A stretch of 64,000 nt of DNA from a virus: positions 1 to 64,000 of the IMG/VR virus record IMGVR_UViG_3300044971_002537. One strand, given 5' to 3'. Below are positions 1 through 64,000 of the stretch, piece by piece. The translations under genes and the position numbers were made by a program. The notes under the pieces were generated by a model. The model did no database searches, was not told the origin of the DNA, and was given only the letters and a program-made list of their open reading frames with translations. Numbering within the stretch: the first letter of the stretch is position 1; each line of letters starts with the position of its first letter.

Positions 1-56
1 CCCGTGTCTAGGTAGCCCCAAAAGAATGGAATGTTTATGTTTAAAAAATTGCTCAT
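1..56 (-). CDS. start of a gene running off the left edge
   Basis: An ATG at 56 opens a reading frame that stays open to the window edge (18 codons, beginning MSNFLNINIPFF). It lies 42 nt downstream of the -10 box at 98-103, so it is the first gene this promoter could serve. No clear Shine-Dalgarno is visible. Too little protein is present to assign a function. Confidence 0.3.
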   Translation of the reverse strand, partial: MSNFLNINIPFFWGYLDT

Positions 57-97
57 CTGTACACCAATCTAGACGTTGAACAAAGCGACCTCCGAGG

Positions 98-126
98 ATT
101 ATAGTCTCCGGAGGTCGTGGTGTCAA
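98..126 (-). promoter_or_regulatory. consensus sigma70-type promoter with overlapping inverted repeat
   Basis: On the minus strand TTGACA (126-121) and TATAAT (103-98) are separated by 17 nt, a perfect consensus. A 9-bp inverted repeat (86-94 and 109-117) flanks the -10 box and runs into the spacer, so a repressor site is plausible. Transcription would run leftward out of the window, away from the GIY-YIG gene. Confidence 0.8.
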
Positions 127-140
127 GTGGCTTGTAGCTT

Positions 141-860
141 TTATTTTTGGCGAGACTTCTTTTCCAAAGAATCAGAATCTTGATTCTTAATAAATCTGTA
201 ATATAAAGACTTTGACTTAATGTAGCTATAACCAGTTAATTCGGATAATTCTTTGATTATGTCTGTTGGCTTTTTATTATCTTTGTTTATTTGGTTCCAT
301 TTTTCTAGCTGCCATTTTTTTGTCAATCCTAAATACTGAGGAAAATATAATCTGAGCCAGTCTTTAAACATACATCTAGATATATTTTTTCTTTTAGCGA
401 AGCTTGTTTGTGATTCTTTTGGGTCAGTGATCCATTCATTTATCAATGAGATGATATCTGAATAAGGAATTGTAAGATTCCTATCTCTATTAGAGACCCT
501 ATCCTCTAACGAATGCTTCTTCCACTGAGACTTAGGCTTTTTAGTTCTAGATCTAGCATATGTCATATCTCTAGAACTTAAGTTAATATTACACAATTGA
601 TCCTTAAAAAACCTAATCAAAAAAGCTTCACGCTCTTCTGCCTCTTCCCTAGACTCTAAAGACCACAATATTTTTAGGAAAAAATCATACTTGTTTATTA
701 TTGCTAATTTGTGCTTGTTTGAGTCAGATCTCTTATGGTCTTTTTCTCTAAAGTATATATTCTTTTCTGACGAGACACCAACATAAAAAAGATTTTCAGA
801 TATGCTGTATGTAGAATAGGCACAATTCTTTTTATATAACCCATAGACGTAATGTTGCAT
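141..860 (-). CDS. GIY-YIG homing endonuclease
   Basis: 239 aa. The N-terminal GIY-YIG nuclease core is visible: a 'VYGLY' strand near residue 5, 'FYVGVS' around residue 25, then the basic helix and the glutamate-containing helix (EAEEREAFLIRFF). The C-terminal 100 residues are basic and resemble the helical DNA-binding repeats of free-standing phage homing nucleases. The ATG at 860 was chosen because GGAGG lies 6 nt upstream; an earlier in-frame ATG has no ribosome-binding site. The gene is AT-rich relative to its neighbours and sits alone between structural-type genes, as expected of a mobile endonuclease. It would nick or cut an intronless or genelless allele to promote its own spread. Confidence 0.85.
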   Translation of the reverse strand: MQHYVYGLYKKNCAYSTYSISENLFYVGVSSEKNIYFREKDHKRSDSNKHKLAIINKYDFFLKILWSLESREEAEEREAFLIRFFKDQLCNINLSSRDMTYARSRTKKPKSQWKKHSLEDRVSNRDRNLTIPYSDIISLINEWITDPKESQTSFAKRKNISRCMFKDWLRLYFPQYLGLTKKWQLEKWNQINKDNKKPTDIIKELSELTGYSYIKSKSLYYRFIKNQDSDSLEKKSRQK

Positions 861-914
861 ATGTATCCTCCTATAGCATAATCGCAAAAAGTGGCGATGC
901 AAACATTAATTTTA

Positions 915-1814
915 CTATTTTGCATCTCCTTTTGCTTCTACTGGAGAATTTGCACGCCATTGCCTACATGACCAGAATTTTGCCTTCCATTTTGGTCCTG
1001 CATTATCGCAGTTATGTCTAGCTCTAAACGATTTTCTTCTAGCTGGATTATCTCTTTTTATAGATGACATCGGATCGCCGAAATTGACCTTGACCACATT
1101 ACCCTTCTCATTCTTAGTATAAACAGAGAACTTCTTTGGGCCTTTAGGAGTTCTAAACGGCTTATTGAGTGTTACAGTTCTACCCTGATATTCAGAAGCA
1201 TATGACTCATCTTCTTCTCCGCTATATGATTCTACAAAGTCAAAGATATTCTGAATATAAATCTCTGCCTTCGACACCATATCAGTAGTCCACTCTTCAA
1301 GTTCAATATCCATTGTTTCCATCTTGCTGACAATAGACATCAACTGAGTATGCATCTTTTTGATCTGGTCCTTAGCCATTTCTCCTTCTCCAGACTGAGC
1401 CCTTTTCCAAGACTTTGGATCGGGTCTATCCTTGTCTCCGGGCTTTGCTGGCCTATACTTTTTACCGAGCCGATCCTTCTTCTTCCTAATGTTTTCCCAG
1501 AGGCTTGAAGCCGCAATATCTTCTGTGTCTTCTCCAAAATCTTCATATTCAGATACTTCTGGAATATAAAAATTAGCCTCAGTAAGTTCTTCCTCAAATC
1601 CAAGCTCAATATCTTCAAGATACTTAATTGAGCACATGGAGAAATCTACTCTATCCATTGCTGAGCCAGAGTTTTTTGGTTTTCCTCTATACATAGCTAA
1701 GCAAGAAGAAACCTTTTCATCATTCTCTGCTTCTGAACCAGCAATATGATCCATGCATCTCTGCATGTAGTTTGCTTCTGACTCGTCCTTCTCTGGCTTT
1801 GGTGTATCAATCAT
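915..1814 (-). CDS. prohead scaffold/maturation-protease-region-like protein
   Basis: 299 aa, highly charged. Residues ~15-50 hold a short Cys-containing segment ending in SSCLAMYRGK, similar to the 'CMSxxxxE...xxCxSxW' elements seen in phage capsid-protease C-terminal regions. The last ~70 residues (KKFSVYTKNEKGNVVKVNFGDP...ARRKSFRARHNC...FWSCRQW) match a tail that recurs in phage prohead/virion proteins. The middle is an acidic, helical, scaffold-like region. The start overlaps the stop of the upstream gene (ATGA). No protease active site is recognisable, so the protein may be a scaffold or decoration component rather than the enzyme. Family known; exact role inferred. Confidence 0.6.
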   Translation of the reverse strand: MIDTPKPEKDESEANYMQRCMDHIAGSEAENDEKVSSCLAMYRGKPKNSGSAMDRVDFSMCSIKYLEDIELGFEEELTEANFYIPEVSEYEDFGEDTEDIAASSLWENIRKKKDRLGKKYRPAKPGDKDRPDPKSWKRAQSGEGEMAKDQIKKMHTQLMSIVSKMETMDIELEEWTTDMVSKAEIYIQNIFDFVESYSGEEDESYASEYQGRTVTLNKPFRTPKGPKKFSVYTKNEKGNVVKVNFGDPMSSIKRDNPARRKSFRARHNCDNAGPKWKAKFWSCRQWRANSPVEAKGDAK

Positions 1815-2320
1815 GTCAAATTGCCTAAAATACAGATCTCATAAGTGGCCCCAGAGCCACTAACGTCGAATAAACTAATGTTCTTCTGGGTAGAACTAAC
1901 TGTTAGTTTGTAAGGATCATTATAGGTGAAACTTGAATAAGGTTTGATAAGCAAGTTTCCGGAACCACCATTGAAAAGGTTTGTGAAAGCGTTCGAGCCT
2001 GTCGCCCTAATGTTGATGTCCCTGTTTTGGACTGTAGAAGTATTATAGACCGTGACGGTCTTAACCCCGGAAAAGGCCACAGTAGAAGTAATCCCAAATG
2101 ATTCGTTAGTCATCGCATTAAGATCAAGAATTACGGACCCGCCTGATGGAAGTACCCCAGTATTTTTTACTGCTGCATCAATCTCAAAATTGCCAGTGCC
2201 ATAGGTATATGCCCTATTGGCTGTAATAGACTCATTCTCAGATCTGATAGTGCCAGACTGAGTCTCTGTGAAATTGAAGGATGTTTTTACTAGAGAACTA
2301 GCCGTTACTACTATTGTCAT
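1811..2320 (-). CDS. putative virion structural protein
   Basis: 169 aa, rich in Ser, Thr, Gly and Asn with alternating beta-strand character and no Cys in most of its length, as in tail or decoration beta-sandwich proteins. I start at the ATG at 2320 (MTIVVTAS); an in-frame TTG at 2332 is possible. Its 5' end overlaps the upstream membrane-protein gene by 23 nt and its stop overlaps the next gene (ATGA), so the genes are translationally coupled. The family is not recognised; the structural role is inferred from composition and position. Confidence 0.55.
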   Translation of the reverse strand: MTIVVTASSLVKTSFNFTETQSGTIRSENESITANRAYTYGTGNFEIDAAVKNTGVLPSGGSVILDLNAMTNESFGITSTVAFSGVKTVTVYNTSTVQNRDINIRATGSNAFTNLFNGGSGNLLIKPYSSFTYNDPYKLTVSSTQKNISLFDVSGSGATYEICILGNLT

Positions 2321-2594
2321 TCTTTGCCCCAAAATAGCTGTCTAGAATTCTTCGAATCACCCAAGATATCAAAGCTTGAAACAACATAAACCCAAATGAT
2401 CCATACATGCCTACAGCTTTATCCTCCAGATGGGCTTCCGCTGAAGCCCTATCAGTAAAAGAGGAGAGGTCCTCTTTTGAGAGGGTAGCGGCCTTCTCGA
2501 CTCGTCTCTTCATTCTCTCGGCGTCACGCTCGCCCCTTCTGCCAGACTTAGCCGAATAGCCGAACTCTTTGCAGTATTCTTCATACCAGTTCAC
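2298..2594 (-). CDS. small membrane-anchored protein, GTG start
   Basis: 98 aa. The N-terminal two thirds is basic and helical (many Arg/Glu/Lys); a single membrane segment follows near residues 68-88 (GFMLFQALISWVI). I chose the GTG at 2594 because GGAGG sits exactly 6 nt upstream; the longer ATG start at 2618 has no such site. It could be a holin-like or virion-anchor protein, but no family is recognised. Confidence 0.6.
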   Translation of the reverse strand: MNWYEEYCKEFGYSAKSGRRGERDAERMKRRVEKAATLSKEDLSSFTDRASAEAHLEDKAVGMYGSFGFMLFQALISWVIRRILDSYFGAKNDNSSNG

Positions 2595-2874
2595 GAGCCA
2601 CCTCCATATCGGGAGCATTGTCTACACTGATTTTGAACGATTTATCCGTTATGGTAATGGATTTTAGGGTGGGCCGAACTGCATTCAAGAGCCGCATCGG
2701 CCCCATCTTTGTTATAAAAACCTGAACTGCTGGTGATCCAAATTTGATTACTGGATTGCCATCTTCTGACGAGATAACTAGGTTGATCTCATCACCACAT
2801 TTGATATTTACGCCATCAGATACCTCGACTGTCTTATTCTTTACTAATTCCTCAAAAAGATCTATTAGCTTCAT
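2581..2874 (-). CDS. hypothetical protein in the structural operon
   Basis: 97 aa, beginning MKLIDLFEEL, with a GGAG site 6 nt upstream. Predicted mixed alpha/beta, no signal peptide or membrane segment. It shares 14 nt with the next gene and its 5' end overlaps the -1-frame extension described at 2852-3052. Function unknown. Confidence 0.6.
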   Translation of the reverse strand: MKLIDLFEELVKNKTVEVSDGVNIKCGDEINLVISSEDGNPVIKFGSPAVQVFITKMGPMRLLNAVRPTLKSITITDKSFKISVDNAPDMEVARELV

Positions 2875-3052
2875 TGTATACTCCATTGTGATCATCGTCG
2901 TGAATTGCTAATAGTTCTTCATATGATAAATCGTCTAAGCTAGATATTCCATGTTGTGATTGTAGGTGTTGTACTAATTGATCTCGGCTAGGAAAAGACG
3001 ATCCATTAAGTTGCCACCTACGATAACTAATACGAGAATACGTAGTACTCAG
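2852..3052 (-). other. -1 frame extension of the thioredoxin-like protein
   Basis: A 66-codon open frame with no usable ATG, GTG or TTG start that begins exactly at the -1 frame of the preceding gene, directly after its A-AAA-AAC-TGA ending. Its product is protein-like (YRRWQLNGSSFPSRDQLVQHL, then LDDLSYEELLAIHDDDH) with Trp-, His- and Asp-rich motifs, unlike random sequence. It is best read as the C-terminal domain of a frameshift fusion, or as the tail of one gene split by an error in the A8 run. Confidence 0.55.
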
Positions 3053-3678
3053 TTTTTTTTAGACCACTTAATATAAGTGTCATAAGACATTGAGCCGGTG
3101 AAGATTTTAGAGACTCCGTCCTTGTTCACATAAAAGAAAGATGGAATCGCTGTGTGCTTGAGTTTCAGCCTGTCAATCTCGTCATAAGATGCCTCATTAT
3201 CTAGATCAAGCACTTGAAGATCATTAAAAGCTTCTGGCCCAACATCCCAACCAGCATTTTTATGTTCATCATTCTTAAGTTTGGCAACGATATTCTTATC
3301 TACTGACACGCACGGTGGACAAACGGACGGTTGTGTAATTAATACTATTCTTGGAAAAGTATCTGGAGGCGTCTCTTTTGCCAACTTCTTACAGCCACAA
3401 TCTTTATCAGAATCCTTACATGGGCAATCTGTCAGGGAAGTGCCACCATCGTATGAGACTTTGCCATTTTTACATTTACATTCAGTGACTGGCTTTGGCG
3501 GTTCTGGCTTAGGGATAGGAACCAGATCATCAGCACCGATAGGTGCTACCATCATCATAGCACCAGCAATACCATAAGCATCAAGATCTTCAGCCGAAAA
3601 ATCGAGCACAGTGGGTGTACTCTTAGTTGGCATGAACATTATGAGTAGTATGATTGCTAGAATGAGGGCTCTTTTCAT
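3049..3678 (-). CDS. exported thioredoxin-like protein (CPPC)
   Basis: 209 aa. An N-terminal signal peptide or anchor (residues 1-20, MKRALILAIILLIMFM) is followed by a proline-rich stretch and a Cys-rich linker with CKCK, CPC and CGC motifs (residues ~68-98). A thioredoxin fold comes next with the redox motif CPPC near residue 122 and the cis-proline element AIPSFF near residue 183. The likely role is disulfide or redox chemistry in the periplasm or on the virion. GGAG lies 6 nt before the ATG. The gene ends in a slippery A8C run and may be extended by frameshifting. Confidence 0.75.
   Translation of the reverse strand: MKRALILAIILLIMFMPTKSTPTVLDFSAEDLDAYGIAGAMMMVAPIGADDLVPIPKPEPPKPVTECKCKNGKVSYDGGTSLTDCPCKDSDKDCGCKKLAKETPPDTFPRIVLITQPSVCPPCVSVDKNIVAKLKNDEHKNAGWDVGPEAFNDLQVLDLDNEASYDEIDRLKLKHTAIPSFFYVNKDGVSKIFTGSMSYDTYIKWSKKN
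3052..3058 (-). promoter_or_regulatory. candidate -1 ribosomal frameshift slippery site
   Basis: In the zero frame the gene ends TCT AAA AAA AAC TGA, which contains the canonical heptamer A AAA AAC immediately before the stop. Six nt downstream CTACG can pair with CGTAG across an 18-nt loop, a weak stimulatory stem at a suitable distance. Confidence 0.5.
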
Positions 3679-3687
3679 CTTCGTCTC

Positions 3688-4575
3688 CTACCAGCTTAGG
3701 CTAGTATCTACTTTAGCTTTAAAGCCATTGAAATCAGAAATTGCCCAGCAATCGCCAGTCCTCATCATCCTATCGATCACTTCGGCATCTACCCAGAAGC
3801 ATCCATCAGGCTGATCGAGTTTGCGTTTCGTTATTTTTAGATAATCTCCCCAGCTATTACTAATGAGCCCACCCGGTCTTTTTGATTCATCGTCGACTGC
3901 TAGGCCGAACATAGAGTGCTGCCAAGTTGTGTCTTGTTTGCAAAAACCTTCACTGTCGGTTTTTGTTGAAAAGCCCAGACTCGACCCAGTTACTACAGGA
4001 TGACCACTTGCTATGCTATCTCTAAAGCTTTCCCAAGATTTTACTCTCGCAAATTGTCTTACTACTGTCTCCTTGGAGATAGTCTCTAAGGTTTTAGGGA
4101 AACCACTAGCATTTGACCACCTTCTACAACGATCTACAGAATAAGTAGTAACATCTATATTCCCATACTTACCCTTCGCCAACGTACCAAATTCATTGAC
4201 ATAGCTTATGGCATGAGCTACTACGCATCCGTCTCCGCTTATTCTATACCCGCCAAATTTTCTTCCTCCACCATAGATCATTTCTTCAGAGGTATAGTTT
4301 ACAAAAGTTTCTCTGTCGCCATTAGCTATTTCGACAGCTTTCAATGTATCTACTGCTCCAGCAACGCCAAACCCAACACATGATCCAATATTTCCTTGAT
4401 TTCTTAATAGGAAGTTGATACCTATCTTTGTGTAGCTCTTGTGTAGGCAGACTACCTTCCCCTTGCCGACTCCAACGAGGAGAGGAGCGACTGAGGAAAA
4501 TACCCCAACCCGCTCCTCCATTGCGGCTACTTCGTCTGGAAGGTCGACCCAGCCACTAATATTGTATTCTGGCAT
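3688..4575 (-). CDS. papain-like (C1) cysteine protease
   Basis: 295 aa. The C1 peptidase signature is present: the oxyanion Gln and catalytic Cys in NQGNIGSCVGFG (near residue 85), the catalytic His in WQHSMFG (near residue 220) and the Asn in ISNSWGD (near residue 240). There is no signal peptide or pro-domain beyond ~70 residues, so it acts in the cell or in the virion. The start at 4575 has AGGAG 8 nt upstream. Its first 20 nt overlap the tandem-HNH gene. Known as a family in bacteria and some phages; the target is unknown, with head proteins or host proteins possible. Confidence 0.85.
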   Translation of the reverse strand: MPEYNISGWVDLPDEVAAMEERVGVFSSVAPLLVGVGKGKVVCLHKSYTKIGINFLLRNQGNIGSCVGFGVAGAVDTLKAVEIANGDRETFVNYTSEEMIYGGGRKFGGYRISGDGCVVAHAISYVNEFGTLAKGKYGNIDVTTYSVDRCRRWSNASGFPKTLETISKETVVRQFARVKSWESFRDSIASGHPVVTGSSLGFSTKTDSEGFCKQDTTWQHSMFGLAVDDESKRPGGLISNSWGDYLKITKRKLDQPDGCFWVDAEVIDRMMRTGDCWAISDFNGFKAKVDTSLSW

Positions 4576-5758
4576 CTTCAAGGCTCCTTTGATAGATAGT
4601 GATTTCACTACAGATACTAATAAAATTTTCTTTAGTAAGATTCAGCTTCATCTTATTCAAATACTTGTTCGAAAATCTTACATTATCTATTGTGTACGGA
4701 AGGTTGCTATCTACCCTATCCAGAGACGCGGTATTCTCTTCGCCGATCTTGCCGACCAAGAGTGGCATTCCTGATAAGTAACATCTGCCGCCCTGCTTTA
4801 TGAAAAGACTATTTACTGAGATAATATCAAGGTCAAAGTCAATTTTTCTGTATTTGGCGTTAGCTTTAAACCTACTGAACCACGAATTGTTAATATAGCT
4901 TCTGTTAGGAATATTGCTACTGTCCGGGCTCAGGTGATTATCATGTACCATTTTACATAGAGACACAAATAATTCATCTGGAACTCCCCACTGCATAATA
5001 TTGATCTGCTTATGTATCCACTGAATGTTGCCGACAGAATAAGATTTTCTACTGTCAATTCTATCTAGGCTTGCAGTAGTCTCACTACCCTTACCAAATT
5101 TCAGCTTATGTCCACTATGCACACATACGCCATCCTGTTTTTCCCATTGCCCCCATGCATCCTCAATTGTTATATTGAAGCCGATGTCTCTCTTTTTAGC
5201 ACCACTCCTAATTTTTGACCAAATATCTCCAGATATATCATTTAGACCACGAAACCTTTTGTTATGTATTCCCAAATAGCAATCTAAATTTTTAGGCTCA
5301 TTAGCTAGAGCACTTTTAACTCTAGCATACCCGAATCCTGTTATTTCTCTTATCTTGCTTAGATTGTTACCGGACCTATACAGTTCTACTACTTTAAGGT
5401 TCTCAACTGACTTTATCTTTTTGGCTTCAGATATCCTATCGAGCCTCTTTTTATATTTTGGCGTCCTGCTGTTTAATTTTACGTTATTTCTTTTGAGGCA
5501 TGAGTAGATTGTAGTCTTGTCGCAATTGAATCTATCTGCTATGTCTTCAATCTTATGAAATGAATTATATAGCTGAATTATTTCATCCTTATGAACATCA
5601 ATACAAACATTGGCTCTGGATTTTACTCCTACCCTTTGAAGATATTTACAGACTAAGCTCCTATCACAATTGAGAATTTTAGATATGTCATATGAAGATA
5701 GACCAGAGCTGTACATTGAAATTACTTCGCTATAGTCCCTCGAAGGTCCCCTTCCCAT
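4556..5758 (-). CDS. homing endonuclease with two HNH-type domains
   Basis: 400 aa. The first ~130 residues hold repeated helix-turn-helix units (GLSSYDISKILNCDRSLV; KIEDIADRFNCDKTTIY; NLSKIREITGFGYARV). Two copies of an HNH/EndoVII-like nuclease core follow: the first around residues 205-260 (GVCVHSG...ASLDRIDS...GNIQWIH), the second around residues 325-385 (GRCYLSG...ASLDRVDS...DNVRFSN). The tandem domains may cut both strands as a pseudo-dimer. It overlaps the protease gene downstream and starts at the stop codon of 5758, as an inserted free-standing endonuclease would. Confidence 0.8.
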   Translation of the reverse strand: MGRGPSRDYSEVISMYSSGLSSYDISKILNCDRSLVCKYLQRVGVKSRANVCIDVHKDEIIQLYNSFHKIEDIADRFNCDKTTIYSCLKRNNVKLNSRTPKYKKRLDRISEAKKIKSVENLKVVELYRSGNNLSKIREITGFGYARVKSALANEPKNLDCYLGIHNKRFRGLNDISGDIWSKIRSGAKKRDIGFNITIEDAWGQWEKQDGVCVHSGHKLKFGKGSETTASLDRIDSRKSYSVGNIQWIHKQINIMQWGVPDELFVSLCKMVHDNHLSPDSSNIPNRSYINNSWFSRFKANAKYRKIDFDLDIISVNSLFIKQGGRCYLSGMPLLVGKIGEENTASLDRVDSNLPYTIDNVRFSNKYLNKMKLNLTKENFISICSEITIYQRSLEDARIQY

Positions 5759-6156
5759 TATTTAATCCCGGCTTTAAGACCTTCACAAATTTCGTATAGC
5801 TCTTCCGCCAGATCTGTTTTGTTCTCTGCCGTAAAATCGGCATAGGTATTAGTTACTGGGTCTGCGAATTTGGACAGATCGGTAGCCTTTTTAAAGGCCT
5901 CATTGCCTTTGGTCGGCATAACCTTATCTCTGACAGAGCGGAATCTGACAAAAACATCACCAAAGTCTTTAGAACCAGCAGCATCTAGTTCTTTGACATA
6001 AATGTACGCACCCTTGTAGACCGTGTACCACTTTCTGGCATCCTGAACGGACATGCCATCTTCTTTTACCGCTTTTGCTACTGATTCCTTATCGGCACCA
6101 ATCGCCGAGCAACTCATCAAAACCAATAGGACGAGCGTAGCTAGTCTATTTTGCAT
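5758..6156 (-). CDS. exported small protein, possible lipoprotein
   Basis: 132 aa. It has a signal sequence with a lipobox-like end (LATLVLLVLMSCS, Cys near residue 18), then a helical, charged mature domain. I prefer the ATG at 6156, preceded by GGGGAT, because it puts the signal at the N-terminus. It lies between two small membrane-protein genes and the nuclease, suggesting an envelope function such as a spanin-like or lysis-accessory role, which I cannot confirm. Confidence 0.6.
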   Translation of the reverse strand: MQNRLATLVLLVLMSCSAIGADKESVAKAVKEDGMSVQDARKWYTVYKGAYIYVKELDAAGSKDFGDVFVRFRSVRDKVMPTKGNEAFKKATDLSKFADPVTNTYADFTAENKTDLAEELYEICEGLKAGIK

Positions 6157-6442
6157 TTTTGATCCCCGTGTGGATGTCATAGAATCGAGTATCGATCTCT
6201 TTGATCAGGGCAAGAAGCTCAACATTCCCGATAGCAACAGCTCTATTTCTAAGATGTCGCAAGGCGTCCTGATCTGCTTTTTCGTCGTCAACAGCCACTG
6301 ACCCACCGAAGGAAGGGATCTTTACCTTGTCCTTCAGAGAGACGAAGGCGACCTTGATCTTATCCCAAAACGCGACGATGGCGATAAGAACACCACCTAC
6401 TGGCACTTTGTTGGCGATAAGGAAATCGATGACAGATTGCAT
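6146..6442 (-). CDS. small membrane protein
   Basis: 98 aa. A single hydrophobic segment near residues 12-26 (VPVGGVLIAIVAFW) is followed by a charged helical domain. The start codon overlaps the upstream stop (TAATG), so it is coupled to the 84-aa membrane protein. The pair resembles holin/antiholin or spanin-type lysis modules in size and topology, but no signature is present. Confidence 0.6.
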   Translation of the reverse strand: MQSVIDFLIANKVPVGGVLIAIVAFWDKIKVAFVSLKDKVKIPSFGGSVAVDDEKADQDALRHLRNRAVAIGNVELLALIKEIDTRFYDIHTGIKNAK

Positions 6443-6696
6443 TATTTGTTGTCCTTCAAAAATCTTAGTGACAGTTCACTTACTACAGTTAGTACTATGG
6501 CTGCAATTCCTGAGTGCTCGCCAAACATTTCTGGCTTAACATTGGCCAAAAGGGACGTAACAACAGTAGCCAATCCCATCAGGATAGCTGTGCGTGTTAC
6601 CTTGGCGATATCGACAGTATCTACCTTGCCAACAGGAGTTACTGATGGTTCAGACTTGCCGAACATTGCGTTTTTTAGTTTAGACAGGAAGTTCAT
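6442..6696 (-). CDS. two-TM small membrane protein (holin candidate)
   Basis: 84 aa with a basic N-terminus, a hydrophobic segment at residues ~34-51 and another at ~63-80, short loops, and a charged tail. Size and topology fit a class II holin. AAGGTG lies upstream of the ATG. It is the first gene after the hairpin at 6717-6738. Function inferred from topology only. Confidence 0.55.
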   Translation of the reverse strand: MNFLSKLKNAMFGKSEPSVTPVGKVDTVDIAKVTRTAILMGLATVVTSLLANVKPEMFGEHSGIAAIVLTVVSELSLRFLKDNK

Positions 6697-6716
6697 AAGG
6701 TTTCACCTTAAAATAG

Positions 6717-6738
6717 GTGGGGGACTTTCGTCCCCCAC
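6717..6738 (-). terminator. hairpin with GAAA loop
   Basis: A 9-bp perfect GC-rich stem with a GAAA tetraloop on the minus strand, followed by CTATTTT. It ends transcription of the virion gene at 6751-7380 or attenuates entry into the downstream membrane genes. Confidence 0.65.
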
Positions 6739-6750
6739 GTTGGGAAAAGA

Positions 6751-7380
6751 TTAGCCAGTGATCGCTGGATATTCGTCCGTGATTGGGTTGCGTGACCCAT
6801 CCATGTAGGTCAACTCACCCGGAACAGACCGGAAGGTGACGAACTGAGCTTCATCAGAAGAGGCGACAGCGTTGTTAGTCGTAGACCGGAACGTATCGTT
6901 CAAAGAAGATGGAGCCGTAGTCCAGTTGGTTCTCTTACCAGCAATCTTAGTAAAGCTGAAGTACCCGGCCCGAATGGCTGTAGAATACTTGTAGCCCCAA
7001 GACTTCTGAATAAGAGCGGTTCTTCGGCGGTACGAGTCGCCATCGGTGAACAGTAGAGCATTGTTTGCAATACCGTTAACTGTGGTGCTATACCCCTGAA
7101 TCAGTGCAGCGTTTGGCTCATACGCGAACGTGCCAGCAGCAAATGCCTTCTGGGCACTATACGTATGGAAAGTTCCGCTAGCAGCAATAGGACGACTACG
7201 TCTTGTGGACATAGTACTGTTTGTGACAGCGTCTTTGATAGACAAAGTCTGGGTGTAGGGATTTCCAGTCGTGACAGTCGTGGCATCGGTAATACCGAGG
7301 GCGACAGCCCCAATTTGCTCCAGAGGGGCTACGCCCGTTCCTCTACAGCTAACAACATAACCAGTTGGCAAAAGTGCCAT
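6751..7380 (-). CDS. putative virion structural protein
   Basis: 209 aa, Ala-, Thr- and Ser-rich and predicted mostly beta, with no Cys after residue ~12. It starts at MALLPTGYV with GGAG 7 nt upstream. It is followed directly by a strong hairpin terminator, so it is probably abundantly expressed as a late gene. Composition suggests a tail, fibre or decoration protein; no family is recognised. Confidence 0.55.
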   Translation of the reverse strand: MALLPTGYVVSCRGTGVAPLEQIGAVALGITDATTVTTGNPYTQTLSIKDAVTNSTMSTRRSRPIAASGTFHTYSAQKAFAAGTFAYEPNAALIQGYSTTVNGIANNALLFTDGDSYRRRTALIQKSWGYKYSTAIRAGYFSFTKIAGKRTNWTTAPSSLNDTFRSTTNNAVASSDEAQFVTFRSVPGELTYMDGSRNPITDEYPAITG

Positions 7381-7452
7381 AATAGATCTCCACAATATCC
7401 ATCCCAAGGGTCCAGTAAAAGAGAAGTCCTGTCTTCCTAAGGATAAATACGC

Positions 7453-8013
7453 TTAGACCTCATCTGAGGTCAATATATTGACCACCCCAGAAGTTCTGAG
7501 ATCTTCAAGTTTTGTGTCATATGACTCATCTTTCTCTGAATCTGACGTGATCGACCTATATGACCCATCTTCGTAGACGCCAATTGCCCATTTCTTTTTA
7601 CCGGAAATTTCACAGATTATTTGGGCGATGATGCTGTGCTGATTAATATTTAGGGCTATTTCGACCTTTGGTCTAACATCAGTCAGACTGAACATCTTGC
7701 CAATTCCGATGAAAAATCGATATCTACTGACGATTTTGAGTGCTTCTATACCATCAACTAGGTCTAGAGCATTTTTGTCAGCCTCGGTCAGGTCGAAATT
7801 AGTATGGCAGAACCAGCAGTCGAACATATTATTGGGAGACATAGTCTCAAGCGGCCCGTAGACTCCTAGTGGAGTCCTAATTTGCATCGGGAGTTCGAGC
7901 ATTTGCAGATTTGGCATATCCTCATCAGATTCATCCATATCCATATCAATATCAAGGTTATCTTCCACAACCTCATCAACCCATCTTTCCCACGCTATTT
8001 TTCGCTCTTTCAT
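7453..8013 (-). CDS. hypothetical acidic protein
   Basis: 186 aa with a very acidic stretch at residues ~15-34 (DNLDIDMDMDESDEDM) and a CWFC pair near residue 68 that could bind metal. The C-terminal half is mixed alpha/beta. ATG at 8013 overlaps the stop of the upstream 89-aa gene. Not recognised. Confidence 0.55.
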   Translation of the reverse strand: MKERKIAWERWVDEVVEDNLDIDMDMDESDEDMPNLQMLELPMQIRTPLGVYGPLETMSPNNMFDCWFCHTNFDLTEADKNALDLVDGIEALKIVSRYRFFIGIGKMFSLTDVRPKVEIALNINQHSIIAQIICEISGKKKWAIGVYEDGSYRSITSDSEKDESYDTKLEDLRTSGVVNILTSDEV

Positions 8014-8279
8014 GCTGTGTACTCACTTGGCTTGATAGTTTTGTTGACGGATTTTAGGAAATAGTCAGCTTCTGAGCAGAGCCCACCTTCTCGGATTTTG
8101 GACTCAATAACATCCATGCAGGAATGTCTGACCTTACCATTGAGTACTGAATCGGATATTCTGACTAGATTCTCTATATTGTCAAAGCCAAATTCTATTT
8201 GCAGACTTCCATCTTCAATATAGAATGTTAGGTAGTCAGCCTTATCTACAGGCTTCTTCGATTTCTTTTGCCAAAACAT
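8010..8279 (-). CDS. hypothetical protein
   Basis: 89 aa beginning MFWQKKSKKPVDK. GGGAG lies about 11 nt before the ATG at 8279. It overlaps the end of the glycosyltransferase gene by 38 nt and is coupled to the downstream gene (ATGA). No recognisable domain. Confidence 0.5.
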   Translation of the reverse strand: MFWQKKSKKPVDKADYLTFYIEDGSLQIEFGFDNIENLVRISDSVLNGKVRHSCMDVIESKIREGGLCSEADYFLKSVNKTIKPSEYTA

Positions 8280-9282
8280 TTGTTGAAAGCTCCCAAGAAA
8301 ATTTGCTGGCTTGATCAACCGCCGCTTTATTAAGCAGAAGATCGGATCTGAGCCTGTGGACATTTCGCATATGCTCAACTAGCTGGTCGAAACTATCTTG
8401 TGTAAATTTTCTCCATTTTGAGAAACCGCCAAAGAATACACCATCGTACGCAATATCAAATTCGTCTTTCATATCGATGAGTCGACAAGATTCATTGACA
8501 AATCCGGTGTGCCCAGTACAATTGGTAATAATGACCTCTTTGCCGCAGGCCATCATTTCGAGAGCTTCCATGTTCCAGCCTTCGGCTCTGGCTGGAAAAA
8601 CAGCACAATCTACCTGCTTCATGATGTTGTACACGTCCTGATGGGTGTTGACACGAGGAACGATCTGAATCTTATCACCAAGCTTTGACTCTAGATACAT
8701 GCGTTGCCAAGCTCTTACCTGCTCTTGGTTAAGGAATCGATTAGTCGGCATCATAACGAGGGTGACTTCGTCATCTTTCTCGAAAGCAGCATTGAAAGCT
8801 TTGATAAGGACGTCATGCCCTTTTCGGATTTCCCATTTGCCGAAGTTGCCGAAGATCGTGTGGGTTCCCGGCTCTGGAGGACTCGGTAAAAAGATAGACG
8901 GGTCATATCCAAGAGGGACTACAGAAGCTTTAATCCCCTGTCTGTCGCAAACGTCAGCGGCCCATTGAGTTGGGACTATGACTTTGTCTGGATAAGATAA
9001 ATTGTGGACCTCGATGTCTGATAGGTCTTCAAGCTCGAATACTGTAAAGGCTATTTTTGGCTCCCCGGTGAAAGCCGCCATATCGTTTGGGTGCCATAGC
9101 CGAAGAGAAGGGGCCTTGTGGTGAAATTTGGTATTGGCCGCAGGGAAGCTTGGATCATGTTGAGTTTGGCCGATCGGGACATGCCGAACGTCCCATCCTA
9201 GCTTTAGTAGATACTTTAGCGTGTAACTACCGTGGAGGCCGAAGCTGGTCGAATTATATCCGAATGTGAAATTAAGATTCAT
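8242..9282 (-). CDS. GT4-type glycosyltransferase
   Basis: 346 aa, full length for a group 1 glycosyltransferase. The N-terminal Rossmann domain begins with FGYNSTSFGLHG. The C-terminal donor-binding domain shows FGKWEIRKGHDVLIKAF and the nucleotide-sugar motif FPARAEGWNMEALEMMACG, with the conserved E(x7)E-type glutamates. It would transfer a sugar from a nucleotide donor, perhaps onto phage DNA, virion protein or a cell-surface glycan. AGGA precedes the ATG at 9282 by 7 nt. It stands alone in the structural region, apart from the sugar operon on the other strand. Confidence 0.85.
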   Translation of the reverse strand: MNLNFTFGYNSTSFGLHGSYTLKYLLKLGWDVRHVPIGQTQHDPSFPAANTKFHHKAPSLRLWHPNDMAAFTGEPKIAFTVFELEDLSDIEVHNLSYPDKVIVPTQWAADVCDRQGIKASVVPLGYDPSIFLPSPPEPGTHTIFGNFGKWEIRKGHDVLIKAFNAAFEKDDEVTLVMMPTNRFLNQEQVRAWQRMYLESKLGDKIQIVPRVNTHQDVYNIMKQVDCAVFPARAEGWNMEALEMMACGKEVIITNCTGHTGFVNESCRLIDMKDEFDIAYDGVFFGGFSKWRKFTQDSFDQLVEHMRNVHRLRSDLLLNKAAVDQASKFSWELSTNVLAKEIEEACR

Positions 9283-9559
9283 CGTCATATCCTAAGAATT
9301 CCCTTATGGAACTTTCTGAAATATCTTCCTGCTTATATAAGCAAATACCTCTAGCGTCTCCACTAAGGTGTGGCGGGCTCTTATCAGGTTCCACCTGAAA
9401 AACCAGATGGTCTTTCTTACCTGATAACTCACCAACCAAACGTGATATAACGGATGAGAATAGGTCTTTCATCGCGACTTCGTCACCAGAGGCTATGTGT
9501 AGGACGTCCTGACCTTCATAGTCGTACATTTTAAAAGCTTCTACAACCCATATAGTCAT
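9272..9559 (-). CDS. hypothetical protein
   Basis: 95 aa, starting MTIWVVEAF, coupled by ATGA to the 74-aa gene upstream. Mixed alpha/beta, acidic C-terminus; no domain recognised. Confidence 0.5.
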   Translation of the reverse strand: MTIWVVEAFKMYDYEGQDVLHIASGDEVAMKDLFSSVISRLVGELSGKKDHLVFQVEPDKSPPHLSGDARGICLYKQEDISESSIREFLGYDDES

Positions 9560-9780
9560 TCCATGTAAACCTTTAATCTATTGGCTGTACTCTTAAGAGC
9601 TAAGCCAGCTTCCTCATGAATGTGGGAATCTTCTTCTTTACCGATCTTCATCAAGAATTCGGCAAACTCTATAAGCCCCTCATAGCTCCGACTACACATC
9701 GGCCCTGTTTTCAGTCGGACTATAGCTGCCTCCAAGGAAATCACCCTCTGTTGAAGTATCAGCACTTCGCGGCTCGTCAT
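9556..9780 (-). CDS. small helical hypothetical protein
   Basis: 74 aa, mainly helical, with a coiled-coil-like start (LQQRVISLEAAIVRL). The start overlaps the end of the HNH gene by ATGA and its own stop overlaps the next start, so it belongs to the same transcript. Confidence 0.5.
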   Translation of the reverse strand: MTSREVLILQQRVISLEAAIVRLKTGPMCSRSYEGLIEFAEFLMKIGKEEDSHIHEEAGLALKSTANRLKVYME

Positions 9781-10571
9781 TGCTCATTTCCTTTCGGAGT
9801 TGGGCGAGTAGCTTTGCAAGCTTTGCCTCCGCAGCAGCCTTTTCTCTTTTGCGGAACAACTTGTCCTTTACTGAGGTCTTGCGGGCCATCAGTTTCTTCT
9901 CTCTTAGTTTCTTCTTTGACATCTTTGGCTCCCTCAGGCGTGTTCTTGGCAGGTGACATGCTAGTTTTTGCTTTCTTTTTCATCTTCTTAGAATGCGGCT
10001 TACTAAATACTATTTCTTGATGATCGGTAAATCCATATTGGATTCTAGCCCATATAGTTCCGAATGACACAGATCCTTCTTGTTGAGTCCATTCTGCTAT
10101 TGTCATTGTCCTATTGTTTATCGTGAGAAAAGTATTACTCCTTTTATTTCTATTCTGCTCCTCTCTGGTGGCCCATCTACAATTTTCTTTACAATAGCCT
10201 TTGTTGTTATCTATCCTATCAAGAGATAGACCCTCAGGTCTTATTCCCATGTCCTCTAAAAACATTTCAAATTTATTCCATCTCTCACATATTGTTATTC
10301 CTCTTCCACCATATCTATTGTACTCTTTGCACTTATTGTTTGTGCATCTGCTTCTCATACCACGCCAGATACGATATGTAGAAGAAGACGACAAATTATG
10401 TGTTCTGGTCTTATATGCACACCCACATGATTGTATCAGGTGTTTATCAGAATATCTAATAATGAAGTTTTCACTTTCACATTCATTACATTTGACTACT
10501 ACGTGCGACCTAGAGCAGTTATTATATCCATTTTTAACATTAAATTTTTCTCCGACTATTGTTATACTCAT
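9777..10571 (-). CDS. HNH homing endonuclease fused to a Lys-rich tail
   Basis: 264 aa. Residues ~1-55 carry a Cys-rich N-terminus (CNECESENF, SCGC). Residues ~60-135 form the common phage HNH homing nuclease: STYRIWRGMRSRC, YGGRGITICERW, SLDRIDNNKGY, ENCRWAT. A DNA-binding element follows to residue ~190. The last ~70 residues are low complexity and Lys-rich, ending with a CCGGKACK motif typical of small phage proteins, which suggests the nuclease gene has fused to a resident gene. TAATG overlap with the upstream gene; GGGGA before the start. Confidence 0.8.
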   Translation of the reverse strand: MSITIVGEKFNVKNGYNNCSRSHVVVKCNECESENFIIRYSDKHLIQSCGCAYKTRTHNLSSSSTYRIWRGMRSRCTNNKCKEYNRYGGRGITICERWNKFEMFLEDMGIRPEGLSLDRIDNNKGYCKENCRWATREEQNRNKRSNTFLTINNRTMTIAEWTQQEGSVSFGTIWARIQYGFTDHQEIVFSKPHSKKMKKKAKTSMSPAKNTPEGAKDVKEETKREETDGPQDLSKGQVVPQKRKGCCGGKACKATRPTPKGNEQ

Positions 10572-10810
10572 TAGTGGTCCCCAGATTGTGCTATAAACTC
10601 TTTACACTGGACGTAAAGAATAGATCTGATTGGTATTAGTAGATTCTCCAATTTATCAGATTCGTTCTTTAGCGACATCTCGAACACGCGATCATCCATA
10701 TCGCCAGCAGACAGGCAATAAAATTGATTTGTAAGAGAATCAGCGACATCGTCCTGTAAGACAGATGAAAACTGTGCTCCGTTATTGAGTACTACCAGTA
10801 TCTTTTTCAA
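10571..10810 (-). CDS. hypothetical protein with TTG start
   Basis: 79 aa beginning at a TTG that overlaps the SSB stop (TTGA), with AAAGG about 7 nt upstream. One beta-strand-like N-terminus (KKILVVLNN) and an otherwise helical body. Translation is probably coupled to the SSB. Function unknown. Confidence 0.5.
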   Translation of the reverse strand: MKKILVVLNNGAQFSSVLQDDVADSLTNQFYCLSAGDMDDRVFEMSLKNESDKLENLLIPIRSILYVQCKEFIAQSGDH

Positions 10811-11163
10811 AAGTCTGCCTTTGATTCTTTGCTTACTACGTCAGAGGAGGACTTAGGTCTCCTCCAAATCTTTTCAAGGTGGTCACAATAAATCACCATG
10901 CTGCTACGCAGCATTCCGTCCTTTTCGTACTCGTCTAGGGCCAATTGTCCAGTAACGCAGAGTCTATCCCCGACAACTGGCTCAAAATACTCAATGTCCC
11001 CCAATCGATCCCCGAAAATCTTAACGTCGAAGTACATGGTCTTTTGACCATCCTTCTTATCACTATAGTTTGAGGCTAGCCGAATTATCGCAAACTTTTT
11101 ATCTGCGAAGACTTTTGCTTCCTTAACTACGTTACCGTGAATAATGATCTGATTACCCTTCAT
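10807..11163 (-). CDS. ssb: single-stranded DNA-binding protein
   Basis: 118 aa with an OB-fold: GNVVKEAKVF, then IIRLASNY, the MYFDVKIFGD strand, and a VTGQLALDEYEKDG hairpin, as in bacterial SSB. It lacks a long acidic C-terminal tail but ends in D-F, close to the usual protein-interaction tip. It would coat single-stranded DNA in replication and recombination. The ATG at 11163 has GAGG 6 nt upstream. It is the first gene of the leftward structural/replication operon at the divergent junction with the plus-strand sugar operon. Confidence 0.85.
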   Translation of the reverse strand: MKGNQIIIHGNVVKEAKVFADKKFAIIRLASNYSDKKDGQKTMYFDVKIFGDRLGDIEYFEPVVGDRLCVTGQLALDEYEKDGMLRSSMVIYCDHLEKIWRRPKSSSDVVSKESKADF

Positions 11164-11235
11164 GTCGCACCTCGTAAGAAAAAATGAAAATTCCAACTTA
11201 TTTTAGCTTCGATCGGCCAAGAAGTCAATGAAACC

Positions 11236-11264
11236 TTGACCACTCATCTCAAAATTGCTATACT
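11236..11264 (+). promoter_or_regulatory. sigma70-type promoter of the sugar operon
   Basis: TTGACC (11236-11241) and TATACT (11259-11264) with 17-nt spacing. It is the only strong plus-strand promoter seen before the sugar genes and would start a ~360-nt untranslated leader at about 11271. Confidence 0.8.
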
Positions 11265-11270
11265 ACGGTT

Positions 11271-11629
11271 AAGCGAAAGCTTTTTCCCTTTTCTGGTTCA
11301 CCGCTACCTAAATCCAAGGGCGTCGGTCAGGTCAAACTGACAGAGTTCCACCTTCTCACTGGATATGTGTATCAGAACTGTAAACCCGAGCAATAGTTCG
11401 GGGCTGCTCTTGTAGTCCGCCCAGATCACTTCTTGGGGAGCGAGGATGAACCTCGTGGACTAGTCTCTGGCGAAATTCTAGGCTCTGCTTTGAGTGCAAC
11501 CTAGTGGGGCACAACCAAGGCCAAGGACTATTCCAAGCACTTGAACGGGAGAAGCAACTATGCTGCCACGGGGTAGATGCCCCGAATACTCGTGATACGT
11601 ACTGACCTCGGTAAAAGGGAATTAGCTAT
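11271..11629 (+). ncRNA. structured 5' leader of the sugar operon
   Basis: No open frame of useful length. Visible hairpins in order: AAGC-GAAA-GCTT followed by a T/C-rich tract right at the expected transcript start; GTCAG/CTGAC; CCCGA/TCGGG; CGAGG/CCTCG; CTAGG/CCTAG; and CGGGG/CCCCG near 11570. The length and density of stems exceed a normal leader, so a riboregulator or attenuator is plausible. I do not recognise a known riboswitch class. A copy of the dispersed GGTAAAAG motif sits at 11609-11621, next to the first gene. Confidence 0.5.
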
Positions 11630-12466
11630 ATGGAAAATGAGATGCAGAAAGTAAATATACGTGGAATAGACGTATACTACTATGACAATGGGTGTAACGT
11701 GGAGGAGTGGCTGAAGCAGGGCCATTTGTATGGTGAGTCGAACTATAAGATCCTAAAGGATCTGATCATTACGGATGGGGCAATTGTGGATGCTGGTGCC
11801 CACATTGGGACCTTCTCTGTTCCCGCATCGCTTAGTGGTGCTGGTGTGATAATGATCGAGGGGGCACAAAAGAATGTGGAGTGCCTAAGGGCAACATTTG
11901 GCAAGACACAGGAGATTCACCAAGCTATTTTGGCCGATTCTGTGAGAAAATGCAGTTTCTCAAGAGATACTGGACCATTTGGTTGGATGGTTGAAGATCC
12001 AGATGGTGACTTTGTTACAAATACGATTGATGCGATAGTGGGTAACAAAAAGGTTTCGGCTATCAAACTCGACATTGAGGGCGGGGAAATCTTGGCTCTG
12101 GACGGAGCGAGAGAAACTCTAGCAAGAGACAAGCCCCCAATACTCATGGAGGTTAATGGGTATTGTCTAATGCAGCATGGACACAGATGCGAGGATCTAC
12201 TGAAAAAGGTCAGAGAGCATGGTTACGCTTGCTTTGTCATGATTGATATTGGCGAAAGGATTATTGCTAGGGTAGATCCAGACGATCTTTTCCCATTCTG
12301 TAATACTGACGTAATCTGTATCCATGAGGACGTGCTATATAATTACTCATTCTGCACTTCTAGATGTATCCATCCAGATGGGTTAAAGGCAATAGCTATC
12401 CGTATGTGCAGTGTTTCTAACGATGATTGCAAATCCTACTTTAAATCAATAGGGGTTGGCGTATGA
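11630..12466 (+). CDS. FkbM-family methyltransferase
   Basis: 278 aa. The SAM-binding motif VDAGAHIGTFSVPAS lies near residue 53, and the FkbM hallmark IKLDIEGGE near residue 145. The family O-methylates sugars and polyketides. It opens the plus-strand glycan operon, which suggests it methylates a sugar of the product. The start codon lies 350 nt after the promoter; AAGGGA is about 9 nt upstream. Its last 4 nt overlap the next start. Confidence 0.85.
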   Translation: MENEMQKVNIRGIDVYYYDNGCNVEEWLKQGHLYGESNYKILKDLIITDGAIVDAGAHIGTFSVPASLSGAGVIMIEGAQKNVECLRATFGKTQEIHQAILADSVRKCSFSRDTGPFGWMVEDPDGDFVTNTIDAIVGNKKVSAIKLDIEGGEILALDGARETLARDKPPILMEVNGYCLMQHGHRCEDLLKKVREHGYACFVMIDIGERIIARVDPDDLFPFCNTDVICIHEDVLYNYSFCTSRCIHPDGLKAIAIRMCSVSNDDCKSYFKSIGVGV

Positions 12467-13353
12467 AGTATGTGCATTTGGATGATCAGGCCATCAAAAT
12501 TGGCGGTACTAACCTTACAAGTTTAGCCCTGTTTGAAGATAGGGCTTCTGATGTGGTCGTAGTGTCCTGCCCAGATCTGACGATCGCTACTATCGAGAAG
12601 TACCAAGACAGACTCTGGATACTAGGGAATATCATTGGTTTAGCTGGTCTAGATAAAAAGATTATTGACAGATTGTTTGAGGTCAACTTCGTCAAGATTG
12701 AGTTCGATTACAACTATTGTCCATATCGCGGCGAAGCCCCCCATAAAATGAATGGGAATGAGGTCTGCAACTGCCCTCATGGGAACGGGCATCCTACTCT
12801 TTCGCGGATCTATCAGTTCATCCCTGAAAGGGCAAAATGGATCTTCTATATGTCCGAGAGACAAAGATGCATCCACGTATTTCATATGCCAAACATTAAG
12901 CTTGAAAAGACATCAGTTCTGTCATCGTGCTTCTCAAAAGCTCAATTGGCCCTATTTGCTGAGAAGAAGGAACAAAGGCTCCATAATGGGAAATGGGCAA
13001 TTCTTGGTGGGTTCGGTGGGTGGCATTCGCAGGCGAAAGGGCTACAAGAAGCTATTAGTTACTGCGTAGCTAATTCGCTTAAGTATGATATCCTGCCGAT
13101 TGCAGAGTACGAAGTACACATTGATAGATTGTCCAACTATAAAGGGTTGGTATTCTTGCCGATCGTGGATGACACTTGCCCTCGTTGCATTATCGAGGCT
13201 AGATTGATGGGACTTGAAGTAATTACTAATAGTAATTCTCAGCACGTCACAGAGCAATGGTGGAGAGACGGTCAAGTAAAAGAGTATATTACAGGTAGGC
13301 CCGCTGAACTTTGGAGGATTATCGATGATATATGTTCTAATTCCGTGCTATAA
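12463..13353 (+). CDS. glycosyltransferase-like protein
   Basis: 296 aa. The N-terminal part is Cys-rich (YCPYRG, CNCPHGN). The C-terminal part carries a GT-B-like donor site (LVFLPIVDDTCPRCIIEARLMG with an acidic residue after the Cys pair). Similar proteins occur beside GT2 and GT11 enzymes in phage sugar clusters. It probably transfers a hexose, but the N-terminus is divergent and could bind a metal. It overlaps both neighbours. Confidence 0.65.
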   Translation: MKYVHLDDQAIKIGGTNLTSLALFEDRASDVVVVSCPDLTIATIEKYQDRLWILGNIIGLAGLDKKIIDRLFEVNFVKIEFDYNYCPYRGEAPHKMNGNEVCNCPHGNGHPTLSRIYQFIPERAKWIFYMSERQRCIHVFHMPNIKLEKTSVLSSCFSKAQLALFAEKKEQRLHNGKWAILGGFGGWHSQAKGLQEAISYCVANSLKYDILPIAEYEVHIDRLSNYKGLVFLPIVDDTCPRCIIEARLMGLEVITNSNSQHVTEQWWRDGQVKEYITGRPAELWRIIDDICSNSVL

Positions 13354-14011
13354 CTGCGTAGCCTCTATTGAGGCTACGATTAAGTCTGTTCAGGACCAGA
13401 CGTATTTTGTGAATCGACCATATCGAATTATCATCATAGACAATAACTCTACTGATAATTTAGCAGATATCATAGAAGATCAGGATGGGGAATATATTGA
13501 GTATGTAAAATGCTCAGTTCAGGGGGTGGCTCCAGCCCTGAATTTAGGATTGGCTCATGCCTTGTCGGATGAAAGGACCACCCATATCGCCAGATTAGAT
13601 GGCACGGATACATGGCTTCCCAGTAAAATAGAAGATCAGATTAAATACATGGATCTTCTTGATCTGGATGTCTGCGGAACCTCTATGAGATTTTGGTCAG
13701 ATGGGAAGTATACAGATGTTCACTACCCATCTCCCCACTATAGGATTCGTGAGTATCTTGTTGCTGGCAGTAATCCAATGGCTCACCCGTCCGTCCTAAT
13801 AAAGAAGGAGCTAGTCCTTTTTACTGGGGGTTATGATCAAGGCTACGCAGGAGCCGAAGATCATGATCTTTGGGTCAGGAGTATTGACCACTTCAGATTC
13901 GGCAACTTGCAAAAGAGTCTTGTGAATTATTCCTTCGACCAAAAGGACAGGTCTAGTGGGGATGCAAATGCTCGTAGATCATCAATGAAGTTGGTGAATA
14001 GATGTACGTAA
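13325..14011 (+). CDS. GT2-family glycosyltransferase
   Basis: 228 aa, GT-A fold: PCYNCVASIEATIKSVQDQT (nucleotide-binding strand), the IDNNSTDN loop, then the LDGTD metal-binding motif around residue 95, and an acidic catalytic region GAEDHDLW near residue 178. Inverting transferase using a nucleotide sugar. Overlaps its neighbours by 29 and 10 nt. Confidence 0.85.
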   Translation: MIYVLIPCYNCVASIEATIKSVQDQTYFVNRPYRIIIIDNNSTDNLADIIEDQDGEYIEYVKCSVQGVAPALNLGLAHALSDERTTHIARLDGTDTWLPSKIEDQIKYMDLLDLDVCGTSMRFWSDGKYTDVHYPSPHYRIREYLVAGSNPMAHPSVLIKKELVLFTGGYDQGYAGAEDHDLWVRSIDHFRFGNLQKSLVNYSFDQKDRSSGDANARRSSMKLVNRCT

Positions 14012-14727
14012 CTACCACCTTATGCGGCGGTCTCGGCAACATGATGTTCCAGATGTCGGCTGGATGGGCATATGCCAAAAAATCTGGTAAGAAGTTTAGG
14101 TATGCAAGGCATGCTGGATCATTGCATGATCGTGACTTGAACCTTTTCAACTTCGTAACTGCCAATTTCATCAAGTGTAGCAAGGGAGTCGAGTTCGGTC
14201 TTTACAACGAGGCAGATTTTGCTTATTCTCTCATTCCAGAATTAGATGGGAATATCTCTCTTGAGGGGTACTTCCAATCATCTAAGTACTTCAATGACGT
14301 CCTCACAAGGCGAATGCTCCGGGAGAAGTTCAATTGTTCTTCTAAAAAGGAACGATATCCCTTCATTCATATCAGGCGTGGCGACTACTTGTCTAAGAGT
14401 AACTATCATACGGTATTACCGTTAGAGTACTATGAAAGAGCTATGTATGTAGTTAAATCCGACAAGTATTACATTGTATCGGATGACATGGAGTGGGTCA
14501 AGACGAACTTTCATCATAAGAGCTTCGTCTATTTCGAAGAGCCAGCAATTGACTGCTTCCAGCTTATGGCTTCATGTGATAGGGGGATAATAGCCAATTC
14601 CACCTTCAGTTGGTGGGGAGCCTACTTATCTCATTCACCTAGGGCTTACGTCGCTCCAAAGAATTGGTTTGGGCCAGATGGGCCAAAAAAGCACGATCTA
14701 TACGAGAAAGACTGGATCATTTTATGA
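14002..14727 (+). CDS. alpha-1,2-fucosyltransferase-like (GT11)
   Basis: 241 aa. GT11 motifs are clear: GGLGNMMFQ near residue 9 (GDP binding), HIRRGDYL near residue 119, and NSTFSWWGAYL near residue 195. The family transfers L-fucose (or a related 6-deoxyhexose) from a GDP donor. A second GT11 copy lies at 20364. The end overlaps the dehydratase start by ATGA. Confidence 0.85.
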   Translation: MYVTTTLCGGLGNMMFQMSAGWAYAKKSGKKFRYARHAGSLHDRDLNLFNFVTANFIKCSKGVEFGLYNEADFAYSLIPELDGNISLEGYFQSSKYFNDVLTRRMLREKFNCSSKKERYPFIHIRRGDYLSKSNYHTVLPLEYYERAMYVVKSDKYYIVSDDMEWVKTNFHHKSFVYFEEPAIDCFQLMASCDRGIIANSTFSWWGAYLSHSPRAYVAPKNWFGPDGPKKHDLYEKDWIIL

Positions 14728-15992
14728 GAGATAAGATAGAAGAATTTGTAGAGCAGTTTTCTAATGTACCCAGATTCGCCCACAATCAGAATTCGGATAG
14801 GGTCTACTATAGTGGGCCAGATTTTGGCAAAGAGGAACTAGTCGATGCTATCGACGCTCTGATGTTTGGGAACTGGGGCTCCGCTGGGGATAAGGTCAAA
14901 GAATTCGAGAATGGCCTGTCTAGATATGTGAATCAGCAAAATGGACTGATGGTAAATTCTGGCAGCTCTGCAAATTTGGTAGCTATTTCGGCTGCTAAGA
15001 AATATTTTGGGTGGGATGACGGTGATCATATTATCTTGAGTGTCGTAGGATTCCCAACAACCCTTAACCCAATTATCCAGAACAACCTTAAGCCAACCTT
15101 TATTGATATTGAGTATGATACGCTTAATTTCGACCTAGACAAGATTGAAGAAAAAATATGCCAAAAGACTAGGGCAATCTTTGTGTCTCCGGTATTGGGG
15201 TCTCCACCAGATATCGATCGATTAGTAGATATTGCTAATAGGCACAACCTAGTATTACTACTTGATTGTTGCGATAGTCTTGGGTCCAAATGGAATTCTA
15301 AACACCTGTCTGAATACTTCTTTCTATCTACATTCTCATTCTACCCATCCCATCATATATCAACACTGCAAGGCGGAATGGTGTGCTCGAACGACGAAGA
15401 TTTCATGAGGATTGCTAGGTCGTTTGCAACATGGGGGCGTGCCTGCTACTGCTCTGGAGCAGAGAATCTTTTACAACATGGTATATGCGGGAAGAGATTT
15501 TCTAAATGGCTTGACTGTGCAGACCACGAAATAGATCACAAGTATCTTTTTACTGAGATAGGCTATAACCTTACACCTTTAGATATTCAGGGGGCAATAG
15601 GTGTAGTGCAACTAAATAAATTGGACCATATTCATGCTCAAAGAAGGATAAACAAGAAGGAGATTTCTGATATCTTTGAGGGTTGCGGTATGACTGTCTT
15701 CGAAGAGCTACCTCCCGCCGAAGCTTCTTGGTTCGGGGTTCCGGTGATGTGCGACTCGTTTGCTATTAAGTCCAAACTAGTTACACACCTAGAGAAGAAC
15801 TGGATTCAAACGAGGAACTACTTTGCTGGCAATATTCTTATGCATCCGGCCTATTCAGAGTTAGGAGACTATCGGGACTATCCTGAAGCTTCAAAGGTTT
15901 TAGAGAGAGTGTTTTTTGTTGGGTGCTCTCAAACAATTTCGGAAGAAAAGATAAGCAGAATATCTAAGGTGGTTAGGAGCTTCAATGATTAG
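14724..15992 (+). CDS. RfbH-like PLP/Fe-S sugar 3-dehydratase
   Basis: 422 aa, DegT/DnrJ/EryC1 aminotransferase fold. The usual PLP lysine is replaced by His in SFYPSHHISTLQGG (near residue 216), the hallmark of CDP-4-keto-6-deoxyglucose 3-dehydrase (E1/RfbH) and of ColD. The following segment has four cysteines in RACYC...GICGKRF...LDC, as in the [2Fe-2S] site of E1, which ColD lacks. It should remove the 3-hydroxyl to make 3,6-dideoxyhexoses and needs an iron-sulfur reductase, none of which is visible nearby. The start at 14724 overlaps the previous stop. Confidence 0.85.
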   Translation: MRDKIEEFVEQFSNVPRFAHNQNSDRVYYSGPDFGKEELVDAIDALMFGNWGSAGDKVKEFENGLSRYVNQQNGLMVNSGSSANLVAISAAKKYFGWDDGDHIILSVVGFPTTLNPIIQNNLKPTFIDIEYDTLNFDLDKIEEKICQKTRAIFVSPVLGSPPDIDRLVDIANRHNLVLLLDCCDSLGSKWNSKHLSEYFFLSTFSFYPSHHISTLQGGMVCSNDEDFMRIARSFATWGRACYCSGAENLLQHGICGKRFSKWLDCADHEIDHKYLFTEIGYNLTPLDIQGAIGVVQLNKLDHIHAQRRINKKEISDIFEGCGMTVFEELPPAEASWFGVPVMCDSFAIKSKLVTHLEKNWIQTRNYFAGNILMHPAYSELGDYRDYPEASKVLERVFFVGCSQTISEEKISRISKVVRSFND

Positions 15993-16824
15993 TATTTTTG
16001 GCGGCACCGGATATATAGGCTCAAATTTTTGTAAGGTCCTCGACGAAGCGGGAAGGCAGTATGAGGTTGTTCCAAGAGATCAGCTAAAGGCTAACTCGGA
16101 TCATATCGTCTATCTCATAAGCACTACAGACAATTACAATGTGCTCGATGCTCCCACTAAAGATATAGAGACAAATTTGCTCCATATGGTTAGGGTCTTA
16201 AATGAGAATAGGTCATGTAAGTCTATCACTTTTATAAGTTCGTGGTTCGTGTATGGCGACACCGTCTTGCCAGCTAAAGAGTCGAGCCAGTGTAATCCAA
16301 AAGGTTTTTATTCTATAACCAAAAAATGTGCTGAAGATCTACTTACAAGTTTCTGTAGGACATACGGGATAAAACATAAGATAGTCAGACTGGCCAACGT
16401 GTATGGTCGTTACGCGACTGACGACAATTTTTCTAAGAAGAAAAACGCCCTACAATACTTGATTAATGAGTTAAAGCACGATAGGCCCATATCCTTATAT
16501 CATAATGGCGAGTTTATAAGGGATTACATACATGTATATGATGTTTGTGCGGGGATCATTCATGTGATTGACTATGGACTAGATGATGAAATCTACAATC
16601 TCGGATATGGGAGCCCGATAGTTTTTAAGGATATTATCGATGAAGCAGTGGGACATACTAAAAGTGCTAGTGCAATCTCTGCTATCGAGCCGCCAGATTT
16701 CCACAAGCTTGTTCAAGTTAAAGACATGTTTCTAGATTGCTCCAAAATACAGGCACTAGGTTTTAGATGTTCAATTCCAATATCTGCTGGTATTAAAGAG
16801 CTATGTGAGGGTCATAATGACTAG
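15985..16824 (+). CDS. NAD-dependent sugar epimerase/dehydratase (SDR)
   Basis: 279 aa extended short-chain dehydrogenase. The Rossmann motif GGTGYIG is at residue 6, SSWFVYG near residue 85, and the catalytic YSITK near residue 104. It acts on a nucleotide-sugar, perhaps with the adjacent dehydratase to complete a deoxyhexose pathway. Overlaps both neighbours by 8 nt. Confidence 0.85.
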   Translation: MISIFGGTGYIGSNFCKVLDEAGRQYEVVPRDQLKANSDHIVYLISTTDNYNVLDAPTKDIETNLLHMVRVLNENRSCKSITFISSWFVYGDTVLPAKESSQCNPKGFYSITKKCAEDLLTSFCRTYGIKHKIVRLANVYGRYATDDNFSKKKNALQYLINELKHDRPISLYHNGEFIRDYIHVYDVCAGIIHVIDYGLDDEIYNLGYGSPIVFKDIIDEAVGHTKSASAISAIEPPDFHKLVQVKDMFLDCSKIQALGFRCSIPISAGIKELCEGHND

Positions 16825-17530
16825 TAATTTCTTCTCTATAGCTATTCCTACATATGGATACGGAGGAATGGGGTCTAACTTTCTTTCGAAGAATCTGTCT
16901 GTGCTAACCAAGCAGGCGTTTAAGGATTTCGAAGTCGTTATCTCTGACCATAGTACCGACGATACTATTCTAGAAGTGGCAGATTCATTCTCTAAGAAGC
17001 TCGACATTAAGTATGTCAGGAATGATGTCGGGAGAGGTATAATATCTCCAAATATCAATAAAGCAATTGAATACTGCGAAGGCGAATATATTAAGATCCT
17101 GTTTCAGGATGACTTTTTATACGATGAGTATTCTTTGCTCTGTATCGCTTTTCATATCATGCGTGAGGGCTCTCAGTGGTACATGTCTAGATTCGTTCAC
17201 AGCAACGATGGAGAGAGCTTCTACAGGGAGATGACTCCGAAGTGGACCAATGATATCTATCTAGGCAACAACCTGCTGGGGTGCCCTTCTGGGTTTGTCG
17301 GGCGAGCACGACATATGCAGGGAGAGATAGAATTTGACGATGGTCTTAATTTTTACATGGACTGCGACTATTATATGAAGTGGCATTCTATGTTTGGTGA
17401 GCCTAATGTCATTCCATACATTACTCACGTTAATAGGACTTGGGGGGCAAGGCTGACTGATACGATACAGCAGGATCAAAAGAGCAAAGAGCTTGAAGTG
17501 ATGATAAGAAGATGGGGGAAGAGTCAATGA
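16817..17530 (+). CDS. GT2-family glycosyltransferase
   Basis: 237 aa. GT-A fold: IAIPTYGYGG, EVVISDHSTDD, FQDDF as the DXD-like motif near residue 97, and FYMDCDYY near residue 179. The start at 16817 follows GAGGG. Second GT2 enzyme of the operon, so the glycan has several different linkages. Confidence 0.8.
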   Translation: MTSNFFSIAIPTYGYGGMGSNFLSKNLSVLTKQAFKDFEVVISDHSTDDTILEVADSFSKKLDIKYVRNDVGRGIISPNINKAIEYCEGEYIKILFQDDFLYDEYSLLCIAFHIMREGSQWYMSRFVHSNDGESFYREMTPKWTNDIYLGNNLLGCPSGFVGRARHMQGEIEFDDGLNFYMDCDYYMKWHSMFGEPNVIPYITHVNRTWGARLTDTIQQDQKSKELEVMIRRWGKSQ

Positions 17531-18513
17531 GCAAAAATGTTGTTGTCACAGGGGCCGCAGGATTGATAGGGGCCAATTTGTCTAGGTACTTAATGCAAAA
17601 TGGGATCAATGTTATCGCCGTAGATAACCTGAGCGGTGGTTATAGATCTAACATTCCAGACGGATGCGAATTCCATAATGTAGACTGCGGTGAAGATATA
17701 GACGAAATTTTTGCCAGCAGGCAGATTGATGCCGTTTATCATCTGGCCGCATATGCCGCCGAGTGCTTGTCTCCATTTATTCGAAAGTATAACTATGCGA
17801 ATAATGTAGTCGCTACCGCCAATATAGTAAACTGTTGCCTTAATCACAATGTTAGAAAGATTATTTTCACATCGTCTATAGCTGTGTATGGGCATAACTC
17901 TTCACATAGTTTGGGCGGTGCTGTCGCTCCAACCCCAGCAGATCCGTATGGTGTTGCCAAATTCGCATGTGAGCAAGATATAGCGATAGCGAATAAACAA
18001 CACGGATTAGATTACACTATCATTCGTCCTCATAATGTCTTTGGAAAATATCAGAACATTTGGGATCGCTACAGGAATGTTTTAGGTATTTGGATGAGGC
18101 AGTATAGATTTCAAGAGGGACTTACCATCTTCGGCGATGGATCTCAAAAGCGATATTTTACCCCGGTCGAATATCTAATGGAGCCAATGCTTAGAATGCT
18201 CTCTGACTTTAATGGCGAAACTTTTAATCTTGGAGCAGATGATCCTATCACAATTAATGAAGTAGTAGACATCTTTAGGAGAGTGACGGACGAAGACTTT
18301 GGCGTAGTGAAGGTCAATCATGTTGAGCAGAGGCACGAGGCTAGCCTATTAAGTCTGGATCATTCTGAGGCGAATGAAGCCTTCGGGAGATGTGATTTTG
18401 ACTTTGAGTCTTCCCTTCGCAAGATGTGGTTATGGGCTAAAGATGATACTCCTAAGGAGCCCCAGAGGCCAGCGTATGAAGTGGAAAAGGGTATGTATGG
18501 AGTCTGGAAATGA
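17527..18513 (+). CDS. UDP-glucose 4-epimerase-like SDR protein
   Basis: 328 aa. GAAGLIGANL at residue 9, the HLAAYAAE segment near residue 75, SSIAVYG near residue 117, and the catalytic PYGVAK near residue 143, all standard for GalE-type epimerases and dehydratases. The last ~25 residues are a proline-rich tail. Start overlaps the previous stop (ATGA). Confidence 0.85.
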   Translation: MSKNVVVTGAAGLIGANLSRYLMQNGINVIAVDNLSGGYRSNIPDGCEFHNVDCGEDIDEIFASRQIDAVYHLAAYAAECLSPFIRKYNYANNVVATANIVNCCLNHNVRKIIFTSSIAVYGHNSSHSLGGAVAPTPADPYGVAKFACEQDIAIANKQHGLDYTIIRPHNVFGKYQNIWDRYRNVLGIWMRQYRFQEGLTIFGDGSQKRYFTPVEYLMEPMLRMLSDFNGETFNLGADDPITINEVVDIFRRVTDEDFGVVKVNHVEQRHEASLLSLDHSEANEAFGRCDFDFESSLRKMWLWAKDDTPKEPQRPAYEVEKGMYGVWK

Positions 18514-19121
18514 CACATAAGAAGCATATCCCGGCGTCATTAGTCTGCGTAGCCGGAGTAAATCAGCTTAAGGCAAAGAACATCTTTGACAAGATGAATG
18601 AGTTGTGTAGTTTTGACTCGGCGATATTCTTAGATGACAATAGGACCTATGAAGAATATAATCGCTTCATAGTCTATGACTTAGCAGAATACATACATAC
18701 TTCTCATGCTCTGATCATACAAGATGATGGCTTTATTATTAATCCTGTCCTATGGCGTGATGATTTCTTGGACTACGATTATATCGGGGCTATGTGGCCG
18801 GTTCCTAATGACCCAATTTCTTACCGGACGCCAGACAACGCCCTGATCCGAGTAGGCAATGGTGGCTTCTCTTTGAGGAGCCATAAGTTACTTAAGCTCG
18901 CGAAAGAGAAAGATATTCCTTGGAAGTCGTATTATGGCTTCTGGAATGAGGATGGATTCATCTGCTGCCACAATAGGTCAGTATACGAGGACGCAGACTG
19001 TAAATTCGCCACAGAAGAAGTAGCTAAGGCCTTCTCTACCGAGTGGGTCGGAAATATCGATAGCTCTTTTGGGTTTCACGGAAAACATCACCTTGATTAC
19101 ATTACACACAATTATTTATAA
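18510..19121 (+). CDS. DUF5672-like glycosyltransferase
   Basis: 203 aa. The family pattern is seen: HALIIQDDGFIINP, FLDYDYIGAMW, VGNGGFSLRS, and an acidic site NEDGFIC. DUF5672 proteins are found in glycosylation clusters and have GT-A-like folds. The substrate is unknown. Confidence 0.75.
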   Translation: MTHKKHIPASLVCVAGVNQLKAKNIFDKMNELCSFDSAIFLDDNRTYEEYNRFIVYDLAEYIHTSHALIIQDDGFIINPVLWRDDFLDYDYIGAMWPVPNDPISYRTPDNALIRVGNGGFSLRSHKLLKLAKEKDIPWKSYYGFWNEDGFICCHNRSVYEDADCKFATEEVAKAFSTEWVGNIDSSFGFHGKHHLDYITHNYL

Positions 19122-19734
19122 GAAAACCTACCTACACATAGACTGGTTTAAAGATTTTAAGCATCCATTGATAACTAATAAGTTATTGACCGTGACCAAC
19201 ATTGACGAAGGCTTTAGTAGTGAAAGTATAGGGATAACGTGCATGAATTCTAGATTCGATCACCCGTATAGGGACCCATATGTAAGCATGATCGATTCAG
19301 TAAAAACAGAATTTGTGCTGCATGTGGCCGTAGATTGTATGGGATCTATATCCATTAATGACGATTTCTTCGATGACTCACTGAGTGAACTACAGAATGA
19401 ATCATGCTACGCTACGCTGGTTAACTGGGGGGCGGACCTTCTACCAGAAGAGAAACAGGCCTTCTCTTTTACTGGCATCGATAGAGCAAATGACAAGTTT
19501 TATAGAAGGCTTAATTTTACAGATCAATTTTTCTTAGCAAAAACTTCTAAGCTAAAGACTATTGATCTTGAAGTTGACTCAAATATCTCTCGCCGGATAT
19601 ATGCTGGGCCACCATATGGGCGTGGGTCGTTTGAAGAAGCAATGGTGGGGAATCAGATATTAAGCAGCGGATACAACTCCATTCATAAAGGATCTAGCTT
19701 TTATGCACACAGAAGTAGTAATTTCGCATTATGA
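19093..19734 (+). CDS. unrecognised protein of the sugar operon
   Basis: 213 aa if it starts at the TTG at 19093; another TTG at 19069 is possible and no ATG exists near the 5' end, so the start is uncertain. Motifs visible: NSRFDHPYRDPYV near residue 53 and VAVDCMGSISINDD, an acidic segment like a GT-A metal site. It lies between a DUF5672-like and a DUF3431-like gene, so a transferase role is likely, but no family is recognised. Confidence 0.55.
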   Translation: MITLHTIIYKKTYLHIDWFKDFKHPLITNKLLTVTNIDEGFSSESIGITCMNSRFDHPYRDPYVSMIDSVKTEFVLHVAVDCMGSISINDDFFDDSLSELQNESCYATLVNWGADLLPEEKQAFSFTGIDRANDKFYRRLNFTDQFFLAKTSKLKTIDLEVDSNISRRIYAGPPYGRGSFEEAMVGNQILSSGYNSIHKGSSFYAHRSSNFAL

Positions 19735-20389
19735 CAGAGACCTATCTTGGGTGAGAGATTTTGATTCTGATGTAAGAGTGAATATTATAACTAAATCAGA
19801 ATCGAAAGACATAGATTATGGTCATAGCGTCTTAAAAGTAAAGAATATAGGTCGCGACGTCCACACCTTTTTTAAGAGTATTTCTATACTCAGGAATTGC
19901 CCAAAGCCGACGCCAGACTACATAGTATTTTTTCTCCAAGACTATCCGTTCGATCATTTTGAGAATTGTGTTGACACTGTCAACAATTTGGTCCTCGACA
20001 GAGCGAATGTGTCTATCGGTGGGTTCTTTGCTTTTCATTATAATACCATTGGCACAATGTGGAGACTGTCTCGATCTGAGCATTTCGCTGGCTCGGTCTT
20101 GAAATGTCTAGCCAATGGAATGCCGCAAGATCATAACTCAGAAATAGATGTGGACAGATATTGGCGGCTCCTTTTTACTGGAGACCCACCACCTCACTAC
20201 GAATTCAATCCCGGTGGACATTTCGCAATAACCCACGAACACATATTCATTAGGCCAAGAGCTTTCTATCTCAAAATAATTGAACTCCTTGAGACAGAGA
20301 AGGTAGCTCCTTGGATTATAGAGCGGCTTGAACTATATATTTTTGACGAAAGATACGAAATACATGATCACTACAGACCTAACTGGTAA
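19703..20389 (+). CDS. DUF3431-like protein
   Basis: 228 aa. The N-terminus VVISHYDRDLSWV, the internal NIGRDVHTFFKSI and the C-terminal GGHFAITHEHIFIRPRAFY followed by PWIIERLELYIF match the DUF3431 pattern. Members occur with glycosyltransferases in fungi, bacteria and phages; function is unproven. Overlaps both neighbours. Confidence 0.7.
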   Translation: MHTEVVISHYDRDLSWVRDFDSDVRVNIITKSESKDIDYGHSVLKVKNIGRDVHTFFKSISILRNCPKPTPDYIVFFLQDYPFDHFENCVDTVNNLVLDRANVSIGGFFAFHYNTIGTMWRLSRSEHFAGSVLKCLANGMPQDHNSEIDVDRYWRLLFTGDPPPHYEFNPGGHFAITHEHIFIRPRAFYLKIIELLETEKVAPWIIERLELYIFDERYEIHDHYRPNW

Positions 20390-21272
20390 TTTTGGAAATT
20401 CTGCCTTTCAGATAGCTACTCTTAGATCTATAGCCTCTGATCTCGGATACGAATGGGGGACACCAAGTAACTTCAGCTATGATTACCATAGAGGTATGAA
20501 TCAATTTTTCTTTATGGATATGGACTTTGGGAAGCCGGTTCAGGGCATAGAGCATACCATATGTGAAAAATGGTCGTTCTATAATCACGCAGACAGGGTG
20601 AATATTACCAGACTTGACAAAGACCTATATGGTGTTAAGGATAACACTAAAATCTATGGCCATGATTCTGCGGCTGGAGCGTTGCTTCAGTCAGAAGATT
20701 ACTTTTGGCATAGAAAAGATGAAGTGAGAGAGTGGTTTAGATATAATCCAGAGCACAAGGAGAGACTGGCCTTAAGATGTAGTGATTTGGGCATCTCATT
20801 CGGGGACGAGTTATGCGTGATCAATGTCCGTGGAGGAGAGTATAAGTCTATTCCGGCCTGCCTTTTAAGGCCAGAGTATTGGAAGATGGCAATGGAGACG
20901 AAGTTAAAAGAGAATCCGAAGATGCAATTTATATGTGTGTCAGACGATCCCGGCTATGCATCTGCTCTTTTCCCCGGCATGCGAGTAATCCACGAAGGAA
21001 TAGATTTAGACTTTTACATAGTCAATAATGCTAAAGAACTAATCTTGGCAAATTCCACCTTCAGTTGGTGGGCGGCGTGGCTCGGAGACGCGGAGACTTC
21101 TAGAATCATCGCACCAAAATACTGGGCTCGCTGGAACGTCTCAGACGGTTACTGGAGCATTGGAGACTCTTGGTCTAGGAGATTCACCTACATGGACAGG
21201 GAGGGCCTCCTGAGCGACTCAGAGAGTTGCAAGAAAATGGCTGAAGATTATTACGAAAAGAGACTTCTATGA
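20364..21272 (+). CDS. second GT11-like fucosyltransferase
   Basis: 302 aa. TGNFGNSAFQIATL at residue 7 is a diverged GDP-binding motif, INVRGGEYKS replaces the usual HxRRGDY (the first Arg-His is lost), and NSTFSWWAAWLG is intact near residue 228. It may therefore use a different acceptor or donor from the first GT11 enzyme. The weak ribosome-binding site and overlap with the upstream gene suggest coupled translation. Confidence 0.75.
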   Translation: MITTDLTGNFGNSAFQIATLRSIASDLGYEWGTPSNFSYDYHRGMNQFFFMDMDFGKPVQGIEHTICEKWSFYNHADRVNITRLDKDLYGVKDNTKIYGHDSAAGALLQSEDYFWHRKDEVREWFRYNPEHKERLALRCSDLGISFGDELCVINVRGGEYKSIPACLLRPEYWKMAMETKLKENPKMQFICVSDDPGYASALFPGMRVIHEGIDLDFYIVNNAKELILANSTFSWWAAWLGDAETSRIIAPKYWARWNVSDGYWSIGDSWSRRFTYMDREGLLSDSESCKKMAEDYYEKRLL

Positions 21273-22090
21273 TATATGACACATTCTGCTTCTTCAACGA
21301 GCTTGATATCCTCGAAATACGCCTTAAGACTCTCTATGATCAAATAGATAGGTTCGTAATAAGTGAATCTTCAGTAACTCATACTGGTAAGCCTAAAGAT
21401 TTTATCTTTGAGCAAAACAAAGGCAGGTTTGAAAAGTATCTAGACAAGATCATGCATATAAAGGTCTTTGATACTCCAAATGAGTTCTACGCACTAGATA
21501 GTTCAGAAGATGAGATTTTCTATTTCATCAATACTCAGGTCAATAGATTTGACAAGCATAGGGAGCCGCACTATGGCAGGGACTTCTTCCAGAAGGAGAC
21601 TGTCCGAAGAGCTTTGGTTGACTGTAAAGATGATGACATAATAATGTTTTCAGACTGCGACGAAATACCGAACCCTGAGTCCGTGCATGATTCAGTATGT
21701 ATGTGCTCTGATAAGATAGTAGCCTTAAATCAGCCACAATACTATTACTATGTCAATTGTCTTAAAGATAGTGGCTGGTTGGGTACGAGAATTTCCAGTT
21801 GGGGACATGTAAAGGCAATGTCTTTCAATGAGATGAGGGTGTCGAAAGATATTGTTGTGTCGAACGCCGGATGGCATTATTCATTCATGGGTGGAAGTGA
21901 ACTCGTTAAACAAAAGATTTCTGCTTTTTCTGCTCAAGAATTAGTAAACGGCTCTACTATAATGATGGTAGATGAGAATATCAAGCATTTGTTAGATCCC
22001 CTCTCAAGGGGCGATAGGCTGAAGAAAGTCAAACTAGCTGGGCCTCCATGTATTCTCGAATATCCGCACCTGATTTATAGTATTTATTAG
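21269..22090 (+). CDS. GT17-like N-acetylglucosaminyltransferase
   Basis: 273 aa. IYDTFCFFNELDILEIRL at the N-terminus, DRFVISESSVTHTGKPK, MFSDCDEIPNP as the acidic metal site near residue 130, and GWHYSFMGG near residue 206, as in the beta-1,4-GlcNAc-transferase (MGAT3-type) family. Last enzyme of the operon. Confidence 0.8.
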   Translation: MIYDTFCFFNELDILEIRLKTLYDQIDRFVISESSVTHTGKPKDFIFEQNKGRFEKYLDKIMHIKVFDTPNEFYALDSSEDEIFYFINTQVNRFDKHREPHYGRDFFQKETVRRALVDCKDDDIIMFSDCDEIPNPESVHDSVCMCSDKIVALNQPQYYYYVNCLKDSGWLGTRISSWGHVKAMSFNEMRVSKDIVVSNAGWHYSFMGGSELVKQKISAFSAQELVNGSTIMMVDENIKHLLDPLSRGDRLKKVKLAGPPCILEYPHLIYSIY

Positions 22091-22099
22091 ACATTTTCT

Positions 22100-22363
22100 A
22101 TGGCCTCATACCGAATACCGTGCGGAAAACATAAGGGCAAGACTGCTGACAGCCTATCAGATAACATTCTGGCAGGACTGGTGTGGGCTTACCGGCCTGA
22201 CGGATTGAATGACGAAGAACTCCACGGGGAATGCTTTGCGGTCCTCTACGAGCGTCATGGGACGGCTAAAGCTGTTGTTGGACTTGTTGATGGATTTGAG
22301 AAGTGGGCTAGGCCAACGAAAAAAGGGAGGACGCAAATTGCATCCTCCCTTTCTGAGATCTAG
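22100..22363 (+). CDS. DUF3820-like small protein
   Basis: 87 aa, opening with IPCGKHKGKTADSL, close to the PFGKHKGK motif of DUF3820-type nuclease-associated proteins. It follows the glycosyltransferases by 9 nt but has no clear ribosome-binding site. Its 3' end contains the inverted repeat of the terminator at 22319-22352. Confidence 0.6.
   Translation: MASYRIPCGKHKGKTADSLSDNILAGLVWAYRPDGLNDEELHGECFAVLYERHGTAKAVVGLVDGFEKWARPTKKGRTQIASSLSEI
22319..22352 (-). terminator. terminator for leftward transcription inside a gene end
   Basis: 10-bp stem (22322-22331 with 22343-22352). Read on the minus strand it is followed by TTTTTT, an intrinsic terminator that stops leftward transcripts before they run antisense into the sugar operon. 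On the plus strand only TTTC follows, so rightward stopping would be weak. Confidence 0.7.
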
Positions 22364-22374
22364 GAGTTATTACG

Positions 22375-22716
22375 ATGCTCCTAACAAAGATCAAAGCTAA
22401 TCCAGAAGAGATTAAGATACTGGAAGTATCCTATACGGAGTTCCTTGCCGAAAAGCTATCTGAAAAACTAATGCACAAAGTGTCAGATAGTCCTAAGATC
22501 ATTAAGCGAGCTAGTTTCGTGGCTTCGTCTGAACACATGTTCATCGAAGGGGCATTCGCTATTGCAGTTCATGATCTGCTTAACAAAATTGGCAAAGAAT
22601 TCAATAAGTTTACCAATTTCTATGTATTCTACGACCTCACTTGTTGGAGGAGGCCAACGCATGAGGTGATAGCATATATAGATGTAGTAGAATTAGCAGG
22701 CACACCTGAAGCCTAA
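22375..22716 (+). CDS. hypothetical protein at the convergent junction
   Basis: 113 aa with AGGAG 8 nt before the ATG. Helical N-terminus, then a beta-rich part ending in a hydrophobic strand (EVIAYIDVVEL). Its last 24 nt overlap the end of the oppositely transcribed gene at 22693. No family recognised. Confidence 0.6.
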   Translation: MLLTKIKANPEEIKILEVSYTEFLAEKLSEKLMHKVSDSPKIIKRASFVASSEHMFIEGAFAIAVHDLLNKIGKEFNKFTNFYVFYDLTCWRRPTHEVIAYIDVVELAGTPEA

Positions 22717-23214
22717 ATTGTCTTTCTGGTCTTCCGAGACTACTGTTCCAGTGAAGATCTGATAATGTTTCCAGAGATCTTCTCTCTCGCGATATCCATC
22801 ATCAACACTATCTTCATAGACACACAACGATGGATCGCTGTCTGCCAATTCTCTCAGTAAGTACTCCATGCGGAGCCCATATCTCTTGCAGAAAGAGATG
22901 AGCCATGCTTCCGAGACCCCCTTATCGGGAATCATGGGTGCCCCAAAGGATGGGTGGCTCCAGTGGTGCTTCATATCCGTGACGGTGTCTGGATATAGGC
23001 ACACATAGAATGATTCACCAGCTACAACTCGCTTCCCGAAGGGGTTAACGATCCCAATTGGTGAATCGGATCGCTCCATGTGAGTTGTGGAACCGGGAGA
23101 GAAACCAATGTGCTCTCCGGGCTTAAGACCCTCGGAGGCAATAACTGGGGCGATAGCAATATGGATTGCGTCACGAACAGCATTAGGCTGGATTGGATTA
23201 GTCAGCGGATTCAT
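22693..23214 (-). CDS. conserved phage protein of unknown function
   Basis: 173 aa with a recognisable phage pattern (VNPFGKRVVAGESFYVCLYPDTVTD, HHWSHPSF, SEAWLISFCKRYG). Similar proteins occur next to structural or DNA-metabolism genes in unrelated phages without a known role. ATGA-coupled to the upstream gene. It is the last gene of the leftward operon. Confidence 0.6.
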   Translation of the reverse strand: MNPLTNPIQPNAVRDAIHIAIAPVIASEGLKPGEHIGFSPGSTTHMERSDSPIGIVNPFGKRVVAGESFYVCLYPDTVTDMKHHWSHPSFGAPMIPDKGVSEAWLISFCKRYGLRMEYLLRELADSDPSLCVYEDSVDDGYREREDLWKHYQIFTGTVVSEDQKDNLGFRCAC

Positions 23215-23468
23215 TCTGGGAATTCTAGCTCTGAATTCAGAGCGGCACTAGCAAAAGCATTTAAAATAATATGGTCATTTGGTGGGGCAAGTAGGTGCTG
23301 AGAGAGCACTCGAAACATCTCTCCCATAAGACGTGCAAGCTCAAACTGAGAGCTTGCGGACCTCATAGGTGAGCCAACCATTTTTAACGCCGATGAAGAT
23401 AACTCACAAGTGAACTCTCGATCATATTGATCGCGAATATCGGCTCTGATTCTAATTTCTTGAGACAT
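23211..23468 (-). CDS. hypothetical protein
   Basis: 85 aa from MSQEIRIRAD; AAGGA is 5 nt upstream of the ATG at 23468, which excludes the longer frame. Helical, with an FAS/LAR-rich middle. Not recognised. Confidence 0.55.
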   Translation of the reverse strand: MSQEIRIRADIRDQYDREFTCELSSSALKMVGSPMRSASSQFELARLMGEMFRVLSQHLLAPPNDHIILNAFASAALNSELEFPE

Positions 23469-23476
23469 TGTATTCC

Positions 23477-23644
23477 TTAGTAAAGGTCGGCTAAATAGCC
23501 GACAAGGCCGAATAAAATAGTAGAGCCAGATACGAAGGAGACTTTTGATAAAAGTCGTCTGGATACGTTGGTTTTGAAGTAAGCCAGCCAGACCCAAGCC
23601 TCTCCGAGGAATCCGATAACGATTAAGATCTTAGAGATTGTCAT
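23477..23644 (-). CDS. small two-TM membrane protein
   Basis: 55 aa. Hydrophobic residues 3-23 (ISKILIVIGFLGEAWVWLAY) and 36-52 (VSGSTILFGLVGYLA) make two membrane segments joined by a basic loop. It starts at GGCGAAGCC-ATG and overlaps the stop of the 42-aa gene by ATGA. Confidence 0.6.
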   Translation of the reverse strand: MTISKILIVIGFLGEAWVWLAYFKTNVSRRLLSKVSFVSGSTILFGLVGYLADLY

Positions 23645-23769
23645 GGCTTCGCCACTTTCTTTTTAGCTTCTGTTTGTTCGGGTTTAACATGGAAAGTACT
23701 AGGTACTTCCTTGAGACTAGTTGGTGGGTCTTTTCTAATTGCATCATAATATGCTGCACTAAATGACAT
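23641..23769 (-). CDS. 42-aa hypothetical peptide
   Basis: Opens with ATG at 23769 preceded by AAGGAG at 8 nt, and ends ...VAKP-stop with ATGA overlap into the next gene. Polar and Lys/Pro-rich, no membrane segment. Its coupled position supports expression. Confidence 0.5.
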   Translation of the reverse strand: MSFSAAYYDAIRKDPPTSLKEVPSTFHVKPEQTEAKKKVAKP

Positions 23770-23771
23770 GG

Positions 23772-24041
23772 CTAAAGCTCCTTAGTCTCATTGTCCCACT
23801 GATATTTTCTTACTGCCGCATCTAGCATATCTTTCATATGAGAAGCTCTTATGCCAGAACTTTCCTCGTACCAGTAGGAACCATTATAGGTTCGGTAAAA
23901 AGTAATGTCAGATTGCCATCTTTTTCGCCACAAGAACCCTACTTTCGTAAGCAGTTCTACTTCGACCAAATAATTGGTTAAACCAATCCTTTGAACCGAT
24001 TTGATATTGTACTTGTGTTCTATCATGCTTGGTCCCCACAT
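23772..24041 (-). CDS. hypothetical protein
   Basis: 89 aa. The ATG at 24041 overlaps the dnaE C-part stop (TAATG), with GGAG 5 nt upstream. Aromatic-rich, beta-type (FYRTYNGSYWYEESS). Not recognised. Confidence 0.55.
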   Translation of the reverse strand: MWGPSMIEHKYNIKSVQRIGLTNYLVEVELLTKVGFLWRKRWQSDITFYRTYNGSYWYEESSGIRASHMKDMLDAAVRKYQWDNETKEL

Positions 24042-25150
24042 TACAGCTCCACAACCCTCTCTATCACGAATGAGCGTTTCTTCCCTAATTCCCCATAGAT
24101 GGCGACCATCGCCCCGTCGTAGAGGAATCTGCCGTAGGTCTCATATTGATCAGCAAAGCACACAATATTATCGATTTCAGCGGAATCGTCGCTTGCGACG
24201 ATGAAGCACATCTTCTTGTCTGAAGACTTAATCACATGTTCTTTAACCTCAGAGATCCTTACGACGATAGTCCTCTTGCCCGGCTTACCCCTCATAATTT
24301 CTTTGCAGGTGGTATCCGCTACGCCTGCTGCTAAGCAAGCGTCCATATAGCTACATGACAGAGTAATCCCGATCGCAGCCTCCTCAGACGCAGCGATCTT
24401 CCCCGGCAGGTCGTGTAAGATTCTACCCGGATTTGTCAAGCGTTCAAGGATAATCTTCAATTTTTCTACGCGACCCTTGGTGGCACAGGCTCCACCTTCC
24501 TTCTTAAGCAGACAAGCTGCTTCCAAGGCTTCTGCTGGCGTCTTGAAGGACCTGTCCGTAAAGAAAGCCAGCTCTTTGTCGGACAGGTCAGAGAAGCACT
24601 CGTAATAGTGGAGCAGGGCCGCTCTGGAAACCCCCAGATAATGGAAGCACCCACAGTTAATGAGAGCTTCACAGGTCCTCTTGTTGATATGTGGCAGGAT
24701 TTCAGTCAGGTAGGTGACTAGGGATGCTCGAACCCCGTGAGTTCGCATTAATGCGAATAGCTTCTCTAATTCGCGATTAGCTACACCTTTGATATGGGAG
24801 AGGCCAAATACAACAGCCTCTCCCTTGATGAAGAAACCTTCCGTGAGGTATTCACACGAGGGCGGGAGAATCTCGATATTGTCCAACTTAGCAGACAGAA
24901 CCAGATTACGGACTTCCGCATGTGGATCTAACTTATGAGATGAATACTTTAACCATACCTCATAGAACTTTAGTGGTTTGTGGGCCTTGATATATGCCGA
25001 CCAATAAGAAGGGAATGAATAAGATACCGCGTGTGAATTGCTTGTAGCTACTCCGTTGGCGAAATAAATATGAGATTCTGAGTCTACCTCGATATCTACC
25101 GATCTAGAGGTTCCCAAAGAAGAGACTGAGAGTATTCTTTTAGCTTGCAT
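24041..25150 (-). CDS. dnaE: DNA polymerase III alpha, C-terminal part with intein C-half
   Basis: 369 aa. Residues 1-38 are an intein C-terminal fragment (AKRILSVSS; VDIEVDSESHIYFANG; ending TSN). The extein then begins SHAVSYSFPSYWSAYIKAH, the DnaE segment normally following FNK, and continues with fingers/beta-binding-region features (ILPPSC, FGLSHIKGVANRELE) and an OB-fold-like end. The penultimate intein residue is Ser rather than the usual His. Trans-splicing with the piece at 26067-27683 would restore the chain. I chose the ATG at 25150 (GAGG 7 nt upstream) because the intein starts there; an upstream in-frame start lies inside the endonuclease gene. Confidence 0.85.
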   Translation of the reverse strand: MQAKRILSVSSLGTSRSVDIEVDSESHIYFANGVATSNSHAVSYSFPSYWSAYIKAHKPLKFYEVWLKYSSHKLDPHAEVRNLVLSAKLDNIEILPPSCEYLTEGFFIKGEAVVFGLSHIKGVANRELEKLFALMRTHGVRASLVTYLTEILPHINKRTCEALINCGCFHYLGVSRAALLHYYECFSDLSDKELAFFTDRSFKTPAEALEAACLLKKEGGACATKGRVEKLKIILERLTNPGRILHDLPGKIAASEEAAIGITLSCSYMDACLAAGVADTTCKEIMRGKPGKRTIVVRISEVKEHVIKSSDKKMCFIVASDDSAEIDNIVCFADQYETYGRFLYDGAMVAIYGELGKKRSFVIERVVEL

Positions 25151-26025
25151 CCTATTTCCTCTGAACGGTTTAAAATGTCGCATTCCCATAATCTGATGAA
25201 TCTCTCGCCGGTCATTATGGCGTTCTTCTTATAGTCATTTACAGCATTTACTTTTTGAGTTTTGGTTTTTGGGCCATTGGGATAAATCTTAGGATTAGAG
25301 TGAAAATAGTCTCCGTCAACTTCGAGATACGTGTCCAGATCTATAAGGTAGAAATCGAATGAGAAGAAGGATACTCTTTTTTCCTCTTCATATTTGACAC
25401 CGATGGAGTCTAGGATTTCAGCCATTCTAATATGCGGCTTGCTTTTAGTCTGCTTGAAGACGCCTCTCTTTATCGAGGCTAGAGTAGTTTCTCTTAGCCG
25501 TTGTTTCGTCTTCTCTGAATGGGGCATTCCAGTATGGCCATGTACTAATCTTTTCTTTGCCGATTCACTTTGTTTACTCTTGGTCTCGTCTGAGAATTTC
25601 ATCCCGAGACGATCTTCTCCTATTTTCTTCATGATGTCTGAAGTATCGGCAGTCAGCCCCTTATTCCATGCTGGCTTTTTGTACATGGGGTTGTTTTCCC
25701 CAAGCCTTTCGGTCTTAGCCCTTTTTGACCACTCTAGTGTCCCCGGAGTCCTACCGCACGCTAGTTTCTTGTATCTGATGTGAGCACCAGAGATTGTGAG
25801 CTTTAGCGGTTTCTTACAAAGACCACAGGGACATTCTTCTCTAGGAATCTTTAACACATCTAGAAAGTACTCATCCAAACTTAACGAATGATCATTCTTA
25901 AGATGGTCTCTAAAAGCATGAGAGAAATATACTTTGCCGCCTCCTGCCTCCTTTTTGATATCTCCGAGTGATTTTTGACAAATTTCACATTTAGACCAGT
26001 CGTCTCGTGTAATCTCGTAACTCAT
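25096..26025 (-). CDS. homing endonuclease (Vsr-like EDxHD type) between dnaE halves
   Basis: 309 aa. The N-terminal region has two Cys-pair motifs (CEICQ; CPCGLC). The middle carries NUMOD3-like repeats (ENNPMYKKPAWNKGL, GMKFSDETKSKQS, GMPHSEKTKQRL). The C-terminal domain contains FDFYLIDLDTYLEVDGDYFHSN and a late RLWECDI, matching the Vsr/EDxHD endonucleases known from fractured, split-intein genes. It lies exactly between the intein halves and overlaps the start of the C-part by 55 nt. It would spread the split intein by cutting intein-less dnaE. Confidence 0.85.
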   Translation of the reverse strand: MSYEITRDDWSKCEICQKSLGDIKKEAGGGKVYFSHAFRDHLKNDHSLSLDEYFLDVLKIPREECPCGLCKKPLKLTISGAHIRYKKLACGRTPGTLEWSKRAKTERLGENNPMYKKPAWNKGLTADTSDIMKKIGEDRLGMKFSDETKSKQSESAKKRLVHGHTGMPHSEKTKQRLRETTLASIKRGVFKQTKSKPHIRMAEILDSIGVKYEEEKRVSFFSFDFYLIDLDTYLEVDGDYFHSNPKIYPNGPKTKTQKVNAVNDYKKNAIMTGERFIRLWECDILNRSEEIGCKLKEYSQSLLWEPLDR

Positions 26026-26066
26026 AGTATGGCCTTTCTTTATTAAGTCCCATACTATTGTATACG

Positions 26067-27683
26067 CTATTCCTCACACATCACTCTCTTATTTTCAGAG
26101 ATTATTTGCCACAGTGGAGTCGGAACACCATCTTCACATAGAAGCTTATGGTCTAGAGAGCATTCAATTTCATATCCGTCCTCTAAACAGACCTTGAATA
26201 GTTCCACCTCGCCATTTTCCATTTTATCTAGAACTTTAACCATGCCGTCTGGACTATTGACACAATCCCCTATCTTGAGTTCATCTATAGTTAAATTACC
26301 CCTATTAGAATCTACTATAGATAAAGGAGATACGCATTTATTAAACCCGTATCTCGCAGAAGCTTTGATATTGTCAAATAGTGATTTTGCTTCTTCGTCT
26401 TTTAGAATACCGACTCTCTTACATCCAGACAAGAATTGGTTTTCCAGAGAGAATAACTTTTTCGCATCCTTCTTCGCCGCCCCCTTCATCATTGAAAGAC
26501 TGTCAGCGGAGTTGAAGCCAGACAGTATCTTACAAATTCTCAGTAGGGTTTCTTGATAGATTAGGACACCGTAAGTGTCGATCACTTTGTTAATCGGAGT
26601 ATCATCTACTGCCTCTATTCCGTTCTTTCTATCAGCATAGACCTTGGTCATTGACCTTCCGGTCGTATCCCTAGCCTGAAGCGAACCGGGACGAATCACG
26701 CTTATGACTGCTGCAAGCTCTTCGATATCGCGAGGGCGAATTTCCTTAGACCAGTCCCTGCCGAGATGATTTTCGATCTGAAAACAACCCTTAGTATTTC
26801 CGGACCCAATAACATTCCAAGCTTCTTCGTCCGTAAGGGGCACGTCTACGATCCCAACGCCGTAGGCTTCTTGAATCTTATTGAGAATATCTACCCCGAG
26901 AAAGTCGAACTTAACAAGACCGGCCTTCTCCAGCCATGCCATATCAAAGGCGGCTATCGCCGAGCCATCTTTGGCGAGGCACATTGGGCTAACTTTAGCC
27001 ACTTCCTCAGAGGAAATGATTACGCCTGCTGCGTGTTTGCCCTGATTCTGGAAGGTCCCCTCTAGGGCGATAGCCTTACGGAAGATGTCGGCGTAGTCGC
27101 CGACTAAGATACCATCCTCAATTCGGCAATAGTCTGCGATTTTATCTCCATCGTTATGGAGCATCCATGAGATGATACTGTCTTCCCCTGTCTCTTCAAG
27201 TTGGTCGGAGATGGCTGCTTCGTCGGGGATTCCCTCCGTGACGATATTCATAGTTTCAAAGTCATAGCCGCCCTCGACTCGCATGACAGCTTTAACTGCG
27301 GAACGTCCCGATAACCGACCGAAGGTTGTAATCTGGCAGACCTTGTCAGGACCATACTTGGTCCTAACGTAATCGATAGCCTTCTCACGATAGTCCGTAG
27401 GAAAGTCCACGTCGATGTCGGGGAGGGCCGTAGAGGCCTTCGTGAAGGAGCAAGGCTTAGTTAGGTCGATATGGTCGACCTTGCCCGCTATGTACATAAT
27501 GAAGGAGTTCTTGGGATTACTCCGATCAAGCTGCACGTTCTTTAGAACGTGCTCATAGTAGGCTTTACCATCCGGCAACGAGTCTCGCAGAGACTCCTCT
27601 TCCAGTAAAAAGGAAGCGGCCCCATCAGAGATTTCCAGATGGCGTTCTAAGGAAATGATTTGCTCTGTCGACAATCCGGTCAT
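26067..27683 (-). CDS. dnaE: DNA polymerase III alpha, catalytic core with intein N-half
   Basis: 538 aa. Palm/fingers motifs: LPDIDVDF (catalytic Asp pair) near residue 86, QITTFGRLSGRSAVKAVMRV, KFDFLGVDILNKI (third Asp), GCFQIE, and the YGFNK before the junction. Residue 450 is the intein Cys1. Then come an A-block (CVSPLSIVDS...IGDCV) and a B-block with SLDHKLL, 89 aa in all, ending at the stop codon. The PHP domain and the GRGSSAG palm segment are absent here and are found at 35122-36108. GGAG 6 nt before ATG 27683. Confidence 0.9.
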   Translation of the reverse strand: MTGLSTEQIISLERHLEISDGAASFLLEEESLRDSLPDGKAYYEHVLKNVQLDRSNPKNSFIMYIAGKVDHIDLTKPCSFTKASTALPDIDVDFPTDYREKAIDYVRTKYGPDKVCQITTFGRLSGRSAVKAVMRVEGGYDFETMNIVTEGIPDEAAISDQLEETGEDSIISWMLHNDGDKIADYCRIEDGILVGDYADIFRKAIALEGTFQNQGKHAAGVIISSEEVAKVSPMCLAKDGSAIAAFDMAWLEKAGLVKFDFLGVDILNKIQEAYGVGIVDVPLTDEEAWNVIGSGNTKGCFQIENHLGRDWSKEIRPRDIEELAAVISVIRPGSLQARDTTGRSMTKVYADRKNGIEAVDDTPINKVIDTYGVLIYQETLLRICKILSGFNSADSLSMMKGAAKKDAKKLFSLENQFLSGCKRVGILKDEEAKSLFDNIKASARYGFNKCVSPLSIVDSNRGNLTIDELKIGDCVNSPDGMVKVLDKMENGEVELFKVCLEDGYEIECSLDHKLLCEDGVPTPLWQIISENKRVMCEE

Positions 27684-27684
27684 A

Positions 27685-27924
27685 TTAGTCTCCGCAATTC
27701 CCAAAAGCAGTTCCAAGAATTCCACTCAGGCCATCTCCATCTCCACTGTCGGCTTTAAGCCTCATGATCCTGTCAATGCTAGCCTGACCCATTTTAACAT
27801 GGGAGAGTGAGATTTGCAAGGAGATATCTGACTTAAGCAGATTGGGATAGTCAGCCTCTAATGCTTCGGAAGGACTTCCTCGTTTTTCGAGCCAAAATTC
27901 CCACATATCTATGTTTTCACTCAT
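27685..27924 (-). CDS. hypothetical protein upstream of dnaE core
   Basis: 79 aa, helical, ending in a Gly/Asp-rich stretch. The stop lies next to the ribosome-binding site of the polymerase piece, so it is coupled to it. Function unknown. Confidence 0.5.
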   Translation of the reverse strand: MSENIDMWEFWLEKRGSPSEALEADYPNLLKSDISLQISLSHVKMGQASIDRIMRLKADSGDGDGLSGILGTAFGNCGD

Positions 27925-27950
27925 GCCACTAACTGAGGACCTTAGGCCCG

Positions 27951-28214
27951 TCAGCCCCTTTCTATTTTACTGTGAGGCACAGCCTCTTGACACTCACATG
28001 GTTGGGAGATATGAACTCGTAGAGCCTCAGTGATTTGCTCATCACCGTCACCACCAATAGTATGCTCGCCGCAGGCGAGACACATGTTGACTATGAGTTC
28101 TGGCACCAGAACCCTATGTATGACCTTATCAGATTTGCATTTCCAAGCCTGATCTTTAAGCACGGTTTTAGTGCTTGGTTGTTTACAATTAAAGCACGGA
28201 CTTACGTGAGGCAT
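27951..28214 (-). CDS. YgiT-type zinc-finger protein
   Basis: 87 aa. Two Cys pairs, CFNC (residues 7-10) and CLAC-GEH (near residue 46), spaced with the VLVPELIV strand in the manner of YgiT/MqsA N-terminal zinc domains. The C-terminus has no HTH, so it is not a complete MqsA antitoxin. Start at 28214 with AAGGGA. Confidence 0.65.
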   Translation of the reverse strand: MPHVSPCFNCKQPSTKTVLKDQAWKCKSDKVIHRVLVPELIVNMCLACGEHTIGGDGDEQITEALRVHISQPCECQEAVPHSKIERG

Positions 28215-28675
28215 GATTGTCCCTTTCTTGCTGCGGGCGTAGCCCAAAGCAAGTTATTATAGAGCAAAGCGAAGCTATTGCAAGTGACTTCGTTGCGAGT
28301 TTTATAGAAAATGTGGGCGATCTCATGAAAGATAGAGAAAGTGAATTCTCTCATCCCGCAACCTTCGAAGGTCACTGATACCGCTGGCTCGGTAGCTAAG
28401 CCCAATAGACACATGTCCTTATTGATAGATGGCTGTCTATACACCTGATGATGATATAAGAGTTCGCCAGATTCATCCACATAGGCAGACGTATACTTCT
28501 CATCTGCAACACATTTCGTGTAATATTCAAGCATAGAAGGCCAAGATAGCGGCCAAATACCTTGGAGCATACCTAGAGCTGTATTATAGACATCGACATC
28601 CGGGATATCTAGACCCCGCTCGGAGAGACTTTGCCTAACTTTGTTTCTTAGGTAGATAGCGGTGGTCATGTTCAT
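28202..28675 (-). CDS. HExxH metallopeptidase-like protein
   Basis: 157 aa. IFHEIAHIFY near residue 117 is the zinc HExxH motif, followed by E-V-T-C-N-SFA that supplies the third ligand Glu, as in ImmA/IrrE-type peptidases. The N-terminal part is helical. It might cleave a host regulator or repressor. ATGA-coupled to the upstream gene and overlapping the zinc-finger gene by 13 nt. Confidence 0.75.
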   Translation of the reverse strand: MNMTTAIYLRNKVRQSLSERGLDIPDVDVYNTALGMLQGIWPLSWPSMLEYYTKCVADEKYTSAYVDESGELLYHHQVYRQPSINKDMCLLGLATEPAVSVTFEGCGMREFTFSIFHEIAHIFYKTRNEVTCNSFALLYNNLLWATPAARKGQSCLT

Positions 28676-28890
28676 GGCTTCGTCCTTATGTAAGCAATTA
28701 ACCTAGCTGCTTCTTCCTTCGTGAGTTTGGCGATAATCTCACCAATCTCTTCTGGAAAGTCTCCAGCGAGAACTTCTTGGCTATTCGGTGGAGATGGAGG
28801 AACAAGTCCCAGAGCTTCCAGAATGTATTCATTACTGAATGCTTCTTCCATATCTCCGAATCGAATTGGAAGAAAAGAACCTGTTGACAT
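28672..28890 (-). CDS. hypothetical protein
   Basis: 72 aa from MSTGSFLPIRFG, with GGGGTG 6 nt upstream. Two helices joined by a Pro-rich loop; C-terminal EEAARLIAYIR helix. No family. Confidence 0.5.
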   Translation of the reverse strand: MSTGSFLPIRFGDMEEAFSNEYILEALGLVPPSPPNSQEVLAGDFPEEIGEIIAKLTKEEAARLIAYIRTKP

Positions 28891-29300
28891 TAATAGCACC
28901 CCAAAATGGCTTTATCTTTACTGGCCGCGACGATGATATTTTTTCTTTCATATGCCAGACTCCCACCCATCTTCTTGTAGAAGTCCAAATATGTCCCGTC
29001 TGACCCATCATCGTTCTTGTTTAATCCGATTACAAACTCGACTTCGATCCCATATATCGTATTTACGTGTCCGGGACCAGTTTTTGGCCAAGCTTCTGTG
29101 TATGGTAGGAGCACCATAATCTCTGGAAGTTGGTTTATATCTATGAATAGTGTCTCTGGTTCTATGCCATTCCTTTTAGCGATCGCTATAAGTAAACAGA
29201 TAAGCCTTTTAGAGATCCTACCTTTGAACGAGTCAGAGTCTATGTCATATACCATCATGTCTCTATCGAGACCATCTTTGATGAGTTCGTATAGAGTCAA
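28890..29300 (-). CDS. hypothetical protein, TTG start
   Basis: 136 aa. I use the TTG at 29300 because GGGAGG lies 6 nt before it and it overlaps the previous stop (TTGA); the longer frame would overlap the whole upstream gene. Alternating alpha/beta elements (IEVEFVIGLN, KNIIVAAS) suggest a small Rossmann-like fold. Not recognised. Confidence 0.6.
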   Translation of the reverse strand: MTLYELIKDGLDRDMMVYDIDSDSFKGRISKRLICLLIAIAKRNGIEPETLFIDINQLPEIMVLLPYTEAWPKTGPGHVNTIYGIEVEFVIGLNKNDDGSDGTYLDFYKKMGGSLAYERKNIIVAASKDKAILGCY

Positions 29301-29539
29301 AGCTTTGCCTCCCAGCTTTGTGCCAAAGCATCTAATTCTTCGGGAAGAATATAATCCGATACCGAATAGTTTACCTCCATGCTGTATCGATTCACCAACC
29401 TTAGATCGCTCAGTAGTTCTTCGAGTTGAGACTTGGCAAATTCTATCATGATATCCGCAATACTGCCAGAGCAATCTGACCAACTTTCTCCGTTGGCCTC
29501 ATCCCACTCTTCGATCAATTTTCTCGCTGCTTCGTTCAT
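29297..29539 (-). CDS. hypothetical acidic protein
   Basis: 80 aa, mostly helical and acidic, coupled at both ends by 4-nt overlaps. No domain recognised. Confidence 0.5.
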   Translation of the reverse strand: MNEAARKLIEEWDEANGESWSDCSGSIADIMIEFAKSQLEELLSDLRLVNRYSMEVNYSVSDYILPEELDALAQSWEAKL

Positions 29540-30036
29540 TTGGTCCAGTCCGTAACAAATTGTTTCCAGTGGGCATACTCATCAGGGCTTAGACATGGAG
29601 TGGGCCCATCATCAAACAGATGCGGCATGTCTGGATAGGGGAATTCTTCGTAGAGACTTTCGCAATAGTGTAGAGTAGATATCTTTTTCAAGACATTCTC
29701 GACGAAGAATTCAATTTCCCCCTCGTAATTCTTAAGAGAGCAAGCGAACTCCCAAAAACCAGTTTCTTTATCGTAACGACTGCCACCATCTGGGTTTTCT
29801 ACCCTATCGCCAAAATCGTCTGGCATATAGGCTAGCATTCCGAAAGGAATAAAACCACACCGATCAAACCTGCACCATTTCTTTAGCGAGTCTGCCTCGT
29901 CGGGGAAATTATGCTGGTTAGTCTCGATAGACTTTTCCCAACGCATTGATTCATCGTCTGAGTGGAGAGAGGCGATTAGCCCCCTAAATTTTGGATGAAC
30001 TTCAACATGGGCTCTTAAGCCCGTATACATACCCAT
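29536..30036 (-). CDS. hypothetical protein
   Basis: 166 aa from MGMYTGLRAHVEV. The ribosome-binding site is GGAGG followed by CGTAGCT, a variant of the GGCGAAGCC element. An aromatic and acidic C-terminus (HLFDDGPTP) follows an alpha/beta body. This protein type, with an early 'GLRA.V.V.P.FRG' segment, recurs in phage early regions, but I cannot name it. Confidence 0.55.
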   Translation of the reverse strand: MGMYTGLRAHVEVHPKFRGLIASLHSDDESMRWEKSIETNQHNFPDEADSLKKWCRFDRCGFIPFGMLAYMPDDFGDRVENPDGGSRYDKETGFWEFACSLKNYEGEIEFFVENVLKKISTLHYCESLYEEFPYPDMPHLFDDGPTPCLSPDEYAHWKQFVTDWTK

Positions 30037-30038
30037 AG

Positions 30039-30524
30039 CTACGCCTCCCAATCATTATTTATATTGCAGGTTTTTATCTGATCCCAGAGTAGAGGGACGC
30101 CACCGGCGTCCTCCCAGTCTCTAAGATTCAGGAACGTACAAAACCCAGACTCTTGCTCTGGTTTCGAATGATCTCTTCCCCAAAATGGGCACAATCTCTC
30201 ACCCTCATAACAATATTGACCTGATGGGATTAGCTTCTGTTTAATCTCCCATACGGCCACACCATATGATATGGCTGTATTGTAGTCTGTTTGCTTTTCT
30301 TTTGGTATTTTTACGTAACCATCAGATAATAAGTCAATTTCCCATCGATTAACGTATCCTTTACTAGGATCAGCATCAGATACATTCAGGGCATACCAGA
30401 ACTCGTCACCCCTGACTAGGTTCCAGTTACCATTGAGAACATATCCTTGCTGGATTTTATCATTCTGGAATTTCTTGACTAGAACGGCAAGACGCAGCCA
30501 CGGCATGACATAATAGTTATCCAT
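30039..30524 (-). CDS. hypothetical protein
   Basis: 161 aa, rich in Trp and Tyr; a CPFWGRDH segment near residue 112 and one extra Cys could bind metal. GAGGCGAAG lies before the ATG. Not recognised. Confidence 0.55.
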   Translation of the reverse strand: MDNYYVMPWLRLAVLVKKFQNDKIQQGYVLNGNWNLVRGDEFWYALNVSDADPSKGYVNRWEIDLLSDGYVKIPKEKQTDYNTAISYGVAVWEIKQKLIPSGQYCYEGERLCPFWGRDHSKPEQESGFCTFLNLRDWEDAGGVPLLWDQIKTCNINNDWEA

Positions 30525-30974
30525 CTACTTCGCCTCGATTTGAGCTAATGGCTCACTTCCGAACCTCATTGGCACGTTATATTGGACTCCCCAGTATTCT
30601 GGCCGATCTCGGCCTTCAGCCCTCAATCGGTCCCACGCCAGCCTATGGCGAAGCACCTGCATTATATCCCAAGCTACAGTGCTTTCCGGATATATCTTAT
30701 TGCCAACCCCATAAGAGGCATTCTTCTCCAGCTCCGGAAAGATGACGCCCTTAAGAGCGTCAAATAGGTACTCTGAATTCCAATTGAATGAGCCGTTAGG
30801 CTCACACCAGCGGTCACCAAAAAGATTGCGTAGTTCGTCAATCTGCCCATGTTTTAGGCGTGAGTAGACTTCCAATGCTTCACAGATTATACGAGCCTGC
30901 TCTTTATTGATGGTGAGTGTGTAATCACCAGACGGTAATGATTCTTTGGAGTTCGTCTTCTTCATATTCGTCAT
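30525..30974 (-). CDS. conserved phage protein (helical, early region)
   Basis: 149 aa. LTINKEQARIICEALEVYSRLKHGQIDEL matches a helical N-terminal pattern common in small phage early proteins of unknown function. Either ATG at 30974 or 30965 could be used; neither has ideal spacing to GAGG. It overlaps the upstream gene by 50 nt. Confidence 0.6.
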   Translation of the reverse strand: MTNMKKTNSKESLPSGDYTLTINKEQARIICEALEVYSRLKHGQIDELRNLFGDRWCEPNGSFNWNSEYLFDALKGVIFPELEKNASYGVGNKIYPESTVAWDIMQVLRHRLAWDRLRAEGRDRPEYWGVQYNVPMRFGSEPLAQIEAK

Positions 30975-31152
30975 AGTCCTCTTCTGCTATAACCTCGAAA
31001 TAGTATGGGCCACCAGTCGCTAAGTCTTCTTGAATACCTCCTGCTGGGATGAAAGAGTTACCCTCATCATCGGTAGCCTTGATGACCTTACAGTCACCAA
31101 GACCGGCATCGACTAGTTCTTTGCATTGTTTGAGTAGTTCATTCAGAGTCAT
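30925..31152 (-). CDS. small acidic conserved phage protein
   Basis: 75 aa. LNELLKQCKELVDAGLGDCKV then a DDEGN loop and an acidic tail; this 'LxxLVxxGxGDxxV...DDEGN' arrangement recurs among phage hypothetical proteins. AGGAG 6 nt before ATG. Confidence 0.6.
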   Translation of the reverse strand: MTLNELLKQCKELVDAGLGDCKVIKATDDEGNSFIPAGGIQEDLATGGPYYFEVIAEEDYDEYEEDELQRIITVW

Positions 31153-31161
31153 TTAATTCTC

Positions 31162-31419
31162 CTAAAATTGAGATGCGTTTTGAGTTTGTAGCAATTTAAC
31201 AAGTGTATCAATCGCTTCTTCGCGAGTATCGAATGTCCCCGCTTGGCAGCAGTATGATTGACCACTTCTGACTTCAATGTGACCAACTTGGCCCATGGTC
31301 AGTGTCACTTCAATAATCTTCTCGTACTTTTCGTTGTCCAGACTTTCGCGTACTGAATAATGGCCAAGTTCAGACAGTATAGGATTAGAAAACCTTGAGT
31401 GCGTTATCATTTGATCCAT
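31162..31419 (-). CDS. hypothetical protein
   Basis: 85 aa. A beta-type middle (GQVGHIEVRSGQSYCCQAG) precedes a C-terminal helix with EEAIDTLVKLL, like a dsRNA-binding or 'YccG-like' repeat half, but not assignable. Weak ribosome-binding site. Confidence 0.5.
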   Translation of the reverse strand: MDQMITHSRFSNPILSELGHYSVRESLDNEKYEKIIEVTLTMGQVGHIEVRSGQSYCCQAGTFDTREEAIDTLVKLLQTQNASQF

Positions 31420-31435
31420 CTTTCATTTTGCTGTA

Positions 31436-31648
31436 CTAAAATTGAGATCCATCTGGGTATTGCCTATTTCCCTCTATGATTGTCAATTCATCAATTGCAT
31501 CTTTAAGGGCCTTATTAGTGGCCGAACGGGTCATCATAACACTCATAGACTGGCCACATGGACCAGTGCAATAGTGGATGCGTAAAGCCTCTAATCGCTC
31601 TACTAGCGACAGCCTGTCCCACTTTTGTGGGCCTTTAATCCACAGCAT
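31436..31648 (-). CDS. hypothetical protein
   Basis: 70 aa, basic, helical, with a CTGPCG pair near residue 27. GAGGG 8 nt upstream; 14-nt overlap with the upstream gene. Confidence 0.5.
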   Translation of the reverse strand: MLWIKGPQKWDRLSLVERLEALRIHYCTGPCGQSMSVMMTRSATNKALKDAIDELTIIEGNRQYPDGSQF

Positions 31649-31937
31649 GTTCGGTTCCCTCGCGTAGGTCAGTGATTCGAATCTCTCTCCGGTCGGACCA
31701 AGCTTCCCGACTTAGCTTTTTCGCATAGGTCTGGGCAAGTTCAAGAGTCTCGAATTTTCTTTTACCGGACCACTCCATCATAAACTGGAAAACTCGATTT
31801 GCAACATATTTGTAGCGAGTTTCCACGAGAAACGGCTTATCTGACTTCTTGGGCTTCGCCCTAGCTTTGGTTTCATCGGGAGCATGAAATGCCTCCTCTT
31901 TTCGATCATTTGGGGATTTTTCCCAGTCATTCCTCAT
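31635..31937 (-). CDS. hypothetical basic protein
   Basis: 100 aa from MRNDWEK. The first 35 residues are charged and disordered; the rest has strands and a helix (RKFETLELAQTYAKKLS). It contains one copy of the dispersed CCGGTAAAAG DNA motif (31757-31770). Not recognised. Confidence 0.5.
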   Translation of the reverse strand: MRNDWEKSPNDRKEEAFHAPDETKARAKPKKSDKPFLVETRYKYVANRVFQFMMEWSGKRKFETLELAQTYAKKLSREAWSDRREIRITDLREGTEHAVD

Positions 31938-32232
31938 GACCAACCCTATCTAGCTGGACTTCCACTAAAGATGTACCCCTGAATCCATATTGTGGCATGA
32001 ACTCCATATGTAGAATTCTGATGCCTTCTGCGAATTTTACATTGAATTCTTCTGGAGTCATCGCCCAATCCCATCCATCACATTCCGAAAAATGCTCATA
32101 CTTCCAAAAGGTGGAGAGAGCATTTGCTGGGTCTACATAGCTGCTACTATTCTTGTTATATGAATCAGTACCACCATCATACTTGGTGATTTTTCCATCG
32201 TTGTCGATATGGTATACGGTTATGTAGTACAT
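31927..32232 (-). CDS. hypothetical protein
   Basis: 101 aa starting at GAGGCGAAGCC-ATG. Aromatic, with strands at both ends. Overlaps neighbours by 11 and 13 nt. No family. Confidence 0.5.
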   Translation of the reverse strand: MYYITVYHIDNDGKITKYDGGTDSYNKNSSSYVDPANALSTFWKYEHFSECDGWDWAMTPEEFNVKFAEGIRILHMEFMPQYGFRGTSLVEVQLDRVGHEE

Positions 32233-32705
32233 GGCTTCGCCTCTAGGTATATGGGCTCTGTAGTAAAATAGATATCGAATTCATCTATAGAACATTGTTC
32301 CCCGTCGAAATAAGCTTCGCCAATTTTGACACTCTTAGACTCAGATTCGTTCTCCTTAATCCTAGTTCCACGAAGAAGTAAGGTGTCACTCTTAAGAGCT
32401 TCTAGATATTCCGACAAGGTAATTCTTCTCATGCCTTCATATTCGAGGGCTTCGGTTCCGACCTTATACCAACCATCCTCTCGGGCCACTAGGCCCACAT
32501 AGATAGTGATACTAGCAATGCTCTGAATCTCTAGCATAAGGTGTAGGATAGCATCTTCAAGAGATCCGCCTATTGCTTCAGAGCTAAAGAACTGGTTTTC
32601 TGCCTTCCACCACGTCTCACCCCTAGGCCCCTTCTCCCAAAACTGGCAGAGTTCAGGAGACGGGGTTACTTCGAACAATTCTCTTTTACTGATCTGAAAC
32701 TTCAT
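32220..32705 (-). CDS. hypothetical protein
   Basis: 161 aa, with ribosome-binding element AAGGCGAAGCCC directly before ATG. Alpha/beta, acidic C-terminal half. A CAGTAAAAG motif copy lies at its 5' end (32680-32694). Not recognised. Confidence 0.5.
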   Translation of the reverse strand: MKFQISKRELFEVTPSPELCQFWEKGPRGETWWKAENQFFSSEAIGGSLEDAILHLMLEIQSIASITIYVGLVAREDGWYKVGTEALEYEGMRRITLSEYLEALKSDTLLLRGTRIKENESESKSVKIGEAYFDGEQCSIDEFDIYFTTEPIYLEAKPCTT

Positions 32706-32735
32706 GGGCTTCGCCTTGCTGCGGGGCGTCAGCCC

Positions 32736-33179
32736 CTAGTTGCTTACTATGCTGGATTTCTCGCCAATCTTATGATCCACAATACCCGCCACCCCTTCAA
32801 AAACAGGTAGGACATCCCTAGTGGCCGGGAAGACTGGTGGGAATAGGAAATATTCACCCTTATTAAAATCCTGCAGATCCTTTACCTCTCTAAGGAGGGA
32901 TATCCCAATACTCCATATTTCCTCTGGAGGTATGGTGAAGTAGGCACTCCCGTATCCCTCCCACAATTTGAAGCTTTCCTCGATAGAGGATGGAACTCCA
33001 GTTCCAATGAGTCTTGCAGACTCCACGAACTCTTCCATGACTGACGTATGGATTGGTACGAAGGGAAACTGGGCAACCACACCAGCTACAATCTTTTGGA
33101 GAGCGACTATATAGATATCCCTGATCCTATTGATAACTAGGATAGAGAGGTCCTCAAGTTGATATGCATTGCCAATCAT
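32736..33179 (-). CDS. hypothetical protein
   Basis: 147 aa from MIGNAYQLEDL; the start overlaps the previous stop by ATGA, which argues against the longer frame. Mostly hydrophobic helices without clear membrane segments. Unknown. Confidence 0.55.
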   Translation of the reverse strand: MIGNAYQLEDLSILVINRIRDIYIVALQKIVAGVVAQFPFVPIHTSVMEEFVESARLIGTGVPSSIEESFKLWEGYGSAYFTIPPEEIWSIGISLLREVKDLQDFNKGEYFLFPPVFPATRDVLPVFEGVAGIVDHKIGEKSSIVSN

Positions 33180-33427
33180 GTTCTCGTGCTTTTCAAAATT
33201 TTCCCATTGATTTCTGGGTAATTGGTAGCCCAAATTACAAACCGAGTGTATTCTCTTTTACCGGATTTCTCCAAAGTAAGAGCCAATAGCTCAGCGTCTA
33301 TAATGGTTGGAGACCCAATATCTGTGCCATCTTCGCAGCCACTGTAGTGCTCATAACCGATTTCAACTACAACGTCAGGATCGATTCCTTCTAGGAATTC
33401 GATCATGTCTTTCACTTTGAGTTGCAT
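33176..33427 (-). CDS. small conserved phage-type protein
   Basis: 83 aa; LKVKDMIEFLEGIDPDVVVEIGYEHYSG resembles the 'L..L...DPD..V.I' family of short phage and bacterial proteins that sit near replication genes. AGGTG before the ATG. Function unknown. Confidence 0.6.
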   Translation of the reverse strand: MQLKVKDMIEFLEGIDPDVVVEIGYEHYSGCEDGTDIGSPTIIDAELLALTLEKSGKREYTRFVIWATNYPEINGKILKSTRT

Positions 33428-33627
33428 GTGGCACCTAATAGATGTAGGAATAAGGCTTCTGCTTTATCGTCATCGTAAAAACAGTCTAGCTCCGTGAGAT
33501 TTACAGCATCATAGATTGATGGGTAGGCTTTATGAAGCACTATCATTATAGATTGCCCCCATCTTAGGTGCTGATTCTTGATGGCACTTACCATTGTAGT
33601 AAATTTTATGAATTGTTCTAGGTTCAT
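33412..33627 (-). CDS. small conserved phage-type protein
   Basis: 71 aa; LRWGQSIMIVLHKAYPSIYDAV resembles the 'R.GQ..mN.L....P.LY' pattern of many small phage proteins. ATGA-coupled upstream, 16-nt overlap downstream. Confidence 0.6.
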   Translation of the reverse strand: MNLEQFIKFTTMVSAIKNQHLRWGQSIMIVLHKAYPSIYDAVNLTELDCFYDDDKAEALFLHLLGATCNSK

Positions 33628-34214
33628 TTGACGCTCCCATAAGGGTCCCAGCTATCGCAATCATTCATACGGGCCGAAATTCCGTCACACAAGTGTAACA
33701 TCCAAGCCGCACCAGTCTTGGGTGCTACAGGACTACCCCAAGCTCGCTGCCCATGATGGGCTAAGATATTATGGGTGACGGCATTCAGCAGATATTCGCT
33801 TATATAATCATAACGCTCGCATGTCTCTTTGGAGTACGATGCTAGATTCCACTCTATGGCAGACCGACTAATATGATGGATTGTCCGCTTATGCGGGGTA
33901 GAGCCCCAAACTTCATAATCGGAGCCGACAGGTTCATAGTCCCACATCTTGCCGCAGTCGTGGAATAGTGCGGAAAGAAATAGCTCAGTATTATTTAACT
34001 TGTTTCCTAGGTATTCATTGTTCGATATGCAGAGTCGTGCAACCTCGGCAGTGTGTACGACCAACCCATGCTTGCCGTAATGGTGCTGATCTATACGTGA
34101 TGATCCGGACCATAGATAGAATCTATCGTCGTCCAATACGTGACTAGCAATACCTCCAACACACAGCGAGTCTGCTACTCGTTCTAGGTATTTGAGCGAT
34201 TCTTTTGGTGTCAT
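33624..34214 (-). CDS. HD-domain phosphohydrolase
   Basis: 196 aa. HD-family metal ligands are visible: GKHGLVVHTAEVA, LFHDCGKMWDYE, then HHISRSAIEW, HNILAHHGQRAWGSP, and a final LHLCDGIS Asp. The order H...HD...H...H...D and the HGQRAWGSP element resemble the YhaM/3'-5' exoribonuclease-type HD proteins. It could hydrolyse nucleotides or RNA ends. Start at 34214 with AAGGGA. Confidence 0.8.
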   Translation of the reverse strand: MTPKESLKYLERVADSLCVGGIASHVLDDDRFYLWSGSSRIDQHHYGKHGLVVHTAEVARLCISNNEYLGNKLNNTELFLSALFHDCGKMWDYEPVGSDYEVWGSTPHKRTIHHISRSAIEWNLASYSKETCERYDYISEYLLNAVTHNILAHHGQRAWGSPVAPKTGAAWMLHLCDGISARMNDCDSWDPYGSVK

Positions 34215-34215
34215 T

Positions 34216-34383
34216 TTAGTCCCTTGTACGAAACAGATCCACAGGATCAATTGGTTTTATTACTGGAATATCATTATTGCCAGTCTCTATCCAGTGGACA
34301 GTGTACAGGCCGATCTTGGGATGGTAGTAAACTTTCTGGCTCTCGTCGTGGAGTTGTCTGAGTTCAGTCTGTGAGAGGCTCAT
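34216..34383 (-). CDS. 55-aa hypothetical protein
   Basis: The ATG at 34383 overlaps the upstream stop by ATGA; the frame ends one base before the HD gene start region. It reads SLSQTELRQLHDES... with a beta-hairpin-like middle (KIGLYTVHWIETG) and a Pro/Asp tail. Too short to classify but coding is well supported by tight coupling. Confidence 0.55.
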   Translation of the reverse strand: MSLSQTELRQLHDESQKVYYHPKIGLYTVHWIETGNNDIPVIKPIDPVDLFRTRD

Positions 34384-34805
34384 TCGAATAGTCCGTAGCC
34401 GGGAGTTTTTAGATGTCTGCCCTTATCATCAAACCCATAGAAGTTGATGTCCTCATAGTCGGACACCATTGGTGTAAGCTCTAGTGCTGGATTGATCTCG
34501 TTAAGCAGAGAGATCCAGAGGAAGAAAAGACTTTCTGGTGGAGACAAATCTTCCTCTCGCCAGTCATATTTGAACCCAGAAGTATCTGGCAATATTTCTG
34601 AAATCTTATTTTCAATCTCTTGGGATAGAGATCCTTCTCGATACTTCGCATATAGACAGCCTATGTCAAAGCCTATTACTGATGGTGCGGCAAAGTGTGC
34701 CTCTCTTACATCCTGAGCCGATAGAGGCGTAGTGGCAAAGAAATAATCACATTTGCCATGGCCATCATCTGACCAATCACCGACTGGAAATCTAATCTTG
34801 TTCAT
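34380..34805 (-). CDS. hypothetical protein
   Basis: 141 aa from MNKIRFPVGDW; GGAG is 5 nt upstream and the start overlaps the previous stop by ATGA. Contains FDIGCLYAKYREG and a long acidic C-terminal half. Similar sequences are found among phage proteins without function. Confidence 0.55.
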   Translation of the reverse strand: MNKIRFPVGDWSDDGHGKCDYFFATTPLSAQDVREAHFAAPSVIGFDIGCLYAKYREGSLSQEIENKISEILPDTSGFKYDWREEDLSPPESLFFLWISLLNEINPALELTPMVSDYEDINFYGFDDKGRHLKTPGYGLFE

Positions 34806-35125
34806 CTTATCTCCGGTCCATCGGGACCCATAAAGGTAGAGCTTCGTTCGTTGACCATGATAAAGTTCGGCACCATTTTGGGCTTTACAAGCCCACAAAA
34901 AATCTCCCAGTCGGCTGGTGCTGATGTATTGTACTCGATGAATTTGTCGTGTCTAGCGACAAACTCTGTTTTGCTGGGTTTTTCTGGAGGAAGCTCGCAG
35001 GTGTAAACCACATCAAAGCCACTCAGTTTTACTGGGCGGATGCCACAAGCATCAACTTTTTCTGTGAAATCCTTACGGATCTGGTTGATATGCTTTTCAT
35101 TGTCTGGATGTGTTAGGATTTTCAT
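34802..35125 (-). CDS. hypothetical protein
   Basis: 107 aa starting at GGCGAAGCC-ATG and overlapping the dnaE N-part stop (ATGA). Mixed alpha/beta with DVVYTCELPPEKP in the centre. Unknown. Confidence 0.55.
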   Translation of the reverse strand: MKILTHPDNEKHINQIRKDFTEKVDACGIRPVKLSGFDVVYTCELPPEKPSKTEFVARHDKFIEYNTSAPADWEIFCGLVKPKMVPNFIMVNERSSTFMGPDGPEIR

Positions 35126-36108
35126 GGCTTCGCCTTAATCGCTTCTAGCTCTTTCAGATAGATAGCTTCGAAGTCCCTGAATTCGTCAATGAAGGGATAC
35201 TCATCAAAGCTTAAATGCTTAGGATAGGCTCGGGCCGCGTTGAAGAAGCGACTGAATAGAAGTCCATAAGGCATTGGATCGACTAGGTTGATCCCAATCA
35301 GGTCGGAGACCAAACAGCCTGCGGAACTTCCTCTTCCGATACTGCACAACTGTCCATCGCTTCTCCCCTTATTGACAAAGTCTGATACAATAAGGAAATA
35401 ACCAGATAGATTGGCCAACTCAATAACCTTCATCTCGTATCTGACGCGAGCGTCATACTCGGCTTTCTTGATAGGATCGAAGTTCTTCGTATGCTCTGCG
35501 AATCCCTCTTTTACTTTAGTCCAGAGTAGCTCAACTTCCCCGTCAGAGAATTTGGGGAGTTTTGGGGGAGCAGCAATTTCGAAATCTTCGAATTCATCGA
35601 TGAACGCATCATAGTCTATGTTTAGTTTAAGGCTAGGAGGGATCTCATCATACCCCATCATATGGAGACCTGCGGTCTCCTCTGTAAGCTCTGAGAGCTT
35701 GATTTTCAGTCCTAAGCACCGCATGATTCGATAGAACTCTTCATCAGACTTCTCTACATAGCGGCAGTCGGGGAGCTTTCCGGTAAAAGAATAGAGATGG
35801 GGTGAATTGGCTAAGGTGTCCCGATTGAGCCGGGCATGAATAGAGAACTCGTTCACGACAGACAATAGATCCTTCCATCCCTGAAGATTCTTGCAGAATG
35901 TGTAAGTCTCGCCAAAGTCGCACCCAATAATAGGTTTGATTTTGGCAGACTTACACTCTTCAATAAACTCCAGAGCGGCAGAGACATTGCCAAAGTCGCA
36001 GAGGCCCACTGCCTCATAACCTAAAGCTTTAGCCTTCTGTGCTATTTCCTTAGGCTTTGAGAAGGCTCGGTGAATGCTGTAATGGGTTCTATTGATCAGT
36101 GGTAACAT
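35122..36108 (-). CDS. dnaE: DNA polymerase III alpha, PHP and N-palm part
   Basis: 328 aa. Residues ~1-200 are a PHP domain: THYSIHRAFS, LGYEAVGLCDFGNV, KPIIGCDFG. Residues ~235-290 are the first palm segment of DnaE: GYFLIVSDFVNKG, CSIGRGSSAGCLVSDLIG, DPMPYGLLFSRFFN. The chain stops before the PDxDxDF catalytic motif, which is in the separate gene 7.4 kb downstream. No intein blocks occur at this break, so this is a natural gene split, not a fractured intein. Phages with split DnaE are known in general; the two parts must assemble non-covalently. Confidence 0.85.
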   Translation of the reverse strand: MLPLINRTHYSIHRAFSKPKEIAQKAKALGYEAVGLCDFGNVSAALEFIEECKSAKIKPIIGCDFGETYTFCKNLQGWKDLLSVVNEFSIHARLNRDTLANSPHLYSFTGKLPDCRYVEKSDEEFYRIMRCLGLKIKLSELTEETAGLHMMGYDEIPPSLKLNIDYDAFIDEFEDFEIAAPPKLPKFSDGEVELLWTKVKEGFAEHTKNFDPIKKAEYDARVRYEMKVIELANLSGYFLIVSDFVNKGRSDGQLCSIGRGSSAGCLVSDLIGINLVDPMPYGLLFSRFFNAARAYPKHLSFDEYPFIDEFRDFEAIYLKELEAIKAKP

Positions 36109-36116
36109 GGTTTTGC

Positions 36117-36686
36117 CTATACTGTTCTGGTGGTGCAGGTTTTATGACCGATGTCGTGAAAGGATTTGAATTTTGGTACTCCTCCATCAGGTAGCCAAAG
36201 TTCTTCCCATGTCCCGGTGGTGTAGTACTTAACCATCCATAGAGTTTGCTTAACTAGCTTTTTGGGTTGGGCGATCTGAGGAATCGGGCCTAGATAACAC
36301 CTCCAAACGTTTAACCTCGCTCTTGTTGGAGAATAATCTAGGACCGTATCGATACCACTGAGTACTGGAGTGGTATTATCTCTATCGCCTCCATAGGCCC
36401 ATAGCCCATTTTTATCTGGTTGGCACCAAGCCCACTGAAGATCTGGCATTTTGTATTCAGAGATTAGATCATGACTATCTGATTCCCCGAGATGAGAGCC
36501 GAATCTATCTACCTGATAAGATGTCTCCCTCTTCTCTCTACCATCTTCGAGCGGGAAGTATGAGTAGTAGGTATCAAATCCTACATGAATTGCTGGAATA
36601 GCTTGAGAGAATGGATCGGTACGTGATAGTACCTTACAGATATTTCCCGCCCGATTCACATAGGTTTTTCCGACTTCAACTAGCAT
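36117..36686 (-). CDS. hypothetical protein with KOW-like start
   Basis: 189 aa. VEVGKTYVNRAGNICKVLSR at the N-terminus is a small beta-barrel-like segment similar to the start of the protein at 57687-58172. The remainder is Trp- and Pro-rich. GGAG 7 nt before the ATG. Unknown. Confidence 0.5.
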   Translation of the reverse strand: MLVEVGKTYVNRAGNICKVLSRTDPFSQAIPAIHVGFDTYYSYFPLEDGREKRETSYQVDRFGSHLGESDSHDLISEYKMPDLQWAWCQPDKNGLWAYGGDRDNTTPVLSGIDTVLDYSPTRARLNVWRCYLGPIPQIAQPKKLVKQTLWMVKYYTTGTWEELWLPDGGVPKFKSFHDIGHKTCTTRTV

Positions 36687-37152
36687 ATGGTATCTCCAGA
36701 AGGTCTTCGACCTTCAAATTCCAGCAATCTTCAGTAAAAGTGAATCTTCCATCAGGGTCGCCCTTTTTAGCAAAGAAGCCCCTCTCTAGCAAGTCAGCTT
36801 TAGCTATATATCCTAAGAGCCAGCCAACCCCTGAGGCTAGATTAACCCGAGCAAAGATATACCCATCACACTCGTTCTTGAGTTGATAGCTCATGACAGA
36901 ACAGAGATAGTGGGCCTTCGGCTCTGAGGAACAAGACTTGGTTTTCACATCAACTCTGAGATCCCCGATTAGGATATCGAAGTCGAAGCTTTCCACAAGT
37001 CTACCAGAGGTGTGCCTTTCTGTCAAGGCCTCTCCGACAAATCCTGCCAAATTCCCTTTCCCTTGGGTCCGGGAACTGGCAAGGACTCCCATCAGGTCGC
37101 TGCGAGACTTCGCAGTCATCATGTCAATATCCGAGATCTTCATCTCAATCAT
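36676..37152 (-). CDS. PD-(D/E)XK-like nuclease
   Basis: 158 aa. NLAGFVGEALTERH (helix with the first Glu), then FDFDILIGDLRVDVKTKSCS, which fits the PD-(D/E)XK core (D...xVxVKTK). Similar small phage nucleases of this layout are predicted Holliday-junction or endonuclease enzymes. Substrate unknown. ATGA overlap with the upstream gene. Confidence 0.7.
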   Translation of the reverse strand: MIEMKISDIDMMTAKSRSDLMGVLASSRTQGKGNLAGFVGEALTERHTSGRLVESFDFDILIGDLRVDVKTKSCSSEPKAHYLCSVMSYQLKNECDGYIFARVNLASGVGWLLGYIAKADLLERGFFAKKGDPDGRFTFTEDCWNLKVEDLLEIPYAS

Positions 37153-37340
37153 CGTGCTCTCGCAATGGTGACTCTTTGGATGGCCTCAGATACCTGCTCA
37201 AGCTGAGTGGCCGTTAAGCCGCCCCTGTAGTAACTGAAGACCATAGGCGAGTCTTGGCTGAACTTCCCGTCGCGGATAACTCCCACGACCTCCTTACTCG
37301 CATCCAATACCAACTGTCTTTTTTTGTCCAGATAAAACAT
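37149..37340 (-). CDS. hypothetical protein
   Basis: 63 aa; AGGAG 6 nt before the ATG at 37340. Overlaps the PcfJ-like gene by 47 nt in another frame. Beta-hairpin N-terminus and C-terminal helix; unknown. Confidence 0.5.
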   Translation of the reverse strand: MFYLDKKRQLVLDASKEVVGVIRDGKFSQDSPMVFSYYRGGLTATQLEQVSEAIQRVTIARAR

Positions 37341-38577
37341 TTCTGTCTCCTAAGAAAGATTCAACCAGAGAGTAGTCCTCTGATGTGTAACCCTTATTAT
37401 AGCGACAGTTGAGCTGTTGTATTCGGAACTTTTTGCCAACTGGAGTCAGAGATAGGTTATAGACTAGGTCGCCATCTTTGAATAGGCCACACATAACAAC
37501 CCGACCAGCGATGATTTCGCTTCGATATGAGCTTACACAATTGCCCATATAGGTTGACCATTCTATTAATTCGTGGGAGTCCTTACATGTGCGGATTGTG
37601 AACTCTCCGAGTTCTTCTCCGTCGAACTCTAGTGGTTTGAATGGGACATTCTGATAGCGTAGCTTAGCATGATAATTGGCCAATTGATCATGGTACTCAT
37701 TGAGCTTCTTAGCTTTGGAGAGGGCTAAGGGAGTAGCCTCTATGTCTATGGTGTTGGCGATCTCTGTATACATCTTAATGGTATCGTCAACCCGCCAAGG
37801 AGAGAAGCTCAGAGCAAATGTTGTTTTATCTTGGGCATTGTCCGTATCTTTCCCAATGAAGATATTCTTGAAGAAGGCAGGGTTAACGCCAATCAGGGGT
37901 TTCAACTTAGTCTTAAGTCCCACCCCCATTATTGGATGAATCGTGGTATGGATTTCTCCGAAGGTCAAGTGTCGCCTGAACATCCGTATAGTGTCCAGTA
38001 CCTCCATCTGCCTATGCTCACTTAGCTGAAACAGCTTCGCCAAGAACTTCTTACCAGAGAATCCGCAGTATGACCTGATACTTTCTTTTACCGATGGTTT
38101 CTTGAAGACCTTAACCATGTCGAAGGTTGGGGCCTTGTATAGAGAGCTATATAGAGGGTATCTTTGGTTAAGTAAGTTCACATAGAAAGGTTGGCCTATC
38201 TTGAATTTCAGGCCAAACTCTTTGTTCAAGACACGATTAATTTTGGCGTTAACACCCTTCTTCAGTTCTTTGAAGATGGATAACTGAGAGTAGGAACAAT
38301 GGTAGGCACCGGCTCCCACTGGAATACCCGAATTCTTACTAGCCACGAGTGCTATCTTGCCATTCTTGATTGAGAATGACATAACGTGCTTCGCAGATAC
38401 GGTGGCTCCGATGTTCGACCACTTGAACCAGAAGCGATTCTCGGCTATGTGGAGGTGCAGTACTTTGGAAACGAATCTGAATCCGGCTCCATGCTTGATG
38501 CGGCAAAGCCGCTTAGAGATCCGCCAGATCCTTCCTTTTTCGTTGTCGCAGACAACATATTCTTTTCGGTTCTTCAA
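37294..38577 (-). CDS. PcfJ-like protein, TTG start
   Basis: 427 aa. The C-terminal third has the PcfJ-like pattern: SHELIEWSTYMGNCVSSYRSEIIAG, VYNLSLTP and IQQLNCRYNKG. PcfJ-like proteins are found on plasmids and phages beside DNA-processing genes; function is unproven. The TTG at 38577 has GGAG 7 nt upstream; no nearby ATG has one. It follows the rIIB terminator. Confidence 0.7.
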   Translation of the reverse strand: MKNRKEYVVCDNEKGRIWRISKRLCRIKHGAGFRFVSKVLHLHIAENRFWFKWSNIGATVSAKHVMSFSIKNGKIALVASKNSGIPVGAGAYHCSYSQLSIFKELKKGVNAKINRVLNKEFGLKFKIGQPFYVNLLNQRYPLYSSLYKAPTFDMVKVFKKPSVKESIRSYCGFSGKKFLAKLFQLSEHRQMEVLDTIRMFRRHLTFGEIHTTIHPIMGVGLKTKLKPLIGVNPAFFKNIFIGKDTDNAQDKTTFALSFSPWRVDDTIKMYTEIANTIDIEATPLALSKAKKLNEYHDQLANYHAKLRYQNVPFKPLEFDGEELGEFTIRTCKDSHELIEWSTYMGNCVSSYRSEIIAGRVVMCGLFKDGDLVYNLSLTPVGKKFRIQQLNCRYNKGYTSEDYSLVESFLGDRNVLSGQKKTVGIGCE

Positions 38578-38604
38578 GAAATCTCTCCGAGCTTTTGAAT
38601 AAGA

Positions 38605-38624
38605 AAGGGGCCTTTCGGCCCCTT
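38605..38624 (-). terminator. intrinsic terminator after rIIB
   Basis: Stem AAGGGGCC/GGCCCCTT with a GAAA loop on the minus strand, followed by TCTTATTC. It sits 3 nt after the rIIB stop codon and separates the rII genes from the PcfJ-like gene. Confidence 0.8.
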
Positions 38625-38627
38625 AGA

Positions 38628-39509
38628 TTAGCAGTTACAGTCGAACTCGCTAGAGCCACAGCCCCCGCATTCGTATTCTTCTTCGTCTTCGCTCCAGTAC
38701 TCGTCAAGATCTTCGATATCTTCTGGGTCGATAGCATATGCTGGAGCCTGACGCTCGACGATAGCCAGATTCTTGAACTCGGAGACAACTTCGTAGTAGC
38801 AACAACGAATCTTCTGGCAGTCACAATCAAGAGGCACACTCACGACGTCAGCAGGGTCAACCTTGCAGATGATCTGCTTATTTGAAGTGTATACGCTTGT
38901 CACATACTTCAAGCTGCCAACGTGATAGCCTTCACTACAACCGACTTGAAAGTCATCATTGACCTTACGGCGAGGCATCTCGTTGACATCTCCCACGTTG
39001 TTGCGGATCTTACCAGTGTACTTATCCACGTAGTCACCAGCCTTAACTTCACGACCGTAGCAGTCCACGAAGTTAGGACCGTTATAAACTGACACAGACT
39101 TGTAAGCTAGAAAGCACCCATCCTCACAAATTGCCAAGCTCTTATGGGCCAACCAAGAGTAAAGCTCTTTAACGGCTCGGCTGCTTGGATTGTAGAACAA
39201 TCGCTTCATGAAGTTGAGCATGGGGACTTCATCGAACCCCTCCTCAATCATTGAGAGAATGATAGAAGAGATTGATGGGTCAATTTGTTCGTCCTGATAG
39301 TAAAGAGCCCCCTCCCGAAGAACGAATCCATCCTTCGACCAAGTCTGGACGTTTTTGCCAATATTGATGAGGGAGAGAAAGCCCGCTTCGTCTTTTGTCT
39401 TTACTGACTCAATCAGAGCGGCATAGTTTGGATGGCTGCTATCAAATGTGTGGACCTCGTTAGAGGTCACAACTGTCCAGCAACCATTGTGATCTTTAAT
39501 GTAGTTCAT
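38628..39509 (-). CDS. rIIB: rIIB-like protein
   Basis: 293 aa. The central pattern YSWLAHKSLAICEDGCFLAYKSV, then KYTGKIRNN...GDVNEMPR and GCSEGYHVGS, matches T4 rIIB-type proteins. The C-terminus is Cys-rich and acidic (ECGGCGSSEFDCNC), which is unusual for the family and could bind metal. In T4 the rIIA/rIIB pair blocks exclusion by lambda Rex. Coupled to rIIA by ATGA. Confidence 0.8.
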   Translation of the reverse strand: MNYIKDHNGCWTVVTSNEVHTFDSSHPNYAALIESVKTKDEAGFLSLINIGKNVQTWSKDGFVLREGALYYQDEQIDPSISSIILSMIEEGFDEVPMLNFMKRLFYNPSSRAVKELYSWLAHKSLAICEDGCFLAYKSVSVYNGPNFVDCYGREVKAGDYVDKYTGKIRNNVGDVNEMPRRKVNDDFQVGCSEGYHVGSLKYVTSVYTSNKQIICKVDPADVVSVPLDCDCQKIRCCYYEVVSEFKNLAIVERQAPAYAIDPEDIEDLDEYWSEDEEEYECGGCGSSEFDCNC

Positions 39510-41278
39510 TTCAGCTCCTTGAGGTAGGTGAGAAGTTCTGCGTCGGTCGGTTTTGAGTAATAGTGGTACGAGATAAATTTCAAAAGGGGGAACTCTGTTG
39601 AGTATCTCTCAGAAAGTTTATCAAGCGTGTCGTCGTGGGCCACATCGAACAGATTGTACAACGAGATGATATCGCTGTCAAGATCCTTTTTGGCGAATCT
39701 TTTGTCAACCTTTGACAGGATCGCCTGATTGGTCGGTTTATCTAAGATCGCCTTTTCCGGCAGGACAAGGTTCTCTTTCAGGAATTCGCGAAGCTCAACT
39801 CCCTGCCCCTTGTTCTTTACAGAGGGGGATAACCCATAGATCACATCAATATCAGCACCTAACTTCTTAGCGGCAGAGACCAAGCTATTCACTGCGTGAT
39901 ACCCAGAATACGCAGATGGTTTTCCATGCATAGTCTCAATATACACGTAATGCTCAGAAGTATCTAGCTGGGCCTCGTTCCAGCAGCCATTAACGCAGGA
40001 TCTAACCTTAATACTCTTCGACTTGGGTCCACGAGCATATACAATCTTCGGCAGCGTGTCAAGATCCTTGATCACATCCAAGTCAATCTTACACTCTGAG
40101 ATTTGAGCATCAGTCAGGACTACGATCTTCCCACCATGATCTTTCAGATAACTCTTGATTCGAGCCGTAAACTTTGGCTTGAATCGGTAGTAATCGGCAG
40201 AAAGTGGCAAGGCTTTCATATGGCTGATATTCACAGACTTATATGTCTTAGAATAAACAGACATCTCCGTAGAGGTGTGCGGAAGCACATAATCGAACTT
40301 CTTCTTATTACATTCGATGATGTTGCCCAAAACTCCACAGTTCACCTTATCAAACATCTTTGCACGTTTGAATTCGGTATCTTCAGCTTCAATTAGGCCG
40401 ATGATATGATCCGCCATACCCTCCTTAACTTGATTGACCCTTGCTTTTAGATTGGCAATGGTCTTGTTGTCTAACGAGAGTGACTCACGCCCAAGGTCGA
40501 AGTCCAAATCCCCAATCTCAAATCGGATGTACCCATCAATATCGAGCCCATACCCATGTGGGATGTCGTAGGCTACATTCCCCATGACGGCTTTACATTG
40601 ACCATAGCCAGTATTGAAAGCGAACCCGTCACCCTTGACTTTGAATTCACGGGCAGCTACGATCTTCTCTTTTACTGAGGAGATATTAATCTCGGGGATT
40701 ACGTCAAAGTACTTAAATACTTCGACAGCTTCGTCTTGGAATTCATAGTCTCGACCCATTACGTTGACAATAACTTCAACACCGGATGGTTCATCAGTTG
40801 GGGAAGACGACAAGAGTGCCATCTGAGGAAGGTCATCCTCATCCTTATAGGCAGAGTAGGTATATTTAACTCCATCATTAACTGACTTAACAATAAAGCT
40901 ATCTACAATAGAATAAGCAACTTTTGCCCCGATGCCTAGTGCCCCAATTAATTTATTGCTATTAGTCTTAGTGGAGCAGAAATAAACGGTATAGACATCC
41001 CGTACATCATCTGGGGATAGGCCCTTACCATTATCTGCTACAGAGAACCAAGGTTCGAGTTTAGTAGGGAGATGCACTCGTGGGACGGCTGAGACTTCAG
41101 CATCAGTGTTCGCGTCAAGAGCATTGCAAGTAAGCTCTCGGATTACGGCTCGGACCTTGAATTTGTATGGATTCGATGAGAGGAGCTTGAATGCCTTAGC
41201 ACTCGCATCAATGCGGAATCCCGAGGTCTGAAACGAGCCTGAGGTTTGAGTACTTTTCTTTACGCCTTCGATGATCAT
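39506..41278 (-). CDS. rIIA: rIIA-like GHKL ATPase
   Basis: 590 aa. The GHKL ATP-binding motifs are in order: RELTCNALDANTD (N-box) near residue 47, VADNGKGLS (G1) near residue 80, and GALGIGAKVAYS (G2) near residue 113. Length fits rIIA. The strong promoter at 41323-41350 reads straight into it, so it is an early-type gene expressed by the host polymerase. It likely protects the infection against membrane or Abi-type exclusion. Confidence 0.85.
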   Translation of the reverse strand: MIIEGVKKSTQTSGSFQTSGFRIDASAKAFKLLSSNPYKFKVRAVIRELTCNALDANTDAEVSAVPRVHLPTKLEPWFSVADNGKGLSPDDVRDVYTVYFCSTKTNSNKLIGALGIGAKVAYSIVDSFIVKSVNDGVKYTYSAYKDEDDLPQMALLSSSPTDEPSGVEVIVNVMGRDYEFQDEAVEVFKYFDVIPEINISSVKEKIVAAREFKVKGDGFAFNTGYGQCKAVMGNVAYDIPHGYGLDIDGYIRFEIGDLDFDLGRESLSLDNKTIANLKARVNQVKEGMADHIIGLIEAEDTEFKRAKMFDKVNCGVLGNIIECNKKKFDYVLPHTSTEMSVYSKTYKSVNISHMKALPLSADYYRFKPKFTARIKSYLKDHGGKIVVLTDAQISECKIDLDVIKDLDTLPKIVYARGPKSKSIKVRSCVNGCWNEAQLDTSEHYVYIETMHGKPSAYSGYHAVNSLVSAAKKLGADIDVIYGLSPSVKNKGQGVELREFLKENLVLPEKAILDKPTNQAILSKVDKRFAKKDLDSDIISLYNLFDVAHDDTLDKLSERYSTEFPLLKFISYHYYSKPTDAELLTYLKELK

Positions 41279-41322
41279 GACTACGTCCTTCGCTTGTGTT
41301 TTTCGTCGTTCGTTCTTCGTAT

Positions 41323-41350
41323 ATCATAACGGGCGAAATCGCCCTGTCAA
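41323..41350 (-). promoter_or_regulatory. promoter of the rII operon with spacer palindrome
   Basis: TTGACA (41350-41345) and TATGAT (41328-41323) with a 16-nt spacer. The spacer holds a perfect inverted repeat GGGCGA-TT-TCGCCC, positioned where a repressor would occlude both boxes. The -35 box overlaps the end of the upstream gene. Confidence 0.8.
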
Positions 41351-41619
41351 GAGCCTTTTATTGTTTTATCCTCGATTACACCGTTGTTCACAACCAGATA
41401 GAAACTGCGGGAAAGGTGGCTGATTCGGATCGTGTCGCCAGACTCGGTGTACAAATTCACACGAAACTTGTCCTTGTCCACTTCTCTTATTGTAAACCTA
41501 TCGCAGGCATGATCCTCGGCCCATTGTCTGACTAGGCTTAGACTATCACCAATTTGAATTGTGGTATTGATCTCGACTGGAAAATCAATTTTTGGACTCT
41601 TCTGTGCTTTTTTGGCCAT
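41347..41619 (-). CDS. hypothetical protein
   Basis: 90 aa, starting MAKKAQKSPK, beta-rich with a short ENLYTESG-like stretch; AGGGA before the ATG, which overlaps the macro-domain stop. Unknown. Confidence 0.5.
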   Translation of the reverse strand: MAKKAQKSPKIDFPVEINTTIQIGDSLSLVRQWAEDHACDRFTIREVDKDKFRVNLYTESGDTIRISHLSRSFYLVVNNGVIEDKTIKGS

Positions 41620-42074
41620 TATTTCCCTAGCGTGTAAATTGTCCAGCTACCTTCGGTAGCATAATCTTCGAGGATATCGTGGACCAGACTTTTGTCGGCC
41701 TTACCGAGGCCACAGCCGATCTCCGGAAGACCTATAGTCTTCCCAGTAAAAGAGAAGTCTCTACAGATTTCGTCCAAGGCTCTCTTGAAGGCTCCATACT
41801 CAAACTTACGACAGGATGTCCCATAGTCATATTGAGCATATAGATTAATAATAGTCAACCCACTCAGGAAGACTGAAGAATATGAGCCGATCCTCTCAAT
41901 CGGGGATCTATAATCGGCCTGATCTACTAAGAAGGCTTTTGGGAATTCTTCCTTGATAAGTTTGGCCACTCCTGAACCCATCGTGGAGAAGCAATTCGCA
42001 CAATGAATCAAGTAGTCGATCTCTTTATTCTTGGCCGCTTCTATTAGGCAACCATTCTTAAAGGATAGGGTCAT
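41619..42074 (-). CDS. macro-domain protein (ADP-ribose phosphatase-like)
   Basis: 151 aa. LIHCANCFSTMGSGVAKLIKEEFP, GSYSSVFL, NLYAQYDYG, and GLPEIGCGLGKAD are the ADP-ribose-binding loops of macro domains, closest to Poa1p-type ADP-ribose-1''-phosphate phosphatases that act in tRNA-splicing by-product recycling. This fits the neighbouring tRNAs and RNA ligase. GGAGG 4 nt before the ATG at 42074. Confidence 0.85.
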   Translation of the reverse strand: MTLSFKNGCLIEAAKNKEIDYLIHCANCFSTMGSGVAKLIKEEFPKAFLVDQADYRSPIERIGSYSSVFLSGLTIINLYAQYDYGTSCRKFEYGAFKRALDEICRDFSFTGKTIGLPEIGCGLGKADKSLVHDILEDYATEGSWTIYTLGK

Positions 42075-42580
42075 GCGACCTCCAAATCTAGCATTCTGCG
42101 AGTTTCTTCGAAGGACTGACAACCAACATCAACATTGAAGACGCTTTTGCCGAAAGTTGGCAGGTAGGAGTTCTGCTCATCTGTAAGGATGTAAAGCCTT
42201 TCAGGCTTGACATGGTAGTGGCTGACATGCTTAACAGCTTTTTCTAGGAAGATCCCACCACCACCAAAATCATAACAGGCTCTTCTTAGGGCCAACCATA
42301 GATTAAACCCATCGTAGTTGAGCTGTTCGGTCATGTGAGACTGGTCGGAGTCAAGGCCTGAACTGGCGTATAGGGGGGCGTCAGCCCGAAGCTTGATCTC
42401 TGCGGCAAGGGCAGCGGCGATTTGGAGGCGGGAATAATTCCCATTAGGCAACTCCATGCTTCCACTAACGTCCACAATGATAATGGATTTTGGAAGAGGA
42501 GGAAGCTCACGAGCCAGACGAGTGACTTTGTCATCGTTGGCGGGGGAATAGGGTGAATCGAATAGGTCTAGGAAGGTCAT
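42071..42580 (-). CDS. vWA-domain protein, Ro/TROVE-like
   Basis: 169 aa. LPPLPKSIIIVDVSGSM places the MIDAS motif at residue ~38, and PERLYILTDEQ at residue ~128 matches the vWA domain of TROVE (Ro60/Rsr) proteins; a T-containing MIDAS loop is likely at FGGGGIFL. The HEAT-repeat RNA-binding ring of full Ro proteins is missing, so it is a stand-alone vWA. It is ATGA-coupled to the macro-domain gene and adjacent to a tRNA. A link to structured RNA is inference. Confidence 0.65.
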   Translation of the reverse strand: MTFLDLFDSPYSPANDDKVTRLARELPPLPKSIIIVDVSGSMELPNGNYSRLQIAAALAAEIKLRADAPLYASSGLDSDQSHMTEQLNYDGFNLWLALRRACYDFGGGGIFLEKAVKHVSHYHVKPERLYILTDEQNSYLPTFGKSVFNVDVGCQSFEETRRMLDLEVA

Positions 42581-42623
42581 AAGGCTACGCCCTTAAGAGT
42601 AGGTACTTTTCTTTTACCGAAAG

Positions 42624-42697
42624 TACATCCGAGTAGATTTGCACTACTGACCTGCCGCTTAGAAGGCGGCTGCTCTATCTGACTGAGCTACGGATGC
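42624..42697 (-). tRNA. tRNA-Arg(TCT)
   Basis: Cloverleaf by eye: acceptor GCATCCG/CGGATGT (one G-T pair), D-arm GCTC/GAGC, anticodon stem GCCGC/GCGGC with loop CTTCTAA (anticodon TCT, AGA codons), T-arm AGTAG/CTACT with loop TGCAAAT, discriminator A. No CCA is encoded. The promoter at 42764-42792 transcribes it. A dispersed TTTTACCG motif copy lies just 3' of it. Confidence 0.9.
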
Positions 42698-42763
42698 GTA
42701 AAATTGGCGAAGCCAATAAAATGTCCCGGCCCAATAGTGCATGGACCGGGACCTCGTTTTCCG

Positions 42764-42792
42764 ATTATAGCTGACCTTGGTCAGCTTGTCAA
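42764..42792 (-). promoter_or_regulatory. consensus promoter of tRNA-Arg with spacer palindrome
   Basis: Perfect TTGACA (42792-42787), 17 nt, TATAAT (42769-42764). The spacer is an inverted repeat GCTGACC-AA-GGTCAGC. Two GC-rich hairpins follow before the tRNA, including a GTCCCGG/CCGGGAC stem. Confidence 0.9.
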
Positions 42793-42807
42793 CTGGATTC
42801 TGGAGAA

Positions 42808-42918
42808 TCACCAATTCTTCAGAATATACTGTTCAACGATCCAGAGAATCCTCATCCCAAACACAGATCCGGTCACAATAAGCCAGAATCCTAGCCAAAA
42901 TTTCTGATTACCGTCCAA
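42808..42918 (-). CDS. 36-aa membrane peptide
   Basis: TTG start at 42918 with AAGGAG about 7 nt upstream. The peptide has one hydrophobic segment (FWLGFWLIVTGSVFGM) and a short charged end. It ends just upstream of the tRNA-Arg promoter. Confidence 0.5.
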   Translation of the reverse strand: MDGNQKFWLGFWLIVTGSVFGMRILWIVEQYILKNW

Positions 42919-42939
42919 GGTTTCGCTCCTTATAGGGGT

Positions 42940-43110
42940 TTATTCTTCATCATCCATCATAGACATTATTGCTGCGAATAGATAAGCTGGTAACATTAAC
43001 GGTAGAATCAAAATATTCAACCATCCTGAGCGATTGCCAACTAGCAAGAAGGTTTTAGCCAGCATAAAGATGGCTGCGAATCCAAAGATTACTGTTAGTG
43101 CTTCAATCAT
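42940..43110 (-). CDS. small two-TM membrane protein
   Basis: 56 aa starting MIEALTVIFGF. Two hydrophobic stretches (residues 4-24 and 31-50) with an acidic tail DDEE. It overlaps the end of the upstream gene by 8 nt. It may be a membrane effector; unknown. Confidence 0.55.
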   Translation of the reverse strand: MIEALTVIFGFAAIFMLAKTFLLVGNRSGWLNILILPLMLPAYLFAAIMSMMDDEE

Positions 43111-43567
43111 TGGTTAGTCCGGAAAAATCAATGGGGAGATCCACTGGCTCATGCCGATTTTTCGGCAGTTTATCCCAAGCTCGCCTATGAAGAGTTATAG
43201 TGTAGTGCGACAGCATACACCAGAAGACTTCACGATGTAGTACGTGAGTACGTTGTACATCCATAGTAGCTTCATAAAATGCATCGATATGAACAGGAGG
43301 GAAGACTGGGTAATCTATATTCTTAGGGTCAGGATCGGTAAAAAGGAAGTAGTGCTTCCCAGCATGGGGCGTTTTGAATACGCCACTATACCGAAGAACC
43401 CTTTGATAAGAGGCATCAGAACAGCATGGGATACAATGAACCACTCCACTACCGGGTAGATGACATGGGCACTTACATGGGTAGTATGGGCTTTTATACT
43501 CCACGAAGTAGAGGGCCTTGTATACAAGGCCAAATTGGGCGGCTAAAGCCTCTTGAATATCTTTCAT
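43103..43567 (-). CDS. Cys-rich hypothetical protein
   Basis: 154 aa. Residues ~31-50 contain CKCPCHLPGSGVVHCIPCC, a compact zinc-binding-type cluster. The rest is aromatic and helical. TAATG overlap upstream. Confidence 0.55.
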   Translation of the reverse strand: MKDIQEALAAQFGLVYKALYFVEYKSPYYPCKCPCHLPGSGVVHCIPCCSDASYQRVLRYSGVFKTPHAGKHYFLFTDPDPKNIDYPVFPPVHIDAFYEATMDVQRTHVLHREVFWCMLSHYTITLHRRAWDKLPKNRHEPVDLPIDFSGLTND

Positions 43568-44007
43568 TAGCCAGCACTACTTAAAAAGTGAAGAGAGATA
43601 TCTCCGGGGAGTTTATCCTTAAGCTCCGTCATTAACTTTACGAGATAGCTGATCTCGACTGAGCCTTCGAGTAGGTCAACCCTGCCCATATCACGTTCGT
43701 TACCGATGAATGTGCCGATACAGAAGTAGGCTTCGCCATCAGAGTCGTCTTCTTGGACATAAGAATCAAGATCAAGCTCAGCAGCGATGTTCTCAATCAT
43801 ACAACACCAGTCGTCGCTCTCTTCTCCCATGAAGACATACTTAAGTTCGGATTCCCGAACTAGAACTCTTTCAGTCCCAGTAATTTTGCCGGTTTTGGGA
43901 TTGTAGCGGTTTTGATCTTCATAGGTCGCTTCCGCTACCATTACTGTGATATCAGAGAGAGGAACCTCGATTCCTACCATGCACTTCTGCTGAAAATTAA
44001 CGCCCAT
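43567..44007 (-). CDS. hypothetical acidic protein
   Basis: 146 aa, acidic, with GGAG 5 nt before the ATG. Strands alternate with a long acidic segment in the middle (LDLDSYVQEDDSDGE). Not recognised. Confidence 0.55.
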   Translation of the reverse strand: MGVNFQQKCMVGIEVPLSDITVMVAEATYEDQNRYNPKTGKITGTERVLVRESELKYVFMGEESDDWCCMIENIAAELDLDSYVQEDDSDGEAYFCIGTFIGNERDMGRVDLLEGSVEISYLVKLMTELKDKLPGDISLHFLSSAG

Positions 44008-44060
44008 TTCAACTCCAATTAACTAGGCTCACTACCAATTGTGCTAGAGCTATGCTCAAG

Positions 44061-44134
44061 TGGTCCCGGTCAGATTCCAACTGACAACTTTTTCCTCTTA
44101 AGGGAAACGCCTCTGGCAATTGGGCTACGAGACC
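44061..44134 (-). tRNA. tRNA-Leu(TAA), atypical short variable arm
   Basis: Acceptor GGTCTCG/CGGGACC, anticodon stem TTTCC/GGAAA with loop CTTAAGA (anticodon TAA, UUA codons), T-arm GTCAG/CTGAC with loop TTGGAAT, discriminator A. The D-arm is weak and its loop has TTGCC instead of a GG pair. The variable region is only 5 nt, whereas leucine tRNAs normally have a long variable arm. Confidence 0.75.
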
Positions 44135-44317
44135 AAGCACGAGAATAAGGAATCGGACCTTAAAAGTAGATTTTGGAGATCCACCTGCCGCCACGGCATC
44201 CTCGTGAATGTTGGTCTCGAAACCAACCGGACAGCCGTTAGCCTGCCTTTGTCTATTGCCGCCGACGAATTTGGCAGACTGCTACAAGAGGCCATGTTAG
44301 TGGCCTCATTGTACTAC
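44135..44317 (-). other. non-coding stretch with two strong hairpins
   Basis: No supported gene. Two perfect hairpins stand out: GTTGGT/ACCAAC (loop CTCGAA) and GAGGCCA/TGGCCTC. A 58-codon open frame exists here but has no ribosome-binding site. It may be precursor sequence 5' of tRNA-Leu or another small RNA. Confidence 0.4.
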
Positions 44318-44551
44318 TTACTTCTCGTTTGTCGAGTGGAAATGAATGAGTTTCCTCAAAAATTCCCAGAGGGGACGAGACGGTCTTCCCTCGTATCCGC
44401 TGCCACCGGCAGCATCCACACTGAACACCTGTACATCAAGCTGTAGATCTGAGACTACCTCTTCGACCCGACCATCCTTGAGACAGATGACTACGGTCCC
44501 ATCCACCTTGGTGGTTCCATCTAGGTTTCTGGCTGGAGTTGTTTGGATCAT
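44318..44551 (-). CDS. hypothetical protein
   Basis: 77 aa from MIQTTPARNL, preceded by AGGCGAAGCC. Beta-rich core (VVICLKDGRVEEVVSD) and a Gly/Arg loop. Unknown. Confidence 0.5.
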   Translation of the reverse strand: MIQTTPARNLDGTTKVDGTVVICLKDGRVEEVVSDLQLDVQVFSVDAAGGSGYEGRPSRPLWEFLRKLIHFHSTNEK

Positions 44552-44595
44552 GGCTTCGCCTATTTGTACGGTGGGTAAGTGAGCTTTGCTCACTT

Positions 44596-44889
44596 TTAGT
44601 CGACGACTACCTCAACTTCCAACATTCTACATCGCTCGACGGCAAAGTCAAGAGCGTCTTGGAACATTTTGCTCATATTGGACAGCAGGAGATCGTGCCC
44701 ACTATTGATAGCTTTGATCACGCCCTTGTGTTGGCGAGCGGCAGCGTCTTTTGGATCGCCGAGCTTCTCATATTGGAGCCAATTTGGCCACAAGTGGCTC
44801 TCCCAAACACAATAGAAGAGCATCATCTCTGCTGGGGTTCCACGGACTGAGACGACTTCGTTGTCGGAACTTTTGCTTACTTTGATCAT
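44596..44889 (-). CDS. hypothetical helical protein
   Basis: 97 aa from MIKVSKSS; start lies 2 nt after the stop of the Tat protein. Helical, with an Ala-rich middle. Unknown. Confidence 0.5.
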   Translation of the reverse strand: MIKVSKSSDNEVVSVRGTPAEMMLFYCVWESHLWPNWLQYEKLGDPKDAAARQHKGVIKAINSGHDLLLSNMSKMFQDALDFAVERCRMLEVEVVVD

Positions 44890-44891
44890 GA

Positions 44892-45713
44892 TTAATTCTC
44901 GATATCTAGTAATGTGATCTTGTGACGATCCAAAACCCCAATAGCACAAAAATATGCTATAGAAACAACCTCAACACCTTCTCTTTTATCTGGAATCTGT
45001 GTGACCTTGTGAGTCTTAGCGTCAAACTTAAAGGCAGTATTAAAGCCCATAAGTGGCGGCAAGTGCGGTAACTGCGTAAGTACCATAGTATCTGGTCTGT
45101 CGCACCTAACCATTAGGCCAACATCTTCTTTGAACTTAAGCATGGCACAATTGGCCATGTGGTCTTGGAATGGTTGGCCCTTCCCGAGAAGGTGACTACA
45201 GATGACGTTTTCTGCGAGAAAAGGAGGAGAAGGAAACGCAAATCTTGCGTCAAGAGTTTCAGGACTGATGACGAACTTATGTCGTGGGGAATTGGTAGAA
45301 AGGATATGGGATTTTTCATACCCGAAAATCGCACGAGATTCGGCTCCTGCCGCAAATAAGGTATGCAGCATGTCGGACTCTATGCGTCTTTCTAGACCTC
45401 TAGCAAGTACTTCGTAAACTCTCTTAACGAGAGCTGGTCTGTCTTTATGCTCAGTTTTATATGTGACGTTCTGCTGGATCATATAGGGGATAATGCGAAT
45501 AGTGTGTTTACCATCCCCAAAAAAGTCGATAGGGAACTCAAGCTCTTCAGTTCTTGTAAAGAGCCGTGCAATATCAGGCAGCTTAAAATCACAAAAGGTG
45601 GCAAAGCGATCAGCGGCAAGGACGTTCGTGTTAGGAGTCGCAATAGCCGAGCCAGTGAACAAAGGCATAGCAGACAGGCCACAGAACTTAGCGAATGATC
45701 TTCTTGATAGCAT
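44892..45713 (-). CDS. protein with Tat-type signal peptide
   Basis: 273 aa. The N-terminus SRRSFAKFCGLSAMPLF is a twin-arginine motif (SRRxFxK) followed by a hydrophobic core and an AxA-type cut site near residue 25. The mature domain is alpha/beta and unrecognised. It would be folded in the cytoplasm and exported by the host Tat system, so it probably binds a cofactor or acts in the envelope. GGAG before the ATG; a terminator lies just upstream. Confidence 0.7.
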   Translation of the reverse strand: MLSRRSFAKFCGLSAMPLFTGSAIATPNTNVLAADRFATFCDFKLPDIARLFTRTEELEFPIDFFGDGKHTIRIIPYMIQQNVTYKTEHKDRPALVKRVYEVLARGLERRIESDMLHTLFAAGAESRAIFGYEKSHILSTNSPRHKFVISPETLDARFAFPSPPFLAENVICSHLLGKGQPFQDHMANCAMLKFKEDVGLMVRCDRPDTMVLTQLPHLPPLMGFNTAFKFDAKTHKVTQIPDKREGVEVVSIAYFCAIGVLDRHKITLLDIEN

Positions 45714-45729
45714 AATGTCTCCGATATTT

Positions 45730-45756
45730 AAAAAAACCTATGGTGCCGAAAGCACC
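45730..45756 (-). terminator. intrinsic terminator after the 45.8-46.0 kb RNA
   Basis: Stem GGTGC/GCACC (45742-45756) followed on the minus strand by ATAGG and seven T residues (45736-45730). It ends a transcript containing no convincing gene, supporting a small RNA upstream. Confidence 0.8.
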
Positions 45757-45759
45757 AAA

Positions 45760-45844
45760 TTCCAGATGCTGGTAATGCACCAGTTGCCACTTCCTACTAT
45801 ATTGATGGCATGCGGGTTACAGCCGCACAGCAGGATCATCTGGA
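45760..45844 (-). ncRNA. tRNA-Tyr-like element lacking a D-arm
   Basis: Acceptor TCCAGAT/ATCTGGA, a 5-bp anticodon-type stem TGCGG/CCGCA with 7-nt loop CTGTAAC (anticodon GTA, Tyr), a 5-bp variable arm TGCCA/TGGCA, and a T-arm-like CTGG/CCAG with loop TGCATTA, in tRNA order over 85 nt. Only 10 nt separate acceptor and anticodon stem, so there is no room for a D-arm. It could be a degenerate tRNA-Tyr or a tRNA mimic. The terminator follows immediately. Confidence 0.5.
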
Positions 45845-46014
45845 GATTACGGTCTGTGATAGCTCTCCTATTAGACGTAGGATTACTCAGACCGGCGATT
45901 CTTTTGAGTGAACGCCCGTGGTCCCAAGAATCTGCTAAAGAAAACACCCTACCGGAATAAGCTTATCAACCCTTGTCTAAGGGGTTGCATCACCTATTCT
46001 GTCTCGCCTGAAAA
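45845..46014 (-). other. hairpin-rich non-coding stretch
   Basis: Between the zinc protein gene and the tRNA-Tyr-like element. Stems seen: CGGTCTG/CAGACCG enclosing TCCTA/TAGGA, ATTCTT/AAGAAT, and a bulged CAACCCC/GGGTTG helix. A 69-codon open frame overlaps it but its stop lies within the terminator stem and it shows no domain, so I treat the stretch as RNA-coding or spacer. Confidence 0.4.
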
Positions 46015-46221
46015 TTATAGAAGGCCAAGGGCCTTCCCACAAACCGCACAAGATCTTGCCCAATAGGGCCACATATCCGTATCGTGAACTAAGCTGTGGT
46101 CACACACCCTATGATGATGCCAATTCTTCTTAGCCTCAGTGATCTCTTCAGGAGTCACGTCCTCAAGGCGGGACCGCCCATTCTCTTTGACTTCTCTAAC
46201 AATAGGACCGAACTCACTCAT
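46015..46221 (-). CDS. small zinc-motif protein
   Basis: 68 aa from MSEFGPIVRE. HHHRVCDHSL and SCAVCGK provide His and Cys ligands for one metal. Short phage proteins of this pattern are common and unassigned. GAGG before the ATG and overlap with the HD gene. Confidence 0.55.
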   Translation of the reverse strand: MSEFGPIVREVKENGRSRLEDVTPEEITEAKKNWHHHRVCDHSLVHDTDMWPYWARSCAVCGKALGLL

Positions 46222-46651
46222 TAGCTTCCTCCAAAATGGCAAGTGCTAACTCGTACTTGTCAATTCGCTGCTTCTGCTTTGGTGATAAATCGCTCAGGTT
46301 ATCATTGAGATCTGCGATCTTAACCACTGAAGCCGTAGGATTAGTGCGAAGCCTCATGATGTATTCTGCGTATGACTCGTCTTCGTCGTGGGTCAGACAC
46401 TGAACTACCTTCTTTACCTCGGGACCGAATTTATCTTGAATCTCTTCATAGAGCAATCCAGTATCCTCGACCGTATCATGCAGCCAGCCCACGATTTGGT
46501 AAATCTTTGGATATCCTTGGTCCCTAAGCCATTTTGCCACTCTGGCAGGATGAGCAATATAGGGAGTACCATCCCATCTAGTCTGGCCTTCGTGGGCCTT
46601 AGTGGCTACCTGTTCAGCTAATAAAAGTTGTTGACTCATAGATTCGTCCAT
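46214..46651 (-). CDS. HD hydrolase resembling small alarmone hydrolase
   Basis: 145 aa. HEGQTRWDGTPYIAHPARVA, then GWLHDTVEDTG (HD motif and following EDT), FGPEVKKVVQCLTHDED, and VVKIADLNDNL are the SpoT/MESH1-type HD residues that bind Mn and hydrolyse (p)ppGpp. It has no synthetase domain. It could lower host alarmone during infection, or act on other nucleotides. The ATG at 46651 has GGAG about 10 nt upstream; MSQQ at 46639 is possible. Confidence 0.75.
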   Translation of the reverse strand: MDESMSQQLLLAEQVATKAHEGQTRWDGTPYIAHPARVAKWLRDQGYPKIYQIVGWLHDTVEDTGLLYEEIQDKFGPEVKKVVQCLTHDEDESYAEYIMRLRTNPTASVVKIADLNDNLSDLSPKQKQRIDKYELALAILEEANE

Positions 46652-46732
46652 TTTAGTTGTTCTCCGAACTCCATATGGCTCCTGTAATGGCTCAACACCT
46701 TTTGACACTTCCATAGTTCTTATCTCTTAAAA

Positions 46733-46850
46733 GTCCTCAGAACTCTGACGCTGGCAGATTCGAACTGCCTCGGTGGTAGCTAACCGTGTTCCCACAACTT
46801 TTCATCGGAGTCGAACCGAATGCCTTCCTTTTCGTCAGAGTCCGGAGGAC
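46733..46850 (-). ncRNA. tRNA-like structured RNA candidate
   Basis: The ends pair in a long closing helix: GTCCTC/GAGGAC, a 3x3 internal loop, and ACTCTGACG/CGTCAGAGT. Inside are two hairpins with T-loop-like sequences (GGCAG/CTGCC with TTCGAAT at 46753-46769; CATCGG/CCG-ATG with TTCGACT at 46803-46822) and short stems between them. It is too long (118 nt) and wrongly ordered for a tRNA. The 3' end of the HNH gene overlaps its 5' helix. Confidence 0.55.
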
Positions 46851-47401
46851 TCATCAATTCGATTAGCAGCAACTAATCTGCAAAATTCTATGACTTGCTC
46901 GTCTGAATATTTGTTTCTAGCCATGTTCGCCATATGACAGACAAACCTTATGTTTCCGCGAACATATCCTATCGAGTTATCTATTCTGTCTACTGAAGCA
47001 CAATAGGCAGTAATCCTAGATTTTAAACTATCCTTCATTGTTCTTAGGGACATTTTTATTCCAGCGAATGGGCAAATACCATCCTGACTATCCCAAACCT
47101 CTTTTAAGTAGCCGATATCAAAATCAATCGAACTATTCTTTTTCTTCCTATCCGGGTTCTTAATGCACTTCATATGAAGCCGAAATGGAGAAAGATCATC
47201 TCCCTCTCGCACACCTTTGATGTGGAGAGCTTGGCCATTTGTGTATGGAGCAAGTCTCTCTACATTTTCTGCTACTTTGCTACCGCACTTGTTATTGCAA
47301 TAGAATTTACATTTTCCCAGCCTAATCCTACGGTTATACTCACCAACTGGTTTTAGTACGATCCCGCCGCAATAATCACAATTTACTTCTATTTTTCTCA
47401 T
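46835..47401 (-). CDS. HNH homing endonuclease with zinc-ribbon N-terminus
   Basis: 188 aa. N-terminal Cys pairs CDYC and CNNKC (residues 8-40), then an HNH/EndoVII-type core GICPFAG...SVDRIDNSIGYVRGNIRFVCHMANMARN. Free-standing homing nuclease; AT-rich like the other mobile genes here. GGAGG 6 nt before the ATG. It lies between two structured RNA regions, one of which its 3' end overlaps. Confidence 0.8.
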   Translation of the reverse strand: MRKIEVNCDYCGGIVLKPVGEYNRRIRLGKCKFYCNNKCGSKVAENVERLAPYTNGQALHIKGVREGDDLSPFRLHMKCIKNPDRKKKNSSIDFDIGYLKEVWDSQDGICPFAGIKMSLRTMKDSLKSRITAYCASVDRIDNSIGYVRGNIRFVCHMANMARNKYSDEQVIEFCRLVAANRIDESSGL

Positions 47402-47742
47402 AATGGCCCTCCTTAATAGAATACGCTATTAAAGTGGATCATGAGAGAAAATTAATGGACCGTGGCGGTTTCGCTCCGCCGTCATGGACTAATCTCATCA
47501 ATAACATCTACGGGTGTATGGGGCTAAAGCCCCCGGTTCGTGTGGTCAGCCAAGCTGACGTTGCGTATCGTTGCTCTCATGCTTTTGTAAGGAGGGGCAT
47601 GAGGCCCTCCAGCCTACGCGGCTACAGCAAAGGATTTTGCAGTTATTGTTCGGTCAATTTTTAAGGAGCCGTTGACCAACTCCTACCCGCAGTTATTGCC
47701 TTAATTGCCATTCAAATCAATTACGGCCCGTTTGGCTTCGCC
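47402..47742 (-). ncRNA. hairpin-dense non-coding region, candidate structured RNA
   Basis: No gene is supported over 341 nt. At least seven local stems are visible: 47464-47480, 47520-47533, 47545-47559, 47591-47610, 47611-47623, 47627-47640 and 47664-47684. The last, read on the minus strand, looks like a D-arm with GG in its loop. A 10-bp direct repeat (47639-47648 and 47689-47698) and an inverted repeat GGTCAA/TTGACC also occur. The strand is assumed from its neighbours. Confidence 0.45.
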
Positions 47743-47952
47743 TTAGTAGGGAGTCTCACTGAAAGTGAGGTTCCTTAGAATATGATCGGCCACTTCAATC
47801 CCGGAATAGGTCTCCCAATTCCCCGAGATTGCATTGTAATAGCCAATCTTCTTGTCGTCCCGGAAGTACTGGACTGAGACGATCATCTCATTCACTACGT
47901 ATTCGCCAATCTTATCAAAGAGGATGGTATCCTCAAAGTCTTCTCTGGTCAT
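47743..47952 (-). CDS. hypothetical protein
   Basis: 69 aa, starting MTREDFEDTI, acidic with beta strands; the ribosome-binding site is AAAGG. Directly downstream of the RNA ligase gene (3 nt gap). Confidence 0.5.
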   Translation of the reverse strand: MTREDFEDTILFDKIGEYVVNEMIVSVQYFRDDKKIGYYNAISGNWETYSGIEVADHILRNLTFSETPY

Positions 47953-47955
47953 GGC

Positions 47956-49236
47956 CTAGCCTTTCAAGGACTCTTCGTCTTCAATAGAAACAACGCCATC
48001 GTCAAGCTGCTTAGTCTCATGACCAAGGAATACAGGAGACTTAGCTTTATATAGAGAAGGAGTAAGCCCATTGTCAATACGGATTACTACGCCTTCGTCT
48101 ACCGTCTTAGGATCAGACAGAGGAAGGCACTGTGAGTATCCACGATCAACATATCGCATGTCCATAAAGTCTTCGTAGTTGAAGTCTTTCTTATGCCCAC
48201 GCCACATTTCTGGGCAAATCTTTACTCCATTTTCAGTACACCACTTCTTCATACCATCATATGGCAGGTCTACACAGATACCGTCTTCGTTAACCACGGC
48301 AATTCGGTAAACATAGATGTCAAAACATCCTGCCTTCTGATCATATGTATAACCCTTCTGAATTGGCGAGTTGTTAGACCAACCAATAAGTTCGCCATAG
48401 ATCACCCAGTTCTTCGGAATAAGGTGGCCAATTTTATCTAGGGCCTGATTCCAAAGGTCTGAGCAGTAGAAGCCTACTTGATCTGTGTCCCTGATTTTAA
48501 CAACAGTTCGAGATCCTGCAATGAGTTGATAGTCAGATTTTCGAAAAAGCTTTTCGAGAAACTTTACGATCTTCCAATTGCCAAATCCCTTGTTGTACAG
48601 ACGAACTAGCCACTTTGGAAACTTGATCATCTTCTGGTGAGTCAGACGAAAACTCGTCCCGTGTAATTTTTGGCTGACAATGATGTATGCATCGTCATTT
48701 ACGGAAGAACGATTTCGTCCCCAGTTTGACGTATCGATATGCTCTGGGAACAGCTTTGAATTGAATAGCTGTCGAGTCTTGATCTTTGTAGATTTAGGCC
48801 CAGAAGACTGCTGTGTAAGAATAATGTACTTCTTACAAACTTCCTCGTCCGCAAGGACATTAAACATATCCCCTTCCTTTAGGTGGGAGATATCGCCCAA
48901 ATACCCAAGAGAAGAAATCGGCATGATCAAAGCAGAAGATACATTGCCACGAAGCTTGACAGCCCGCACACGTCTCTTGTTATTGATATAGCCCTTCTGA
49001 GTCTTATCCTTGTTTAGGTCTGACTTATCAAAAAGATTGTTCTCAAAACAATACTTATCAGAAAGCTGAGACTCTGCGGTAAAGAAGACATACAGTTGAT
49101 CTAGGTCATAGTCCTTAGGAACCAAGGCATTAAACCCGAACAATGGTACTCCGACCAGATTGTCCAGACCGTCCAGCTTGACTGTGGACTTGATCCGGAT
49201 GATAGTCGCACAATAGTTTTCATTATTCAGAATCAT
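47956..49236 (-). CDS. RNA ligase (DraRnl/Rnl5-like)
   Basis: 426 aa. The nucleotidyltransferase motif I is SQKLHGTSFR (adenylated Lys near residue 190). Motif IIIa/IV follow as GFYCSDLW, VIYGELIGW and VDEGVVIRID, and motif V as LYKAKS. The first ~170 residues form an N-terminal OB-type module as in the Deinococcus-type ligase. It would seal nicked tRNA or other RNA, fitting a tRNA-repair role beside the tRNAs and macro-domain enzyme. No polynucleotide kinase is seen nearby. A promoter at 49315-49342 lies 80 nt upstream. Confidence 0.85.
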   Translation of the reverse strand: MILNNENYCATIIRIKSTVKLDGLDNLVGVPLFGFNALVPKDYDLDQLYVFFTAESQLSDKYCFENNLFDKSDLNKDKTQKGYINNKRRVRAVKLRGNVSSALIMPISSLGYLGDISHLKEGDMFNVLADEEVCKKYIILTQQSSGPKSTKIKTRQLFNSKLFPEHIDTSNWGRNRSSVNDDAYIIVSQKLHGTSFRLTHQKMIKFPKWLVRLYNKGFGNWKIVKFLEKLFRKSDYQLIAGSRTVVKIRDTDQVGFYCSDLWNQALDKIGHLIPKNWVIYGELIGWSNNSPIQKGYTYDQKAGCFDIYVYRIAVVNEDGICVDLPYDGMKKWCTENGVKICPEMWRGHKKDFNYEDFMDMRYVDRGYSQCLPLSDPKTVDEGVVIRIDNGLTPSLYKAKSPVFLGHETKQLDDGVVSIEDEESLKG

Positions 49237-49314
49237 CTTGGTCTCCCCTGAGGCCGAGCCTCCTGATTTCTCTTTTACTGAGTTGTCTTTTCTTCCAACT
49301 GGTCAGACCACCGT

Positions 49315-49342
49315 ATAGTATCATGGATTCACGGTGTGTCAA
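49315..49342 (-). promoter_or_regulatory. sigma70-type promoter of the RNA ligase gene
   Basis: TTGACA (49342-49337) and TACTAT (49320-49315) with 16-nt spacing. A dispersed CAGTAAAAGAG motif copy lies in the leader at 49268-49282. Confidence 0.75.
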
Positions 49343-49611
49343 GATCTAAGTTGTTCATGGCTACGCCTTTTTAGTCGGAGTTTTCTAACAAGAATAAACG
49401 GCGATACCAATATCCAGCATACAGCAAAAAATACAAGGGAGGTCAAGACAAGCGGCCAAAACACAATACTTAAACAGACTGATTCGTCATTACTGAATGG
49501 CTCAGACGTAAGGAGTTGATCACTTTCCTGACTAAAGAATACCCACCAAATAGTTCGGGCTGCAATAGCTATAAATATTGGTGTGATATAGACAGGAATG
49601 ATCCAGTTCAC
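49339..49611 (-). CDS. two-TM membrane protein, GTG start
   Basis: 90 aa. Hydrophobic residues 3-27 and 45-72 with an acidic loop between and a very basic C-terminus. GTG start at 49611 with AAGGAC upstream. Holin-like topology but far from the lysis-type genes; role unknown. Confidence 0.55.
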   Translation of the reverse strand: MNWIIPVYITPIFIAIAARTIWWVFFSQESDQLLTSEPFSNDESVCLSIVFWPLVLTSLVFFAVCWILVSPFILVRKLRLKRRSHEQLRS

Positions 49612-49636
49612 GACTTCGTCCTTATAAATAGATAAA

Positions 49637-50060
49637 TCTCCTCAAGAGAAAGAGTACAGCCACAACTCAAGCGATCAACATGAGTTGCCTAAAACATACG
49701 TCGTGTTTTTATCCCCCAGCCTAGACTTGTCTCTGGGTGTTTATTTCACGAGAACCACGGTCAAATAGTCGCCTTATACGTTACCTGTATTCTCTTGAGG
49801 AGAATGCCGCATCATAGGATTTGCACCTACCTTAGGCATCTTCTGCGTAAACAGAAGTTTATAGCCAGCAACTTTACGGGTTGCTTTGCTCCCTTCCCCC
49901 CATCCACCATTCGTAAAGCCCCTTGAGGCACTACGAGCGGTGGACAGGTTTGCGGATACGGCGATTAGCCAGATTCCGGCTTACTTCTCATACCTTTGGA
50001 GGTTGGTCGGCTGACTTCTGCTCACGCCCAGTATAAGATCTCGGGGTCTGGTGGACCCTA
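49637..50060 (-). ncRNA. large multi-branched structured RNA candidate
   Basis: No gene over 420 nt between tRNA-Asn and the membrane protein. A 7-bp helix (49807-49813 with 49955-49961) encloses four stems: a T-arm-like hairpin with TGCAAAT loop at 49814-49830, 49840-49857, 49868-49884, and a compound 12-bp stem with one mismatch and G-T pair at 49904-49943. A 13-bp inverted repeat pairs 49637-49649 with 49791-49803, and CTC-GGGGTC/GACCC-GAG lies near 50040-50063. The layout and tRNA neighbour recall large ornate phage RNAs (GOLLD/ROOL), without sequence recognition. Confidence 0.55.
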
Positions 50061-50069
50061 GAGTCCTAT

Positions 50070-50141
50070 CTGGCCAGCTAGGACTCGAACCTAGAACCGT
50101 CGCTTTAACAGAGCGAAGCAAAACCTTTATGCTTCTGGCCA
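50070..50141 (-). tRNA. tRNA-Asn(GTT)
   Basis: Acceptor TGGCCAG/CTGGCCA, D-arm GCA/TGC with loop TAAAGGTTT, anticodon stem TCGCT/AGCGA with loop CTGTTAA (anticodon GTT), variable CGGTT, T-arm CTAGG/CCTAG with loop TTCGAGT, discriminator G as usual for Asn. No CCA encoded. It directly precedes the large structured RNA region. Confidence 0.92.
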
Positions 50142-50222
50142 ATGTGGGGCAAAGCCCCTCTTATAATAAGTTGTAAAAGATCCGCTAAGATCTTATACGC
50201 CCGTACTCTCCCGTTTGATACT

Positions 50223-50483
50223 TTATTTTGGGGATTTTCTCAGAGATCCGGAGGATCTCACGATAGTCCCACGACCAAACGGCTGACTGAGGTGGACAGC
50301 TTGCTTTCCACCTCTGAAGGTTTCTCGCGAAATTGTTCCTCGTCCGAAGGGCTGTGTGATGATTGTACTCCCGTCGGAACGACGTGTCAAGGTCCCATTT
50401 CCGAACTTTGTGGTGACGCTGGTTTCACCAGCCTCAACCGAGACGCAGATGGCAAAAGCCATCAGTGCTTCAAGCACTCTCAT
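50223..50483 (-). CDS. exported small protein with FGRGT repeats
   Basis: 86 aa. Signal peptide (residues 1-18, MRVLEALMAFAICVSVEA) then three repeats of KFGNGTL/PFGRGTI separated by ~15-20 residues. Basic, Gly-rich mature region. GGGGAG before the ATG. Probably periplasmic or surface-bound; unknown. Confidence 0.65.
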   Translation of the reverse strand: MRVLEALMAFAICVSVEAGETSVTTKFGNGTLTRRSDGSTIITQPFGRGTISRETFRGGKQAVHLSQPFGRGTIVRSSGSLRKSPK

Positions 50484-50492
50484 GATTCTCCC

Positions 50493-50546
50493 CTAGATTA
50501 AGACTGTAATCATATCGAGGATCTCGAATTTTTCATCTTTAGTCAT
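50493..50546 (-). CDS. possible 17-aa peptide
   Basis: ATG at 50546 with GAGG about 7 nt upstream; it overlaps the end of the 146-aa gene and ends in the ribosome-binding site of the exported protein. It may only couple translation of its neighbours. Confidence 0.3.
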   Translation of the reverse strand: MTKDEKFEILDMITVLI

Positions 50547-50979
50547 GGATTTCCTCAAAACATTCTGCAAGATGCCACTCGCCCGAGATTACGAGCATCA
50601 AGCCAAATTTGGAATCTTCCAGATGATCAATCTCATAGATGTTACCTACGGTACATCGGCAGAGATCTGAGATTCCATCCTTATGATAGTCTGGAGATTC
50701 CTTGATGCATTTGAACTTGGGGACCTTCCCCAGCTTATCCAGAATAGCTAGACAGCCAAGAGACAAACACCTCATTCGTTCTTCAGAATCAAAGATGCCG
50801 TCGCCGTCAGTGTACATACCGAGAACTGTCTCATCTCCACAGTCTGGATGTTCTACCCGAAAGTAACCATGTCGGAGACGGAAGTATCCGACATATTGGC
50901 CATCAATGAAGGCATCATACTGCTCAGGGCAAGCACCGCAAGTGCAAACAAGCTCAATTCCGAGGATATTCTGGTTCAT
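50539..50979 (-). CDS. hypothetical Cys-rich protein
   Basis: 146 aa with CTCGACPEQYD at residue 12 and several later Cys (CGDE, CLSLGCL, CRCTVG). The N-terminal pattern 'GACPEQYDAF.DGQYVGYFRLRHGYFRV' recurs in phage proteins. GAGGCGAAGCC-ATG start. Confidence 0.55.
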   Translation of the reverse strand: MNQNILGIELVCTCGACPEQYDAFIDGQYVGYFRLRHGYFRVEHPDCGDETVLGMYTDGDGIFDSEERMRCLSLGCLAILDKLGKVPKFKCIKESPDYHKDGISDLCRCTVGNIYEIDHLEDSKFGLMLVISGEWHLAECFEEIHD

Positions 50980-51305
50980 GGCTTCGCCTCAGCACTAGTA
51001 AGAGGTTCCTCTGGAACCTCAAACAACTGGGATACGCCCAAATGATATCCCGCCATATATTCATGACTCTTAGCATTGTGGATACCATCCATGACACCTT
51101 CCTCATAAGTTCTCTTATTAGAGAACTGGTAGGTCATATCCGCCATCTGATCACGCAAGACCTGAGCTTCAGTCTTATGAAGCTCAATCTCATGATTCAG
51201 GAGTGTAACTTCCCTACTCCGAGACTCAAGCTTATGAGCACTTGAGAAGGTCATCCCCATCATAAACAGGCCAAATCCGGCAAACGCAAAATCTCTTGGG
51301 TTCAT
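50976..51305 (-). CDS. membrane-anchored coiled-coil protein
   Basis: 109 aa. N-terminal membrane segment (residues 5-20) then a coiled coil (ESRSREVTLLNHEIELHKTEAQVL), as in i-spanins and other envelope-spanning phage proteins. Ends EAKP-stop with ATGA overlap. AAAGGA before the ATG. Role uncertain. Confidence 0.55.
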   Translation of the reverse strand: MNPRDFAFAGFGLFMMGMTFSSAHKLESRSREVTLLNHEIELHKTEAQVLRDQMADMTYQFSNKRTYEEGVMDGIHNAKSHEYMAGYHLGVSQLFEVPEEPLTSAEAKP

Positions 51306-51334
51306 AATAGTTCCTTTATGGGTGGAATTTGATA

Positions 51335-51634
51335 TTACTGAGCCACTTCAGTAAACTCAGGATCATGGCTCATTTCCTTTACGGCTCGGCCCAGAGCAAT
51401 GGCCAAACCACGCTTCTTGTTGTAGCAGTCGCTCTTGCTGCACTTGGCAATACCAGTGTACTGCTTTCCTTCTGAGTGAATCTCCACGATTGTAGATCCG
51501 CCCTTCGGAGACAGCATCGGAGTAAGAACCTTGGTCAGTGCGTTTTGGTAAACCCACTGATTCTTTACGATTCGATCGTGGTTGATGTAGACCCGGAAAC
51601 CAGCCTGTCGAAGCTCACTGATTAATTTGTGCAT
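51335..51634 (-). CDS. hypothetical protein
   Basis: 99 aa; AKCSKSDCYNKKRGLAIALGRAVK near the C-terminus is a basic helix. TAATG overlap with denV, so the two are coupled. Unknown. Confidence 0.55.
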   Translation of the reverse strand: MHKLISELRQAGFRVYINHDRIVKNQWVYQNALTKVLTPMLSPKGGSTIVEIHSEGKQYTGIAKCSKSDCYNKKRGLAIALGRAVKEMSHDPEFTEVAQ

Positions 51635-52005
51635 TACTTTACCCCTAAAACAAAACCTTTGGAAGTGATCCTTTCGAGGATCAATAAACGATCACGGTGC
51701 GTGGGGACATAATCTTGCATGAGTTCCTTCGGAACTCCGTCCCATGCAGAAATATAGTTCTGCACATTGAAACCCCTTTTGCAACATTCCCCATAAATTG
51801 CTTCATATCTCTTACGGAGATAGAGGAGGCGAGAATATAGGAACTTCACATGTCCTGTGCCAAGTGTAAACGACTTTGGCTGATTTGCAAGAGAAAACTT
51901 GCCAGATTTCACAACATTGGGGATTCTTTTAATCTCCCTATGTTCGGCTATAAGTAGCTTATTCGGGAGTTCTTCCGGCAGAATGCCGACGTTGATTCGG
52001 GTCAT
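51634..52005 (-). CDS. denV: pyrimidine-dimer DNA glycosylase (T4 endonuclease V type)
   Basis: 123 aa. MTRINVGI at the N-terminus (catalytic N-terminal Thr2), AEHREIKRIPNVV (catalytic Glu), LGTGHVKFLYSRLLYLRKRYE, CCKRGFNVQNY and DYVPTHRDR align with T4 DenV over its length, though the C-terminal aromatic tail is shorter. It removes UV-induced cyclobutane dimers. A TTTTACCGG motif copy sits in the 5' region (52013-52030). Confidence 0.9.
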   Translation of the reverse strand: MTRINVGILPEELPNKLLIAEHREIKRIPNVVKSGKFSLANQPKSFTLGTGHVKFLYSRLLYLRKRYEAIYGECCKRGFNVQNYISAWDGVPKELMQDYVPTHRDRLLILERITSKGFVLGVK

Positions 52006-52053
52006 GAGGACATCCGGTAAAAGAGAAAGGGGGGGGCGACAGGCCCAAGGTCT

Positions 52054-52245
52054 TCAGTTCAGCCCATGTTCTTTGATCAGCCGCCTCGTTAACATCTTAC
52101 TCAGTCTCCTCTCATGAGGAACCGCCACATGCTTTTCCCCATTAGAAAAAATCTCATGCTTTCCATGCCTGCATGATTCAAATCCATTAGTCCGGAGGAC
52201 TTGAATAAACTCTATTCTGGAATACTCACGAAAGACTGCTGCCAT
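52054..52245 (-). CDS. HicA-like mRNA-interferase-fold protein
   Basis: 63 aa. SRIEFIQVLRTNGFESCRHGKHEIF...VAVPHERRLSKMLTRRLIKEHGL follows the HicA dsRBD-like pattern, including the catalytic-type HGKHEIF His and the terminal helix. No HicB antitoxin gene is adjacent. The ATG at 52245 has GGAG 6 nt upstream. It may be a solitary RNA-binding protein or a phage-borne toxin. Confidence 0.7.
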   Translation of the reverse strand: MAAVFREYSRIEFIQVLRTNGFESCRHGKHEIFSNGEKHVAVPHERRLSKMLTRRLIKEHGLN

Positions 52246-52276
52246 AACACGCTCCATGCTTTTGTAACGGAAGAGT

Positions 52277-52552
52277 TTAGCCCTTTCGGCCCATCCCAGA
52301 TACTGGACTCGTCATCGGATACTTCAAATAGGAAGAATCCTTGTGTAAGTACAGGAATGCACTAGCGGCAAATTCATCTCTCGCATCCTGTAGGGCACTT
52401 TCTCTTTTACTGATGCTCTGTTCGATTTGCCACTCGGTATCACAAGAGAAGAGATACTTGCCTTCGGCATAGACGTTGTAGACATCGTAATTGTCTCCAT
52501 CGATATCGCTACGGGTGCCTACTTCAATTCTGTATTTCTGATTTAGCTGCAT
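52277..52552 (-). CDS. hypothetical protein
   Basis: 91 aa; beta-rich first half (YDVYNVYAEGKYLF) then a helix (AALQDARDEFAASAFL). Contains a CAGTAAAAGAG motif copy (52399-52412). Weak ribosome-binding site; 29-nt overlap with the upstream gene. Confidence 0.5.
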   Translation of the reverse strand: MQLNQKYRIEVGTRSDIDGDNYDVYNVYAEGKYLFSCDTEWQIEQSISKRESALQDARDEFAASAFLYLHKDSSYLKYPMTSPVSGMGRKG

Positions 52553-52799
52553 TTTTTGCTTTCTTTTTATAGAGAGTGTCTACTCTCTTAACCAAGGCTT
52601 TGAGCTTTTTAAGCTCTCTTTGAACGGCTAACGCCATCGAGTCCTGCCACAAAAAGGAAGACTTGTCTTCCTCCATCTCGGCAACCACACGACCATAGTT
52701 CTTGAGCATTTCTGCCACCTTGAACTCGCACCGCTCCAGTTCGACAAAGTCTTCCAGATCGATCCAACCCTCAAGCTGCTCAAGGAAAGGCTTGCTCAT
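52524..52799 (-). CDS. hypothetical helical protein
   Basis: 91 aa from MSKPFLEQLEG, with GGGAGG 4 nt before the ATG; ATGA overlap with the sigma-like gene. Coiled-coil second half. May partner with the sigma-like factor, from coupling only. Confidence 0.5.
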   Translation of the reverse strand: MSKPFLEQLEGWIDLEDFVELERCEFKVAEMLKNYGRVVAEMEEDKSSFLWQDSMALAVQRELKKLKALVKRVDTLYKKKAKNAAKSEIQN

Positions 52800-53275
52800 G
52801 CTTCCTCCCAATATTTGGCGTCAGCACAGTGTTCCCGAACCTTATTAAAGGCCACTCTTTTGATCTGTTCAAGTCTTTGTCTGTTGTTAAGGCCCATTTT
52901 ATCCATGATTTGCCGAGAGTCAAGGCCCGATGCTCGAAGTTTTAGAAAATCCTGCTCTTGTCGTGTGAGTTTCTCGATGCCCACTATCTTTTTTACCGAC
53001 TCCTTAGCGTAGATATGCTCATGAGAGAGGGTGATGCTACCTCCCTCGGTGGGGTAATGTTGTCTAGACATAGCATCTTTCCAGATTCGTACTCTCGACC
53101 AGATAGTATGTCTGATGATATCCCCAGCGGTGATCTCATGTGGGACCCTTAATAGGCCTATAGCTACTTCCTGTTCAAGATCCTCCCTCAACATATCATC
53201 TGGAAAATTGAGCCTATATCTCTTAATGGCATATCCAATAATCCTAGTCATGTCTTTGGAGTAGATCCCGATCAT
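52796..53275 (-). CDS. sigma-factor-like protein
   Basis: 159 aa. Region 2-like DMLREDLEQEVAIGLL near residue 27, a helical linker, then a region 4-like HTH: LTRQEQDFLKLRASGLDSRQIMDKMGLNNRQRLEQIKRVAFNKVRE. The size fits a phage or ECF-type sigma factor with a weak region 2. It could redirect host RNA polymerase to phage promoters. GGGCGAAGC precedes the ATG. Confidence 0.65.
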   Translation of the reverse strand: MIGIYSKDMTRIIGYAIKRYRLNFPDDMLREDLEQEVAIGLLRVPHEITAGDIIRHTIWSRVRIWKDAMSRQHYPTEGGSITLSHEHIYAKESVKKIVGIEKLTRQEQDFLKLRASGLDSRQIMDKMGLNNRQRLEQIKRVAFNKVREHCADAKYWEEA

Positions 53276-53287
53276 AAGCTTCGCCCT

Positions 53288-54121
53288 TTAGATGCCGTCA
53301 GGCCTGAAATCAATTAAAACTGGAAAGCGAGGGATGCCATCGGCAGTATACTCGAAGAATCTCACAGTTGCAAGAGTTCCAATATAAGATTCTGCATCTC
53401 GAAGATAATCCTCTCGGAGACTCTGATCGCCCTTTGGCACAGCTTCAAACTCGCCACCATCGCACCTTAAAAGAAAAATCGGCACATTCTCAAATTTTCC
53501 TTTACCAGCTTTGTATCCTATTACTTCAAACTCGTTGTCAGTGAACTCCTTGAACTTCAGGAGATCATAAGACCTCTTATTTTTCTGGTAGGCGGAGCCT
53601 ATATTTCTAATCATTGTTCCTTCCCAACCTTCGGATAGGAACTGCTTATGCCTAGTCTCAATCTCCTCATGGGAATTTACCAAGTACCACGGGACTACTT
53701 CAGTATGAGTAAGCCCACTCACGAGAGTGTCTAGATAGATGACTCGTTGGTGGTAGGTATCCTCATTGATAATATCAAAGGCATAGAAGAAGATGCTCCC
53801 CATCCGTGGGTCGCTTGAGTCGCCTTTACGAACTACCGAGGAAATCTGTTCAAAGGTGAGTGTACGGCTGTACAGTTCCCCATCTAGGACGATATCGTCA
53901 AATCCAGCATACTCACTGGTGATATGGTCTAGTCCAGTAAAAGTAGTGCCGGTTCTACTTGTTGTAGTCACCTGTCCGTCTTGAACGGACAAGATCATAC
54001 GACAGTTGTGAACAAGTATATTGTTAGCGAAATAGTTGTGGTTGTCCGCAACCTCTAGGTCGTACCTATCTGAGTCATTAGAGATTCTGACTATCTTTGA
54101 TATTTTTACAGATTTCATCAT
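53288..54121 (-). CDS. ATP-dependent DNA ligase, C-part with intein C-half
   Basis: 277 aa. Residues 1-39 are an intein C-fragment (KISKIVRISND; YDLEVADNHNYFANNILVHN). The extein starts at Cys40 with CRMILS and continues through the ligase motifs DIVLDGELYS (III), SIFFYAFDII, EGTMIRN (IV) and YDLLKFKEF (V), then an OB-fold. The penultimate intein residue is His and +1 is Cys, both standard. With the N-part at 55230-55904 it would rebuild the KxDG adenylation site. It overlaps the endonuclease gene by 44 nt. Confidence 0.9.
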   Translation of the reverse strand: MMKSVKISKIVRISNDSDRYDLEVADNHNYFANNILVHNCRMILSVQDGQVTTTSRTGTTFTGLDHITSEYAGFDDIVLDGELYSRTLTFEQISSVVRKGDSSDPRMGSIFFYAFDIINEDTYHQRVIYLDTLVSGLTHTEVVPWYLVNSHEEIETRHKQFLSEGWEGTMIRNIGSAYQKNKRSYDLLKFKEFTDNEFEVIGYKAGKGKFENVPIFLLRCDGGEFEAVPKGDQSLREDYLRDAESYIGTLATVRFFEYTADGIPRFPVLIDFRPDGI

Positions 54122-55154
54122 ACAGCCTAGAAAGTGTTTCAGATTTATTAGTATTGAGATCTAATTCCCAAACATACAGAATTACATACCCAAAAGACTC
54201 TATATGCGATCTCTTTATTGAATCTTTGAGCCAAATATCTTCGGCAGATATGTCGCCACGCCACGTATTTATTAGGTCAGTAGGCTTATATAGACTGGGG
54301 TTAGCATGCCATTTATCTCCATTCACCTCAACACAGATCTTATGATCAATGAGTCTTATATCAGCTATAGGAGAATAAATTCTCTGCTTAGTCTCACAAT
54401 ATTTAGAGAATATGGCTGATTCATTTTCATGCAATAGTTTTTTCTCAAACAAAAAAGTAGACACGGCTCTATGAATCTTAGAGGTTTTACCATCCCCTTT
54501 CCTGCCTCCCGGTCTCTGACACGCATGCTCGAAACCATACTTATCTAAGTTGGTCTGTCTAGCCTTTTCTTTGATCTCTTCGGACTGAAAAACATTGACG
54601 CATCCGTATTTAGCTAAAGCACTATTAACCTTCTTATCCTTAACCTCTTTTGACTGAGAGACATTCTCGCATCCGAATCTTTCTATAACGGTCCTTTTGT
54701 ATTGATCACTGACCGTCTTTAGCTTTTTAGAGTCACTAATCGAGTGAGTTTGTATGCCAAATTTTTTAGCATATCTTATTACCTCGCTAGCATGAGTGAT
54801 GAACTCTGGAGAGAAAAGTTTCTTAGCTATATAGTTGGCTGAGTATAAGGGAAGGTACTTCTCTAGGTTCTCTTTTGTTAGGTATTGTTTTGCCCTCAAA
54901 GTACTAGAAGTTTTCTTGCCCTTTTTGGGCTTACCCTTTGCTGAACAACTTCTACATAATGGCAATCTGGTTTTAAATAACGAGGTAGAGGTTATCTCAT
55001 ATTCGTGCCCGCAATCACATTTTACCAGAAGTATATCATATTGAGAGGCATATCCTTTAGCAACCCTAGTTTTTTCCCCAACCTTGTCGATCACGACAAA
55101 ATTTAAGAATCTCTGATTGACCCACTCTTGTCTGCTTCTGTGATCTTGACTCAT
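54078..55154 (-). CDS. homing endonuclease (Vsr-like EDxHD type) between ligase halves
   Basis: 358 aa. N-terminal zinc-type CDCGHEYE and CRSC motifs, a middle with three 'kyGceNvsQsxEvkxk' repeats (RFGCENVSQSKEVK; KYGCVNVFQSEEIK; KYGFEHACQ), and a C-terminal nuclease domain with PIADIRLIDHKICVEVNGDKWHANP, matching the EVxGxxxH-type fractured-gene endonucleases. GGAG 6 nt before the ATG at 55154. It is a distant relative of the dnaE one at 25096-26025. Confidence 0.85.
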   Translation of the reverse strand: MSQDHRSRQEWVNQRFLNFVVIDKVGEKTRVAKGYASQYDILLVKCDCGHEYEITSTSLFKTRLPLCRSCSAKGKPKKGKKTSSTLRAKQYLTKENLEKYLPLYSANYIAKKLFSPEFITHASEVIRYAKKFGIQTHSISDSKKLKTVSDQYKRTVIERFGCENVSQSKEVKDKKVNSALAKYGCVNVFQSEEIKEKARQTNLDKYGFEHACQRPGGRKGDGKTSKIHRAVSTFLFEKKLLHENESAIFSKYCETKQRIYSPIADIRLIDHKICVEVNGDKWHANPSLYKPTDLINTWRGDISAEDIWLKDSIKRSHIESFGYVILYVWELDLNTNKSETLSRLYDEICKNIKDSQNL

Positions 55155-55229
55155 GTCTGGCTCCACTAATAGAAAGAAATAATATTCCATCTATTAATAC
55201 GCCCAAGATAGACGTGAGTTAATAAAAAA

Positions 55230-55904
55230 TCAATATTCCATCAACTTTTCGTCACCAGACAACTGGTCTACTCTCCTCCAACATTGCAAATCTGGCAGAA
55301 ACACCTTGTGATTCCCGGTCAGTCGCAGCTTCGCCCCGGTCTCTGTCTCTATTTCATACCAGACGACATCAGAACTGCTCACTTCGGGCGTGTCACCGCC
55401 TTTATTCTTAAAGAAGTTCAATACCTTCTTGTATTCCACCCGATTGGTAATTACATTCAGTGATGCGACAGAACAATCTAATTTTCCATCTACTATTGAC
55501 TTTATTGGGATATATCCTAGCTCTTTTGTCTTAATTAAAGAGTCTCCAGATAAACACCCGTCAATCTTTGGGGATACCACACAAGGAAACTTCACCTTTT
55601 TACTGTGGTCCTTATATTTATGGGCGAGCATTGGCAGATTGGGAGCCTCTGTAGGAAGCTCCACCGTGTACCCCTTCCGGTCCTTCTGCTTATTCCAGAG
55701 GCCTTGGGCCTCTGAAATAGCCTGAGACTCCGCAGTCGTCTCATTGGAGCGACCGACGTTCTTGGCCTCGCAAGTCACCAGAGTCTCTTGTAGTGCTCCG
55801 TTCAGGAGCCCATGAGATACTGAGTAGGTGCCACCTTCGGTAGAGACAGACCAAACTCGAACTTTGCCTTTAGAGTCAAGTTTATGTAGTGTTGGCAAAC
55901 TCAT
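55230..55904 (-). CDS. ATP-dependent DNA ligase, N-part with intein N-half
   Basis: 224 aa. Residues 1-85 form an N-terminal accessory domain, then PMLAHKYKDHSKKVKFPCVVSPKIDG ends at the catalytic Lys113-x-Asp-Gly. The intein begins immediately at Cys117 with CLSGDSLIKT (A-block) and has a B-block GNHKVFLP; 108 intein residues to the stop. The insertion site is therefore inside the adenylation active-site motif, so unspliced protein is dead. GGAG 7 nt before the ATG. Confidence 0.9.
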   Translation of the reverse strand: MSLPTLHKLDSKGKVRVWSVSTEGGTYSVSHGLLNGALQETLVTCEAKNVGRSNETTAESQAISEAQGLWNKQKDRKGYTVELPTEAPNLPMLAHKYKDHSKKVKFPCVVSPKIDGCLSGDSLIKTKELGYIPIKSIVDGKLDCSVASLNVITNRVEYKKVLNFFKNKGGDTPEVSSSDVVWYEIETETGAKLRLTGNHKVFLPDLQCWRRVDQLSGDEKLMEY

Positions 55905-55963
55905 AGCGTATCTCCATCAAGGGACCACATCGGGTGATGATATATAATCTTTAATGTTGTCAT
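55901..55963 (-). CDS. 20-aa peptide coupled to DNA ligase
   Basis: ATG at 55963 overlaps the upstream stop, and the stop overlaps the ligase start (both ATGA). The peptide contains HHPMWSLDGD. It is too short to judge, but its position in the chain of overlaps suggests a leader or coupling peptide. Confidence 0.45.
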   Translation of the reverse strand: MTTLKIIYHHPMWSLDGDTL

Positions 55964-56139
55964 TGTTTCCACTTACTGAATCCGCAATAGCCAGCCTTAT
56001 TCTTATCTAGCCTACACCCAGCTTGCCAGACTTCAAACTCTGTTACTGAGGGAGAGTCTTCCAGTATGATAGCTATCCATACCAAATGTTCTATTTTACA
56101 GACTATTTCCCACTTCCCAGAAACTTTAATTGTCACCAT
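55960..56139 (-). CDS. hypothetical protein
   Basis: 59 aa from the ATG at 56139 (or GTG at 56136). Trp-, Val- and Cys-containing alpha/beta sequence (GKWEIVCKIEHLVWIAII; FEVWQAGCRLD). Overlaps the Lar-like gene and the 20-aa peptide. Unknown. Confidence 0.5.
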   Translation of the reverse strand: MVTIKVSGKWEIVCKIEHLVWIAIILEDSPSVTEFEVWQAGCRLDKNKAGYCGFSKWKQ

Positions 56140-56344
56140 TCCGCTTATTCCATCTCTCGATCATCCTCACTACATCATGCTTTGTGTCAGGATACATAGG
56201 GCCAAACATAATGGGGCACTTGGTGCATTCAATCGTGGCGGTTGTAGACTCACAATCGATATCGAATCCCTCATAGATTTTAGCTTCCGCCCCACAAAGC
56301 GGGCATCCACACAGGAGAATCGAAGATATGTCTATATCACTCAT
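56126..56344 (-). CDS. Lar-like zinc-ribbon protein
   Basis: 72 aa. CPLCGAEAKI...CTKC and the C-terminal RMIERWNKRN match the restriction-alleviation (Lar) family of small phage zinc-ribbon proteins, known to moderate type I restriction in E. coli. GGAGGCGAAGC before the ATG. Confidence 0.7.
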   Translation of the reverse strand: MSDIDISSILLCGCPLCGAEAKIYEGFDIDCESTTATIECTKCPIMFGPMYPDTKHDVVRMIERWNKRNGDN

Positions 56345-56356
56345 TAGCTTCGCCTC

Positions 56357-56590
56357 CTATATTAATTGATAAATTGACCATGCGGCCAATCCAAGACCAG
56401 ACAAATAAAGTATTACCCAGAGAGCACAGTTGTTTGTAGGCTTATCTATCTTCAATAGACACTCGTGACATATAATAATGCCGTCAGGCCCATGATAATC
56501 TACTCCGCACCTGTAGCATCGACAGACATAATCGCCGAAGGCATAGTCGTTGTCGGGTGTCCCAGACATTGGGACTTCGTAGAGCTTCAT
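56357..56590 (-). CDS. zinc-ribbon protein with C-terminal TM
   Basis: 77 aa. CRCYRCG and CHEC metal pairs (residues 23-43) then a membrane segment at residues 58-76. AAGGCGAAGCC-ATG start. Membrane-tethered zinc ribbon; unknown role. Confidence 0.55.
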   Translation of the reverse strand: MKLYEVPMSGTPDNDYAFGDYVCRCYRCGVDYHGPDGIIICHECLLKIDKPTNNCALWVILYLSGLGLAAWSIYQLI

Positions 56591-56609
56591 GGCTTCGCCT
56601 TGTAAAACT

Positions 56610-56816
56610 TCAGATCTTTTTAAGATCCTTCATCGCCTGAAAAAATATCTCAGTAGCTCTCATTACTTCTGGCGAAGGAGGATTCTGTTCCCTATAATCG
56701 CGAGCAGTAAGCTCGAACAGATAGGCAAAACCGGGATTCCTCTCACACTTACGCCGCATCGTATTACAAGCGTGTCTGTAGATGAAATCATCCCATTTTT
56801 CAATCAGCCACTGCAT
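56610..56816 (-). CDS. small basic helical protein
   Basis: 68 aa, starting MQWLIEKWDDF; two basic helices. GGAG 6 nt before the ATG. No family. Confidence 0.5.
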   Translation of the reverse strand: MQWLIEKWDDFIYRHACNTMRRKCERNPGFAYLFELTARDYREQNPPSPEVMRATEIFFQAMKDLKKI

Positions 56817-56995
56817 ACAACTCTCCGAAGCGTCATAACATTGAAGAAGACACCAATCAGGTTGATCAACACAAGAACAAAACCAAGCGAAGAGGTTGTT
56901 CGGTCTGGAGATCCAATATCTCCAAGAGTATCGAAGATCAAAACAAACTGCATGATCAAAAGAGCAAAAGCTGCGGTTCCAAGAAAATATCTCAT
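56804..56995 (-). CDS. two-TM membrane protein
   Basis: 63 aa from MRYFLGTAAF; TM segments at residues 5-21 and 35-55. GGAAAA precedes the ATG, and a TCTTTTACTGG motif copy sits directly upstream (57001-57016). A longer frame to 57040 would place a charged stretch before the first TM and is less likely. Confidence 0.55.
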   Translation of the reverse strand: MRYFLGTAAFALLIMQFVLIFDTLGDIGSPDRTTSSLGFVLVLINLIGVFFNVMTLRRVVCSG

Positions 56996-57044
56996 ATGTT
57001 TTCCAGTAAAAGAAGAATGGGCTGAAAGAGCCAAGGTCATCCGT

Positions 57045-57413
57045 TCAAGTGTTCTCGTTCATCAATCCATCTGGACCGCAAGTCAATGCATACACCCTAA
57101 TTGGTCCATCATATGGATTTGATTTGGTAGGACCATCGTCCCCAACGATCATGTCATAGAAGGCTTCCATCTCTTCTTCTGTATCAAAGATACTGAACCC
57201 TTCACCATCCATCCTGATCTGGTGGTAGTTATCGCTCTCAGGATCTAAGAAGATGAAAGCTTTCTTCTGCTCTTCCAGATATCTGCCCCACGCTTCTGGA
57301 TCTGAAGATCTTGGCTCCTCTGTGCGTAATCCAGAAAAGAAAACAGCATACTGATTAGTAGCTAAGCAATATAGCTCCATCAGTCTAATAGAAGTGGCGT
57401 AATCTTTACTCAT
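57045..57413 (-). CDS. hypothetical acidic protein
   Basis: 122 aa, acidic, with a helical start and 'PDGLMNENT' end; ATGA-coupled to the DnaJ-type zinc gene. Unknown. Confidence 0.5.
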   Translation of the reverse strand: MSKDYATSIRLMELYCLATNQYAVFFSGLRTEEPRSSDPEAWGRYLEEQKKAFIFLDPESDNYHQIRMDGEGFSIFDTEEEMEAFYDMIVGDDGPTKSNPYDGPIRVYALTCGPDGLMNENT

Positions 57414-57679
57414 TCGATCTCATCCCTTCTTTCTTTCAACTTCTTTGCCAGTTCGGCCAACTGAGGAGCACATCTCACTATGGCATTATCAATGGCCTTC
57501 GGCCCACGATATGTTTCCTTACCAGTACCATTACATGCCCCACACTTGGGAGACCTATGACTGTCATACCTACCGCTACCACTACAGGCAGTACAATCCT
57601 TCTGTCTCCATCCATAGACATAAGAAAAGTAGTAGGTGGCCCTAGAGAGCTTGGCTTTTAGCCAGTCAGAGATGTTCAT
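57410..57679 (-). CDS. protein with DnaJ-type zinc-finger motifs
   Basis: 89 aa. Two CxxCxGxG elements, CTACSGSG and CGACNGTG, spaced as in one half of the DnaJ zinc domain. Start at 57679 (GAGG 5 nt upstream) leaves an amphipathic N-terminal helix. Probably binds unfolded or protein partners; no J-domain. Confidence 0.65.
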   Translation of the reverse strand: MNISDWLKAKLSRATYYFSYVYGWRQKDCTACSGSGRYDSHRSPKCGACNGTGKETYRGPKAIDNAIVRCAPQLAELAKKLKERRDEIE

Positions 57680-57686
57680 GAGTGCC

Positions 57687-58172
57687 TCATACTTTTCTAA
57701 GAAAAGCAAGACGGGTGAAATAAGCTTTACCACTATCTACCCAGACAATTGTGTCATTATGCTGCTTCTTGTCGAAGTTCCCGTATGAGTACAGAGCTGG
57801 TAGGCTACATCCTGTAGCAATGATAGTCCCAGTCTCCTCCCTCCCCGGCATAGCTGGATGATCGTTCTTAAAACCTCCCTTCGTGGGATAACAGGAGTAG
57901 CTTCCATCAGAAAAAGTAACTCTGTCCCCGACCTTGAGTGGTCCAACTTCTCCGATATTTGAAACTCCAGTATGGGTCAAAAATTCCATGTTGCACTCCT
58001 TAACTTCTTCAATTAAATCATAGGGATGAGGTGCTCTGTTGCACAAAGCGTATCCGCCCTCATACCACATTGCAGACACACTGGCATACCCATACGTAGA
58101 ACCATTAAAAGTAGTAATGGTGTACACTATGCCGGATCGTGACTTGTATCTTTTGCCGATTTCAAGTTTCAT
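57687..58172 (-). CDS. hypothetical protein with two beta-barrel-like segments
   Basis: 161 aa. IGKRYKSRSGIVYTITT at the start and VGDRVTFSDGSYSCYP in the middle are both KOW/SH3-like turns. GGCGTAGCC-ATG start. The first segment resembles that of the protein at 36117-36686. May bind RNA or nucleoprotein; inference only. Confidence 0.5.
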   Translation of the reverse strand: MKLEIGKRYKSRSGIVYTITTFNGSTYGYASVSAMWYEGGYALCNRAPHPYDLIEEVKECNMEFLTHTGVSNIGEVGPLKVGDRVTFSDGSYSCYPTKGGFKNDHPAMPGREETGTIIATGCSLPALYSYGNFDKKQHNDTIVWVDSGKAYFTRLAFLRKV

Positions 58173-58181
58173 GGCTACGCC

Positions 58182-58466
58182 CTATTTGGAGGTATCGATA
58201 GTAACACACAGACCAGAACTACGTCCAGTAACCTTCAGGATAGGGCCTTCGGCCTTCAGGCCCAAAAACTCCTGAGTCGAGAAGCCATATAGGACATTGC
58301 TGAACTCAGTCCAATCTCCAGTCTTCGGGACCAGACGAAGGAAGTTAGCCAACTGGCAGGGGACCTTATCTGACCCGAAGGGTCTGAACTTCTTACCCTT
58401 TTCCCGCCATCCTAGCAGACGAATTCCATTGATTGAAGGACGCAAGCGAATCGTTCCGACGAACAT
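58182..58466 (-). CDS. hypothetical protein
   Basis: 94 aa starting at MFVGTIRLRP, chosen because the promoter at 58504-58531 has its -10 over the earlier in-frame ATG (58505), and because GGAG lies 8 nt before this ATG. Beta-rich, Arg/Gly loops. Unknown. Confidence 0.55.
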   Translation of the reverse strand: MFVGTIRLRPSINGIRLLGWREKGKKFRPFGSDKVPCQLANFLRLVPKTGDWTEFSNVLYGFSTQEFLGLKAEGPILKVTGRSSGLCVTIDTSK

Positions 58467-58503
58467 GGGCTTTTCTCCAAGAAGGTTGTGTTCTGATGGA
58501 GTC

Positions 58504-58531
58504 ATTATATGATGGCTTCGCCATCTGTCAA
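58504..58531 (-). promoter_or_regulatory. consensus promoter with spacer palindrome
   Basis: TTGACA (58531-58526), 16 nt, TATAAT (58509-58504). The whole spacer is GATGGC-GAA-GCCATC, a perfect inverted repeat with a GAA loop that includes GCGAAGC. It likely drives the 58182-58466 gene and those after it. Confidence 0.85.
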
Positions 58532-58539
58532 GTGGAATT

Positions 58540-58974
58540 TCATAATCCGTCTAGTGAACTAATGTTCAGCTCGCCCCATTTACGTCCACCATCCTGCTCG
58601 GTTTGGATGTCCCAACATTTATCGCTGAATCGTTTATCAATCCCAGCATCAATGAGAAGAGATCCGATGTTACTTCCCTCGTGAGAGATATCGGCTCCAA
58701 GAGTGGCTATGGCCCGACCGAATAAACACCCTTTGTCCTGCTCTTCAGTGTTATCAACGAAGGGGCTATATGTTGCCGCTCCAGAAATGTCAGTACCAGT
58801 CAGAATCTGCGGACCACTAGCATATGAGCATTTGGGACTACCACACTCACGAATTTGGGCCGAAGTTACATAGGAGAAGTCCTTGTGAGTCTCTGTGAGA
58901 CTCTTAAGCTGGGCAATAAGTGCCCTCTTAAATCCAAGAGGCCCAAAGGCCTGAACGGTTTCTGATAGGGTCAT
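58540..58974 (-). CDS. hypothetical protein
   Basis: 144 aa from MTLSETVQAFG (GGGAGCGAAGCTA before the ATG). A CGSPKC pair near residue 44 and a Ser/Gly-rich middle. The final third repeats Asp- and Gly-rich loops. Promoter at 59030-59057. Unknown. Confidence 0.5.
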   Translation of the reverse strand: MTLSETVQAFGPLGFKRALIAQLKSLTETHKDFSYVTSAQIRECGSPKCSYASGPQILTGTDISGAATYSPFVDNTEEQDKGCLFGRAIATLGADISHEGSNIGSLLIDAGIDKRFSDKCWDIQTEQDGGRKWGELNISSLDGL

Positions 58975-59029
58975 TAGCTTCGCTCCCAAGAGATTGTAAT
59001 AGTTTTCCGCTTCCACCACCGCGTCTCAC

Positions 59030-59057
59030 ATTCTACCACGAATCCATCCTTTGTCAA
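59030..59057 (-). promoter_or_regulatory. sigma70-type promoter
   Basis: TTGACA (59057-59052), 16 nt, TAGAAT (59035-59030). Serves the gene at 58540-58974. No perfect inverted repeat in the spacer. A dispersed CCGGTAAAAGG motif lies upstream at 59086-59102. Confidence 0.75.
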
Positions 59058-59106
59058 GTCTTCGAGGAAAGCTTTCCTCGCAGACTCCGGTAAAAGGAAA
59101 GGTCCG

Positions 59107-59313
59107 TCACATTGGAGGATTCGAAGGAACAATTGGGTAGACGTACTCCCCATTCTTCCAAGGCCAATGTCTGCTTACAGAGAAGCAGATATCTTCAATC
59201 CTAACACCATACTTCTCGGCCAATTGACCGAAGGTGACAGCACCATCCTGATTAGCATCAACTGCCATCTTATTGGCTAATTCCCAGAGGCCGACTTTGT
59301 CATAACGAAGCAT
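59107..59313 (-). CDS. hypothetical protein
   Basis: 68 aa from MLRYDKVGLW, with AGGTG 4 nt upstream. A single helix-turn-like region (QLAEKYGVRIEDICFSV) could be a small DNA-binding element. Unknown. Confidence 0.5.
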   Translation of the reverse strand: MLRYDKVGLWELANKMAVDANQDGAVTFGQLAEKYGVRIEDICFSVSRHWPWKNGEYVYPIVPSNPPM

Positions 59314-59332
59314 AGGGCACCTATACATTTGT

Positions 59333-59641
59333 TCAGCGACACCACGTAACCGCTCTCCTAAACATCGGTGAAGCTTCTACTCTCAATTTTAGTTCTTCAA
59401 TTATCCACAACGCATCTTCAGCACTGATCGATATGCGAAGCCCATTAGTACCTTCGCGAATCATCCTGAAGTCGGCTCCGTGCTGATGAACCTTTGTGTC
59501 GCCGAACCACTCGATGATGTTCTCCCGGATCACTGGAACTGGGCCACTCATGGGGATTGGTTCAGAGAATAGCTCAAGTTTTCTCGGCTTGGACTCAGTT
59601 GGCCTTTGTTTTCTCATTCGTTTTCTCTTCGTTTTCTGCAT
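59333..59641 (-). CDS. basic hypothetical protein
   Basis: 102 aa if it starts at the ATG at 59641; that ATG overlaps the -10 box, so a start at MRKQRPTESK (59617) is likely from this promoter. Very basic N-terminus, then an alpha/beta domain ending ELKLRVEAS. Unknown. Confidence 0.5.
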   Translation of the reverse strand: MQKTKRKRMRKQRPTESKPRKLELFSEPIPMSGPVPVIRENIIEWFGDTKVHQHGADFRMIREGTNGLRISISAEDALWIIEELKLRVEASPMFRRAVTWCR

Positions 59642-59668
59642 TTTAACAGATGCTAATCTGTTTGTCAA
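59640..59668 (-). promoter_or_regulatory. sigma70-type promoter with spacer palindrome
   Basis: TTGACA (59668-59663), 17 nt, TAAAAT (59645-59640). The spacer holds AACAGAT-TAGC-ATCTGTT. The -10 box runs into an ATG. Confidence 0.75.
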
Positions 59669-59749
59669 GTGGTGTTTCTCTAGAATTCGTGGGGAGGAAT
59701 GGTGGAGAATAGAAAGGAATAGGTCACTGATCGTGGCTTTAAACAAGGC

Positions 59750-59869
59750 CTAAAAAGCAGGCTTTATTCCTTGTATTCCTAATAGAACAATAAGAAGGAC
59801 TAATAGGACAAACAAGAACAGGAGGAATGAGGGGTTGAAATGTGGTGGTATGGAACTGGAAGGGCTCAT
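59750..59869 (-). CDS. 39-aa membrane peptide
   Basis: ATG at 59869; a Pro/Ser-rich N-terminus then a long hydrophobic segment FLLFLFVLLVLLIVLLGIQG. No clear ribosome-binding site but a copy of the AAAACATTGGGGTT element lies upstream. Confidence 0.45.
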   Translation of the reverse strand: MSPSSSIPPHFNPSFLLFLFVLLVLLIVLLGIQGIKPAF

Positions 59870-59918
59870 AGCATGCCATATTTTCCAATAACCCCAATGT
59901 TTTCCGCAATTTCGCGTC

Positions 59919-60107
59919 CTACATACTGGAATCTTCGTCCACTATCTTGTACTTGAAAGTCCCGGTTTGGTCGTCAAAGTGCCCGACTCCAGCCTCTATA
60001 GCTTGGTTCTGATAGACTTCTTCAGTCATCAGGTAGCCCAAAATCAGTCCGATCACGAAAAACAGGCCCATGAGGCCAGTAACAGTTGCTTTTTGATTGT
60101 CGCTCAT
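59919..60107 (-). CDS. small membrane protein
   Basis: 62 aa from MSDNQKATV, with TTGGGG upstream. One membrane segment (GLMGLFFVIGLILGYLM) and an acidic C-terminal domain. The longer frame starting at 60218 reads through a palindrome and is unlikely. Confidence 0.55.
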   Translation of the reverse strand: MSDNQKATVTGLMGLFFVIGLILGYLMTEEVYQNQAIEAGVGHFDDQTGTFKYKIVDEDSSM

Positions 60108-60309
60108 ATTAAAAACCCCAATGTTTTTGAGCAGTGGACACTGCTCGAAATGCCAAAAATGAGACAAGGGGCACGCCACAAAATGTTTGTGTTTACCCCG
60201 GTCTAAAAAGTCATTCATAACTGTGTCAAGATGAAAACTCCAATGTTTTTGAAGTTTCTCGAAACTTGGTCCGCCCCTACAAACCGTTCGAACACACTGG
60301 GCTTTAGCC
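60108..60309 (-). repeat. intergenic region with repeated CCAATGTTTTT-plus-palindrome units
   Basis: Two copies of AA(A)CCCC/TCCAATGTTTTT at 60114 and 60235, each followed by a perfect palindrome (GAGCAGTG-GA-CACTGCTC; AAGTTTC-TC-GAAACTT). A third, less perfect copy lies at 59889. Read on the minus strand each palindrome precedes a TTGGGG that serves as a ribosome-binding site. No supported gene. Confidence 0.5.
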
Positions 60310-60513
60310 CTATGGTTGCAGATCCGGCCACGGACATGATATCTCCACTATATTGGACATGGTGTGAGTTATGTTTCGTTCTGGCAATTTCTCAATGACC
60401 CAGTTCCAAGCAGACTCTTCCGTATTGAATGGGCCGAACGTCTTAAACGGCACTAGGGTATCTTCGCCCCAGTCTTCTTCTCTGTAATCAGAGAGAACTA
60501 CAATGTATTCCAT
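60310..60513 (-). CDS. hypothetical protein
   Basis: 67 aa, aromatic and acidic (FNTEESAWNWVIEKL). GAGGCGAAGCC-ATG start, 52 nt after the upstream gene. Resembles the fold of short DUF-type phage proteins with 'F.t...A..w.....'. Unknown. Confidence 0.5.
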   Translation of the reverse strand: MEYIVVLSDYREEDWGEDTLVPFKTFGPFNTEESAWNWVIEKLPERNITHTMSNIVEISCPWPDLQP

Positions 60514-60566
60514 GGCTTCGCCTCAATCGCATTCAGTAAAAAGGAAATGGGCCGACTTGCCCGAGG
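60514..60566 (-). repeat. intergenic repeat, copy A
   Basis: On the minus strand: ACGGATGACCT, a GGGC/GCCC hairpin, then TTTCCTTTTTACTGAATGCGATTGAGGCGAAGCC and the ATG. About 35 of the last nucleotides are identical to copy B at 60786-60836. The hairpin plus T-rich tract looks like a weak terminator joined to a ribosome-binding site. Confidence 0.65.
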
Positions 60567-60785
60567 TCATCCGTTAAGATCTTCTTCGAAGAAAGTATCT
60601 TCTTCCTCTCTGTCCGGTCCAACCAATGGATAGATGAGTCTCGTGATCTCCATCTTTTTCATCCATTGTATCTTGTCTGCCGCAGCTTGGGACTTCTTTA
60701 TATCAAGATACGCTGCTCCTTGGCTAATATAAGGACCCTCGATTTGGATTACCTTATCCCCGACACTTGTAACCACACAGTACAT
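60567..60785 (-). CDS. hypothetical protein
   Basis: 72 aa, starting MYCVVTSVGDK; GAGGCGAAGCC-ATG. Beta-hairpin then helix (AAYLDIKKSQAAADKI) and an acidic tail. Unknown. Confidence 0.5.
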   Translation of the reverse strand: MYCVVTSVGDKVIQIEGPYISQGAAYLDIKKSQAAADKIQWMKKMEITRLIYPLVGPDREEEDTFFEEDLNG

Positions 60786-60836
60786 GGCTTCGCCTCAATC
60801 GCATTCAGTAAAAAGGAAGTGGGCCGATTTTCCCCT
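60786..60836 (-). repeat. intergenic repeat, copy B
   Basis: Same layout as copy A: GGAAGAC, a G-rich/C-rich stem, CACTTCCTTTTTACTGAATGCGATTGAGGCGAAGCC, ATG. Copies with less similarity are at 57001-57045 and 52013-52053. Confidence 0.65.
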
Positions 60837-60845
60837 TGTCTTCCG

Positions 60846-61007
60846 TTACTTCACGATGCTCTTCACGACCACGTCTGTGATACTCGAAGTCATCAGCCCC
60901 AAACAGAATCCAATAGACAACCAATTGGTCCAAGCTGCTGGATTGTTTGCATCCATAGCTGAAGGTAACTGAATAATAGCACAGAAGGCACAGATGATAA
61001 TAGTCAT
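60846..61007 (-). CDS. 53-aa membrane protein
   Basis: ATG at 61007 with AGGA 6 nt upstream. Two hydrophobic segments (IIICAFCAIIQL and WLSIGFCLGLMTSSI). It replaces a longer frame over the same region that has no membrane or domain logic. Confidence 0.55.
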   Translation of the reverse strand: MTIIICAFCAIIQLPSAMDANNPAAWTNWLSIGFCLGLMTSSITDVVVKSIVK

Positions 61008-61069
61008 TGCAAGTCCTAACCATGGATAGATAAGTGGTCACAAGGGCCGAACGGGAAGGTAGGGCTACG

Positions 61070-61276
61070 TCAGCCCTTCTTCATCGCTTTAACTCGGGAC
61101 AGCAACGCCTCAGCCAAATTTGCTAGCTTAGCAGCCTCATCGCTGATGATCGCTAAATTGGCCCATACGTCATCGAGTCTATCACTTTCCTCAAGGCAAT
61201 CAAAACTACACTTGATGTTAGTAATCTCAGTAGAGATATCATCAATATCATCTTGGAGGGATTCTTTATCAAACAT
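61070..61276 (-). CDS. acidic helical protein
   Basis: 68 aa from MFDKESLQDD, coiled-coil-like (LANLAEALLSRVKAM). A GTG at 61384 with GGAGG upstream would extend it by 36 residues, but the SD is inside the -10/start region of the promoter at 61396-61423. Unknown. Confidence 0.5.
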   Translation of the reverse strand: MFDKESLQDDIDDISTEITNIKCSFDCLEESDRLDDVWANLAIISDEAAKLANLAEALLSRVKAMKKG

Positions 61277-61395
61277 GATTGTACCAATCAATAAGGAGGT
61301 AGAGGGAGTACTATTAAGCATGACGTTTTTTGATCGGCCTGTTGTTAGCGGTTTGCCCTTAACTGAGGACAAGAGCCGCGTCACCGCACTCCTCC

Positions 61396-61423
61396 ATTAT
61401 ACATCATCTTCCACTGTTGTCAA
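61396..61423 (-). promoter_or_regulatory. consensus sigma70-type promoter
   Basis: TTGACA (61423-61418), 16 nt, TATAAT (61401-61396), followed at once by GGAGGAG. Drives the genes leftward from 61384. The spacer has no perfect palindrome. Confidence 0.8.
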
Positions 61424-61921
61424 TACAATCCTAGAACATAATTCAGAACACAGGTGGCTTCTTGAAACCCACCCCTCCGATTCTAGAGCACTGGTCGATC
61501 CCTGACTCTTTCTTTTACTGATGCGATTCTTGTTCCTATCTCCATGTCGGGGAGAAGCCCAATCTTCGTTCACTCGGAGCCCTGCCCTAATCGGGTCAGT
61601 CCTCGTTTCTCTGCGATTCAAATATGACTAAACACACTGAGAATCAAGAACATTCGTGCAAGAATTTCAAATTCAGAAAGATTCTGGAAAGTTACTAAAT
61701 GTAGGCACATATCTATTTACTCCGACAAAAAGTAACTGCAGGTCCTGACCACCGTCAACCCGTGGTACAAGGCGAACTGAGAAGCTGGGCGGTGTCAAGG
61801 TGGATGTTGGATTTTCTCGTGGATGGGGAGGGGCTCCTAGTTCCGGGAAAAATTGGAGTAAACGCATTCCGCCCCTTTCGGGCGGAATGAACTGCATAGT
61901 ACAGCTCAGTCACCCCAGAAC
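61424..61921 (-). other. 500-nt stretch without a convincing gene
   Basis: Contains a perfect 10-bp inverted repeat with 5-nt loop (61865-61889, CATTCCGCCC/GGGCGGAATG), one dispersed TTTTACTG motif (61510), and a possible 30-aa frame 61618-61710 (ATG with GGAG 9 nt upstream). The two longer minus-strand frames here lack domain logic and one runs through the hairpin. It may be leader or regulatory sequence. Confidence 0.4.
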
Positions 61922-61950
61922 AAAAAAGGGGGAGAGCAATCGCCCTCCCC
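61922..61950 (-). terminator. intrinsic terminator
   Basis: GGGGAG/CTCCCC stem on the minus strand followed by CTTTTTTG, 7 nt after the stop of the 56-aa coiled-coil gene. Confidence 0.85.
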
Positions 61951-61956
61951 TAGGAT

Positions 61957-62127
61957 TTAGTCTTCTTCCGAGCGTTTACGCTTTGTGTGTTTTGCACGCG
62001 AAATGTACTCCATTTCACGCTCCAATTCACTAATATCATCACGAAGTGAGGCATTTTCAGCCTCAAGAGTGGAAATCCGGGCCTTTAAGGCCTGAATATC
62101 GTCCAAGTTCACGTTAACGACCGTCAT
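61957..62127 (-). CDS. 56-aa coiled-coil protein
   Basis: ATG at 62127; a leucine-zipper-like helix (LDDIQALKARISTLEAENASLRDDISELEREM) then a basic tail RAKHTKRKRS. It overlaps the end of the 26-aa peptide and ends before the terminator. May oligomerise or bind nucleic acid. Confidence 0.6.
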   Translation of the reverse strand: MTVVNVNLDDIQALKARISTLEAENASLRDDISELEREMEYISRAKHTKRKRSEED

Positions 62128-62194
62128 TGTAACTCGAAATCCCTTTAAACATCGACAAAATGATCAAAAGTGCCACAAACTTTAATACACGCAT
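62114..62194 (-). CDS. 26-aa hydrophobic peptide
   Basis: ATG at 62194 with GGGGGAG 5 nt upstream, a strong ribosome-binding site. Peptide MRVLKFVALLIILSMFKG is a membrane segment or signal-like leader. It overlaps the coiled-coil gene by 14 nt. Confidence 0.5.
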   Translation of the reverse strand: MRVLKFVALLIILSMFKGISSYNDGR

Positions 62195-62230
62195 AATGCT
62201 CCCCCGGTCACATTGTAGCCGAACAATTGC

Positions 62231-62266
62231 AAAAAGCAAGAGGGGACGGAAACAATCCGCCCCCTC
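62231..62266 (-). terminator. intrinsic terminator
   Basis: 10-position stem (62240-62249 with 62257-62266, one mismatch) followed on the minus strand by TTGCTTTTT. It ends the 122-aa HTH-like gene transcript. A TTGCTT-N16-TACAAT promoter-like sequence overlaps its tail. Confidence 0.8.
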
Positions 62267-62274
62267 GGATCGGA

Positions 62275-62643
62275 CTATACCGGAGCAGTCAATGCTTCCA
62301 GCTCGGAATCGGTGAGGACTCCGTCCTCGGATTCGGGGAAGGCTTCGCCTTCGGGAGGAGCCTCATCTTGAGGAGGTGCGATAGTTCTGGCAGCATCACG
62401 CAACGCGATCAAAGCTTCTGCTCGCTTTGAAGTGCGGGGGCCGGTTCGACGCTTGAGAGGAGGGAAGATAAGCTTGAGTTCATCCTCAGTGGTGCCAATC
62501 TCCCGCAGATCTTTTCGGGCCGCTGTGATGTTCTGTTGGAGCGAAGCTAGCTTGATTCCAAGTGTTGCGGCCAACTGTTCGTTGGTCTCACCATTGGCGG
62601 CGGCGAGTGCGTAAGCTGAACGAAGTTCTGTAACTGTGACCAT
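62275..62643 (-). CDS. helix-turn-helix-like protein
   Basis: 122 aa. Residues ~18-48 (NGETNEQLAATLGIKLASLQQNITAARKDLRE) have the spacing of an HTH. A basic PLKRRTGPRTSKRAEAL region and a disordered acidic/Pro-rich tail follow. AAGGA upstream of the ATG. Likely a small DNA-binding regulator; promoter at 62735-62763. Confidence 0.6.
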   Translation of the reverse strand: MVTVTELRSAYALAAANGETNEQLAATLGIKLASLQQNITAARKDLREIGTTEDELKLIFPPLKRRTGPRTSKRAEALIALRDAARTIAPPQDEAPPEGEAFPESEDGVLTDSELEALTAPV

Positions 62644-62706
62644 GATGAATTATCCTTTTTGTCCGGCTTTGCCGGTCTTTGAAATTCGATCCCAGAACAT
62701 CTGGGA

Positions 62707-63189
62707 TCATAACATGTGAACTGGAACTGACTGAATCATAGCAGGCGATGTAGCCTCTGTCAATATACCACTTGCGAAAACTTTCATTTTGAAGGCTTCG
62801 CCTTCTTCTTGTTTGATCAGACAACACATTGTTGCTGATCTGACTTTTCCATCCTTGCAGACGAATGTCTCATTCTTGTAAGGGTTGTAGGTCACTTCCT
62901 GATTATCCTTGCAGTAATCGCTGAAGAGCGGGGCGTCTCCAGCTTCCATGAGGAATCCCATTACAAAAGCATGAACCTCTTTCCTCTTGTTCGCAATCAC
63001 ACGTTGGCGGACTTTCTCATTAACTGGAAAGGTCACGTTTTTGAGGAAAATACATTGCGTGTGAAACCGTACCACACCCTGCTTGACGGACCAAAGACCC
63101 GTGTGCAAATTTCGGTAGACTCGGCAGGGTTTCTCAGGATCGAGGAGGGTCAGTTGTTTACAGTAGGAGTTTGCAATTGGTTTACTCAT
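62707..63189 (-). CDS. conserved phage protein of unknown function
   Basis: 160 aa. RVYRNLHTGLWSVKQGVVRFHTQC...FPVNEKVRQRVIANKRKEVHAFVMGFL is a pattern shared by many phage hypothetical proteins next to early regulatory genes. Contains CxxC-type pairs near residues 110 and 122. Promoter nested at its 3' end. Confidence 0.65.
   Translation of the reverse strand: MSKPIANSYCKQLTLLDPEKPCRVYRNLHTGLWSVKQGVVRFHTQCIFLKNVTFPVNEKVRQRVIANKRKEVHAFVMGFLMEAGDAPLFSDYCKDNQEVTYNPYKNETFVCKDGKVRSATMCCLIKQEEGEAFKMKVFASGILTEATSPAMIQSVPVHML
62735..62763 (-). promoter_or_regulatory. sigma70-type promoter
   Basis: TTGACA (62763-62758), 17 nt, TATGAT (62740-62735), located in the end of the upstream gene. The spacer contains AGGC-N6-GCCT, a short inverted repeat. 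Drives the HTH-like gene, with a ~90-nt leader containing GGGATC palindromes. Confidence 0.75.
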
Positions 63190-63415
63190 GACGATTAGAC
63201 TCCAAAGCCTTGCTCATGTCGATGATGTGTGTGGGATCTTGATCGTTGATGTCAGCCCAGATGATGATACGAGGAACCCCATCGTACCACTCGATAACGA
63301 TAGGAGAATAATCCCCATCATAGCAGGCAGTCCCCGCGTGTCGAATTGTGATCCCATCAAGGATCACTTTGGCGGAAATTTCTGATTTTGAATTCTCTGG
63401 CCAATTGATTTCCAC
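63182..63415 (-). CDS. hypothetical protein, GTG start
   Basis: 77 aa; AAAGGAG 6 nt before GTG 63415. Beta-rich with VPRIIIWADINDQDP. Overlaps the next gene. Promoter at 63452-63479. Confidence 0.5.
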   Translation of the reverse strand: MEINWPENSKSEISAKVILDGITIRHAGTACYDGDYSPIVIEWYDGVPRIIIWADINDQDPTHIIDMSKALESNRHE

Positions 63416-63451
63416 TGTTGACTCCTTTGGTTTGTTATTTCTTATACACCC

Positions 63452-63479
63452 ATTGTATCAGACATGTTTCTTATGTCAA
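63452..63479 (-). promoter_or_regulatory. sigma70-type promoter
   Basis: TTGACA (63479-63474), 16 nt, TACAAT (63457-63452). GACAT/ATGTC forms an inverted repeat across the -35 box and spacer. Confidence 0.7.
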
Positions 63480-63676
63480 TAGCAATTAGTAAGAAAGACT
63501 AGCATGAAAGAGACGCGAAGTGTGTTCCGCCATGACAGGCGGAACAAACAGGAAGGCTCAGGCCCGGCGGGCCGAGGGGAGGTATTCCCTCCCCCTTACT
63601 CACCGCCCGTCCTTATACCCTAGGATTCCCTTGAGCATTCCCGCAAGCAGGACCATCATGAGCCAGAAAAGCAGCC
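63480..63676. other. non-coding stretch with GC-rich palindromes
   Basis: No gene supported. Perfect or near-perfect hairpins: GTTCCGCC/GGCGGAAC (63524-63545), GGCCC/GGGCC (63570-63583) and GGGGAGG/CCTCCCC (63576-63596). It separates the gp88-like gene from the promoter at 63452 and may hold its terminator or an RNA. Confidence 0.45.
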
Positions 63677-64000
63677 TCATTCTTGGCTTTCTAGCTTATG
63701 GGAAAGTCGCTTCTTCGCGGTCCCATGTGCGAGAAATCCAACAATACTTTTCCGGTCCCTGACTTGGCACAGTTTGCACTGGTCGCAAGTCATAGATTCC
63801 TGCGTTTGAGCAGGACATACCACAATCGGCAACCCTAGGGGTGTCTTATTCCCCCGCGTAGGTGCATCTTGCGGAAGGATCACGACCACTGGACCGATGT
63901 TCAGTTGGGCATACTGGTCCGCTTCTGCCATACTATCAGCGGACAAATTGACAGTTAGTCCTCCGGATTCGTTGAGAGACTTGATAGCCTCTCGATTCTG
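63677..64000 (-). CDS. gp88-like phage protein, 5' end outside window
   Basis: 108 codons open to the right edge. Visible part: SGGLTVNLSADSMAEADQYAQL, PVVVILPQDAP, VCPAQTQESMTCDQCKLC and RKSIVGFLAHG, matching the C-terminal part of the mycobacteriophage-gp88-like/DUF7227 type of phage proteins with a CxxCxxC zinc cluster. Their function is unknown. Confidence 0.7.
   Translation of the reverse strand, partial: QNREAIKSLNESGGLTVNLSADSMAEADQYAQLNIGPVVVILPQDAPTRGNKTPLGLPIVVCPAQTQESMTCDQCKLCQVRDRKSIVGFLAHGTAKKRLSHKLESQE

Follow-up and report, generated by a model that had tools for sequence, protein, structure and literature searches.

The split inteins of cyanobacterial DnaE proteins insert at Y/CFN (a slash marks the insertion point throughout), three codons upstream of FNK/SH, the site considered here. 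Among EDxHD endonucleases, I-Bth0305I is encoded in a group I intron of a phage recA gene and not between intein halves. In a further arrangement, the fractured gene (Dassa et al., 2009, Nucleic Acids Res 37:2560), a split intein interrupts an enzyme of DNA metabolism, mainly in phages; phage MIJ3 carries a PolB split intein with an HNH endonuclease gene between its halves (PMC6892783). Here we analysed a window of 64,000 nucleotides (the whole stretch of DNA under study, part of the 139,854-bp IMG/VR virus record IMGVR_UViG_3300044971_002537) in which an earlier note, made from the letters alone, had described a dnaE gene broken by a split intein, its halves flanking an endonuclease gene. The gene is a fractured dnaE, broken in two with a matching intein half on each part, and we put at roughly 0.88 the probability that it carries a mobile element in which an EDxHD homing endonuclease accompanies a naturally split intein. 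New in this work are a family of twelve such loci, signs of mobility, a mosaic flank, a covarying leader hairpin, a DnaE in three pieces and a fractured DNA ligase; the separate PHP gene (36108..35122) and the ligase (55904..53288) are additions to the earlier note.

A dnaE gene broken at one codon

All dnaE pieces lie on the minus strand, with the following features.

35122..36108, minus strand: PHP part of DnaE as a separate gene, 328 aa (Pfam PHP and DNA_pol3_alpha)
27683..26067, minus strand: dnaE core reading frame including the intein N-half, reading ...ARYGFNK/CVSPLSIV...
26337..27683, minus strand: N-extein of the core, 449 aa, palm and fingers, ending in FNK (Pfam DNA_pol3_alpha and DNA_pol3_finger)
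26067..26336, minus strand: intein N-half (IntN), 89 aa, CVSPLS...VMCEE, plus stop codon (matches to gp41-1 and Npu DnaE)
26016..26066, minus strand: predicted RNA hairpin at the HEN1 start (z -4.63; covariation in 10 relatives)
25096..26025, minus strand: HEN1 endonuclease gene, 309 aa, EDxHD/Vsr-like (Vsr profile, structure model, PHROG)
25150..24041, minus strand: dnaE C-part including the intein C-half
25037..25150, minus strand: intein C-half (IntC), 38 aa, MQAKRIL...VATSN (gp41-1 alignment; 38 aa in 12 of 12 loci)
24041..25036, minus strand: C-extein, 331 aa, SHAVSYS..., plus stop codon (HHH_6; DnaE model positions 751-1049)

The core reading frame bears out the Cys after FNK at codon 450 and the 89-aa intein N-half described before. 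HEN1 (26025..25096) begins 41 nt after the IntN stop, and its 3′ end is overlapped by the C-part, by the 55 nt given in the earlier note when translation starts at ATG 25150 and by 94 nt when the upstream ATG at 25189 is taken instead. ATG 25150 is preceded by CAGAGGAAATAGG. The C-part has a Shine-Dalgarno sequence of its own within the HEN1 gene. IntC reads ...HIYFANGVATSN and is followed, as had been claimed, by SHAVSYS and the remainder of DnaE (junction YFANGVATSN/SHAVSYS). GC content is 0.39–0.42 in the intein and HEN DNA vs 0.48 in the exteins.

Matches to the DnaE model PRK05673 abut (positions 400-752 for the core, 751-1049 for the C-part), so no DnaE residues are missing at the junction. 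Scanning IMG/VR with the dnaE core yielded four relatives; no relative of the core was found among the 84,980 prokaryote genomes scanned. Within these relatives, the dnaE of L002 runs uninterrupted through the codon (...YLFNKSHGISYS, FNKSHG), that codon in L003 is occupied by a contiguous mini-intein of 127 aa (first residue Ser, end GVATSN), and L004 has a 399-aa intein at a different dnaE site and an FNK/SHS site without intein. The joined exteins of the window are collinear with L002 and L003 and show no gap where they meet; over its full length, the joined intein can likewise be aligned with the contiguous one of L003. Furthermore, the C-extein is 88–92% identical to those of L002 and L003 and, compared with them, is under strong purifying selection (dN/dS about 0.05). 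An unbroken dnaE within this assembly, which the earlier note had named as evidence against a fractured gene, was sought across all 139,854 bp of the record (possibly incomplete), and no second or intact copy was found.

Twelve loci share the layout

IMG/VR was scanned with a profile of the nuclease and then with its closest members. The best HEN1 relatives (44–51% identical) sit in dnaE genes fractured at the same place, which gives twelve distinct loci (the window, L110-L118, L191 and L197) once duplicates (L119, L192) and repeat contigs (L189, L190, L193-L196) are left out. Every one of the 12 has FN[KARQ]/C, an IntN of 89–99 aa, a HEN of 295–309 aa, an IntC of exactly 38 aa, SN/SH, and a HEN/IntC frame overlap of 28–67 nt; the window IntN could be aligned with those of the 11 other members and with L003. 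More distant HEN relatives lie beside putative tail tube genes or in recombinase-like genes, among other places, and the HEN1 subclade therefore goes with the dnaE site. At the sensitivity of tblastn, neither a close HEN nor a split intein in dnaE was detected in the INPHARED phage records. These loci form a clear new family of the fractured-gene kind already described, the kind to which the earlier note had assigned the window.

HEN1 and its leader hairpin

HEN1 alone has no Pfam match and matches PHROG homing endonuclease families. When the C-terminal domains of six homing endonucleases were combined in a profile, the sole PDB matches below E 0.01 were Vsr structures (1odg, 1vsr and 1cw0, E about 0.003), and five of the six members match the Vsr family model. 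Structure prediction gave a poor pLDDT of 47 with six distant sequences and a pLDDT of 77 with ten close relatives; the top PDB matches of the HEN1 model are the catalytic domain of I-Bth0305I (3r3p) and Vsr (1cw0), at probability 1.00 and modest E values (2.5e-3 to 4.4e-3). D224, E235, D239 and H242 are invariant in the six diverse and the ten close relatives, and D283 is invariant in the six diverse ones and replaced by E in one of the ten close ones. Profile and predicted fold thus agree that HEN1 belongs to the EDxHD/Vsr family, in line with the earlier note. HEN1 would be expected to cleave dnaE genes carried by co-infecting phages, close to the FNK-SHA codons.

The HEN1 leader is predicted to fold into a hairpin whose main stem pairs 26058-26050 with 26032-26024 and includes the first two bases of the AUG; its z of -4.6 is the most extreme among the 90 gene starts of the window that were scored. 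Across ten aligned members (consensus TTAGTATG...AGGAGGCATACTAATG), 91.7% of cells pair and four pairs have changed on both sides, values that no shuffle reached, and slid partners paired in at most 51%. The leaders of L111, L114 and L117 give a weak or unclear hairpin when folded alone, and L191 and L197 align poorly to it. Genes for T4-type endonucleases have their ribosome site concealed by such hairpins (PMC2988022), and the structure probably restrains HEN1 translation. The IntN stop often falls in or beside the 5′ arm of the hairpin, so translational coupling with the upstream gene could be an alternative role.

Signs of movement and a mosaic flank

Mean identity among the 12 loci is 0.51 for HEN, 0.50 for the intein and 0.34 for the C-extein, with HEN and intein exceeding the C-extein in 66 of 66 pairs. 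HEN distances are uncorrelated with those of the C-extein (Mantel rho 0.07, p 0.35) and correlated with those of the intein (rho 0.50, p 0.003). The trees of the element and of the C-extein (host) reject each other (AU p 3e-9 and 7e-14), which argues that the element has moved; C-extein distances are saturated, and this may weaken the comparison of the two trees. We also weighed an element that is immobile and merely inherited, with a HEN1 that is dead or does other work. Host dnaE and element are both widely diverged and the distances of N-extein, intein and C-extein are partly correlated, as simple inheritance would have it, yet ten relatives all keep the catalytic D, E, D and H, and the conflict of the trees and the consistently higher conservation of HEN than of the C-extein make this account improbable.

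The extein DNA next to the insertion is a mosaic. Window and L003 differ by 15% over aa 1-257, by 30% from aa 258 to the insertion (aa 258-449) and by 19% beyond it; the best-separated tract, aa 356-460, stands at 38% vs 18%, a contrast equalled in 0 of 500 permutations and absent from the L002-L003 pair. Within the intein, identity to L003 is 36% for IntN, 12% for the first 17 residues of IntC and 86% for its last 21. Co-conversion accompanies homing in T4 (PMC2988022), and a mosaic beside the insertion is what co-conversion during homing repair predicts: repair of the cut dnaE would copy the intein, HEN1 and some flanking extein into it. The flank could accordingly reflect such an event, with ordinary phage recombination as an alternative source.

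A possible, if doubtful, history is that the window allele arose when the homing repair of a fractured donor overwrote an L003-like dnaE with a contiguous mini-intein. On that tentative history, the 5′ extein flank, IntN, the HEN gene and the start of IntC would be foreign, and the last 21 residues of IntC with the C-extein would remain L003-like; the reverse direction, within the same low odds, would make L003 a re-fused descendant of a split intein. Were the overwriting to have occurred, split inteins would spread by converting contiguous ones, besides breaking in place.

Probable splicing and a DnaE encoded by three genes

The joined intein of the window matches the gp41-1 intein structure (E 6.6e-12) and, in the alignment to known DnaE split inteins that the earlier note had proposed, Npu DnaE (2keq, E 3.8e-7). 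It has Cys1, the block B His (SLDH), the block F DIEVD...H, a terminal Asn and Ser+1; Cys1, the block B His, DIEV, Ser-Asn and Ser+1 are kept in 12 of 12 family members. The earlier note had singled out the penultimate Ser, in place of His, as a possible influence on cleavage kinetics. The residue is as described, and the kinetic remark is weak, since all 12 members, the contiguous L003 intein and Npu DnaE share it; a Ser-Asn end is no oddity because Npu DnaE likewise has one. Net charge is -11 for IntN and -1 for IntC, with no clear charge complementarity between them.

From these residues we infer trans-splicing of the two DnaE parts. Core-IntN and IntC-C-part would be made by separate translation, their intein halves would associate, and splicing in trans via Cys1, the terminal Asn and Ser+1 would join FNK to SHAV in a 780-aa product of core plus C-part, a process for which HEN1 should be dispensable.

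The piece that the earlier note called the catalytic core does end in IntN, and the description needs one correction, namely that the core comes without the PHP region, which is a gene of its own. The PHP gene matches the DnaE model up to position 398, the core begins at 400, and 7.4 kb separate the two. PHP, palm, fingers and C-terminal parts are all present across three genes (36108..35122, 27683..26067 and 25150..24041), so a functional DnaE would come from all three. No intein halves were seen at the PHP/core break, which looks like an older fission because relatives G001-G003 share it and phage Grayson has a similar one. The PHP protein, encoded far away, presumably binds the spliced product non-covalently.

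That a polymerase may work in such pieces lends some weight to a degenerate, non-splicing split intein, with the DnaE parts functioning by non-covalent association: the PHP part of this DnaE is already a separate gene, and working phage genes in pieces without inteins are described (Aeh1 nrdA and phage 25 gene 43; PMC2988022). Unused inteins are expected to decay, however, and here the essential residues are all kept in 12 diverged loci and the C-half is fixed at 38 aa with SN/SH, which leaves this account a slim chance. An intact gene broken by an assembly artefact or sequencing error, which a lone metagenomic contig with overlapping reading frames might suggest, has a negligible chance, being contradicted by 12 diverged loci from different samples with the same order, short leader and overlapping restart.

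A second fractured gene encodes a DNA ligase

An ATP-dependent DNA ligase in the window (55904..53288) is fractured inside its KxDG motif (KIDG/C), with the following pieces.

55233..55904, minus strand: ligase N-part ending in KIDG, plus a 108-aa IntN (Intein_splicing, intein_Nterm)
54078..55190, minus strand: HEN2, a Vsr-like gene of 370 aa between the ligase halves (DUF7487; weak Vsr and DUF559 matches)
53288..54121, minus strand: 39-aa IntC (...ILVHN) plus ligase C-part (CRMIL...) (DNA_ligase_A_M, DNA_ligase_OB_2, intein_Cterm)

The near relative G002 has a ligase without interruption. In other phages, the intein at this site is contiguous and has a long insert (L033, L035), is split but lacks a HEN (L031), or is split and has a HEN of the same type in the same place (L032). 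The leader hairpin of HEN2 is weak (z -2.0).

Comparison with known systems

The origin of split inteins and of genes in pieces is an open question on which these loci bear. At one dnaE codon, three close relatives present an empty site, a contiguous mini-intein and a fractured gene with HEN as comparable natural steps, and the ligase site offers empty, contiguous, split and split-plus-endonuclease states that lend themselves to comparison and testing. The twelve split inteins, with their 38-aa C-half and SN/SH, are candidate protein-ligation tools, and the three-gene replicative polymerase is a useful case for the assembly of such pieces.

The gp41-1 split intein (6qaz, 6riz) is the closest solved intein; the C-halves of the two have a common starting point, and the match to the joined window intein runs end to end from residue 9, whereas gp41-1 lies in a helicase gene and ends in His-Asn where the window has Ser-Asn. 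Cyanobacterial DnaE split inteins (Npu, Ssp) are likewise split in DnaE, and Npu shares the Ser-Asn end, but they have no endonuclease gene between the halves and only distant similarity to the window intein. Membership of that cyanobacterial family was considered and is ruled out by the FNK/SH insertion and the intervening endonuclease gene. At the same codon, FNK/SH, Rhodococcus phages Grayson and NiceHouse have contiguous dnaE mini-inteins, which differ in being about 150 aa long, without an endonuclease gene, ending His-Asn and only 20–24% identical. For HEN1, the best fold match of the catalytic domain is the EDxHD representative I-Bth0305I (3r3p). MIJ3 and the window both combine a phage DNA polymerase, a split intein and an endonuclease, with MIJ3 having a family B polymerase and an HNH enzyme. 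Finally, the window shares with the type of Dassa et al. (2009) an often Vsr-related endonuclease gene that stands free between the two halves, and may differ from it in its phage dnaE site at FNK/SH and an endonuclease subclade of its own.

Further candidate endonuclease genes and dnaE interruptions

Two further genes of the window, both on the minus strand, encode candidate endonucleases.

46835-47401, minus strand: gene for a 188-aa Cys-rich protein, no Pfam family
141-902, minus strand: protein with a GIY-YIG catalytic domain

The GIY-YIG protein is probably a homing endonuclease. The start of the gene for the Cys-rich protein also carries a strong hairpin (z about -4.3), and its product is possibly another free-standing endonuclease.

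Among the many loci L129-L188, EDxHD-type genes repeatedly adjoin, on its downstream side, an apparent tail tube gene in many contigs; others sit after recombinase-like or terminase-like genes.

Two of the fractured dnaE genes (L113 1988-3394 and L114 1818-3401) also hold a second, contiguous intein upstream, inserted at RPG|C. A different dnaE break, 3' of the KFDxLG motif, occurs in related phages (L005 5265-9604, L020 4924-9026, L110-L112, L116, L117 and L191); its gap is filled by a DnaQ-like exonuclease gene, and no intein was seen at this break in these loci.

A relative of HEN2, the Vsr-like endonuclease of the window's fractured ligase gene, is encoded at L014 with phage structural genes nearby.

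L014 4265-5857 (87265-88860 in the record): protein of 531 aa that matches DUF7487 and DUF559

In the near relative G002 (L025 2576-3608), an HNH-like endonuclease gene lies 3' of the uninterrupted ligase gene on the opposite strand, and beyond it the ligase 3' end is duplicated, the extra copy being 79% identical to the window ligase. The arrangement looks as if this endonuclease had arrived together with a foreign gene end.
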